A stretch of DNA of 37,852 bases from contig NZ_AUDJ01000041.1 in the NCBI RefSeq assembly GCF_000425405.1, forward strand, positions 1-37,852. The letters run 5' to 3'. The position numbers and the translations under genes are program-made. The notes beneath the pieces were generated by a model. That model was not told the origin of the DNA. It saw only the letters and a list, made by a program, of their open reading frames with translations, and did not search any database. Within the stretch, counting starts at the first letter, position 1; each line of letters begins with the position of its first letter. Origin of the DNA: Ferrimonas kyonanensis DSM 18153. Lineage in GTDB: Bacteria > Pseudomonadota > Gammaproteobacteria > Enterobacterales > Shewanellaceae. Of the stretch, positions 1 through 37,852 are shown one piece after another.

Positions 1-219
1 CCCCCAGCGGCGCAGTATCTTAAACAGCTTACTGAAGCCATAGGCCGGATAGCGCTCTACAGCCTGCTGAAGCGCCAGAATGACGGCGTCGTTCCGACTG
101 CTATTGGGTCGATAGCGATAGACCCAATCACTGATGCCAACAATCCGACAAGCTCTGCGAAGGCTGACGCCATAAGACTGCTTTGCGTAATCAACCAACT
201 GTCGTCGTATTGCAGGCAT
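1..219 (-). pseudogene. IS3-family transposase orfB, N-terminal part cut by window edge
   Basis: Reading leftward from the ATG at 217-219 gives about 73 codons beginning MPAIRRQLVDYAKQSYGV, followed by a region containing ERYPAYGFSKL. This is the characteristic N-terminal HTH_21-type region of IS3-family OrfB (the DDE integrase-like subunit). The catalytic rve domain would lie beyond the left edge. The upstream orfA is broken by a stop codon and the expected OrfA-OrfB frameshift slip site (an A run near 228-235) is one base short. The element is therefore probably dead, although this part of orfB is open. Confidence 0.75.
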
Positions 220-484
220 TACAGCTTTTTTCGATGATGTTCTTGAGGATCTTATGGTCCAGGCTGAGTTCGGCGAACATCTGCTTCATGCGCCGATTCT
301 CATCTTCCAGCACCTTCAGGCGTTTTACGTCCGAGGCTTCCATGCCGCCTTACTTGAATTTCCAGTTGTAATAGGTCGCATCGGAGATACCGTATTCACG
401 GCAGACCTCTTTGACCAGGCGGCCACCTTCAACTCCCTTCAGGATCTTAACGATCTGAGTTTCTGTATAGCGTGACTTCTTCAT
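191..484 (-). pseudogene. IS3-family transposase orfA with in-frame stop
   Basis: From the ATG at 482-484 the frame reads MKKSRYTETQIVKILKG, then REYGISDATYYNWKFK. This is the typical helix-turn-helix of IS3-family OrfA (HTH_Tnp_1). A TAA at 350-352 replaces the usual Tyr codon after WKFK. The same frame then continues with the leucine-zipper-like segment (DVKRLKVLEDENRRMKQMF) and ends at 191-193. OrfA normally binds the terminal repeats and is fused to OrfB by -1 frameshifting. A second ATG lies directly upstream at 485-487. The stop codon makes the product non-functional unless suppressed. Confidence 0.75.
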
Positions 485-551
485 CATGCGTTCTCCCTTT
501 GGCTCAGTGTAAACCGGAGAACTCTAATGTGGAATGCCCTGAGTTCAGGGG

Positions 552-1463
552 ATGTTTACACTGTCGCCAGGTCAGCGCGAACAGCTACTCAATATTCTCC
601 GCTTTGATGGCGCCTCTGCCAGCGCATTTCTCATAGAAAATCATCCAGATAGTTGTCCCCATTGCCACTCTGTTAAGTTGTGTCCTTGGGGCTCAAGCCA
701 CGGTCTTCCTCGATATCGCTGCAAGTCCTGTAGCAAAACCTTCAACCCATTAACCGGCACTCCATTGGCCCGCTAGCGGAAAAAGGAGCATTGGCTGGCG
801 TACGCTCAGTGTTTCATTGATGGCTTCACAGTCCGGCGCTCTGCAAAAGAGTGCCGAATAAACAAGAACACGGCCTTTCTCTGGCGTCACCGGTTCCTCA
901 AGTTCATTGCCAACAAACAAGCTACCCAAGAGCATGGTGAAGTTGAGGCCGATGAAACCTTCTTTCTGAAGTCTAACAAATGCCAGAGAACGTTAGAGCG
1001 ACCTGCCCGCGTCCGCGGCGGAGTAAGTAAATCCAAAGGTGGAGGAAGCGAAGACGAGGTTTCTGTACTCATTGTGCGAGACAGATCTGGGAAAACTGCG
1101 AATTTCATGCTGGAAAGACTTGATGCAAAACATGTCGGTGCCGCCCTGAGTTCGGTGTTATCGACGGATGCTTGTCTATGTACCGACAGGGCATCGGTCT
1201 ACGCTGCGTACGCGAAAAGAGCGGGAATAAAGCGTGAAACGATTAAGACATCAGGGCCAAGAAAGCGAGGGCCATTCCACATACAGAATGTGAACGCCTA
1301 CGACAGTCGGTTGAAAAGCTGAATGGTGCGTTTTCGGGGAGTCGCGACTAAATATCTGCCCAACTACTTGGGATGGCACCGAATGTTGGATCGCTATCGG
1401 TACCAATTGAATCAAAGGCAGTGCCTTAACGAAGTTGCTGGGTGGGGTGCAACAGTTACGTAA
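552..1463 (+). pseudogene. IS1595-family transposase, two premature stops
   Basis: One continuous frame from ATG 552 to TAA 1461 encodes a zinc-ribbon plus ISXO2-like transposase of about 300 codons, but it is interrupted twice. The N-terminal zinc ribbon is visible as CPHC at about residue 35 and CKSC at about residue 60. A TAG at 774-776 follows. The DDE-like region then contains EVEADETFF and CTDRASVYAAYAKRAG. A TGA at 1320-1322 stands where the family normally has Trp (SRLKS-W-M). The tail includes GVATKYLPNYLGW. The domain order and length are normal for IS1595 elements, so this is a point-mutated rather than a truncated copy. I could not identify the terminal inverted repeats with confidence. 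Confidence 0.85.
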
Positions 1464-2326
1464 GACACAGCCTAAAAAAGCGGCAACGGTTTCATTCCGC
1501 GGAACAGAGGAATCAGTCCGGTTCATAACGCGCTATCAGGGGAAAATTCGATTGTCGCGGCTGTGTCAGTTTGTAGGTGTGTCACGATCAGGTTTTTATA
1601 CCTGGAAGAAACGTTAGCCAAGTCAACGCGCCCAAACTGATTGTGTCCTGAGCACAGAAATTCAGCGACTTTTTCGTTTATCCAAAGAGCGCTACGGCAA
1701 TCCTCGAATTCATGCCCAGTTGAACGCGTGGTTCGAAAGCGAGTGGCTAAGCTGATGTGTGAGCTTAACCTTAGGTCGCGGTCTGCCGGGGGTTAATGTC
1801 AAATAAAGAAACGGCAAAAAACTTATAGGCAACAGAAAACCTGTGGCTGACTAGTGACGGCCCAACTTCTGTCAATCAGCAATCGTCCGGCGACGTAACC
1901 TACTTAAAGCACAGACGGAAATGGTACTACCTGGAGGTGATACTCCAGAAAAGTTGTTGGTTGGTCATTCAACGATAATTAAACGTCAAAATTGACCAGA
2001 GGTACCCTGGTGAAAACGCTACGCACGAAGCGGCCAAAAGAGGAATTATTGTTCCATTCAAATCGAGGAATTGAATACCTAAACTAGAACCTACAGGGTT
2101 ACTACAACCGACATGGCATCAGGCACAGGTTGCTGTATCGACAATGTCAAAGTTTCGTCATTTTTCCAAACATAGAAAGGCGAAATGTTTCAGGGGGCTC
2201 GATTCCGAGATCATTGGAAATTTAGAGACGAACTGGCTAACTACCTTGAACAGCTCTATAATTGCTGTCGATTATCAAGCCTAGGCTACCAAAGCTCGCG
2301 GCAGCTTGAGAAACTGGCGGAATAAC
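1435..2326 (+). pseudogene. Heavily decayed IS3-family orfB relic
   Basis: Pieces of an IS3-type OrfB appear in order but in shifting frames. The HTH part (FITRYQGKIRLSRLC, then VSRSGFYTWKKR) ends at a TAG at about 1615-1617. The same frame continues with LFRLSKERYGNPRIHAQLNAW. Then come RKRVAKLMCELNLRSRSA, the first Asp box region GDVTYLKHRRKWYYL at about 1890-1935, ELLFHSNRGIEYLN at about 2040-2085 (second Asp region), and a C-terminal LSSLGYQSSRQLEKLAE. Numerous stops and frameshifts separate the pieces. The relic overlaps the end of the IS1595 copy, so this region has taken several insertions. Confidence 0.75.
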
Positions 2327-2936
2327 AAATCCGAGCCTACTTTCTCTGGTCATGATAATATTTAATTATTCTATGGCCCCACTTCTAGTTTCACTTACAT
2401 TAATGATGCAGAAATGTAACATGCTCAAAACCAAAAACGACTATCACGACACTTTAAACTAAGCACTCGGACTTTGCATAATTTTCTAACTTTACTACAT
2501 GATTTACATCAATGGTAGTACTACTCACCATCAATACAGAACTAAATTTAAATAAATTTTTACAGATTTACCCACCACGTTAAACATGGTTAAGCAGACA
2601 CTATCAGAAAGATTCATCAACTTCAAAATTTATGACTGGAATTTAACTTATCGTATAAATAATGTTTTGATTAAATACACTATAAATTGAGAAAAACTAA
2701 AATTTAATAAATCATCATCCATTTCAAATTTGATCATTGATATGGAATCACTAATGTTATTTTTTGAAAAATCAATATCACTGCATGCTGTTTTGTCTTG
2801 ATATTCATCTTTGCTTTTTTCTAATCTATTCAAAACATTAACCTCTAATCAACAGCAATAATCAAATCAAAACATTAGTAAGTAAAACTAATACGTTTCA
2901 ATTGTTACTTGAACCGAATCTTATCTATAAATGAAT
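2327..2936. other. AT-rich gap, no convincing gene
   Basis: About 600 bases of AT-rich sequence between the IS graveyard and the marR-like gene. The only candidate is a 61-codon minus-strand frame at 2648-2833 starting with TTG (MNRLEKSKDEYQDK...). It has an AGAGG about 9 bases upstream but no recognisable family. It could be a small gene or chance. The AT-richness resembles the neighbouring marR and exporter genes and suggests a common acquired segment. Confidence 0.4.
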
Positions 2937-3446
2937 TCACTCAAAGCGAGTCATCCACTTCTTCAATAAAGCGTTTAGCTCATTTTGCTCATCATCATCC
3001 AATGGGTTATAAATACTATTTAACACTTCAAAATATAGAGGCATCCCTTTCTTTATTAACATTAGACCAGAATCTGACAACTCAATAAATACGCAGCGTC
3101 TATCCTCATTGCTATTCTCACGAAGGATTAAACCTTTCTGTTCGAGTTTATCTAGCCTGTTTGTCATCGCTCCTGATGTTAATAGAGTCTGCTTTATCAA
3201 ATCACTAGGCATAAGCCTAAAAGGTGCTCCATTACGATAAAGAGTGGCAAGCACATCGAACTCGCCAGAGTTTATTCCAATTCTCTTATATACAGCTAGA
3301 CGCTGCATGTCCAAGTGCTTATTTAACCGTGAAAACCTCCCGATTATCTCAACTAGCTCATGACTAAATCCAGAATGATTTTCTTTCCATTGTTGAGATA
3401 TCTTATCAATATGATCGTGATTTTTACTCATGCTCTTTACGCTCAT
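2937..3446 (-). CDS. MarR-family transcriptional regulator
   Basis: A 169-residue protein of usual length for MarR/EmrR/HpaR-type winged-helix repressors. The wing-helix core is visible: GINSGEFDVLATLYRNG, then LTSGAMTNRLDKLEQKGLI (recognition helix), then the wing ENSNEDRRCVFIELSDSG at about residues 105-125. Such dimers bind a 15-20 bp palindrome and are released by small aromatic or lipophilic ligands. It is transcribed divergently from a DMT-type exporter, the classic arrangement for a regulator controlling an adjacent efflux gene. A perfect 7-2-7 palindrome lies in the shared intergenic region (3565-3580). Its ligand cannot be read from sequence. MSKN at residue 6 is an alternative start. 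Confidence 0.9.
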   Translation of the reverse strand: MSVKSMSKNHDHIDKISQQWKENHSGFSHELVEIIGRFSRLNKHLDMQRLAVYKRIGINSGEFDVLATLYRNGAPFRLMPSDLIKQTLLTSGAMTNRLDKLEQKGLILRENSNEDRRCVFIELSDSGLMLIKKGMPLYFEVLNSIYNPLDDDEQNELNALLKKWMTRFE

Positions 3447-3564
3447 TAGTTCTTTAACCTAGCTTTACATGGAAGGTAATATACACCTATCGTCGATGAA
3501 ATATGCCTAAACACACGCAACAACATGTGACTACATCAAACCCAATAAAATGGAATCCGATTTT

Positions 3565-3580
3565 TGAAGTCACGACTTCA
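3565..3580. promoter_or_regulatory. Perfect palindrome, candidate MarR operator
   Basis: TGAAGTCACGACTTCA is a perfect inverted repeat (7-bp arms, 2-bp centre) in the intergenic region between the divergent marR-like and eamA-like genes. Size and position match operators of MarR-family proteins. The link to this particular regulator is inferred from position only. Confidence 0.5.
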
Positions 3581-3872
3581 TCATATTGTTACAAATTGTG
3601 TTGGTCAAGGGTAGATTGCACCCAAGAACCGACTTAGAAGCCATCACGAAAATCAAGTGCAAAATACCAGCTCTACACTAACAGAAGCACATGCATCAGC
3701 AGAAGCATAATTATTGCTACCACCTACAAATTTCAGGCACTTACGTATAAGGCTAGTACCTAATCCGACGTATCAAGTTGAGCCTGTCACACAATCTTTT
3801 GGTATAAGAACTTTACCTTCAAATTATCTTGATGTAAAGTTACTTTCCATCAAGACATCGAGGATTTTTGAT

Positions 3873-4766
3873 TTGAGAGTTTTCATTGCACTTTTAGGCC
3901 CGCTGCTGTGGGGGACAACTTACGCAACTGTATCGGCTTTTTTTGCTGATTGGTCTCCTTACGCCTTAGCAGCATGGCGCGCTTTACCAGCTGGTATTTT
4001 ACTGCTGTTAGTTAAACCTAGCTTGCCAAAAATTTCTGAAGTTCCTACTTTGTTAATAATCGGATTTATTAATATAACATTGTTTTTTAGCTTACTATTT
4101 GCAAGTGCAATGCAATTGCCGAGTGCATTGGTAGGGGTTGGAATGATTACTCTCCCAGTCATCGGTTTAGTTGTAGTAATTTTAGTTCACAAAAATCAAC
4201 CCAGTACTATACAGATTTTATCAGCAGTGATTTTGCTTTTCTGTTCATCCTATTTGTTTAGTTCATCTAAAAGTGATATCAGTGTATCTTCAGTGCTTTA
4301 TTTGATTGCAGCAATGGCAGTCCTAATTTTCGGCAGCATCATAACAAAATCCGCAATGAAGAAGGTTGACTGGTGGAAATTACTCACCTGGAAGTTAATC
4401 TTTGGTGGAATAATGTTACTACCATTTGCTTATTGGCAACAATATTTAAGTGGATCTCATTATCCCGACCCATTTTCATTATCATTTTCTCAATTAGCGG
4501 CATTGATTTGGCTAATCATTGGAGTGACATCTGTTAGTTATGGAGCCTATGTTTACTCAATACCCAGGATAAGTACAAGTGAACTCAGTTTTTTTGGAAC
4601 TTTAAATCCAATTCTTGCAATGGTGTTAGGCGCTACAGTCATGGGGGATGATTTTAGTGCTGTTCAAATATCCATAATGGTGGTAATGATAAGTTCAAAT
4701 TTGGCTGCACAGTTATATGAAAGGCGACTGAATCAACGTTCGGAGCAGACTATTATTTCATACTAA
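3873..4766 (+). CDS. EamA/DMT-superfamily transporter
   Basis: The frame is open from 3714, but I favour the TTG at 3873, which has AGGA about 9 bases upstream and gives a 297-residue protein, the usual length for EamA proteins. Translation shows about ten hydrophobic helices in two EamA repeats. The first begins LLGPLLWGTTYATVSAFF, the usual PxxWGxxY entry signature. The second contains LIWLIIGVTSVSYGAYVYS and ends with LGATVMGDD (the conserved glycine/glutamate loop). These inner-membrane carriers export metabolites, amino acids or drugs. Together with the divergent MarR regulator it likely forms an inducible efflux pair. AT-rich composition suggests horizontal acquisition. Substrate unknown. 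Confidence 0.85.
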   Translation: MRVFIALLGPLLWGTTYATVSAFFADWSPYALAAWRALPAGILLLLVKPSLPKISEVPTLLIIGFINITLFFSLLFASAMQLPSALVGVGMITLPVIGLVVVILVHKNQPSTIQILSAVILLFCSSYLFSSSKSDISVSSVLYLIAAMAVLIFGSIITKSAMKKVDWWKLLTWKLIFGGIMLLPFAYWQQYLSGSHYPDPFSLSFSQLAALIWLIIGVTSVSYGAYVYSIPRISTSELSFFGTLNPILAMVLGATVMGDDFSAVQISIMVVMISSNLAAQLYERRLNQRSEQTIISY

Positions 4767-5239
4767 TTATAAGAGTTTGTTCTTTACAGTTAATGGCAGT
4801 GTGAACAGAATGTGGGGCATTCTCTATACTTAACCAGTGGCTTACGTCGTTTGCGTATTCCACTCAGGGACTTCGTTTAGACTATGGTTTATTGATGCGT
4901 TCATATGATTCCGCTATCAATAGACACAGTACTGTCCATGCCGGACCCTAAAAGGCCGGCTTAGACACCCTGATGAGCAACTTTTGACAAATCAATGTTC
5001 GGCGTTTTACCTTGCTAACATTTTCGGGTTTGGTTATCCGCGTGGTGTTGCTGATCAATTCATTCTCTAGATGGGCTTTCCTAGGTTTAATTGACTATCT
5101 GACGGAAAGGCTTACGTGAGTGTTATAACGTTGTTTGTTTATGGCTTTGACACAAGCCAACGCTTCACAGACCTGTGCATCATAATCACGAAGGCTGAGC
5201 TTAGAACTAATAAATTACTTGTAACGATACATCGCTGTC
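4767..5239. other. Intergenic region with coding-like debris
   Basis: No intact gene. A short stretch near 5046-5119 translates to a protein-like fragment (RWAFLGLIDYLTERLT, then stop) without a usable start. It may be the tail of a deleted gene, but I cannot identify it. The stretch ends at the terminator at 5240-5280. Confidence 0.35.
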
Positions 5240-5280
5240 AAAGACAACGACCTCTAGTGAGAGTTGTTGTCCTTTTTTTC
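5240..5280 (+). terminator. Rho-independent terminator
   Basis: A stem GACAACGACCTCT / AGAGTTGTTGTC with loop AGTG and one bulge is followed by CCTTTTTTTC. It points rightward and insulates the ammonia-lyase-like gene from upstream transcription. It also argues against the 98-codon frame that runs through it being a real gene. Confidence 0.75.
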
Positions 5281-5474
5281 ACTAGATCAGTTCACCATCT
5301 TTCAGTGCTCGAACCACTACACTTTGTAGATGACCTTCTTCCCAATGTCCGGCGTATGAACGCGGTGGAATGCAAGATTTTAATGGCGATACATTTTGTA
5401 TCTCGCTCTTAATTTTACAACATTCCGAAAATCACGAAATAACGTTTGTAGTTCACGGGATACAGTTTTTAATT

Positions 5475-5488
5475 CACGAGTTATCGTG
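5475..5488. promoter_or_regulatory. Inverted repeat, candidate activator site
   Basis: CACGA-GTTA-TCGTG lies about 55 bases upstream of the sigma-54-type promoter. A related half (TTCACGGGATA) lies about 24 bases further upstream. The position suits an enhancer-binding protein. The assignment is inferred. Confidence 0.4.
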
Positions 5489-5539
5489 GTTTTGGGTCAC
5501 CTTTAACAAAAATAGTCACTAAAGCCCTGAATAATAAGG

Positions 5540-5556
5540 TTGGCATACAGCTTGCA
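5540..5556 (+). promoter_or_regulatory. Sigma-54 (RpoN) promoter
   Basis: TTGGCATACAGCTTGCA matches the -24/-12 consensus YTGGCAYR-N4-TTGCW, with GG and GC exactly 12 bases apart. The predicted start of transcription is near 5567, leaving a short leader before the ATG at 5607. RpoN promoters are strictly dependent on an ATP-driven activator, which implies that the downstream exported enzyme is made only under a specific signal. Confidence 0.7.
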
Positions 5557-5606
5557 GAGATATCTCCGAAGTGAAAATGATATACAACGTGAATTAGGAA
5601 TAATAA

Positions 5607-7262
5607 ATGAAAATATTAAATAAAATAACTGTTGCCCTTGCAGCCTCTATTCTATCCGGAAATGTTTTAGCTGCAAATGTCATTGAGCTCACCGGGAATA
5701 AGCTCACAATTGACCAGATCTATAAGATTGGTCAAGGGGAAGCGAATGTCGCTACCTCCAAGTTGGGTCTTAAACGTGCAAAGCGGGGTTATGACGTCCT
5801 CATTGGGTCTGCTAAGCAGGGCATGGGTGTCTATGGTCTGACAGTAGGCGTAGGCTGGAACAAGGATCAGCCAGTTTTCGGGAAAGACGGTAAGTTGAGC
5901 CCTGAATTGCTGTCACTGTCTAAGACATTCAACCGTGATTTAGTCTATGCCCACAGTGCAGCTGTTGGTCCTTATATGCCAAAGGAATTGGTCCGTATGG
6001 CCTTGGTGATCCGCTTGAATCAGTATTTAACGGGTCACATAGGTGTTCAGGCTGACATTATTGACATGTATAAGACTTTTCTTAACCACGATATTGTCCC
6101 CCTTATTCCTGAGCGAGGTACTGTAGGTACTGCTGATATCCTTCCTGGAGCTCATATAGCTCTCGCCATGATCGGAGAGTGGGACGTCTACTACAAAGGT
6201 AAGCGCCGCGATGCTAAAGAAGTGATGAAAGAACTTGGAATTAAGCCCTTGCAGTTAATGGGTAAAGACGCTCTCTCAATTTTCTCCAACAACGCTTTGG
6301 CTGTAGCCTATGCCACGGATGTAGCATATCGAGCAGAACACCTCCTTGAGGTTGCCCCTCAAATGGTAGGCATGAGTCTAGAAGCCCTAAATGGCAATGT
6401 GTCCCCTTACCTGGAGCAAACTGTAGTAAATCGTCCTATGCCTCACGTTAAAGAAGTTGCCGGAGACGTAACTGCTATGTGGCAAGGGTCATATCTGTGG
6501 CAGGAAAATGAGCAGCGAGCCCTACAAGATCCCCTAGCCTTGCGTGGCTCTCAGTGGGCTATTGCGGCAGCACGAGATGAACTCGATGGCCTAAAAGGCT
6601 TGCTCAACATCCACTACAATTCGTCTGATGACAATCCATCCATTGTTTTAAACGCTGAGGCTGCTCGTTTACAGAGTCCCGATGCTCCGCGGGTTAAACA
6701 TTACTTCGTAGATCAAGGTAATATTCAGGGCGCAGTCTTTTCGTCCTCCAACTTTGAGCCTGTGCAGTTAGCGCTCCGTGTCGAGGGTCTGACCGTAGCT
6801 TTGGCCCACGTAAGTCGTGACGCCGTGTACCGCACCCTGAAACTGTCTGATCCCCACTTCACTCACTTGACCCGCTTCCTGAATGCTCCTGAAAACCATG
6901 GTCATGGCTTTGGGGCTATCCAGAAGGTACCAGTAGGTCTATTTACTGAGATCCGTAGCCTGGTTAACCCTGTATCCTTGGACGGTATGGCTGTTGCTGG
7001 TTACATTGAGGATACTTACAGCAATATGATTCTAGCGAGTCAACATGCTGAAAAGGTCATCGATAATACCTACTACATTCTAGGCGTAGAGCTCATGCAT
7101 AGCTCTCAGGGCATTGACATCAGGAAAAGGGCTGGAACACCAATCGGTAAGAAGACTAATAAGATTATGAAAGACTATAGGAAGGTAGTTAAATTCGTGG
7201 ATAAAGACCGCCCATTCACTGTGGATATTGAGGCATCTAAGCGTTTCGTAACACATTTATAA
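5607..7262 (+). CDS. Exported HAL/PAL-family ammonia-lyase-like protein lacking the MIO triad
   Basis: A 551-residue protein with a clear Sec signal peptide (MKILNKITVALAASILSGNVLA, cut before ANVI). The rest aligns by eye with the aromatic amino acid lyase family: catalytic-loop Tyr in VYGLTVGVG (Y76), QDPLALRG (Q307, R313), DDNPSIVL (DNP, 342-344) and GNIQG. In the family the cofactor MIO forms from Ala-Ser-Gly in GSVGASGDLAP. Here the segment is GTVGTADILPGAH (171-183) with no Ser-Gly and one residue fewer, so normal MIO cannot form. The Tyr of the usual QDxYSLR motif is also Leu. It may be a MIO-independent lyase (ergothionase-like enzymes are one possibility) or a non-lyase. AGGA lies 7 bases before the ATG. 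It stands alone behind a sigma-54 promoter. Confidence 0.8.
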   Translation: MKILNKITVALAASILSGNVLAANVIELTGNKLTIDQIYKIGQGEANVATSKLGLKRAKRGYDVLIGSAKQGMGVYGLTVGVGWNKDQPVFGKDGKLSPELLSLSKTFNRDLVYAHSAAVGPYMPKELVRMALVIRLNQYLTGHIGVQADIIDMYKTFLNHDIVPLIPERGTVGTADILPGAHIALAMIGEWDVYYKGKRRDAKEVMKELGIKPLQLMGKDALSIFSNNALAVAYATDVAYRAEHLLEVAPQMVGMSLEALNGNVSPYLEQTVVNRPMPHVKEVAGDVTAMWQGSYLWQENEQRALQDPLALRGSQWAIAAARDELDGLKGLLNIHYNSSDDNPSIVLNAEAARLQSPDAPRVKHYFVDQGNIQGAVFSSSNFEPVQLALRVEGLTVALAHVSRDAVYRTLKLSDPHFTHLTRFLNAPENHGHGFGAIQKVPVGLFTEIRSLVNPVSLDGMAVAGYIEDTYSNMILASQHAEKVIDNTYYILGVELMHSSQGIDIRKRAGTPIGKKTNKIMKDYRKVVKFVDKDRPFTVDIEASKRFVTHL

Positions 7263-7284
7263 TCGAACTTTTGCTTCAGCTCTT

Positions 7285-7317
7285 GAGGCTCAAACACTTC
7301 TGGGCCTCACCTTTTTT
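7285..7317 (+). terminator. Terminator of the ammonia-lyase-like gene
   Basis: GAGGC and GCCTC arms with an approximately 14-base loop are followed by ACCTTTTTTC, about 25 bases after the stop codon. The stem is short, so strength is uncertain. Confidence 0.5.
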
Positions 7318-7489
7318 CATTGCATTGGAATAGTCTGCACAGTCGGCAATTTTAAGCCACTCTCATAGCCTGTATCTTAAGCACTCAGGTGTTACTAAAC
7401 AGGCTCCATGCTTTTCACCTGCTGAGCTCGGTAGCAGTTTGTCTCGATGAAGTTAATTACGCAACTCAAACAAAATGACGGAAACTCTG

Positions 7490-9635
7490 CTAACGCCCCT
7501 TGGATTCCCGCGCAGTGACGTGGCTCAACGGCATAGGCGGCAAGTTGGAGAGCAGATCGCCCCCGTACCTCTTGGTGACCAATCGCGGGTCATACACCAC
7601 CAGATCCTCCCACCACGCCAGTGAACGCACCAACCGTCCCGCCATCTGGCTCAGGGCCAGGGAGCAGCGCGGCAGCATGCACTCAAAGAACTGACGATTC
7701 TCGGCCACCAGTTCGGCCTCAGCCTCACTCAAGGGGTCACTGAGCATCGGGAACGGCAACTTGGCGATCCCCACAAGGGTGAGCAACTCCTTCTCCAGAG
7801 ACAGCCCCTCAGCCAGTGACGCGGTCCCCACCAGCACAGACCGCTTATTAGCCTTGAGTCGGGCCTCATGGGTCGCCAACAGCTCCTCCCTCGGCATGTC
7901 GTATTGATTCAGCAGCGCATCTCCATAGCTGGCGGCATAACGCTCCATGAGCAGGTTGAGCTGACGCTTGGAGCAGAACAGCAGCAGCGCCGCCTGGTGC
8001 CCCTCCAGGCGGCTCAGGAAGTCCTGAGCGATAGCCAGGGTATGGGTGTCATCAGAGTGTGGCCGTGGCTCAGGCAGTGAAGGAGGCACAATCAATCGAC
8101 TCTGGCTCTGGTAGTCAAAAGGCGAGGCGACACAGCGGAAGAACGCCTTGAGCTGGTCGATGCCCAGATCCTGGCGCAACCGCTCGAAGTGGCCACAGGT
8201 ACGAAGGGTGACTGAGGTCAGCACCGTACCGATGTACTGAGTCCAGAACTGGTCATGCAGGGGCTGGTTCACGGCCACCGGGCAGGCATGCAGGGTGATG
8301 GTTCCGCCATTCTCCTGGACCCACTTGGCGATGGGGGCGCCGGAGAACAGCTGGTCACTGAACAGGCCCAGCACCTCAATGACGTTGGTCAGTGGAAACA
8401 GCACAGAATTGAGCTTGAGCTGCGCCGCCGCCTTCTGAGCTTCGTCGTTAGTGGAGCTGCACTCATGGTCAACGAGCTTCTCGGACAGTCCATTGAGGGC
8501 CGCCACCAACTTAGACAGAGGCGCCCGGACCCGATTGATGATCTTGGTGAACTCCTCAGGCAGCTGACCCCGGACAAACCGCAGCTGACGCACGCCGTCA
8601 CGGTCAGCCTGCTGAGTCTTGATGCAGCTGTCCATCCACTGCTTCAACTCCACCACCGCATTGGCCAGACCCTGTGCATGGTTCTGGTGCTTATCCAGCC
8701 ACTGAGTCTGCTTGAGCAGGTTGACGGCAAAGCTGTGAATGTCCTCCAGGTGGAAGTTGGCCTCAGCCAAGGTGCCCAGGCGCTCCAGCACCAGGGCACG
8801 GGCAATGCTGTCACGAAAGGTGTCCTTGGTATGATGCGCCTCATCCAGCACCATCAGGGTGTTCTCCGGTGCGGGAAGCACTCGATGCTCACTGTCGGCC
8901 CAAACCAGGGCGTGATTGGTGATGATCACATCGGCTTCTGAGGCCTTGCGGCGATTAAGCTGAAAGCCACACTGACTGTAGTGGCGACACTGGGTCTTGG
9001 TGCAGCTCTCCTGGGAGCACGCCACCTTACGCCACAGGCTGCCCGGTGACGCCGGTCACCGGGCAGTTGTCCCGCAACCCATCCCAATGCTCGTCACTGA
9101 CCTCAATGGCCTGTTCTATCCAGCGCTGCTCCCTCTCGGTCAGGTTCTTACCCTGCTCCAGCCCGGGCATCAAAGCTGTCTGGCCGGCACCCGCCAACTG
9201 CTTATCGGCATTCAACCGGCAAAAATAGCGACCGCGGCCGGCCACCAATAGGGTCTTCAGCTTCATGCCAGCCCGGGCCAGCATGGGAAGGTCGGAATTA
9301 AACAGTTGCAGCTGCAGGCCCACATTCGCCGTGGCCACCACCAACTGTACCTTGAGCACCTCCTCCTCGGCCTCCTCCCTGGCCAGGGTAAACGCCTGCT
9401 GCAGCGCGGTCATCGGCAGCAGATACCCCAGCGACTTGCCAACGCCGGTCTGCCCCTCGATCACGCACACCCGAGCCTCCCCCTCCTCAAGACCAACGCC
9501 GCCGCAGACATTGGCCACATCGGCGATCATCTGGTTCTGGCCCGAGCGTGGTCGAAACCCAGGCACGCGCTCAGTCAGACCGCTGAGCAGTTTCCGGCAG
9601 TGATCCCGCATACAGCCGTTCAGCTGCATAGGCAT
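7490..9635 (-). pseudogene. dinG: DinG-like Fe-S DNA helicase split by a frameshift
   Basis: Two frames together encode a 5'-3' XPD/DinG-type helicase of about 710 residues, close to E. coli DinG (716). I start the first frame at ATG 9633-9635, which has AAGGAG 8 bases upstream. It holds Walker A (GQTGVGKS, residues 61-68) and ends at TAA 9027. The second frame, to 7490, carries the cysteine cluster expected to bind 4Fe-4S (CSQESCTKTQC, then CGF), the DEAH box (VLDEAHHTKDTF) and the C-terminal motif QMAGRLVRS. The frames join near 9027-9066 at a perfect 28-base hairpin. The conserved order and absence of other lesions suggest a recent mutation, a sequencing artefact or recoding. DinG unwinds R-loops and repair intermediates. 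The gene is divergent from 9838. Confidence 0.85.
9039..9066. repeat. Perfect 12-bp-arm hairpin inside the dinG-like gene
   Basis: CTGCCCGGTGAC, then GCCG, then GTCACCGGGCAG. It sits exactly where the two helicase frames must be joined. On the coding strand, removing the 10 bases GTCACCGGGC would restore one reading frame, reading DNCPVTGSLWRKVACSQ. Those 10 bases are the reverse complement of GCCCGGTGAC just upstream, as expected if a template switch created the palindrome. Confidence 0.85.
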
Positions 9636-9837
9636 ACACAAAGCTCCTTTTCCTTGAGTGTCCACTCTATCAACCACCGAAAACCGCGCAGCTGCGGCAA
9701 CCTCAACAAACCAGTTACTCCAGCACAAAACAATTTACTGCCCCAACAAAAAAGTGCAATAAGTTGAATAAATGAACAAAAACATTGCAAAACACCATTC
9801 ACCAGTATAAGTTTTGAGCATCACAAGGAGGGTGAGT

Positions 9838-10431
9838 ATGAGGCTGGAGATCTGCAATGAGGAGCTCAAGGAGCACCTGGCGTCAATACAGGAACGCTCA
9901 GGCAAGCTGGTCGAGGTTGAGGAGTACTTGATGAACCTGGTGCGCTGCTGCCCGAAGCAGCTGCGTGAGCAAGCCTACTGGTCTGCCAACAAAGGCAGCG
10001 CCATGGTCAACTACAACAGCATCTTCGAAAGCGGCCCCCGCCCCGAGCTACGCAAGGCGGTGAATCAGCTGAGCTACAGCGTAAAGACCTTCGTTAAGGG
10101 GTTGGTCGATGACGGTCAATTCAGGCTCAGTGGCCCCAAGAACTTCCACCTCTATCGCCTACATCAAGCCGAGTGCTACTACCTGCTCCGGGCCGAGCTG
10201 AAGAATAAGGATCTGCTCATCACCCGCAAGTACCGTCGCAAGCTCAAGGCGCAGACCATCGATTTAAGCGGTGCCATCTGGCCCGACTTACTGAGCGCCA
10301 TCGACTCGTGCTGCGACTGCACCATGCAGGGCGCCGAAGCGGTTCTGATCTACAAGGTACACAACCCTGAACTCCTGATAGGCCTCATCCCGAACCTGGT
10401 CGCCACCTACACAGACAAAGCTAAGCAATAG
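9838..10431 (+). CDS. Conserved-looking plasmid protein of unknown function
   Basis: A 197-residue hydrophilic protein. The ATG at 9838 is chosen because AAGGAGG lies 6 bases before it; an earlier TTG at 9814 has no ribosome-binding site. No domain is recognised. The sequence is rich in Leu, Arg, Lys and Cys (for example VRCCPKQLR and SCCDCTMQG), with mixed helix and strand propensity and no signal peptide or membrane segment. It is divergent from the DinG-like helicase, and a hairpin terminator follows 62 bases after the stop. GC-rich codon use matches the plasmid backbone. Confidence 0.7.
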   Translation: MRLEICNEELKEHLASIQERSGKLVEVEEYLMNLVRCCPKQLREQAYWSANKGSAMVNYNSIFESGPRPELRKAVNQLSYSVKTFVKGLVDDGQFRLSGPKNFHLYRLHQAECYYLLRAELKNKDLLITRKYRRKLKAQTIDLSGAIWPDLLSAIDSCCDCTMQGAEAVLIYKVHNPELLIGLIPNLVATYTDKAKQ

Positions 10432-10493
10432 TTATCTCGATAGCCACTTCAACTTAGAAGACCGCTACTTGAGCAAGATGACTTGATCAAGGG

Positions 10494-10525
10494 GAGCGCC
10501 GTGCAACAACACGCCGCTCTTGTTA
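10494..10525 (+). terminator. Hairpin terminator
   Basis: GAGCGCCGTG / CACGCCGCTC (one mismatch) with loop CAACAA is followed by TTGTT. It lies 62 bases downstream of the gene ending at 10431. The T tract is weak. Confidence 0.5.
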
Positions 10526-10769
10526 AAGCACCCTCAGTTTGTGCAAGATCATGAAAATCTGAGAATTTATTCGATTTTGTTGCACTATGCTTATTGTGGT
10601 ATTTATCAGGATAGGCTGCTGCAATGACAGCCAGCTAAGGCATACAACCAATCGTTCCAGCAAAGACGTCAACAATCGCCGGTTGTTGTTCGTCCCTCGC
10701 AGATTATGACCGGCCTGATGCTGCTGCGTGGCGATGCCTCAGGTCTCGAAATAGAGTATGGAGGACATC
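10526..10769. other. Intergenic region upstream of the 10770 gene
   Basis: About 240 bases without an intact gene. The 3' half reads on the plus strand as a protein-like fragment (VVVRPSQIMTGLMLLRGD) lacking a start. It could be a remnant. I see no clear promoter. Confidence 0.3.
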
Positions 10770-11633
10770 GTGAAACTAGCTTTGGAAACTATTAAGATTT
10801 TGCTGTTATTGGCCATTGCCGTTCTCATAGGCATGGGTCTTTTAAAAGGGCAAGACTCAAGTAAAGTTAATTTAAATAAATCTTCTCTAGCAGTTAAAGT
10901 GAATGAAGAGCCAACGGCTGATGCCAAACAACGTGAAAACGATCTGAGAAAGATAATGGAGCACAGACTCATCCATCTGTTCAAGTTCCCAGAAAACGTC
11001 AAGTTTCAGGATACCAAGTATCACTATACGCGCGTCTACCAAGATCATGGCATCAAAGTCGTTCCAGAAGAGGAATTGGAGTTTGCTACCCTATGTGGTC
11101 AGTACGCCGCGCCAAATGCCATGGCTGTTTATGGAGCAATGCGCCCGTTTTATGCCGAGATTGCCGTAAATAACGAAAGCAAAGGCCTGACGAGTGAGGT
11201 GTGGCTGGACATCGATGGCGATATTAAAAAGTTGATAACCAGCACCGCACCTATCACCGTTGATGGTGACCGGACCGAGTTTGAAGAGCGCTATTCAAAA
11301 TACTGTGGCGATACTAACACCATGTTCATGGGCGCCTTCAAAGAGTATGAAATGGGATACACAGCACTCACAGTGAAACTCGACCTTATGCTGATGGAAG
11401 ATCTAGTAAAACATCCTGGGGCAGAGGACTCGTTGAGAAAATGTTCCAGTTCTGGAGCGTCCTACACGTTCTGTGTCAATTCAGAATATTGCAAACAAGA
11501 AAAACAACTTGGCAAGAGCATATCGGAAGGTTGTGAAGCCCAGCATCGTCTTTGCCAAACTTTAGGTAATGACGCAGAGTGTGAAGCCATGCTAGCAGCA
11601 GCAAACAAAACAGAGAAATCCACGAAACAATAA
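10770..11633 (+). CDS. Membrane-anchored protein of unknown function
   Basis: A protein of about 287 residues with one N-terminal hydrophobic helix (LALETIKILLLLAIAVLIGMGLL) and a long hydrophilic remainder. Two starts are possible: ATG 10758 or GTG 10770. I prefer GTG, because the upstream ATGGAGG then serves as a ribosome-binding site 5 bases away. The C-terminal 75 residues are cysteine-rich (CSSSGASYTFC, EYCKQEKQ, GCEAQHRLC, DAECEAM), which suggests disulfides in an extracytoplasmic domain. No family is recognised. It is followed by a strong hairpin at about 11652-11683 without a T run. Confidence 0.65.
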   Translation: MKLALETIKILLLLAIAVLIGMGLLKGQDSSKVNLNKSSLAVKVNEEPTADAKQRENDLRKIMEHRLIHLFKFPENVKFQDTKYHYTRVYQDHGIKVVPEEELEFATLCGQYAAPNAMAVYGAMRPFYAEIAVNNESKGLTSEVWLDIDGDIKKLITSTAPITVDGDRTEFEERYSKYCGDTNTMFMGAFKEYEMGYTALTVKLDLMLMEDLVKHPGAEDSLRKCSSSGASYTFCVNSEYCKQEKQLGKSISEGCEAQHRLCQTLGNDAECEAMLAAANKTEKSTKQ

Positions 11634-11792
11634 ACACAGCTTCCTAGTTGCTCGGCTCCTGCATCCTTTATTGCAGGGGCCTGATACCTAGCAAGTATGC
11701 ATTGGACAGTAATTGCCATCTAGCGGCTTAGATGTATGCATTTGCAGCAGTAGTGGGATACTGTGGATTGCTTCTAGGGGCTAAGCTTTTCG

Positions 11793-12044
11793 TTATTCAG
11801 CCAATGCAGCAACGGCCTGGCGCAGCCGGTCCACCATGGCCTGCCCGAGATACTTTAGGGCAAACACATCAAGATGAAACACTGGGTCGCCGCTCAGCAC
11901 CAACCGGTGCTCACTAAGCTTGTTCGCTTCGGCCACGTGCCCTACAAAGTAATCGAAGCAGCCCTGCAGCCCCTGGCTATGGTCCAGTGCCAACAGCGCC
12001 TCCGAGTGGTTGCCATTGAGGATAAGAAACAGATGATTCTTCAA
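11793..12044 (-). CDS. Small hypothetical protein, possibly N-terminally truncated
   Basis: An 83-residue frame starting with TTG (MKNHLFLILNGNHSEALLALDHS...). The frame is open further upstream to about 12105 and reads naturally there (YYSITFDYDFVTTALVLKNHLF), but it meets a stop before any good start. This may therefore be the C-terminal part of a longer gene. It reads like a small mixed alpha/beta protein, but no family is recognised. The opposite-strand frame at 11874-12137 is less protein-like. Confidence 0.4.
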   Translation of the reverse strand: MKNHLFLILNGNHSEALLALDHSQGLQGCFDYFVGHVAEANKLSEHRLVLSGDPVFHLDVFALKYLGQAMVDRLRQAVAALAE

Positions 12045-12132
12045 GACCAGCGCCGTGGTGACAAAATCATAATCGAAGGTGATGCTGTAGTAACTCAGAT
12101 AAAGCCATCAAAGTTCACAACTGTGGGTGAGC

Positions 12133-12190
12133 AATAAAGTCTCATACTGAGTAATAGAGATTCATACCAAGTAATAAAGAATCATACTCG
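12133..12190. repeat. Three 20-bp direct repeats
   Basis: AATAAAG, AATAGAG and AATAAAG begin at 12133, 12153 and 12173, each followed by NNTCATACYNAGT-like sequence, giving an exact 20-bp period. This is iteron- or operator-like and unrelated to the main 21-bp iterons. Twenty base pairs is about two helical turns, so a protein could bind all copies on one face. Confidence 0.65.
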
Positions 12191-12270
12191 ACTGGCAAGA
12201 GCCCAACGTCTCCTGCCGCTACATTTCGGTCACTGGAAAGCTGAATAGAGTTTAAGGAAGTTGTGGCGAT

Positions 12271-12770
12271 TCAGTAGTTACGCTGGCCCAGTTTGGGACC
12301 AATCAGCTGTTTAAAGCGATACCTCTCCGTCTCGCATAACGAGTGCAGCTGGTAGTCATTGTCTCTTTTCCACTGCGACAGTTCATCGTTCCTCAGAGCT
12401 CGTACGGCCTCAACGACAACATTGGCTACCGGTCCACGGCTGGGGCGGCGATACTTTGTTTCCACGGTCTTGGCTCGCTTGCTGATACAGCTATAAGTCG
12501 GTGATTTTAGTGGCACATTTATCAGCACAAAAATCGAGTCCAAAAGCCTTGTAAAGTTCGCAGAGGCAAGTTGAATATTCCTTTTACCATCAGGGCTGTT
12601 TCGATGGCAGCATCACTGTACTGGAAGCCCCGCCCTCTGCCACCATGGTGCTCTGTGTAATGCCAACTCTTTACCGCCTAGTCATCCACCCAGAAGGTAA
12701 TGGATCCACGTTGAACCATTGCATTGAGGTATTTCGGCCAATTGATGATTCTTCCTTTGGACTTGCCCAT
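12271..12770 (-). pseudogene. IS5-family (IS903-like) transposase, internally deleted
   Basis: From ATG 12768-12770 the reading is MGKSKGRIINWPKYLNAMVQRGSITFWVDD, then TAG (usually Glu), then RGRGFQYSDAAIETALMVKG. A frameshift near 12545 follows, then INVPLKSPTYSCISKRAKTV and YRRPSRGPVANVVVEA. The sequence then jumps straight to the C-terminal ETERYRFKQLIGPKL and stops. The DDE catalytic centre and roughly half of the normal length of about 310 residues are missing. All elements are in the correct order, so this is a single decayed copy. Confidence 0.85.
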
Positions 12771-12923
12771 GAGCCGCCTCCGACAGTAATGACGGGAGAT
12801 CAGATCACAGCCCTCCAGAAAGATTTAATTCGTTTAGGAAACAGAAATCATACAAAATGGTTGCAAGTCAGCAAGATCGAGTTTACATTCGTTGTCCTTT
12901 TGATTTCCTAATTGGTGTATGTG

Positions 12924-13436
12924 TTGAATAAATTTATTGCAATAGGTGGATTAATTTCTCTGATTTCTTTTAACAGTTTTGGGAAGGTTATTGATTGTTT
13001 AGAATTGATACCAAATGAAACATTACAATTGCAAATCACAAAGAAAAGTGGTTTCCAGAATTGCTTCTCTATAATAAACCTTCCTGAGAATCACAAAATT
13101 GCATTCATGTCAATATCAACTGAGTCAATTAATAGCAAGATTATATTACATGATATACGCGATCCGGGAGAAGCTAAGTATATTGCTGAATACAAATCAG
13201 ACAATAAAGGAACAACATTTATAGATACAAACTCCACAGATCGGAGCATAGCATTCGTTTACCGACCTCTAAATTATTTAAGTTATAATAAAAACATGGA
13301 TATAACTTATATGATCATGGATGATACAGCAAGAGTTATAATTGAAGTGAATAATGGCAATTATGTTCATACAAACACTCCAGTAAAAAAACCTTCGAAG
13401 AAGTGTGAACGAGGTGTGTGCCGCCATGAGCCCTAA
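12924..13436 (+). CDS. Small secreted protein, AT-rich island
   Basis: About 170 residues. Several non-ATG starts are possible (TTG 12912, GTG 12915, GTG 12921, TTG 12924), and none has a strong ribosome-binding site. I use 12924 because it gives a compact signal peptide (LNKFIAIGGLISLISFNSFG). The mature part is beta-rich, with no recognised domain, and ends in a basic, Cys-containing tail (KKPSKKCERGVCRHEP). Its 3' end overlaps the next gene by 11 bases, suggesting co-translation. Base composition is far more AT-rich than the plasmid backbone. Confidence 0.6.
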   Translation: MNKFIAIGGLISLISFNSFGKVIDCLELIPNETLQLQITKKSGFQNCFSIINLPENHKIAFMSISTESINSKIILHDIRDPGEAKYIAEYKSDNKGTTFIDTNSTDRSIAFVYRPLNYLSYNKNMDITYMIMDDTARVIIEVNNGNYVHTNTPVKKPSKKCERGVCRHEP

Positions 13437-14172
13437 TAAATTATTTACAGTAGTTTTATCAACCTTCGTTTCATTCAGTGCGATTGCTCTTTGTACGATT
13501 TCAGAGGAATCACCTGCAGGAAAGGCTGATGGATTTAATAAAAATCAACACATAAAAAAATTTAAAGTTATAAACTCTATACTAGCTACACACGCAATTA
13601 ACTCGCCAGTTAGCGCAGAATTATGGCGTGCGGCGTACATGACGAAAATGTTTGCACCGAGGAAGATGTATGACTTGAAGAATAGTCAAGATCCAAATAT
13701 GCGAAGTTCGCAAGAGTTTGGTAACTATTTTTATGGTTTTGCAGCACAACAGATGGGATATTCAAAGCAGGAATCGTTAAAAGCTGGTGCAATTGTACAG
13801 CAATATCAAAATTATAATAATGACAAAGACGAGAACTATCGTGATTTAGGTGCACTTGCTTTGGGTCTTTTGAATGCCGTAGCAACTGGTGCAGGTGACA
13901 ATGCTGATGATGCTGATCCAATAGCTGGAGGTTGGATGTATGGCTCAGCCGTTTATGACAACGATGAAAACGCTATGAATAGTGCAGATTCTTGTGATGA
14001 GAACAATTCTCAGTCAGGCTCTAGCTCTGGTGGCGGCGGTACTAGCGGAGATAGTCATGATGTAAATGATATATACCAACCTGGTTGGTTGGGTGGAAGC
14101 TTTATTGGAGATATATGCTTTAGTTTTTGTGGCGGTACTGTTACAATAACTGACTTAAAGTTGCATTATTAA
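13426..14172 (+). CDS. Secreted protein with possible toxin-44-like domain
   Basis: I choose ATG 13426, which yields 248 residues starting with a signal peptide (LFTVVLSTFVSFSAIALC). Residues of about 70-160 (LWRAAYMTKMFAPRKMYDLK, then FGNYFYGFAAQQMGYSKQES and AGAIVQQYQNY) resemble the FGNxxYG core of bacterial polymorphic toxin type 44 domains. This is recognition by eye and weak. A Ser/Gly linker (SGSSSGGGG) and a Cys-rich hydrophobic tail (GDICFSFCGG) follow. The gene overlaps 12924-13436 and is followed by a membrane protein, so a toxin-immunity pair is conceivable. Otherwise it is an unknown secreted protein. Strongly AT-rich. Confidence 0.6.
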   Translation: MSPNKLFTVVLSTFVSFSAIALCTISEESPAGKADGFNKNQHIKKFKVINSILATHAINSPVSAELWRAAYMTKMFAPRKMYDLKNSQDPNMRSSQEFGNYFYGFAAQQMGYSKQESLKAGAIVQQYQNYNNDKDENYRDLGALALGLLNAVATGAGDNADDADPIAGGWMYGSAVYDNDENAMNSADSCDENNSQSGSSSGGGGTSGDSHDVNDIYQPGWLGGSFIGDICFSFCGGTVTITDLKLHY

Positions 14173-14233
14173 AACTTGGATGGTCGGCCCAATAATAGTG
14201 CCGACCAATAACTATAGTGTTTCTGGAATAAAA

Positions 14234-14746
14234 ATGCGCCGTAACTTATTTATCATTAGTATTAACTTAACACCTTTAGCATTATTTATAATAATGTTTA
14301 ATTCAAGCTTGGATTTTTTTTGGGTCGATTCAGAATTTTTTATTATATTGAATTTAATTGCTATAATTTTTTTTATATTTTTCTCTTTCCTCCTATCAAA
14401 CTTGATGGTGAGTCAGTTCTCTAAATATTACTTCACTTTTAATTTGATAATTTCTATGATTCTCGTTTTATCGTTTGGTGGACAAGACTTTATTTCTAAG
14501 GAATCAACAAAGAACGACACAAGGATTGTTATTTCTGCTGTTGACGGAGGTGCATTCTCTACAACTTCATTCGTCAAAATCCAAAAAATAGACAACTATC
14601 TTGTTTTTTTTAAAAAACGAAGTACTTTACTAATTGTAAATGATGTCTATAAAATAGAGCCGTATTTAATCAAGGATAATAGCATTTTATACAATATAGA
14701 ATTATATGACAGATCAAAAAGTACTATTTCAGTAAATGTAAACTAG
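14234..14746 (+). CDS. Small membrane protein, third gene of AT-rich cassette
   Basis: About 170 residues from ATG 14234; the open frame extends back to 14180 but the extra segment reads poorly. Three hydrophobic helices lie in the first 85 residues (LFIISINLTPLALFIIMF, FFIILNLIAIIFFIFFSFLL, YYFTFNLIISMILVLSF). A soluble beta-rich tail containing VYKIEPYLIKDN follows. No family is recognised. It lies 60 bases after the possible toxin gene, and its membrane topology would suit an immunity protein. That role is inferred only from the arrangement. It has the same extreme AT content as the two preceding genes. Confidence 0.55.
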   Translation: MRRNLFIISINLTPLALFIIMFNSSLDFFWVDSEFFIILNLIAIIFFIFFSFLLSNLMVSQFSKYYFTFNLIISMILVLSFGGQDFISKESTKNDTRIVISAVDGGAFSTTSFVKIQKIDNYLVFFKKRSTLLIVNDVYKIEPYLIKDNSILYNIELYDRSKSTISVNVN

Positions 14747-15149
14747 TTATAAGTGCCCCGCTTTTAGTGAAACGCGTAATTGGAGTTTTCTGGTGCAGTT
14801 GGTTTGACTATATTACCCTCACCCCCCCATAAACGCTGGAACGGTTTGAGATTGAAACATCGCAGTATCCTTACTGAAGACGAGTTCGGGTTAGATTCAG
14901 ACTACCCCACCGTCCAAATGCCACCACAGGCGCTGCCCGCGCCCGCGTCACCGGATAGTAACCTCCGGCCCCTGCCCTCTTTGTCCCTGGCTGCCCACTC
15001 TCGAGTCACGCTCAATCAGGCAACACACTAAACGCTGTACTAGACTGCCCAAACCAAACGTTTGTGGTCAGAGTGCTACCCTGGTGTACGTCATGAAACT
15101 GCCACCGGTACTTAGTTCTCTCGTATTCATTGCCCGAGGAAAGAATAAT
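14747..15149. other. Gap, nothing recognised
   Basis: About 400 bases marking the switch from the AT-rich cassette back to balanced composition. I see no gene, clear promoter or terminator; the open frames here have no protein-like character. Confidence 0.4.
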
Positions 15150-15518
15150 ATGAAAGCAGTATTGGTGCTCTGTGTTTGTCTTGTTTCTACTCATTGCTTG
15201 GCCGATGGGAATAGCCTTCTTTCTGGATGCAAATCAACGATAGCTATGTTCAATGGCAAGCTGGGTAATAGCACGACAGGAGTGAGTGAAGGCTTATGTT
15301 TAGGCACAATAAACGGCATGAGATACATGAATGAACTTTACTCAACCAGGCTTAAACAACATGAAACATTCTTCTGTGTGCCCTCGCAAGTCACGGCTGG
15401 CCAACTAGTTAGAGTGGTCGTAAAATACCTAGAAGAAAACCCATCACAATTACATATCCACGAAGGCTTTCTTATCTCGACAGCCCTGGCGACTTCCTAT
15501 CCTTGTAAAACCCATTAA
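15150..15518 (+). CDS. Rap1a/Tai-family exported protein
   Basis: A 122-residue protein from ATG 15150, with GAGGA 8 bases upstream; the longer frame from 15084 lacks a ribosome-binding site. The signal peptide is MKAVLVLCVCLVSTHCLA. The mature part shows the Rap1a/Tai pattern: GNSLLSGCKS, a Cys-containing EGLCLGTINGMRYM helix, FCVPSQVTAGQLVRVVVKYL, and a final ALATSYPCK. Four conserved cysteines suggest two disulfides. Founding members (Rap1a/Rap2a of Serratia, Tai4) are periplasmic immunity proteins against type VI amidase effectors, but many plasmid-borne relatives have no known partner. No cognate amidase is visible here. Confidence 0.8.
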   Translation: MKAVLVLCVCLVSTHCLADGNSLLSGCKSTIAMFNGKLGNSTTGVSEGLCLGTINGMRYMNELYSTRLKQHETFFCVPSQVTAGQLVRVVVKYLEENPSQLHIHEGFLISTALATSYPCKTH

Positions 15519-15526
15519 CGGCTGCC

Positions 15527-16573
15527 TCAGAAGCCAAACCCCAGCCCATGATCATCCCTGACATGGTTTGGCAGAGCCCGTGCCATGTGGTCGAACACAG
15601 CCAGATTCTTCACATAGCCTTCAGGATTGTTCTTGGCCGTGTCGATCACCTTGGCCAACTCAGCCTGATTGAAGGTGATATAGGGCCAGGCTGGCGTAAC
15701 TGTGCTCATCAGTTCAAACATGGTTAAAGGGTTACGACTGTCGAGGTGACTCTGCAGTTCGGCCTGGGAGTTCAGGGGCTGAATGTCGCAGGTCATCATG
15801 GTGCGGCGACTAAACTCATGGGCCACGGTAAAGCCTGAAAACGGCTGATCGCGGCAATACGCTCCCGCATCCAGCCGTTCGTTCAGCCGCTTCTCAAGGA
15901 AGGCCGAAGAGGTGCCAAGCTCAATGGAGTCCAGCATCTCAACAAGCGCCATCGCCCGGTCAGAGGTTATCCTTTGCTCAATGAGCGCCCGGTGGATGCT
16001 CAGCATAATCTCCGCCCGGTTTCTGTCGGCGACCCCCACCCTTAACGCCCATTCAAACTCACTGAGCACCTGGGCCGACCATTGATAGAGATATGCCTTG
16101 GAGACCGGGTGATCCCGCAACTGCTTGATTATGGCAGCGCCGGCGCGAGATAAGATGCCAGCAATCAGTCCGCGCGGCACCGCGTCCAGGTCGTCTACCC
16201 AATGACCATGGTGCAGCTCAACTCCAAAAGCCCAACTGTTCAGCAGCTGCTCAGGTGGCCACCCACTGCTCATCTTATCCATGAACACATCGCGCGCACC
16301 GACGAATCCGAACAGGGTGGCGTTGAGTGTCCGCCATATCTTGGGCGTCAGTTGAACGTCGTGCTCCACAAGGGAGGGTGAGGGGGTTGCATTGCGCCTG
16401 CCAATGCTGTGCCAATAGCGACTAATATCATCAAACCGAGCACAACGAAGATTGGCGGCAGCGACCTCTTTGCTGAGGGCGTGCGCATCGTTCATCATCG
16501 CCCGTTCCCTGGATTTGCCATGGGTCAGTTGCGCTGACACTTCATCAAACGGGTGTGGTCGTTTGCTAAACAT
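15527..16573 (-). CDS. Unknown cytoplasmic protein, coupled to upstream gene
   Basis: About 348 residues from ATG 16571-16573, chosen because GGAG lies 7 bases upstream; the longer frame to 16615 starts inside the preceding gene. It is soluble, mostly alpha-helical and rich in Arg, His and Trp (for example SWAFGVELHHGHWVDDLD and CDIQPLNSQAELQSHLDSRN). No motif is recognised. The start overlaps the end of the upstream gene by 8 bases (ATGTTTAG), so the two are probably translationally coupled and work together. Confidence 0.7.
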   Translation of the reverse strand: MFSKRPHPFDEVSAQLTHGKSRERAMMNDAHALSKEVAAANLRCARFDDISRYWHSIGRRNATPSPSLVEHDVQLTPKIWRTLNATLFGFVGARDVFMDKMSSGWPPEQLLNSWAFGVELHHGHWVDDLDAVPRGLIAGILSRAGAAIIKQLRDHPVSKAYLYQWSAQVLSEFEWALRVGVADRNRAEIMLSIHRALIEQRITSDRAMALVEMLDSIELGTSSAFLEKRLNERLDAGAYCRDQPFSGFTVAHEFSRRTMMTCDIQPLNSQAELQSHLDSRNPLTMFELMSTVTPAWPYITFNQAELAKVIDTAKNNPEGYVKNLAVFDHMARALPNHVRDDHGLGFGF

Positions 16574-17432
16574 GGTTGTTCTCCGGCTGAACCAATGGAT
16601 TAAGCCGAAGCTCATCGATAAACTGGCGGTCTGTGTCTGTCAAGTGAGGCTTGAGCCACTCCGGGTACAGATTCCAGTCCGCCCGGGTCATTGGATAGCA
16701 AACACCCTGCAGCCGCTCCCTGGCCGACTCGTCAAGCCACTGCCAGTCCTGTGCGCTATCCTCTGAGCTGATGATGCCTGTGGTGACCCGAAGCCTGTCT
16801 CTCAGTGATATCTGGACTAGGAGGCTGGGGTGGGGAAGGTTGGAGTCGTCTGACAGCTTGGCCCCAACCTTCAACCGCTGAGACAAATCACCCCAAGAGG
16901 GCCGTTGACAGGTAGCACCAGTCAGGTCCTGGCGAGAAAGGAAGTCGTTGATGGTCTCCTGGTACGGAGAGGCTTCGATGCCCAGCCCAACCCTTACCAG
17001 GCGGTCGAGAAGCGGGGGATCCTCATAGGCAGTTATGGCCAAAGAGGCCGCGGCCAGGTAATTGCAAACAAGAACAGAAGAACACACATCCCTATGGCCG
17101 TAGGCTCTCATCGACGCGAATACCGACTGGCCAAACTGAAAATAGGCCTCCATCAAAGTCTTCCGCTCACTGGCGACCTGGTTGATTGGCTTAGCAAGGG
17201 CTAGGTGGGGATAAGTCTCGAAACAAGTCGCAATGTTAGTGAGGGTGGAAGCGCATTGCTCCTTCGCCCACCTCTCAGCCTCATCGGCATTGGCCCATGC
17301 CTTGTTGAGGCGACGTCGGGCCCCGGCCAGGGCATTTGCTGCGCAAGCGGTTTTCCTGGCTTGCCTTTTCAGTAAGTACGAATCAGCGAAGTCGATCATT
17401 CCCTGGCTTAAACGTCGATGGTCCATCATCAA
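16566..17432 (-). CDS. Unknown cytoplasmic protein, first gene of a coupled pair
   Basis: A 288-residue helical protein starting at a run of three ATG codons preceded by AAGGAA. The N-terminus is basic and alanine-rich (LLKRQARKTACAANALAGARRRLNKAWANADEA, shown in parts elsewhere), consistent with coiled coil. No domain is recognised. Composition matches the plasmid backbone. It shares an 8-base overlap with the gene ending at 15527. The partner structure suggests a two-component plasmid function, but nothing identifies it. Confidence 0.65.
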   Translation of the reverse strand: MMMDHRRLSQGMIDFADSYLLKRQARKTACAANALAGARRRLNKAWANADEAERWAKEQCASTLTNIATCFETYPHLALAKPINQVASERKTLMEAYFQFGQSVFASMRAYGHRDVCSSVLVCNYLAAASLAITAYEDPPLLDRLVRVGLGIEASPYQETINDFLSRQDLTGATCQRPSWGDLSQRLKVGAKLSDDSNLPHPSLLVQISLRDRLRVTTGIISSEDSAQDWQWLDESARERLQGVCYPMTRADWNLYPEWLKPHLTDTDRQFIDELRLNPLVQPENNHV

Positions 17433-17492
17433 GTTCCTTCAGTCAGTCAATCCCTAGCATAGGGACAACCCCGCTCCAAGGATAGCCCAGCC

Positions 17493-17690
17493 CTAGATTT
17501 TGCACGCACCGCCGGCACAGCCATCATCTTGCTCCGCCTGCTCCGACTGGCCATCGCGAGTGTTCTGGTAGTAGAGGGTCTTGAGGCCGTACTTGTAGGC
17601 GGTCAGTAAGTCTTTGAGGAGCACCGACATAGGCAGCTTGTTGTCCTCGAACCGGCCGGGGTCGTAGTTGGTGTTGGCGCTGATGGCCTG
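17493..17690 (-). pseudogene. nrdA: 3' fragment of class Ia ribonucleotide reductase alpha subunit
   Basis: Sixty-five codons plus stop encode the extreme C-terminus of NrdA: AISANTNYDPGRFEDNKLP, then LLKDLLTAYKYGLKTLYYQN, then TRDGQSEQ, ending in DDGCAGGACKI. The last segment carries the redox Cys pair that re-reduces the active site in full-length NrdA. The sequence stops matching at 17690, immediately before GTGTTAATAG. All catalytic domains (about 690 residues) are absent and there is no start codon. This is a recombination or transposition scar from a chromosomal or phage nrdAB locus, not a gene. Confidence 0.9.
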
Positions 17691-17898
17691 GTGTTAATAG
17701 CCAGCCAAACAGCCCGTATTATGGTCATTGTTCGCCGGACAAAAGCAAGCCAAATTAGAGCGGTAGCCGCCCAATACAGAGCTGTTCGTCGCAGATCTGC
17801 CGGGAGCTCCCACATGATTTATACAACCGGGTATCAAAACTTTGTATGGTTGTCACTGCTGAACAAAGATGAGGCTCACCCCACTCGAGACCTGCTCC
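17691..17898. other. Junction sequence beyond the nrdA scrap
   Basis: About 200 bases with no recognisable gene. Frames on both strands lack protein-like character. The abrupt break next to the nrdA tail marks a recombination joint. Confidence 0.35.
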
Positions 17899-18543
17899 TT
17901 AGTTGATCGGCGGGTACCATTCAAAGAAGCTGTGCACTTCCTTCAGAGGTTCACTTGCTTTAACAAGCGAGCCAGAAACCGCATATTTGCTCACCTTGTC
18001 TTCATGACGTGCAATGGTTTTTAGCCCGACGAACGCCATTTCCTTACCCTGTAAAAGCTCTGCCGATTTCAAACTACCACACGCCGGAATTTCCGGTGAC
18101 ATAACCAAATAGTCGTTGTTGACTGTTAAAACGGCAAGTACCGATCCACAACCGGAACCACCGGTGAACGACTCGAACAAAATGAACTCGGTACCATCAT
18201 CAACTGGACCGAACTTTGTTGCTTCAATACCAACCGATGTCCTATGACCGAAAGTGACCCCATTGAATTTAAAGTCATAGGTGGCGTTGATACCCATACG
18301 CTCGCTAACAGACACAGATAATTCACCATTTCCAATCGCAAGTTCAAAGGGCGCTTCAATCGCCATCACTACATTTGAAAAAAGCAATGCAGCCGTAGGC
18401 ACCAACATTTTATAGATAGTCTTCACAAAATAACCACACGTGAGTTCGTAGATTTGGAGCCATAATACACCAATTAATACAATGACATACAAAAAAAACA
18501 GCAAAACCATATTCACATCGATCGAATCCCAGATGACTTTCAA
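17899..18543 (-). CDS. Exported or membrane-anchored protein of unknown function
   Basis: The open frame is 214 residues with two hydrophobic segments: LLFFLYVIVLIGVLWLQIY near the start, and LVPTAALLFSNVVMA at about residues 46-60, which ends like a signal-peptide cleavage site before IEAPFEL. The true start may be GTG 18426 (VKTIYKM...), giving a 175-residue secreted protein; neither start has a strong ribosome-binding site. The mature part is beta-rich, with one likely disulfide (GGSGCGSVL and IPACGSL). No family is recognised. Confidence 0.55.
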   Translation of the reverse strand: MKVIWDSIDVNMVLLFFLYVIVLIGVLWLQIYELTCGYFVKTIYKMLVPTAALLFSNVVMAIEAPFELAIGNGELSVSVSERMGINATYDFKFNGVTFGHRTSVGIEATKFGPVDDGTEFILFESFTGGSGCGSVLAVLTVNNDYLVMSPEIPACGSLKSAELLQGKEMAFVGLKTIARHEDKVSKYAVSGSLVKASEPLKEVHSFFEWYPPIN

Positions 18544-18792
18544 CAGTCTGATATATTTCCGACTTGTTGCGCTCCCCTAGTAACGCGCCGAAACGCGGTT
18601 GTTAGTTGCAGCTCTATCCGCAACGCCGCAATGGTTTGTATGACTGGGCAATAATTCATGGCAAAGCTGTCACTGCTACAGACCGTCAACCGGTGACGCT
18701 GATAGCGCCGAAATGCGCTCTGATTTTCTTCCTGGCTGTCATTTGAATAAATTAATGAATACCATCAGGCTGGGGGGCCATACCCCACTCCT
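18544..18792. other. Short gap with no gene
   Basis: About 250 bases. It contains small GC-rich inverted repeats around GCGCCGAAACGCGG and GCGCCGAAATGCGC (18586-18600 and 18705-18720), which form a pair of related 12-14 bp motifs. No gene, and no terminator with a T run. Confidence 0.35.
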
Positions 18793-19866
18793 TTAGATGG
18801 GCTTCACATAAAGATGAGTCTTGCAGCGCAGACAAGTCGGTACGCCGGACGCAGACTTTTTGCGCTCGAATGTATGACCGCAGCCTGAGCAGTGGAAGCG
18901 TTGAAGCCTAGGTGCTGGCATCAAATCGCCCACACTAGACGCTGTACGTTGAGGATTCTTAAGGTTATCAAACTTAGATCGCCAATAAGCCCAGTCTTTA
19001 TCGCTTTGCTCCTTAGTCGGCGGTGCAGTTACCTCACGCTCCCTCAGGGTTGCTCTGGCCCTTTCAAATGACCCCTTTGAACTACTGAGGGGCTCATGTG
19101 GCGCTTCAACTATTCGGACCTGTGGCGGCTCTGCCCGGGGGGAGCTCGATGGGCTTGGGTAGATCGGTTCCCAAGAAAGATCAGGGGCTGGCTCGGCTTG
19201 CAGCTGCTCTTTCTGCTTATCCCACTTTATCGCCGCCTGGTGCATTCTGGGGTGATAGATCCACGTGGAGTGCTTGCTCAGCTCTTTGAGGTACTGGCGA
19301 AGGGCATCGACATAGCCCTGCCCGGGCTTAAGGTCGGCAAACTGCAACCTGAGGGGAAGCAAGTTGAGATCCAGCCACCCGCAGTGGTGTTCCTCAGAGA
19401 CCCTGGGGTCAAGTTGGGACGGCTGCCGGCTCAATGAGATGAACAGCTCAAAGCCATCGACGGTGCCGCCCAGGTCGATGGACTCATCGAACGGGTTCGG
19501 CCGGTGGCTCTCGACCTCCCTGAGCCGGATCGTCTTCTCTTTGCAGAACAAGATAGGCTTAGGCTTGGCGCAAATATCTAGGGGGTAGCATTGGCTCGGG
19601 GTGGTGAAGAGATCGCCTGCATTGAGCAACTGCACCATCATCCGTCTCACAGACGCCTCAAAGGCCAGATCGCAGGCAACCTCCTGGTCACGATCCTCAC
19701 GGGAGTGGGCGAAGTGCCAGATGTAGATGTCCCCTTGCTTGGCAACCAGGGGATGAGAGCATGAGGGGCAATGGCAGTCGCAGGCGCGACCGCGGGTAAC
19801 CTCGGTAATGTCCTTGAGATCACCCGTAGTGTTGCAAACCCCAAAGGGGATCAGGTTCCCATCCAT
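18793..19866 (-). CDS. CoiA-like zinc-finger protein downstream of rep
   Basis: A 357-residue protein. The N-terminus has a zinc-binding cluster and the HFAH signature of competence-protein CoiA-like proteins (CHCPSCSHPLVAKQGDIYIW, then HFAHSREDRDQEVACDLAFE). The middle resembles the CoiA nuclease region only weakly, and I cannot place an intact D-ExK set. A low-complexity Pro/Ser linker (about residues 235-265) leads to a C-terminal C2C2 zinc ribbon (CSGCGHTF and PTCLRCKTH). CoiA promotes recombination of incoming single-stranded DNA in naturally competent bacteria. The gene begins 30 bases after rep, in the same orientation, so it may be co-transcribed with the initiator. Confidence 0.65.
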   Translation of the reverse strand: MDGNLIPFGVCNTTGDLKDITEVTRGRACDCHCPSCSHPLVAKQGDIYIWHFAHSREDRDQEVACDLAFEASVRRMMVQLLNAGDLFTTPSQCYPLDICAKPKPILFCKEKTIRLREVESHRPNPFDESIDLGGTVDGFELFISLSRQPSQLDPRVSEEHHCGWLDLNLLPLRLQFADLKPGQGYVDALRQYLKELSKHSTWIYHPRMHQAAIKWDKQKEQLQAEPAPDLSWEPIYPSPSSSPRAEPPQVRIVEAPHEPLSSSKGSFERARATLREREVTAPPTKEQSDKDWAYWRSKFDNLKNPQRTASSVGDLMPAPRLQRFHCSGCGHTFERKKSASGVPTCLRCKTHLYVKPI

Positions 19867-19896
19867 GGTACGAGCTCAAAATGGTGCTTGCATGTG

Positions 19897-21000
19897 TTAA
19901 GCAGATACCGCCGTCAGCACTTTGTTCAGTCGAATCATAATGTCACTGGCAATTTTGGCGCCGAGCGAGTCTGCGAGCTGTCGATACTCCAGTACAGCGG
20001 CAACATCATCCTCTGTGGGGTTCAGGGTGTTGATAGCCAGGATCTCAGACTCCAGTACCTTCAGCATGGCAGTTTGGCGTTTCAAGACCCGGGCCTCAGG
20101 GGAGGCTGCGGCTTCAGCTGCCAGTCTCTTACGCTCAGCCTCTTCACGCTTATTAGGCAAAACCTGATTGGCCGCTTCCTCGTCATAGTTCACCAGAAAG
20201 CGGATCTTCTCGGCGGTTCGGCCACGCTTAATCACTTCAAAACCTTTACCGGCCTCGTCGCGAGGCGACCACACCCCATTGGATGCCTTAAAGATACGCT
20301 GCAGGGGGCGCTCTATGACAGACACGCGGAAGGTCTTAAAGCCCTGGCCAAAATCCTTCAGATCGATTTCAAGCATTCTGGTCAGCTGCTCAATCCCAAT
20401 CACATAATCACGTTCGTTCTTAAATTGGCTGATGAAATCCAAAAGACGTTTGTCATAGGTGGAGTTCAAGGTCATGAACAGCCGCAGATTTACAATCGAT
20501 ACGCCATTAGTCTCATGAAGAATTGCCTCTTTCACCTTGGGATTCACCGTCAGTTTTAAGATGCCGTTGTCGTAACTGCTGCGGCCAAGCAACTGCTCCT
20601 TGATCCAGCCTTCATCGGTATCGGACGGGAAAGTAAGCACCTTGGACATCATCCCTTCGATGGCACCCTCCCCTTCCGAGTTGCGGGTGAACATCACCGA
20701 AAGACTCTTCTTGGGCTTAAACATCAGCTCACTGAGCTCAGTCAAGTCGTAGGTGTACACATCCGGGATCATGTCGGGATCGATGTCTAGCGTGGCCAGC
20801 TCCGTCGAAGTGGGTTTAGCGTTCCCCAGAGCCTTTGACTTTTCGTAGCGAAGGTTAGTCGCTTCCTCTTTAATGCTCTTGATGAGCACAGTAAAAATAT
20901 TGAGCTGATTGGGTGAGAGCTTACCCTGCGCTCTGACGACCGGCGTACTTTTTTTAACAACCAACGCTGGCAGCTGTTTTTCATTATTTTCTTGAGACAT
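19897..21000 (-). CDS. rep: Rep_3-type (RepB-like) plasmid replication initiator
   Basis: A 367-residue protein with the two winged-helix layout of Rep_3 initiators. The first domain contains KLSPNQLNIFTVLIKSIKEE and a DPDMIPDVYTYDLTELSELM segment. The second contains YDKRLLDFISQFKNERDYVI, then GIEQLTRMLEIDLKDFGQGF and TFRVSVIERPLQRI. A charged, Ala-rich C-terminal extension (about residues 280-320) follows. Such proteins bind iterons as monomers to melt the origin and bind inverted half-iterons as dimers to repress. Matching direct and inverted sites lie at 24540-24659 and 23198-24311, 2.2-3.7 kb away. GGGGA lies about 9 bases before ATG 21000. Confidence 0.85.
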   Translation of the reverse strand: MSQENNEKQLPALVVKKSTPVVRAQGKLSPNQLNIFTVLIKSIKEEATNLRYEKSKALGNAKPTSTELATLDIDPDMIPDVYTYDLTELSELMFKPKKSLSVMFTRNSEGEGAIEGMMSKVLTFPSDTDEGWIKEQLLGRSSYDNGILKLTVNPKVKEAILHETNGVSIVNLRLFMTLNSTYDKRLLDFISQFKNERDYVIGIEQLTRMLEIDLKDFGQGFKTFRVSVIERPLQRIFKASNGVWSPRDEAGKGFEVIKRGRTAEKIRFLVNYDEEAANQVLPNKREEAERKRLAAEAAASPEARVLKRQTAMLKVLESEILAINTLNPTEDDVAAVLEYRQLADSLGAKIASDIMIRLNKVLTAVSA

Positions 21001-21013
21001 TGGACCGTTTCCC

Positions 21014-21037
21014 CTGATGGCCTACAAAAGGTATCAG
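21014..21037. promoter_or_regulatory. Imperfect inverted repeat in the rep leader
   Basis: CTGAT...ATCAG arms, with an inner CC/GG pair, 14-37 bases upstream of the rep start codon. It could be an operator or part of the leader RNA. It does not match the 15-bp iteron half-site. Confidence 0.35.
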
Positions 21038-21240
21038 TTAGGAAATTGAGCTGCAACCTATTACGATCGATTTTATCCACCGGGCGATCCTTAGCCCTTA
21101 ATCCCTGTAATTACAGCGATAACGAGTGAGTAAGTACCAACTATAGCCCACGGCTACATTCTGCTGCCTATTTGAATACCTGTAGCTCTGCATGCCACTT
21201 CCCTGGCACCAGACCGAATAGGATGTCCGAAGACCATATT

Positions 21241-21269
21241 GTTTGATCACTCACATTAAAGTTTGATCA
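21241..21269. repeat. Two GTTTGATCA direct repeats upstream of rep
   Basis: GTTTGATCA occurs at 21241-21249 and 21261-21269, an exact 20-base offset. It is located in the probable rep promoter region. The motif shares TGATC with the iteron half-site but lacks CTAC. Confidence 0.5.
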
Positions 21270-21370
21270 GTTTAATGGCCCACGACAGGCCCATGCTCCC
21301 TTGTATCTCCTTCCAATGGCCGCAGTGGCGCCACCACAGACCGCCCAGGGCGGCCACAGATCCCATAACG

Positions 21371-21402
21371 ACAAAACCGGCTCATGGGCCGGTTTTGTTT
21401 TC
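21371..21402. terminator. Strong hairpin terminator between rep and satD regions
   Basis: An 11-bp perfect stem ACAAAACCGGC / GCCGGTTTTGT with loop TCATGG is followed by TTTCT. The A run on the left arm makes it usable from either direction, so it may insulate the rep promoter and the satD promoter from each other. Confidence 0.8.
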
Positions 21403-21403
21403 T

Positions 21404-21505
21404 AGGTGTGTACGATTTAATGCACAAACCTATACTGTGCATGATATAGTGCACAACGACCGCCTGTGTATCAAATTATACACACCTGCGAGGTGTGTAT
21501 AATTT
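21404..21505. promoter_or_regulatory. Operator/promoter region of the satD operon
   Basis: The perfect palindrome at 21473-21505 has 15-bp arms (AAATTATACACACCT / AGGTGTGTATAATTT) around GCG. Its right arm contains a TATAAT (21498-21503). A near copy of that arm, AGGTGTGTACGATTT, lies at 21404-21418 (13 of 15 bases). Between them, TGCACA or TGTGCA hexamers occur at 21421, 21436 and 21450. The density of repeated sites and the overlap with a -10 element indicate tight repression. The regulator is not identified. Confidence 0.65.
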
Positions 21506-21559
21506 AGAACACACTACGCCTTAATCATGAGTCTCTTCGAAAAGGACAAGGAGCCCCTA

Positions 21560-22234
21560 ATGGCACTAGCCGCAGTCTTAACCGGCGATATCGTCAACTC
21601 ACAGAAGATGACGACAATCGAGCACCAGCGCTGTATTGCAACTTTGGATCAGATCATGGAGCACTGCCAGAAGAACTATGGTGCCCAGGGGGAGATCTAC
21701 CGTGGTGATTCGTTTCAGCTATATACAGAGCAGCCTGAGCACGGTTTGACCATGGCACTGCTGTTTCGCCTAGGCCTGCTGTCCAGCAGCGATAAACGCC
21801 CGCTGAACGACGCGAGGATCTCCATTGCTGTTGGTCCGTCAGATGGGACCGGCGATAAGGTCAGAAGCTCCAGCGGACCAGTCTTCGTGCTTTCCGGCCG
21901 AGCGCTCGAAGAGATGGGCAAGGAGCGACTTTGTTTCTCCTCCCCCTCCTCACAGCTCAACGCGTTCTACCAGGTGATCTTTAAATACCTAGATCACAGT
22001 TTGGGTGAGCTCAAACACAAGAGCGCCCAGGCCTTGCTCCTACGGATACAAGAGCCGGATGCCATCCATGAAGCATTAGCTAAACAACTGGAGATCGACC
22101 GAACCACTTTTGTGCGTTCCTTGCAGCGCGCTGGTTACGCCGAAATCGAAGCAACCCTAGCACTGTACCAAAGCGAGACCCTCAACCCTGATTATTGGGC
22201 ACAGCCTTCCAAAGAACAGGAGGGTGAGCAATGA
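21560..22234 (+). CDS. SatD-family protein, cyclase-like fold suspected
   Basis: I start at ATG 21560, where GGAG lies 7 bases upstream, giving a 224-residue protein that opens with the family signature AAVLTGDIVNSQK. An earlier ATG at 21527 lacks a ribosome-binding site. SatD proteins have no established function. By eye the protein follows the class III nucleotidyl cyclase pattern: TGDIVNS (D10), then YRGDSFQLY (D50; the two metal Asp in cyclases are about 44 apart), then ARISIAVG, then SGPVFVLSGRALEEM, where the catalytic Arg position is kept and the usual Asn is not. A helix-turn-helix-like tail follows (LAKQLEIDRTTFVRSLQRAG). The 3' end overlaps the DUF3307 gene by 4 bases (ATGA). Confidence 0.75.
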   Translation: MALAAVLTGDIVNSQKMTTIEHQRCIATLDQIMEHCQKNYGAQGEIYRGDSFQLYTEQPEHGLTMALLFRLGLLSSSDKRPLNDARISIAVGPSDGTGDKVRSSSGPVFVLSGRALEEMGKERLCFSSPSSQLNAFYQVIFKYLDHSLGELKHKSAQALLLRIQEPDAIHEALAKQLEIDRTTFVRSLQRAGYAEIEATLALYQSETLNPDYWAQPSKEQEGEQ

Positions 22235-23013
22235 GCGATCTCATCTTTCTGCTGTTACTGCTGACTGGACACCTGCTGGGTGACTTCTACCTGCAACCCA
22301 ATCGTTGGGTGGAAGAACGAGTCCAGAACCGTGCTAGATCTGCATGGCTCCCTGTCCATGTGCTGGTTCACACTGGGATCACAGCAGCCTTCGTGACTCT
22401 TTATGCCCACACTTTAGCCCCAGTCGTTTTTGCCGCTTTGGTGATGTTTGTCAGCCACTATCTGATCGATCTCTTTAAGGCTCACCGTCCACAAACGCTA
22501 GTTTGGTTCCTCCTGGATCAATTAGCACACCTAACGGTGATTGGTCTGCTTTGGCTGTGTCTCACTGAACAGTCGGTAGTCAATGCCATTCGGTCGTCCT
22601 TATCCGGGATCAATGGCAACCTGGTACTGACAGGGATCGCCTACCTGCTGGTGATGAAGCCTGCGTCAGTGCTGATATCTACGGTGCTTGGTCGATGGGC
22701 TGATGACTTTGAACAACCAAATGCTCAGGGAAACGATGAATGCGCTAAAAATGCCCATACCCTGGCCTCAGCAGGTGAGTACATAGGTTACCTTGAGCGC
22801 GGTCTTATCGTCACTTTCGTGCTGGTAAATCAGATCGCTGCCGTAGGTTTCATTCTGGCAGCGAAATCGGTTTTTCGTTTCGGCGATCTCAATGGTGCCC
22901 ACGACCGAAAATTCACGGAATATGTCATGTTAGGCACTCTGATCTCCATCGCCTTCGCTCTGGTGGTTGGTCTTCTCACGGCGAAAGCCATTGGGATCGA
23001 CATCACCAAGTAA
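22231..23013 (+). CDS. DUF3307 multi-pass membrane protein
   Basis: A 260-residue inner-membrane protein with about six to seven hydrophobic helices. The DUF3307 N-terminal signature is GHLLGDFYLQPNRWVEER, followed by HVLVHTGITAAF and the conserved SHYLIDLFKAHRPQTL and FLLDQLAHL, with His and Asp residues that could line a membrane site. The C-terminal half (AGEYIGYLERGLIVTFVLVN) is also conserved in the family. It is coupled to satD through ATGA, and SatD and DUF3307 proteins are frequently encoded together. Function unknown. If SatD makes or senses a nucleotide, this would be the natural membrane partner. Confidence 0.8.
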   Translation: MSDLIFLLLLLTGHLLGDFYLQPNRWVEERVQNRARSAWLPVHVLVHTGITAAFVTLYAHTLAPVVFAALVMFVSHYLIDLFKAHRPQTLVWFLLDQLAHLTVIGLLWLCLTEQSVVNAIRSSLSGINGNLVLTGIAYLLVMKPASVLISTVLGRWADDFEQPNAQGNDECAKNAHTLASAGEYIGYLERGLIVTFVLVNQIAAVGFILAAKSVFRFGDLNGAHDRKFTEYVMLGTLISIAFALVVGLLTAKAIGIDITK

Positions 23014-23197
23014 GAGATCGGGCTGACTCTGCGATTAAAGCGGCCAGAGAGATCGAAGCCCCGAATGACCGCAATGTGGTGTTTGAAGACACTCCGGCGC
23101 GAAGCGCACTGAAAAAGTGATCAATCTAAACGACTGATTGAAAGATAAAATGCCCAGCCCCCCTGATACTGATCAAACATCATTGTCGCCGGACATA
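23014..23197. other. Gap with C-terminal coding remnant
   Basis: After the DUF3307 stop, one frame (about 23026-23119) reads ADSAIKAAREIEAPNDRNVV, then FEDTPARSALKK and a stop. It has no start and looks like the tail of a lost gene. The palindrome array begins just beyond. Confidence 0.4.
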
Positions 23198-24311
23198 GGG
23201 ATCAGGATGTAGTCTGACTACGTTTTGATCCCCTCATTCTCTCCCGTCGCTGGGGCATTCTGTTGCCATTATATCCAAACTATTGGCATGCTCGACGCAC
23301 CATAGGGATCAACCTGTAGTCTGGCTACGATATGATCCCGTTTATCAAGGCCACCAACTGGCTGATATGTAGCCCCTTGCGACAAAACGTAACCACAACC
23401 GCCTTATTGACAGGCATCAGTATGTTGTCGAACCACTGCGCTGCCCCCAGGCTCGGGCCAAAATGGGATCAGAAGGTAGCCCTACTACAATGTGATCCCT
23501 TTAATCTCATGCCCGACCGGGATCAGAACGTAGCCCTACTACGAGGAGATCCCCCAACCCTTAGGTCAGAAGGGATCAAGTTGTAGTCAGACTACGATGT
23601 GATCCCCACAAAACTGCGGTAAGGGGAACTATCTGTGGCCGTTTAGGGAAGTTTCTGGGATCTGAATGTAGCCCTACTACTATTTGATCCCCTCAGTTGG
23701 CCTCTAAACGGGATCGGGATGTAGCCTCACTACGAATTGATCCCGGAATTGTGGATGCCAATAGGGCTCAGACTGTAGCCGTACTACGATTTGACCGCGC
23801 TTTTCAGGGGGCAAAGGGGATCCGTTTGTAGCCTGACTACGAAGTGATCCCAAGATCATGGGGTAAAACAGGGATCAGAATGTAGCCCTACTACTATTTG
23901 ATCCCCTGATTGCCACAGAGAAACGGAATCAATTTATAGCCAGGCAAACGAAAAACCGAGCAATCACTAAGTGATCATGCCGAAATTGGTTAAGCTTGCA
24001 CCAAAATAACACCAACACTCGCTCACCCCATTAGGGATCAGAATGTAGCTTCACTACAGATCGATCCCTAATTTTCCGTAACAATGGGGATCAGAACGTA
24101 GCCCTACTACGATGCGATCCCATTGGCTCTGCTGGCACCGGGCAGCGCACTGAGCCCGCGTACGGCTTACCTCTCGCACCTATACGGATAGGAATAGCGT
24201 AGTTAAACAAACACATACTGTGAGCGCCTACAAGCCAGGGGCAATAGGACGATGGACAAAGCGCGGCTAACTACAATAGGGATCAGGATGTAGCCACTAC
24301 AAAATGATCCC
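23198..24311. repeat. Array of 35-bp palindromes every 53-54 bp
   Basis: The unit is GGGATCR-N4-GTAG-N5-CTAC-N4-YGATCCC. Good copies start at 23198, 23305, 23465, 23519, 23572, 23657, 23710, 23817, 23871, 24034, 24087 and 24279 (the last has a 3-base centre). Degenerate copies start at 23764 and 23925, with eroded traces near 23358 and 23413. Neighbouring starts differ by 53 or 54, and several larger gaps are near multiples (107, 160, 109). Exceptions are 85 and 192. Spacers of 18-19 bases are unrelated to each other. The N4 blocks are not complementary across a unit, so DNA recognition by a dimer explains conservation better than RNA folding. Each half is identical in form to the iterons at 24540-24659. 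No protein-coding gene lies here. Confidence 0.95.
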
Positions 24312-24539
24312 ACGCTAGCGTTAGCCTGGCCAGCAGAATAGTCGCTGTCGAGAGCTACTGTCAGCGTTATACCGATTCCATACCAAATCAGTCTGTTAGG
24401 TCGGGTTAGTCGAGGTCATTTTGGGAGTGAACCGAAAGGGCAGCAGAATGTAGTCGAAACCCAGGGGTAGGCTACAAAGCGTAACCCTTCGGATGTCTGT
24501 AACGGTTGAGCCCACCGGTGGATAACTAGGAACCTAGTG
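24312..24539. other. Spacer between palindrome array and iterons
   Basis: No gene. It holds isolated half-sites (GAATGTAG near 24447 and GGTAGGCTAC near 24466) and a DnaA-box-like GGTGGATAA at 24517-24525 (8 of 9 to the reverse consensus). It probably belongs to the replication origin. Confidence 0.45.
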
Positions 24540-24659
24540 CTACATAGCGATCCCAAAACACTTCAAAACGATCCGGAATTGCTACCTCGCGATCCCGATC
24601 CACTACTCGGCGATCCCACTTTTCTACATGACGATCCCTAACCGCTACAACTAGATCCA
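24540..24659 (+). repeat. Six 21-bp iterons
   Basis: CTAC-N4-CGATCCC repeats start at 24540, 24561, 24582, 24603, 24624 and 24645, an exact 21-bp period. The second (CTTC, CGATCCG) and sixth (AGATCCA) copies are degenerate. Twenty-one base pairs is two helical turns, the norm for iterons of Rep_3 plasmids. The 15-base core is the same half-site used in the inverted array upstream, so the same protein, most likely the Rep at 19897-21000, should read both. Confidence 0.9.
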
Positions 24660-24830
24660 AGATCGCATGAAAAAGCTTTATAAATCTTGGTCTTAGTAAA
24701 TGCCTAACCTTCTTAATCTTACTAACCCATTTAACTAAATACTAATCTTGTTTAACTGCCTGTGGACTGTGCATAACCCCTTCGGGGTTCTACACGGAGC
24801 CCACAAGCACAAATCATTTTTTTCTTTATG
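24540..24830. other. Putative origin of replication (oriV)
   Basis: The iterons are followed by an AT-rich, repeat-like tract (24660-24760, with AATCTT, CTTAAT and CTAA motifs) suited to unwinding. A perfect DnaA box follows (TGTGCATAA at 24768-24776, the reverse of TTATGCACA), then a small CCCCTTCGGGG hairpin (24777-24787). This is the standard order of an iteron origin. It lies between the Rep-site array and parA. Confidence 0.8.
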
Positions 24831-24947
24831 TTTATAAACAAGGAGTATCCAAGGAATTGATGAGAAAACAGACAATTTGCCACATTTTTTTAAAGTACGC
24901 AAAATGCTGACGCTCTAACCATAGAAGTTTGCTGGAGCACGATTTTT

Positions 24948-24975
24948 TTGATCTTATCATAAAAACGTGTATGCT
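24948..24975 (+). promoter_or_regulatory. parAB promoter
   Basis: TTGATC (-35), a 16-base spacer and TATGCT (-10), ending 32 bases before the parA start. The short AT-rich leader overlaps no other feature. ParA proteins with N-terminal DNA-binding domains usually repress this promoter. Confidence 0.55.
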
Positions 24976-25007
24976 AGATTTATCTCTACATTACAGGGCT
25001 CTGCATT

Positions 25008-26222
25008 ATGCAATCGTTCATGGATCGCGCTCACCGGCTAGCAAACCGTGCTGAAAATAAGCTCACTAGCATGAGTGAACAGATCAGCAAGGCAAAGGTA
25101 GAAGCTGATCTAGTCGGTTATCGGCGCACCGTCAGTAAATCAGGCTTGTATAAGTATCCCGGCATGACCAGGAAGCGTATTGATGAAGCAGTATCCACCA
25201 TGGAAAGTGAAGGATATCAATTCAACAAGATTGCCGCGGGTAAAGGTGAACGCTACGCCATGACCCTAGAGAACATCACGGCGATCTATGAGCATGTTGA
25301 GCATCCTAAATATCGCGATAAACGCGACAGTGGCTTCGTCATCTTCGTGGAGTCTCTGAAAGGCGGCGTCAGTAAATCGGTTTCCACGGTTACCTTGGCT
25401 CAAGCCATGAGAGCTCATCCGGATCTGCTGATGCACGATCTGCGCATTTTGGTGGTAGATCTGGATCCACAGGCTTCTGCCACCATGTTCTTGCGCCATG
25501 AACACTCCATTGGCCAAGTAGATGACACCACTGCTCAGGCCATGCTTCAGCAAGCAGATAAAGAGACCTTGCTTAAAGAGTTTGTGTTTGAAAGCTCAGT
25601 ACCTGGGGTTCACGTGATGCCCTCATCCATTGATGACCGCTTCCTAGCGGCCAGCTGGAATGAACTGTGCGCAGAGTACCTGCCTGAGCAGAACCCCAAT
25701 GCGGTGCTTAAAGAGAACGTTATCGATCTTCTACGTGATGAATTTGATTTTATCCTGGTTGACACAGGACCTCATCTTGATGCGTTTCTGATGAACTCAC
25801 TGTATGCCGCAGATCTGCTGCTTACGCCAGTGCCCCCGGCACAAGTAGATTTTCACTCCACCCTGAAATACTTGTCCCGCTTACCCGGCCTGTATGAAGA
25901 ACTGGAAGAGAGTGGCCTTGAGGTTCAAACCATGGCGCATCTGGGTTACATGGCCAAGATCCAGAAGAACAAGCGTGATCACGCCGAGTGCCACTCTTTG
26001 GCCAAAGAGGTGTTTGGGGGGGATATGCTGGATATGTCATTGCCCCGCCTAGATGGCTTCGAACGGGTCGGCGAGTCCTACGATACCGTGATAAGTGCTG
26101 ATCCCCTGTCCTACCCGGGTTCGGAGACGGCGTTGAAGAATGCCCGCGAAGCAGCAGAAGACTTTGCCCGATGCGTGTTTGATCGTATCGAGTTTATCCG
26201 TACCGACAACGAACAACAGTAG
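25008..26222 (+). CDS. parA: ParA partition ATPase (type Ia, P1/SopA-like)
   Basis: A 404-residue protein, the long type Ia form. An N-terminal helical DNA-binding region (about 1-105, with YKYPGMTRKRIDEAVSTMES) precedes the deviant Walker A, ESLKGGVSKSVSTVTLAQAM (KGGVSKS, 118-124). Walker A' (RILVVDLDPQASATMFL) and Walker B (FDFILVDTGPHLDAFL) follow. ParA binds nonspecific DNA in its ATP form and moves ParB-bound plasmid copies; with ADP it represses its own operon. parB begins 8 bases downstream. The ATG at 25008 has only a weak AGGG upstream. Confidence 0.95.
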   Translation: MQSFMDRAHRLANRAENKLTSMSEQISKAKVEADLVGYRRTVSKSGLYKYPGMTRKRIDEAVSTMESEGYQFNKIAAGKGERYAMTLENITAIYEHVEHPKYRDKRDSGFVIFVESLKGGVSKSVSTVTLAQAMRAHPDLLMHDLRILVVDLDPQASATMFLRHEHSIGQVDDTTAQAMLQQADKETLLKEFVFESSVPGVHVMPSSIDDRFLAASWNELCAEYLPEQNPNAVLKENVIDLLRDEFDFILVDTGPHLDAFLMNSLYAADLLLTPVPPAQVDFHSTLKYLSRLPGLYEELEESGLEVQTMAHLGYMAKIQKNKRDHAECHSLAKEVFGGDMLDMSLPRLDGFERVGESYDTVISADPLSYPGSETALKNAREAAEDFARCVFDRIEFIRTDNEQQ

Positions 26223-26230
26223 GTAACAAC

Positions 26231-27304
26231 ATGGCTAGAAAACGTGCACCCATTGGCCGTAGCGCAACGGCAAGACCATCCCCAGTTGTTGCCGATGAAA
26301 TCCAGAGCCTCCCTTTCGAGGTAACCGATCAACAAAGAGATGCATATAAAGCCGGTATCAAGGCCCTAGGTGACCTTGCCAAGTTCGCTGTAGGCTTCGG
26401 CAACCCGATCATCGGTGAGCATCACCAGTACCCGACGATTCGCCTTAAGCTGGATCATAAGGTCACTGCTAAGCGTACCGTGATCAACCCTTTGACTAAC
26501 TCTCGGGATCAGGAAAGCTTGAACATCGAGCTCCTGGGCCATATCAGCGGCAATTGGACCGGCGTCAACAGCACTCCTGCTATTGCACGGTTTGTGGATG
26601 ACAACATCGAAGTGCTGGCAGGCTCCTGCCGTCGCCTGGTGGCCATCGAGCTGGAAGGCGGCTACTTGGTAGACGTTGGCTTTGAAGTGCCTGAGACAGA
26701 GGCCCGCTTTGCCGCCAACAGCGCCGAAAGCCAGATGCAACAATCTGCTTGGGAGCGAGGTAACGTTGCCCTGCAAATGGAACAGCGTGACAATGTGTCA
26801 CGTAAAGAGATCGCCAAGCGCCTAAATACCGATGCCGGCGACCTGTCAAAGATGATGAACGCCGTGGAGCAGTTGGAACTGGAGTCCAATCTCAAGACTC
26901 AGTTTGCCGGTTATCGAGGGCTTGGAATTGCCGCCCTGTCCACTTTGGGCAAGGCCGTTGCACCGATTGCGGCTGATAACCGCGCCAAGACCAAGTTTTA
27001 CGCTGAGCTGTCGAAGCTCACCTCTGGCGATAACTACGCTCAGCTGGCTTCAGAGAAGCGCCCAGCTGCCCTGGTGAAGCTGTGCAGGGCCGCCTCGGAT
27101 GTGGCGCGTGGTAAGGCCAAGCCTGCCAAGCAGCCGCCGGTGACCACCCATATTGCGGGCGATACCGCTCGCAAGAAGGCGGCTATCTGGATGGTGAGTG
27201 ATGCAGCCAAGCGCAGCGTGACTATCAATGCCACTAAGTTGACCGCAGAGCAGGTGGAGAAGCTCACCGGCTTGATGCGCGAGTTTGGCGCCGACAACCT
27301 GTAG
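26231..27304 (+). CDS. parB: ParB centromere-binding protein (P1/SopB-like)
   Basis: A 357-residue protein. An N-terminal ParA-interaction tail (MARKRAPIGRSATARPSP) is followed by a ParB/Srx-like domain region (SLNIELLGHISGN, then ARFVDDNIEVLAGSCRRLVA). The central helix-turn-helix (VSRKEIAKRLNTDAGDLSKM, about 195-214) and a basic C-terminal dimerisation part follow. The size and type Ia ParA partner match the P1/F class. In that class the centromere is downstream of parB, and a good candidate occurs within 25 bases of the stop codon, with a second copy 2.4 kb further on. Confidence 0.9.
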   Translation: MARKRAPIGRSATARPSPVVADEIQSLPFEVTDQQRDAYKAGIKALGDLAKFAVGFGNPIIGEHHQYPTIRLKLDHKVTAKRTVINPLTNSRDQESLNIELLGHISGNWTGVNSTPAIARFVDDNIEVLAGSCRRLVAIELEGGYLVDVGFEVPETEARFAANSAESQMQQSAWERGNVALQMEQRDNVSRKEIAKRLNTDAGDLSKMMNAVEQLELESNLKTQFAGYRGLGIAALSTLGKAVAPIAADNRAKTKFYAELSKLTSGDNYAQLASEKRPAALVKLCRAASDVARGKAKPAKQPPVTTHIAGDTARKKAAIWMVSDAAKRSVTINATKLTAEQVEKLTGLMREFGADNL

Positions 27305-27325
27305 TTTTTGGTTGGAAAAAGAGGG

Positions 27326-27404
27326 AGTTTCCGACACGTTTTTTCTGTCGCAAGTTATTGAAAGCAAATGAAACATCCCTCGAAATTGGAGGCTCCAATA
27401 TACA
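27326..27404. other. parS: Candidate centromere parS1
   Basis: Left block AGTTTCCGACACGTTTTTT (27326-27344). Right block contains the palindrome ATTGGAGGCTCCAAT (27385-27399) followed by ATACA. Between them, CAAGTTATTGAAA (27351-27363) matches the reverse IHF consensus at all but one fixed position. The same parts at exactly the same distances recur at 29729. Two protein-box clusters flanking an IHF bend is the architecture of P1 parS. Confidence 0.75.
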
Positions 27405-27420
27405 AGGTTTTCAGCCACAT

Positions 27421-27447
27421 AAAGCCCGCGTAATGCGGGCTTTTCTG
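27421..27447 (+). terminator. parAB terminator
   Basis: A 9-bp perfect stem AAAGCCCGC / GCGGGCTTT with loop GTAAT, followed by TCTGTTC. It lies directly after parS1 and ends the partition operon. Confidence 0.8.
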
Positions 27448-27707
27448 TTCTTCAGCTTGGGCCACCGCCCTACCCTGCCGCGGCGTCCTGCTTCGCTTTT
27501 TGCTGTGACAGAAGTACCCCAAGTGTTGGTGAATAATAGAGAATCGAACTAAGAGGCAAGTATTTAAGCCTCAGTCCCAATTCTAAGCCATGGCAAGGAC
27601 AAGAAGCACCTGACAGTAATCTATCCAGCGTGGTCATCGGCAGTTTCAATGAACCTACTCATTTGAACTCCCTGAGGATAGTAAAAAGGGCGTCACAAGC
27701 ACCTCTT

Positions 27708-28490
27708 TTACCACCACTTTCGTAAGCGGTCGACATACAATCGACAGTTAGGAATCGACACAGTACCTTGTTGCCATGCAGATTTTGGGATTGCTTTGAA
27801 AGAATTGGCGATACTCAGCAAAGAGGTTGCAACCGGAGTTTTGTAGCGCTTTGAAAAGCGCTCATAACCTCCGGCAGACTGATGATTACCATCAGGGTCA
27901 TACCACTCAGATTCTTTCACATAGAGCTTATGTGCAGCAAAGTGGACTGGTAGCAAAAGGTCTTCTTGATACCAATAGTATACTCGTCCAAAGTAGGCGG
28001 CGTGACACCACTTCTCCCAAGCTTTGGGGCTGCATTGTTTGTTGTCGATTTGCTTTTTCACGGTACTGTCATGGAGACCAATCCAAAGAACGTAGATGCC
28101 TAGTTTCGAGTATTCCTCGGAGCGCTGGGTAATGTTATTGACTGAGAGGTTGCTCCGCTGCACCTCGATTGCGACTGGGACATTGTCGATAAGGCAGTAC
28201 ACATCAGCGACAACTGGGCCAAAGTCCTTCTCTAGCTCTAACGCTTGCACGTTGGGCTTAGTCTTTAGGGCACTGTAAATGCTCATCTTACAGTTACGGT
28301 GTGCCTCGGTCTCCCCTTTGCCGTGGGAGCACATGGCCGGGGGCTTATGCGCAAAGTGATGGATCTTGATCTTCCCTTTTCTTATTACGACCTCTTGTCG
28401 GCACTTTGGACAAAGAAAGGGGCCGTGGGATTTATCGCTTGTTAAGGCGAAAACCTTTTCGTTGCTATTTGCACGAATACTGCAGAGCAT
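27708..28490 (-). CDS. CoiA-family nuclease-like protein
   Basis: 260 residues from ATG 28488-28490, which has AGGAG 6 bases upstream; the open frame runs to 28541. It shows the full CoiA pattern: zinc cluster FLCPKCRQEVVIRKGKIKIH then HFAHK, His-containing helix EAHRNCKMSIYSAL, and nuclease core LELEKDFGPVVADVYCLID then VPVAIEVQRSNLSVNNI (the Asp and the E-x-Q of the PD-(D/E)XK-like site), then LGIYVLWIGLHD. In Gram-positives CoiA acts with RecA and DprA on transformed DNA. On a plasmid with RecE/RecT genes a role in recombining incoming DNA is plausible. It is the second CoiA-like gene of this window. Confidence 0.85.
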   Translation of the reverse strand: MLCSIRANSNEKVFALTSDKSHGPFLCPKCRQEVVIRKGKIKIHHFAHKPPAMCSHGKGETEAHRNCKMSIYSALKTKPNVQALELEKDFGPVVADVYCLIDNVPVAIEVQRSNLSVNNITQRSEEYSKLGIYVLWIGLHDSTVKKQIDNKQCSPKAWEKWCHAAYFGRVYYWYQEDLLLPVHFAAHKLYVKESEWYDPDGNHQSAGGYERFSKRYKTPVATSLLSIANSFKAIPKSAWQQGTVSIPNCRLYVDRLRKWW

Positions 28491-28580
28491 GCCGAACTCC
28501 TGTTGTTGTTTTGTGCAGCTATGGCCAGGGCTGATGAGCAAACACTCTTGTCTGCGGGAGTGCTTGTTTAGGGGGCCGGC

Positions 28581-28988
28581 TTACTGAAAACCGATATTGT
28601 CTTTTCGATCGAACTTCCGGCGCGTTGAGTTGACTTCTGTGTGGTGCTTCCCACGTGTAAGGAGCTTTGACCAGAACTCGTCATCAAAAGTGCCATTCAG
28701 GTACAAGTAACGGCAGATGTGAACCAAGTCCCAGCGATTCCATCCGGATCCGGGAACGCGAACCTTGTACTGGTTTTCAAGTTTGTAAAATGTAGGGACG
28801 GCATCATCCAGCCAGCACTGATCGAGGTTCTGAATTACATCGTTAACCTTTTCTTTAGTAATCAGAAATTGGTTTGCGTAGTGCTCGTGCTGCATGCGTG
28901 GAACTGAGTCGTCGCCGTCTTGCATTACTGGGTAAACGCATTTATCCCAAGCATAGAGATAAGCATCGGTGTATTCGCCATGATGCAT
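28581..28988 (-). CDS. Hypothetical protein
   Basis: A 135-residue soluble protein rich in Trp, Tyr and Asp (DAYLYAWDKCVYPVMQD, then WNRWDLVHICRYLYLNGTFD), ending in a basic tail (STRRKFDRKDNIGF). No family is recognised, and the ribosome-binding site before ATG 28988 is weak. It lies between the CoiA-like gene and a frameshifted gene, all on the minus strand. A 16-codon frame (MNSKATKMIMAAMFTQ, about 29015-29062) just upstream could be a leader peptide or chance. Confidence 0.55.
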   Translation of the reverse strand: MHHGEYTDAYLYAWDKCVYPVMQDGDDSVPRMQHEHYANQFLITKEKVNDVIQNLDQCWLDDAVPTFYKLENQYKVRVPGSGWNRWDLVHICRYLYLNGTFDDEFWSKLLTRGKHHTEVNSTRRKFDRKDNIGFQ

Positions 28989-29062
28989 CCCGAGGCTCAG
29001 TACCTGTAGGCGTTACTGGGTAAACATTGCGGCCATGATCATCTTAGTTGCTTTGCTATTCA

Positions 29063-29427
29063 TTATCGTTCCTCGCGTGCGAGTTCTGCTGCGATCTCGC
29101 TGAAATGCACATAATTGCTTGCTAGGTGGCCGTAGTTGATCCAAGCGTCATGTTCATCCAGCGCCGCTTGATTCCGTCCCCAGTAGTCGCGCATTTTCTC
29201 GATGGCCCTGAAATAGGTTTTAGCTCGTACTCCCAAGTATTGAAGTGGCCGGCCACTTCCAGTTCCTTTCGAAATAAGCAAAATTGCTTCTCGATGATAT
29301 TGAGCCCTAGCTGAGTAGCTGCATGGACATTGCTCTCGGTCTGGCTTTCTGGGCCAATAGCGTTCCGGAGTTTCTCGAATTGATAAGAGAAATTCTGAAA
29401 CTCGGGTGCGGTGATTGAATCGAACAT
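29063..29427 (-). pseudogene. Hypothetical gene broken by a 1-base frameshift
   Basis: Two overlapping minus-strand frames are each protein-like in only one half. From ATG 29427 one frame reads MFDSITAPEFQNFSYQFEKL to FRKELEVAGHFNTWEYELK. The other frame continues TYFRAIEKMRDYWGRNQAAL to FSEIAAELAREER at 29063. They join in a run of four T (four A on the coding strand) at 29218-29221; a fifth base there would give one 122-residue protein. Either a real mutation, slippage-controlled expression or a base-calling error in a homopolymer. No family is recognised. Confidence 0.6.
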
Positions 29428-29728
29428 ATTGCCTCCCTGAACTTCTACACACTAGACATGGGGGACGACTGTCGAAAAATCAAGCACAATTTTGATTTTT
29501 AAAGCGATTATAGTTTCAATACGGTACTTTATTGCTCATGTATGGAATGCGGTGGTGGCGGTTACAGTTCAAAATGAGTTTTTATCTGTGTAAGGTCTAT
29601 GATCTATACGTACGTGACCTCCCTACTAATCCGACATGAAACTTTATTACTCTCCTACATTTTGGTGCGTTGAAATGATGCGTAAAGTTGGAGATCAGAA
29701 GCAGTAGCTATTGGCTAGAAAAAGTGGC
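29428..29728. other. Intergenic region, nothing recognised
   Basis: About 300 AT-leaning bases upstream of the frameshifted gene and before parS2. It may hold the minus-strand promoter. I see no gene or repeat. Confidence 0.3.
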
Positions 29729-29820
29729 AGTTTCCGACACGTTTTTTTCACTGTAAGCCTTTGATTTACTATGGTGTATGCCTCAAAATTGGAGGCTCCA
29801 ATATACAGCAATTTGGAGCC
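29729..29820. other. parS: Candidate centromere parS2
   Basis: Repeats the parS1 blocks exactly: the 19-base left block at 29729-29747, and the 22-base right block at 29786-29807 around ATTGGAGGCTCCAAT (29788-29802). The left-to-palindrome distance of 59 bases is identical. TAAGCCTTTGATT (29754-29766) is a perfect reverse IHF consensus, at the same 25-base offset as in parS1. The intervening bases differ, so spacing and boxes are conserved rather than the whole segment being a recent duplication. An extra ATTTGGAGCC box at 29811-29820 forms a hairpin with GGCTCCAA. Confidence 0.75.
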
Positions 29821-29919
29821 TTATTCAGCACACTATATGCGGACGCTATTGTTCTTATGGAGCAGATAACTGCCCTCCCCTGCCCCCACAATTGCCTCTT
29901 TGAATTAAAAAAGATCACC

Positions 29920-30136
29920 CTATACCGTGGCCTGTAGATTGACTCCAACCTTCAGCTGCAGGGCTCTCTCTACACGTTTGAGTTTGGAGCTCAAGCAGTG
30001 AATCGAGCCAAACCCATCAAGTTGATCTGTACTCTTAGGGGAAGTGATGCCTACAACGCTGACTAGAATAAGTGGGAACACATTATCGGGTTCTCGTCGG
30101 TAACAGATCTCGGATTGAATTAGGGTGTGGATCTAG
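29920..30136 (-). pseudogene. C-terminal coding remnant
   Basis: A minus-strand frame bounded upstream by TAG reads SEICYRREPDNVFPLILVS, then VGITSPKSTDQLDGFGSIHC, then LKRVERALQLKVGVNLQATV and a stop. It has protein-like composition but no credible start; an internal GTG would leave 53 residues without a ribosome-binding site. It is likely the surviving end of a deleted gene. No family is recognised. Confidence 0.35.
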
Positions 30137-30249
30137 ATATATGCTTTGGATAGTAGAGGTTTTTAGTCACGTGCCCTCCTCCACTTTGTACTAGGTAGCT
30201 GCCTTATGTGCTGGTACAGGCGAGGCGCCGGTAAGGCAGCCGAAGGGCA

Positions 30250-31278
30250 CTACCGGATCAGCTGCCCAGGATCCAGAAGATCCGGCACTACAGTCCAGTC
30301 GAGCACATGGCGAGCGTGGCCGGCCTCGGTCAGGACCGCGACAAACTCACGCAGCTCCTCCCCCCAGGACGGTACCCGCTTGCGGCCAAAAGGGATCAGG
30401 CTACCGTCCTCCCCATAGCGGTATAGGTTGGCATGACCGTTCGAGACACTCATGGCATTGACGGTGGCCAGTTGTCCGATGGGACACACGTACGACTCGG
30501 CTACCGAGCTCTGCGGATGCTTTAGGTAGGACAGGCGCCACTGCTGAAACGGAAGACCTGAGGTGAAGGCCTTGCTCTTGAGCGCCTGGTACTCCTCCTG
30601 GGACAAGGCCGCCGCCACCACCGGGATGGAGCGTGCCTCGGCCAGGTCATGCAGAATCCGGTGGCGCTGCTGCAGGTTACCAGGTGAAAGCTCCTGGTTC
30701 AGTGCCACCACATCGATCAGGGTGAGCCCCTCATCACTGAGTACCGCCTCCACAATCAGGTTCTGGTACAAAACCGGGTCCACCATGGACAGTAAGGTGG
30801 TCTTAAGCTCCGGCGCCAGCTCCACAGGCGCCTTAATGCGGTCACAGGCGGTGACAGTCTGACGCAGGAAATCGATGCAGATCATGACACCGTGGCCATC
30901 CGGTACTGCCATGGCGGTGAAGCGGCCATCTTCAAACATCTGGTCAAGCTGGCACAGGCCAAGAGAGGTCAGCTTGCTCAACTGAGTATTTTCCAGGGTT
31001 CGGAACGGCAATGGCTCGTTGACATCCATCACCAGCTCAAAGCCCTCCAGGTTGGTTTCAAGGTTGATGCAGTGATCCACTTTCCCCAAAGCATGGGTGA
31101 GGCTGTGACAGTCCTCATCGTAGGAATACTGTTTGCCTTTCTCGTTATGGTGCCAGGTGATCACAGCCTCGATGTCTTCGGATTGGCACTTAATCTCCGC
31201 TGAGCGGACATCCTGGCCGCCCCTTCGATTGTTCTTGGTCATCATGATGGTTCTAACGACCCGTTGACGGCATTTCAT
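30250..31278 (-). CDS. Recombination-operon protein, faintly DNA-ligase-like
   Basis: 342 residues from ATG 31278, with GGAGA 8 bases upstream. It is the last gene of the RecE/RecT-like run, 29 bases after the second RecT-like gene. No firm family. The middle faintly recalls an ATP-dependent ligase nucleotidyltransferase domain: MAVPDGHGVMICID in the place of the KxDG motif (Lys absent), and LTLIDVVALNQELSP then NLQQRHRILHDL in the place of the F-D-x-L-x-x-G-x-x-L...RR segment. If real, the catalytic lysine is lost and the protein would bind rather than seal DNA. The C-terminus (SLIPFGRKRVPSWGEELREF) is not an OB fold. Treat the function as unknown. Confidence 0.6.
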   Translation of the reverse strand: MKCRQRVVRTIMMTKNNRRGGQDVRSAEIKCQSEDIEAVITWHHNEKGKQYSYDEDCHSLTHALGKVDHCINLETNLEGFELVMDVNEPLPFRTLENTQLSKLTSLGLCQLDQMFEDGRFTAMAVPDGHGVMICIDFLRQTVTACDRIKAPVELAPELKTTLLSMVDPVLYQNLIVEAVLSDEGLTLIDVVALNQELSPGNLQQRHRILHDLAEARSIPVVAAALSQEEYQALKSKAFTSGLPFQQWRLSYLKHPQSSVAESYVCPIGQLATVNAMSVSNGHANLYRYGEDGSLIPFGRKRVPSWGEELREFVAVLTEAGHARHVLDWTVVPDLLDPGQLIR

Positions 31279-31307
31279 TGGGATTTCTCCTTTATGCAGA
31301 GCGGCGA

Positions 31308-32225
31308 TTAGAAGCCACTCCAGTTGATTTGGGTCACTTCTTCCTCGGTATGAGGGGCACTGTCTACCATCACCGGCATGGCCTTGTGGGCGGACTGATT
31401 GGCCTGTTGACGCTTGGCGTCCAGCTTGACGCTGGCACCGGCGATCAGGGCTTGCAGCGGCGAAGGGCTGCCAGCGACATGGCGCTTGTTGCCCACGGCC
31501 TTCATCACCTTTTCATTGGCGCTGGCGCTATCAAACTCCTCAAAATGGCGATGGTGAAAGTGCACCAGATTCATCAGGTGCTCAAAAGCATCACTGCGCT
31601 CCTCTGAGCTGTAGGAGTAGGGCTGCCACTGGGGGATGGCCCGACGAACACAGGAGCCAAGGGCATACTCTGCTTGATCGTGAAGCGGTAAAAATCCACC
31701 AAACAGCTTCTCTCGGGCGTCCACGAGGGCGCTGGAGAGCTGGTCAACGGTCATCAGCGTGGTGTGGATCAAGCCTTCCGCAGTGGCGATGGTGACGAAG
31801 GCGCAGCGCAGCTCCCCTCTGTCCTGTTGGCTTGGTCGCCAGTACACCCGCTCATTACGGCTTTTGAAACGAAAGTCATCGTTGCTGAACACGAGATTGG
31901 CCTCGGCCTTCTCGATAAATCCTGAGTCGATGGCCCGTCGTAGCATGAACGTGTAGTTGAGCATCGGTACCGCTTCGGGGAAGCGAGTCTGGTGGTTCAC
32001 CTTAGGCAGCAAGACCACCCCTTTACCCAGATCATCCAGAGCGCCCAGTTCGTAAAGCTCCTCCAGTGCCAAGGAGACTGATTCAGCGGTGACGTCTTTT
32101 AGGCCAATACAATCTGTGCCTTTGTCATAGGCGTCATTAAACATTGGTTCTAGCGACTTCAGCACCGCTGCATAAGTATCGGGGAAACGTTCGGCGATAG
32201 CTTGACTGTATGCGGTTGGGATCAT
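31308..32225 (-). CDS. Second, divergent RecT-like annealing protein
   Basis: A 305-residue protein directly downstream of RecT. By eye it follows the RecT core: VVLLPKVNHQTRFPEAVPML in the position of the substrate loop; LNYTFMLRRAIDSGFIEKAE for the GYKGLIDLARRSG helix; ANLVFSNDDFRFKSRNERV for the VYENDEF strand pair; DRGELRCAFVTIATAEGLIH; VDQLSSALVDAREKL; and YALGSCVRRAIPQW in the place of the KTVIRRLFK helix. The C-terminal 90 residues are a less conserved, charged tail. RecT proteins pair complementary single strands as rings or filaments. A tandem paralogue could form mixed assemblies. The relationship should be confirmed by structure-based comparison. Confidence 0.65.
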   Translation of the reverse strand: MIPTAYSQAIAERFPDTYAAVLKSLEPMFNDAYDKGTDCIGLKDVTAESVSLALEELYELGALDDLGKGVVLLPKVNHQTRFPEAVPMLNYTFMLRRAIDSGFIEKAEANLVFSNDDFRFKSRNERVYWRPSQQDRGELRCAFVTIATAEGLIHTTLMTVDQLSSALVDAREKLFGGFLPLHDQAEYALGSCVRRAIPQWQPYSYSSEERSDAFEHLMNLVHFHHRHFEEFDSASANEKVMKAVGNKRHVAGSPSPLQALIAGASVKLDAKRQQANQSAHKAMPVMVDSAPHTEEEVTQINWSGF

Positions 32226-32280
32226 CGGGTATCTCCTTATTCGTTGCTGACACCTACGATAACTACGGGCGAAATCGGCG

Positions 32281-33009
32281 CTACTGGTAGCTCACGGCAG
32301 TGGTGGCGGACTCCAGCTGAGCCTGTGTCATCCCCACAGCTTCAAGCTCGCTGTACCAGGCGTTGAAGGCGTAACGCCAGCACGTCTTCTGATACATCAT
32401 CTCCATGTAAGGACCGCACCAGGTGTTGTTGCTGCCCCCGGCGTTCAGCCCGTTGCTGGCGGCCTCAAGCAGCACCTCTTTGGGCACCAGCAGGGTTTTC
32501 ACCATGCCGCCAGGCTGGTGAGCGACCACATAGCCGCACTTGAGTCGACCGCGCTCATGGTTAGGCCGTCCGTCGTGCTCATGGACCGGAAGCTGGGTGC
32601 CAGAGCGGTAGGTGAAGGTATCCTCCTCGAACACCAGATCGGCGTGGCCGCCAATCATAAAGCCGGTGCGGCAGGCGAGGGCAATCATGCCCTTGTAGCC
32701 GACGTACAGGATGGTGATGGTTCTACCGCTCTGTACGTCCTTCTGTCCCATCAGGTAGATGTGTTTCTTGCGTGGGTCGAAGCTCAGCCCCAGACGGGCG
32801 GCCTCGCAGAACGCCTGCATGATGGAGCCTGGCTCAGAGCAGGTGAGATCCAGATTCTGATACCGGGAGGCTTCAATCTGCTGGTGGGCCCAGCCAGCTT
32901 CAAGGCCGTAGTTGAGATTAAAGCCGCCGTTTTGGGTCAGGTCTATGTAGGTCTCTCGGCTGTCCTTAAGGGCAGTGACAAAATCCGGCTCGTTAATCAT
33001 CTGGTTCAT
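32281..33009 (-). CDS. recT: RecT-family single-strand annealing protein
   Basis: A 242-residue protein matching RecT cores: RKKHIYLMGQKDVQSGRTIT, then ILYVGYKGMIALACRTGFMI (the GYKG-I-LA-R-G signature), GHADLVFEEDTFTYRSGTQL, GRLKCGYVVAHQPGG and MMYQKTCWRYAFNAW (the terminal K-T-R helix). RecT anneals ssDNA overhangs produced by its exonuclease partner and supports RecA-independent recombination. GGGAGA lies 8 bases before the ATG. It is preceded by the RecE-like exonuclease gene (12-base gap), so the pair mirrors Rac-prophage recE-recT. Confidence 0.9.
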   Translation of the reverse strand: MNQMINEPDFVTALKDSRETYIDLTQNGGFNLNYGLEAGWAHQQIEASRYQNLDLTCSEPGSIMQAFCEAARLGLSFDPRKKHIYLMGQKDVQSGRTITILYVGYKGMIALACRTGFMIGGHADLVFEEDTFTYRSGTQLPVHEHDGRPNHERGRLKCGYVVAHQPGGMVKTLLVPKEVLLEAASNGLNAGGSNNTWCGPYMEMMYQKTCWRYAFNAWYSELEAVGMTQAQLESATTAVSYQ

Positions 33010-33021
33010 GATGCGTCTCCC

Positions 33022-34101
33022 TTACAACATGATGGTGGTGACGGTGCCCTTGGGGGTGTAGCCGTCAAAGACTTGGGTTTCCAGAGCGCTGGCGAACTGC
33101 GGTAGCATGGCGTGGTACTCGGCCTCGGCTTTTTTCACCGACAGTGGGTGCAGGTCGTACACCTCGCAAATATCGGCTGCTTCGAACTCGACGTAGCAAA
33201 AGGCGAACAGCGCTAATGGCACACCACACAGGCTGGCAACGTAGCTGTAGTGAACCTGTTGCAGGTCGTAGCGCAGGTCCCGCATCTGGAAAAACACTTT
33301 GCGATCCGAGGCATCGGCAGCGGTTTTTACATCCGTGGCGAACCGGCGCTTGTCCAGCCAGTCGAAGCGACACTTAAGCATCAGCCCGGTCTTGGGGCAG
33401 CGTGCAATGAAGCTCACCTCGGCAAAACCCATGCTGTGGTCGATGAGGAAGGTGGCCGCTGGCTCCGCTTGCACTGTTTTGGTGGCTCGTGTGGCCTTCT
33501 GGAACACCACCTTATCCACCACTTGCAGCCCCTTGGCCTTGGCATATTCCTCCTGCTGGGCTTGCAACACAGCGAGAATCTTGACGTTGGGATCCGCATT
33601 GAGCAGACGCTTGGCCAGTTCCTCCTTGGTGCCACTGACGGCTAGTCCCAACTCCTCACACTTTTTCTTGAGATCCGCCTGTGTCACCAAACAGCCGTCC
33701 ACATCATCTGCCTCGATGCGAGGGGTAAACTGGCTATCCACATTGTGTGGCTCAAGGATCATGGCATGGGTGACTGAGCCCGTATCGAAGGTGCGTTGCT
33801 GCACCTTGGTGATTGCCTTCTTTAGTTCGGTATACACATACTCACGGGCGTAGTGAGCGCCAGATTTGGCGAACTTCTTGAAACCGGTTGAGGAGTGCGC
33901 CTTGAGCGAGTGGTAGACCTCGTTGGGCATATCGAAGTAGATGCCCTCTATCAAATCACCGTCTTCATCTAAGAAGTTTGGGTCGCCGCAGTCGTCATAA
34001 GCGGGCTTTGCCATGTTCCACCACTCAATGCTGGTATCGACATTGGCGATGCCAGCGATGGGGTTGGGGTCAACTAGCGTGACACTCGGCATAGCAGTCA
34101 T
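33022..34101 (-). CDS. RecE-like exonuclease with an inserted SAP domain
   Basis: The frame opens at 34176. I prefer ATG 34101 (MTAMPSVTLVDPNP), with GGAG about 10 bases upstream, giving 359 residues. It resembles the RecE/DUF3799 5'-3' exonuclease: GIYFDMPNEVYHSLKAHSST, FDTGSVTHAMILEP, and the PD-(D/E)XK-type core LKCRFDWLDKRRFATDVKTA (Asp then D-x-K), then YSYVASLCGVPLALFAFCYV. Between the GxxxHAMILEP motif and the nuclease core sits QADLKKKCEELGLAVSGTKE then ELAKRLL, a clear SAP helix-extension-helix DNA-binding motif (about residues 141-167). It resects dsDNA ends to load RecT, encoded 12 bases downstream. Confidence 0.85.
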   Translation of the reverse strand: MTAMPSVTLVDPNPIAGIANVDTSIEWWNMAKPAYDDCGDPNFLDEDGDLIEGIYFDMPNEVYHSLKAHSSTGFKKFAKSGAHYAREYVYTELKKAITKVQQRTFDTGSVTHAMILEPHNVDSQFTPRIEADDVDGCLVTQADLKKKCEELGLAVSGTKEELAKRLLNADPNVKILAVLQAQQEEYAKAKGLQVVDKVVFQKATRATKTVQAEPAATFLIDHSMGFAEVSFIARCPKTGLMLKCRFDWLDKRRFATDVKTAADASDRKVFFQMRDLRYDLQQVHYSYVASLCGVPLALFAFCYVEFEAADICEVYDLHPLSVKKAEAEYHAMLPQFASALETQVFDGYTPKGTVTTIML

Positions 34102-34424
34102 AACGATACTCTCCATGGCTTCGATGGTGTCAGTATCCCAACTGGCCAAAGGGGCGCTACTGGCGGGGCCGGACAATAGGGTAGGGCGGTCACAACCAAA
34201 TACTGGCTATGCGACTGCTGGAATCTGTCGCTACACTTTGACGATTCCCCTTTCTGGTATGTTGGGTGAGATTATGTGTGGGCAGCACCCGTTGTGGCTA
34301 TGGATGCGCCGCGCTTCAAACCGTGTGCCATACACGTCTTAACGATTTCGTAGAATCTCTTCTTGAAACCCCAGCTGTTACCAATTTGTATGGAATGGAC
34401 ACCAGAATTCGCAAGGAGCGACTC
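34102..34424. other. Divergent promoter region
   Basis: About 320 bases between the minus-strand recombination operon and the plus-strand lipoprotein gene, so both promoters should lie here. I did not find an unambiguous -35/-10 pair or operator. The open frame of the lipoprotein runs back to 34266 but reads poorly. Confidence 0.4.
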
Positions 34425-35177
34425 ATGACCATGAATCTGAAATCTATCTTCCTCCTGGCTGCCGTGGTTTTACTCATGGCCGGTTGTGCGAGCTCGCCAG
34501 AGCAAGAAGCCCGCAAACAGATCGCCAAAGAAAACGCGGAACGTATCGAGCGCCAGCAGGATCAGGCTGAGCAGCGACTGGGTGACCTGCCTGATTGGGT
34601 GACCCGGGTTCCAGTGCCTGACGCTAACGGCTACTACGGTGTGGGCAGCGGTATCAGCAATGACCTGGTGTGGGCGGCTCGAAAAGCTCGCCAAGAGTCC
34701 ACCTTCACCGCGCTGCAGACCATGCGTAACGAAATGTCCGGTTTCGAGCGCACCTTCATCCGTGATGCCGCCGCCGGTGAGACCATGCAGCAGAGCGAAC
34801 TGGTTATCGACTCCATCGTGGACCGGGTGAAGATCAGCGGCGCTACCATCATCGATACCTACACCATGGTGGTGGATGGCAAATACGAGGTGTACACCCT
34901 GGCGATGCTGCCCATTGACGCCCTGGACGCGGCCTTTGCCGAATCCAAGGCCTCTGCACGCACCTCTGAGGCTGCCGCTAAGTTTGCTGAGCTGGAGGCT
35001 CGTCTCGATAAGCGCCGTGCTGAGCGCCTGCAGGAGCAGACCCTAGAGCCCCAACACAGCAATAATAGGAGGTTAAGCGAGGCCCAGGCCGAAGCTATAA
35101 AGGGGGCGGATACGCTGACTTATACTGAAGATCTTTCTGGGCGCAACGCCTCTATGGCCAATACCCGCAAGCAGTAG
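34425..35177 (+). CDS. LPP20-like lipoprotein
   Basis: 250 residues from ATG 34425, with AAGGAG 7 bases upstream. A lipoprotein signal ends in the lipobox LLMAGC; Ser-Ser after Cys predicts outer-membrane sorting. A charged, coiled-coil segment (EARKQIAKENAERIERQQDQ) precedes the LPP20-type core PDWVTRVPVPDANGYYGVGS, then AARKARQESTFTALQTMRNE and YEVYTLAMLPIDAL. A second Arg/Glu-rich helix and a hydrophilic tail follow. The family occurs in Gram-negative envelopes with no defined activity. On plasmids, envelope lipoproteins can act in conjugation or entry exclusion, but no transfer gene is present here to support that. Confidence 0.75.
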   Translation: MTMNLKSIFLLAAVVLLMAGCASSPEQEARKQIAKENAERIERQQDQAEQRLGDLPDWVTRVPVPDANGYYGVGSGISNDLVWAARKARQESTFTALQTMRNEMSGFERTFIRDAAAGETMQQSELVIDSIVDRVKISGATIIDTYTMVVDGKYEVYTLAMLPIDALDAAFAESKASARTSEAAAKFAELEARLDKRRAERLQEQTLEPQHSNNRRLSEAQAEAIKGADTLTYTEDLSGRNASMANTRKQ

Positions 35178-35896
35178 GGGATGAGCCACTGGGCGCCCGA
35201 TAGGGCAGGGGAGGGCCGCACACCTGGTCCTTTTCCCGTGGAACTTGTTTTGACGCGCCTTTGCCGCGAGCAGCGCGAAGTCATCATTCTGTAGCACCTC
35301 GACTCCACTAGAGCGACTGAGCTCTATAAGATAGCAGGAGGGGGGCCGACTGTTTTTGCCTTCCTGGTTCACTTCTGCGGCCGGGGTGTCCCCTTTAGTG
35401 GGCCTGGTGAGCACGCCAGTTTGCTAAGGGGGGGAAGTGGGGTTGAAATACGAGGGCATTAACAGCCTTACTGGGCCGGGCGCGCAGGTTAAGTACAGCA
35501 GGGAAGAGGCGCATTTACGGTCTTGATGGATATCAACCTGAGGCACGGGCTCAGCGTGGATGCGGTTTGTTAGAGGAGCAGTGACTGATGCGCAGGGGTG
35601 GATGTGTTGCTTTATAAGTCCGGTGGGCTGATTCATTCAACCACTACAGATGGACCTGTACATCCGCCGAGTTGGCAGTCGGGCTTTGTCGAACTGCTGG
35701 TAAAGGCGTTTGATATTGCTTATGAGCAAAGGGTAAACCCCAAAGGGTGATGTACCAATTAGACTAGGGAGTCCAATACAGCAGCCGGCAGTGGCCCCAT
35801 CAATAGAATGATGGGGTTACTCCTGTTCAAGCCGATATTCAGCCTGAGTTCCTGTCTTGAATTAGTTGGCGACTATAAGACAGGGGTTTAAAGCGT
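35178..35896. other. Gene-free gap with a hairpin
   Basis: About 700 bases with only weak open frames on both strands and no recognisable protein. A perfect 8-bp hairpin CCCCATCA / TGATGGGG (loop ATAGAA) at 35795-35816 sits between the convergent genes and may help end transcription, although it lacks a T run. Confidence 0.45.
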
Positions 35897-36745
35897 TTAG
35901 AAAGCACTAGTCGGGTACGCTTTGGGGCTACTGGGGATTATCCTAAATGCATGACGGTAGGTCTCGACTCCCATCACAGTTGTAAAGCCCTTTTCACCTA
36001 CATATACAGCATACATTTCTGAAGGTGCAGCACCTTTCATTCTGCTACCTGTATGATGAGTCAGAGCAATCTCAGAGTTGCTGTAACTTCCTCCATTAAA
36101 TAGCCCTACATCTCCAACCATCTGATGCAAGGTGTAACCAGACAGGTTGTACATATAACCTTTAGTGTAGGAGCTGTTCGAGGACAACAGTCCAGCGTAA
36201 TGAGTTCCACTTGCGGCTTTCATTAGTGGGCCGTAATAATCCCACCAGCGTTTGTGTGACTTTTGCGCAAACTGATTACAACTATCTTTGACTTCATCAT
36301 ACCTTTCCCAGTCAATGGGTATTAGATAGGTATTTTTTGAACGCATCTCATACAGCTTAATAGATTGACCCCATATATCCTTTTTGAGCTGCCAACTGCC
36401 GAACTTGACGGAGCCCATGCTCCTTTTCTGCCTGCATTTACCACTCTTTGATTCACTGGGATAAAACTGATAGGCCACCGTTGTTAAGTCACTAGTCACC
36501 ACCAAACTGAACTCATTTGTAATGGCAGTAGTAGAGCTTTCTAGTTGGATAGGCTCTGCTTGCGTAGGGGACGCAATTAAATATTGAGCAATTTTTCTAT
36601 CTCGCTCGTTTTGTTCTTTCTTTGCTCGTTCATCCTTCCACTTATCGTGCTTAAGCTCAACTTGGTCTATGTAGAGTTTCCCGTTATACGTGCAGCCTGT
36701 CAGAAACAACGCTGCAACAACTGAGGTTATGGCGATTCTCAACAT
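35897..36745 (-). CDS. Lipoprotein of unknown function
   Basis: A 282-residue protein with AAGGAA 5 bases before the ATG. Lipoprotein signal MLRIAITSVVAALFLTGC (lipobox LTGC), then a strongly charged helix (KHDKWKDERAKKEQNERDRK) and a beta-rich domain with many Tyr, Ser and Gly (SGTHYAGLLSSNSSYTKGYM, then YNLSGYTLHQMVGDVGL). No family is recognised. It forms a minus-strand pair with the small secreted protein 43 bases upstream. AT-leaning composition. Confidence 0.65.
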   Translation of the reverse strand: MLRIAITSVVAALFLTGCTYNGKLYIDQVELKHDKWKDERAKKEQNERDRKIAQYLIASPTQAEPIQLESSTTAITNEFSLVVTSDLTTVAYQFYPSESKSGKCRQKRSMGSVKFGSWQLKKDIWGQSIKLYEMRSKNTYLIPIDWERYDEVKDSCNQFAQKSHKRWWDYYGPLMKAASGTHYAGLLSSNSSYTKGYMYNLSGYTLHQMVGDVGLFNGGSYSNSEIALTHHTGSRMKGAAPSEMYAVYVGEKGFTTVMGVETYRHAFRIIPSSPKAYPTSAF

Positions 36746-36788
36746 GTAGATTCCTTAACTATGGTATTATTTTACTTAAATAGCTTGC

Positions 36789-37184
36789 TTATTGAGGAAT
36801 GTTATTTGCGTCATAAGTCATTATTTCAGAGGTCCCATTCAAGCGGATATTGATTTTTTGTTCGTTAATGACATAGTAGATAGCTCTATCCCATTGTGTG
36901 TCTCTCCATCGCCCTACGGAGTCATCATCATTCCAAGAAGCCCAAATAACCTGTCCTCCTTTGACTTTGCATTTATAGCCCCACCAACTGTTATCATCGG
37001 GGCGACGATATGATATGAAATAGTCATTTCGAACCACTCGCTCTGTTAACATTGTTGACGGAGAACGCCCCATATCTGCCCCAATGCCTGCCTTACATAT
37101 CTGACTATCAGTGATTCCAGCTTGAGCACTGGTTGTCAGTGCCATAAGGAAAAATACTATAAAACTTGAAATCAACTTCTTCAT
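36789..37184 (-). CDS. Small secreted protein
   Basis: 131 residues from ATG 37182-37184; the ATG two codons earlier is less well placed relative to AGG. Signal peptide MKKLISSFIVFFLMALTTSA, cut at AQA-G. The mature domain begins with a short Cys segment (DSQICKAGIGADMGRSPSTM), then Trp/Tyr-rich strands (DNSWWGYKCKVKGGQVIWAS), which suggest a compact disulfide-linked beta domain. No family is recognised. Probably co-transcribed with the lipoprotein downstream. Confidence 0.65.
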   Translation of the reverse strand: MKKLISSFIVFFLMALTTSAQAGITDSQICKAGIGADMGRSPSTMLTERVVRNDYFISYRRPDDNSWWGYKCKVKGGQVIWASWNDDDSVGRWRDTQWDRAIYYVINEQKINIRLNGTSEIMTYDANNIPQ

Positions 37185-37199
37185 ATGCACCTGATAAAT

Positions 37200-37539
37200 A
37201 ATAACTTTAATGATTACCTTTCAAGTTTATCCATGCGAATCATCCTCGTCCATCTATCAGGGTAAGCAACCGCCATAAACGGGATTCACGCAATAGAGTT
37301 GTGATCTGAGTACCCAAAATGAGTTTGCTAGACTGCTTCCCAATCCACCTTACGTGCGCCTTGCTAAAGTATCATTAGTTTTGACCTGTAGCCTCTGCGC
37401 AGCAATGAATATAGGCATCCAACTGGTTTAAATTACAAAAAATCTTCACTTACTGTGTAAGAAAAGCGTATTCAATTTTTTCTCTCTGATTTGAGTATGC
37501 CCAAATGAAATGATGAATTAAGACGATTCAATCGCATCC
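37200..37539. other. AT-rich gap, upstream of the secreted-protein gene
   Basis: About 340 bases with no gene seen. It should hold the minus-strand promoter for the 37184 gene, but I could not single one out. Confidence 0.3.
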
Positions 37540-37660
37540 ATTTCATAGCCGCCGCGTGTCGAAATCGCCATGCTCTCTCACAATATTAAAAAAGATTTTG
37601 AGGCCAATGCTGTCAATTAAAAGCCAGCAACACCACCTCAACAAATTTATTCGGATGGCC
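37540..37660 (-). pseudogene. Possible IS5-family transposase scrap
   Basis: One minus-strand frame reads WLLIDSIGLKIFFNIVREHG then DFDTRR before a stop. The D-S-x-G-L-K-[VI]-[FY] pattern followed by R-x-H-G is the first catalytic-Asp region of IS5/IS903 transposases. The match is short and the flanks are not clear, so this is a weak call. Confidence 0.35.
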
Positions 37661-37852
37661 TGTGTACCGTTATTACTGCAGCTTCCTCATCAGAAAATCG
37701 ATAATAGCTTATTTTTTCAGCGACTGCTGTTTCTGCGTAGGTGAGCCTGGCTGCTGTTTTGCCCATGCCATGCAGCAAAACGATGACCCTTACCGCTTCA
37801 TTCTGTGGGAGCAATACCACGATAGTGAAGCTCAACAAGCACACTTCCTGGC

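What the first reader, a model, noticed from the sequence alone, without database searches (positions are those of the whole stretch)
23198..24311. Phased array of 35-bp palindromes, a possible new plasmid control element
Seen: at least 12 good and 2-4 degraded copies of GGGATCR-N4-GTAG-N5-CTAC-N4-YGATCCC, most exactly 53 or 54 bp apart, in 1.1 kb without a gene. A 53.5-bp spacing is about five helical turns, so all units face the same way. Spacers are unrelated, and the N4 blocks are not self-complementary, which argues for binding by a protein dimer rather than for RNA hairpins. Known: Rep_3 initiators bind one inverted half-iteron pair as repressors. Inference: here the operator form has been multiplied into a scaffold that titrates or handcuffs Rep, or organises the origin. 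I know of no described plasmid with such an array.
Basis: partly seen in the sequence, partly recalled or inferred. Interest (0 to 1): 0.92.

Follow-up and report, generated by a model that had tools for sequence, protein, structure and literature searches.

The report
Head-to-head iteron array beside plasmid origin
A bacterial plasmid carries, next to what looks like its replication origin, a 1.1-kb ladder of mirror-image copies of the short sites its replication protein probably binds, most likely a brake on plasmid copy number in a layout I did not find described.

Summary
The array is real: 12 palindromes score at least 19/22 against GGGATCR-N4-GTAG-N5-CTAC-N4-YGATCCC, plus a 33-bp copy; shuffles of the window reach at most 16/22. 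Seven of 12 spacings are 53 or 54 bp and the units share one helical face. So each unit is best read as two complete iterons head to head, and the array as an accessory (inc-like) locus that titrates or handcuffs Rep, a RepE/pi-type initiator. ParB is an unlikely ligand: after parB, and again 2.4 kb on, lies a bipartite site of its own. RNA hairpins are not supported. GATC lies in 24 of 26 arms and the host has SeqA and a D12 methylase, so control by methylation is open. The palindrome was found in no other genome searched. A distant plasmid has phased accessory iterons with two head-to-head pairs. Binding and function are inferred, not shown. New variant of a known kind.

The parts
23198..24311 (+). 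array of 13 head-to-head iteron pairs (units of 35 bp starting 23198, 23305, 23465, 23519, 23572, 23657, 23710, 23764, 23817, 23871, 24034, 24087; 33-bp unit at 24279)
23413..23447 (+). degraded unit (16/22), uncertain
23925..23939 (-). degraded left arm, uncertain
24540..24659 (+). six direct iterons CTAC-N4-YGATCCC, 21 bp apart (24540, 24561, 24582, 24603, 24624, 24645): probable origin
24660..24767 (+). AT-rich stretch next to the iterons, probable unwinding element
   Evidence: 60-bp windows starting 24660-24720 are 63-72% A+T; other AT-rich windows follow up to parA
24768..24776 (-). DnaA box TTATGCACA
   Evidence: three perfect boxes in the window, 3.1 expected
24439..24453 (-). variant half-site CTACATTCTGCTGCC without GATC
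21154..21168 (+). identical variant half-site upstream of rep, possible Rep operator
19897..21000 (-). Rep, Rep_3 (RepE/pi-type) initiator, 367 aa
25008..26222 (+). ParA with N-terminal HTH (P1/SopA kind)
26231..27304 (+). ParB-like protein
27326..27404 (+). candidate parS: box AGTTTCCGACACGTTTTTT, 40 bp, palindrome ATTGGAGGCTCCAAT; not part of the array, argues against ParB as its ligand
29729..29807 (+). second copy of the candidate parS, with an IHF consensus match at 29754

Best explanation
The array is an accessory, negative-control (inc-like) locus of an iteron plasmid. The plasmid's Rep protein opens the neighbouring origin by binding six head-to-tail iterons (CTAC-N4-CGATCCC, 21 bp apart). 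The same 15-bp site, mostly with T instead of C before GATCCC, is repeated in the array as 13 head-to-head pairs, mostly five helical turns apart. Each half-site has two conserved blocks one turn apart, as expected for a protein with two winged helices, so a pair can seat two Rep protomers side by side on one face and the array can hold about 26 protomers against 6 at the origin. The most likely effect is to titrate Rep and to hold it in register to pair (handcuff) with Rep on the origin iterons, so that the origin fires only when Rep is in excess. Shown: sites, spacing, phase, polarity, origin anatomy, Rep family, a separate candidate parS. Inferred: that Rep is the ligand, that the array inhibits, and how.
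For: Same half-site in the array and in an iteron-type origin. In the whole own genome the exact half-site occurs 25 times in this window and 5 times as singles on other contigs. Rep belongs to the two-winged-helix initiators: PF01051, pi and RepE by profile, RepE and then RctB by fold (model mean pLDDT 77). L010, with a distant Rep, uses one iteron in three places: 4 direct copies 22 bp apart, 11 reversed copies in a second array (8 of 10 spacings 31 or 32 bp), and one at the start of the rep frame. L016, an Erwinia plasmid with a related ParA but no recognisable Rep similarity, has two groups of five iterons about 21-23 bp apart at the origin and, beyond rep, an accessory array of the same iteron with many spacings of 40-43 bp (about four turns) and two head-to-head pairs offset by 23 bp. 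L009 has iterons 20, 53 and 53 bp apart upstream of a rep gene. ParB has its own bipartite candidate site. Stem pairs show no compensatory change.
Against: No binding data. rep lies 2.2 kb from the array and its upstream region has no full-consensus site, only one variant half-site. Eight distant Rep loci were read (L005, L006, L007, L008 = L011, L009/L021, L010, L012, L013): none shows a regular array of head-to-head pairs; two related ones (L007, L012, both Arsenophonus) show no iteron array; one (L010) has a separate second array. L010's Rep is a weak hit (E 1.9e-4; 19% identity) and so is L009's (E 6.6e-4). The units are polar, which a symmetric dimer does not require. The DnaA box is at chance number.
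Confidence: 0.75

Rival explanations
1. The array is the plasmid's centromere: ParB binds the palindromes, as SopB binds the tandem inverted repeats of sopC.
For: A ParA/ParB operon of the P1/SopA kind starts 0.7 kb away; sopC of F is also a tandem array of inverted repeats (recalled).
Against: The arm is shared with origin-type direct repeats. A separate bipartite site lies 22 bp after parB and is repeated 2.4 kb on with the same 40-bp gap; its 19-base box is expected 0.03 times at up to 3 mismatches and is found twice without any. Its palindrome is found twice exactly, although at up to 3 mismatches that count (2) equals chance (2.05).
Confidence: 0.1
2. The array is mainly a GATC cluster for SeqA or for delayed remethylation after replication, and the flanking letters serve another host protein.
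For: GATC in 24 of 26 arms, 26-27 bp apart in the regular stretches; host has SeqA and a D12-class methylase.
Against: The CTAC block and outer GGG/CCC are as conserved as GATC and have no role in it; the same extended site makes up the origin repeats.
Confidence: 0.08
3. The units are transcribed and act as RNA hairpins.
For: Each unit can fold into a 7-bp and a 4-bp stem.
Against: 0 of 11 pairs change on both sides in 12 units and the one unit with changed outer bases breaks two pairs; 8 pairs never vary and are silent. The only Rfam match was below its gathering score. Promoter- and terminator-like sites are at shuffle level. Helical phasing over 1 kb has no reason in RNA.
Confidence: 0.02

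Closest known systems
Vibrio cholerae chromosome 2 origin (ori2-min/ori2-inc with RctB)
   Same: Six head-to-tail initiator sites about two turns apart, each with GATC, one DnaA box, an AT-rich region and an adjoining region of further initiator sites (passages of PMC6090056); RctB follows RepE in the fold search.
   Different: There the inhibitory 39-mers are unlike the iterons, lack GATC and are few; here the accessory sites are the iteron itself, head to head, 13 times, with GATC. Rep has 367 aa against 658 for RctB (length from the same passages).
Accessory iteron arrays of plasmids F (incC) and P1 (incA)
   Same: Iterons repeated outside the minimal origin for negative control of copy number (recalled, not tested here).
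   Different: Arrays of single iterons (recalled); here nearly every accessory site is half of a precisely spaced head-to-head pair.
Accessory iteron array of the Erwinia sp. E602 plasmid (L016)
   Same: Same iteron at the origin and in a large array beyond rep, many spacings near four helical turns, and two head-to-head pairs.
   Different: Most accessory sites are single and direct; the iteron, Rep and pair offset (23 bp against 20) differ. Its function is not known to me.
RepE and pPS10 RepA operators
   Same: Inverted repeat bound by the Rep dimer (pPS10: passages of PMC4857107).
   Different: A single operator at the rep promoter; here both iteron blocks are kept in both arms and the unit is repeated 13 times, away from rep.
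IncU plasmid RA3 DR1
   Same: Repeat array next to the rep genes, a strong incompatibility determinant said to titrate RepB (passages of PMC9455977).
   Different: Composite 38- and 60-bp repeats, not iteron pairs.
sopC of plasmid F
   Same: Tandem array of inverted repeats beside a ParA/ParB operon (recalled).
   Different: Bound by the centromere protein and not built of origin iterons (recalled).

Membership tests
iteron-controlled (Rep_3, theta) replicon | Rep of the two-winged-helix RepE/pi family | tested here: met
   PF01051 E 3.2e-9; pi 9e-8, RepE 5e-5 with profile A1; Foldseek 2z9o E 2.4e-6
iteron-controlled (Rep_3, theta) replicon | several direct iterons about two helical turns apart | tested here: met
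   six copies 21 bp apart
iteron-controlled (Rep_3, theta) replicon | AT-rich stretch and DnaA box at the iterons | tested here: met
   63-72% A+T; TTATGCACA at 24768, but such boxes are at chance number in the window
iteron-controlled (Rep_3, theta) replicon | Rep binds the iterons | not testable with these tools
   needs gel shift or footprint
accessory negative-control (inc) locus | array of the origin's own sites outside the minimal origin | tested here: met
   26 arms of the same consensus, 21 of them exact, about 230-1340 bp from the origin repeats
accessory negative-control (inc) locus | lowers copy number and causes incompatibility in trans | not testable with these tools
   needs a mini-replicon
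RctB/ori2-type origin | initiator homologous to RctB over its length | tested here: not met
   367 against 658 aa; RctB only a partial fold match (E 8.6e-4, TMq 0.23); best profile matches are pi and RepE
RctB/ori2-type origin | inhibitory 39-mers unlike the iterons and without GATC | tested here: not met
   array arms share the iteron consensus and carry GATC in 24 of 26
sopC/parS centromere | site recognised by the plasmid's ParB | tested here: inconclusive
   binding not tested; a separate duplicated bipartite candidate parS exists
RNA hairpin array | compensatory changes in the stems | tested here: not met
   0 of 11 pairs with changes on both sides in 12 units; 8 pairs never vary
CRISPR array | near-identical repeats with spacers of roughly 26-72 bp (recalled) | tested here: not met
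   18-19-bp spacers between units 53 or 54 bp apart; units differ at their N positions

The most novel reading that the evidence does not exclude
The array is a methylation-licensed Rep scaffold: Rep binds well only to fully methylated half-sites (as RctB does to its 12-mers), about 26 protomers line up on one face of a five-turn ladder, and the ladder as a whole, not single sites, counts plasmid copies and times re-initiation by the rate at which its 24 GATC sites are remethylated. The conserved polarity of the units would set the direction in which the ladder pairs with the origin.
Probability: 0.15. Interest if true: 0.82.

Novelty: new variant of a known kind. Interest (0 to 1): 0.6.

Why it matters
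How bound initiators pair origins (handcuffing), and whether facing monomers or dimers do it, is usually argued from direct iterons. A natural array in which the origin's own site is set head to head at a fixed helical phase, 13 times, beside a six-iteron origin separates orientation, phase and site number in one replicon and makes those questions testable by simple deletions. GATC in nearly every site also gives a plasmid-sized comparison for methylation-dependent initiator binding, as described for the second chromosome of Vibrio in the passages read here.

Tried and rejected
Nucleotide relatives of 23100-25000: none in 72,556 plasmid records (phages and E. coli genomes not searched with this stretch). 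The exact 20-base palindrome: none in viral contigs or genome contigs; an 18-base form: none in viral contigs. With up to 2 mismatches: own genome only, 1 of 152 genomes of the family. Rep and ParB in viral contigs: none confirmed. Rep in plasmids: 13 of 72,556 records, all distant, best hit 25.7% identity; phages: 1 of 50,697; relatives: 3 of 97 genomes, own one included; order: 1 of 394, the own one, at E 1e-8; class: 1 of 369, the own one, at E 1e-10; genome contigs: 3 loci, one identical to L008. So co-variation of motif and Rep in close relatives could not be tested.

The iterons of Shewanella p1 (L005) contain CATTCTGATCC and one array arm reads CTACATTCTGATCCC, but the blocks sit differently in the two repeats and I claim no homology of the sites. 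The 53-bp repeats of L009 are 87% alike over the whole unit and are cut by the contig end, so they may be simple tandem duplicates; the whole contig was fetched again (L021) and only scanned once more. The T-against-C comparison before GATCCC (array 20:3, origin 0:5, Fisher P 6e-4) leaves out three array arms and one origin repeat with another base. The polarity test is post hoc; unit 23305 fits the reverse and 23572 is nearly neutral. A Rep operator was sought at 20990-21530 without a clear result. Circularity was not shown: no terminal overlap. The motif-blind scan for inverted families covered 7 kb of the window and nine loci; besides iterons it lists mostly AT-rich families that look like chance, and only two families per locus were printed.

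Full report
The observation. Twelve copies of the 35-bp pattern score 19-22 of 22 specified positions and a thirteenth has a shorter centre; 20 shuffles of the window never exceed 16. Seven of the 12 spacings are 53 or 54 bp; the rest are 107, 160 and 163 (about two or three periods) and 85 and 192. The centres share one helical phase at 10.70 bp per turn (resultant 0.877, 0 of 3000 random placements). Most of that strength comes from the regular spacings; the two gaps off the 53.4-bp grid add only P 0.06. Spacers are unrelated (30% identity against 25% expected), so the period is unlikely to be the trace of a recent tandem duplication. The variable blocks are not random: left arms tend to GAAT, right arms to GATK, and 11 of 12 units agree in polarity (chance 0.006).

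The palindrome arm, CTAC-N4-YGATCCC, goes on past the array as six direct copies starting at 24540, 24561, 24582, 24603, 24624 and 24645, exactly 21 bp apart; four match the pattern exactly and two have two mismatches each. A stretch of 63-72% A+T and a perfect DnaA box follow (three such boxes in the window is the chance number). This is the anatomy of an iteron origin. In the whole genome the exact half-site occurs 25 times in this window and 5 times as singles on other contigs. Origin repeats mostly have C before GATCCC, array arms mostly T.

The proteins. The initiator found here is Rep at 19897-21000, family PF01051. A profile of Rep and five distant relatives finds pi of R6K and RepE of F among solved structures. 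An AlphaFold2 model (four sequences, mean pLDDT 77) matches RepE entries first, at modest TM-scores (up to 0.41 of the query), and then RctB. Two conserved blocks one turn apart in each 15-bp half-site suit a protein with two winged helices. In a palindrome the four blocks have centres at 3.5, 13.5, 22.5 and 32.5, in successive turns of one face. Hence my reading that a unit seats two Rep protomers head to head with full contacts. This is inference.

Relatives of Rep. Rep is rare (13 of 72,556 plasmid records, all distant; no genome but the own one in samples of the order, 394, and class, 369). The family is Shewanellaceae by inference: a contig of a same-family genome (L008) is identical to one titled Shewanellaceae bacterium. 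Eight distant Rep loci were read with repeat tools, five of them only in part, and rescanned whole by a coarse script. Direct iterons show in L005, L006, L008, L009, L010 and L013, none in L007 and L012, which are both Arsenophonus. None has a regular array of head-to-head pairs. L010, from a genome of 62% completeness, has four direct iterons 22 bp apart with DnaA-type boxes on both sides (my reading), eleven copies of the same iteron in the other orientation, 8 of 10 spacings being 31 or 32 bp (three turns), and one copy at the first ATG of the rep frame: the same logic with single accessory sites. Its Rep is only 19% identical. L009 has iterons 20, 53 and 53 bp apart before a rep gene, cut by the contig end.

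A useful outsider. The Erwinia sp. E602 plasmid (L016) was reached through ParA (59% identity); its Rep shows no significant similarity. It has five iterons at 5255-5354 and five at 5608-5709, 21-23 bp apart, between rep and parA. Beyond rep, at 2793-4184, the same iteron recurs more than 20 times: between 2990 and 3363 the spacings are 41, 40, 43, 84, 42, 41, 40 and 42 bp (about four turns), and at 3893/3916 and 4053/4076 two copies face each other, both times offset by 23 bp. So phased accessory iteron arrays, and isolated head-to-head pairs, occur with other initiators. What stays particular to the window is that the whole accessory array is made of such pairs at one phase.

ParB as a rival. 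The par operon is of the P1/SopA kind. Twenty-two bases after parB lie AGTTTCCGACACGTTTTTT and, 40 bp on, the perfect palindrome ATTGGAGGCTCCAAT; both recur exactly at 29729 and 29788 with the same gap, there with an IHF consensus match between them; the first copy has none by the strict consensus used. The 19-base box is expected 0.03 times at up to 3 mismatches and found twice without any; the palindrome's count at up to 3 mismatches is at chance, but both copies are exact. The layout is that of P1 parS, which I recognise from memory in the stretch after parB of pEA13_2. The window's palindrome was not found in L016 or L017, as expected of distant ParBs. The array therefore need not be the centromere.

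RNA as a rival. In 12 units no stem pair changes on both sides, and the one unit with changed outer bases breaks two pairs; eight of 11 pairs never vary and are silent. The only Rfam match was below its gathering score. Promoter- and terminator-like sites are at shuffle level.

Methylation. GATC is in 24 of 26 array arms and all six origin repeats, 26-27 bp apart in the regular stretches. The host has SeqA and one D12-class adenine methylase (GATC specificity not tested). In V. cholerae the RctB 12-mers, six in tandem and each with GATC, are bound well only when fully methylated (passages of PMC2865523; PMC6090056). A similar switch here is possible and untested.

Comparison and novelty. It works like the accessory negative-control loci of iteron plasmids, and its origin resembles ori2 of Vibrio chromosome 2 in layout, but it is not an RctB origin: the initiator is of another size and nearer to RepE/pi, and the accessory sites are the iteron itself. 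RA3 shows that a repeat array near rep can be a strong incompatibility determinant said to titrate the initiator (passages of PMC9455977). Seven literature searches listed no plasmid with an array of head-to-head iterons. Near misses: single inverted partial iterons at rep start codons (passages of PMC3832669) and 'partially palindromic iterons' of a Bacillus plasmid (one passage of PMC1196294). I read passages of seven papers and saw the rest only as listings; subscription papers are mostly not held, so absence from print is not shown. I rate it a new variant of a known kind, interest 0.6.

Noticed in passing
21407-21513: Four 20-bp palindromes of the form TGTGTA...CACA, exactly 29 bp apart, directly upstream of the gene at 21527 (SatD-like by eye, no family match): a second phased palindrome array on the plasmid, probably an operator.
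   Followed up: partly
27326-27404 and 29729-29807: Duplicated bipartite candidate parS with the same 40-bp gap, one 22 bp after parB, the other 2.4 kb downstream.
   Followed up: yes
7490-9728: DinG-type helicase split into two reading frames (7490-9025 and 9027-9728), with a perfect palindrome with 12-bp arms at 9039-9066 near the split.
   Followed up: no
1990 and 5708: Exact direct repeat of at least 35 bp that starts near 1990 and recurs near 5708.
   Followed up: no
21154-21168 (+) and 24439-24453 (-): Identical 15-mer CTACATTCTGCTGCC, a half-site variant without GATC, once upstream of rep and once between array and origin; possibly methylation-independent Rep sites.
   Followed up: partly
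L010:6184-7040: Another replicon of the family with a phased accessory iteron array besides its 22-bp origin iterons; in the main run alternate copies have GATC beside them.
   Followed up: partly
L016:2793-4184: Erwinia sp. E602 plasmid: accessory array of the origin iteron, many spacings of 40-43 bp, two head-to-head pairs offset by 23 bp and 160 bp apart.
   Followed up: partly
31308-34176: RecT-like protein, a second partial RecT-like protein and an exonuclease VIII-like protein with SAP domain: a phage-type recombination module.
   Followed up: no
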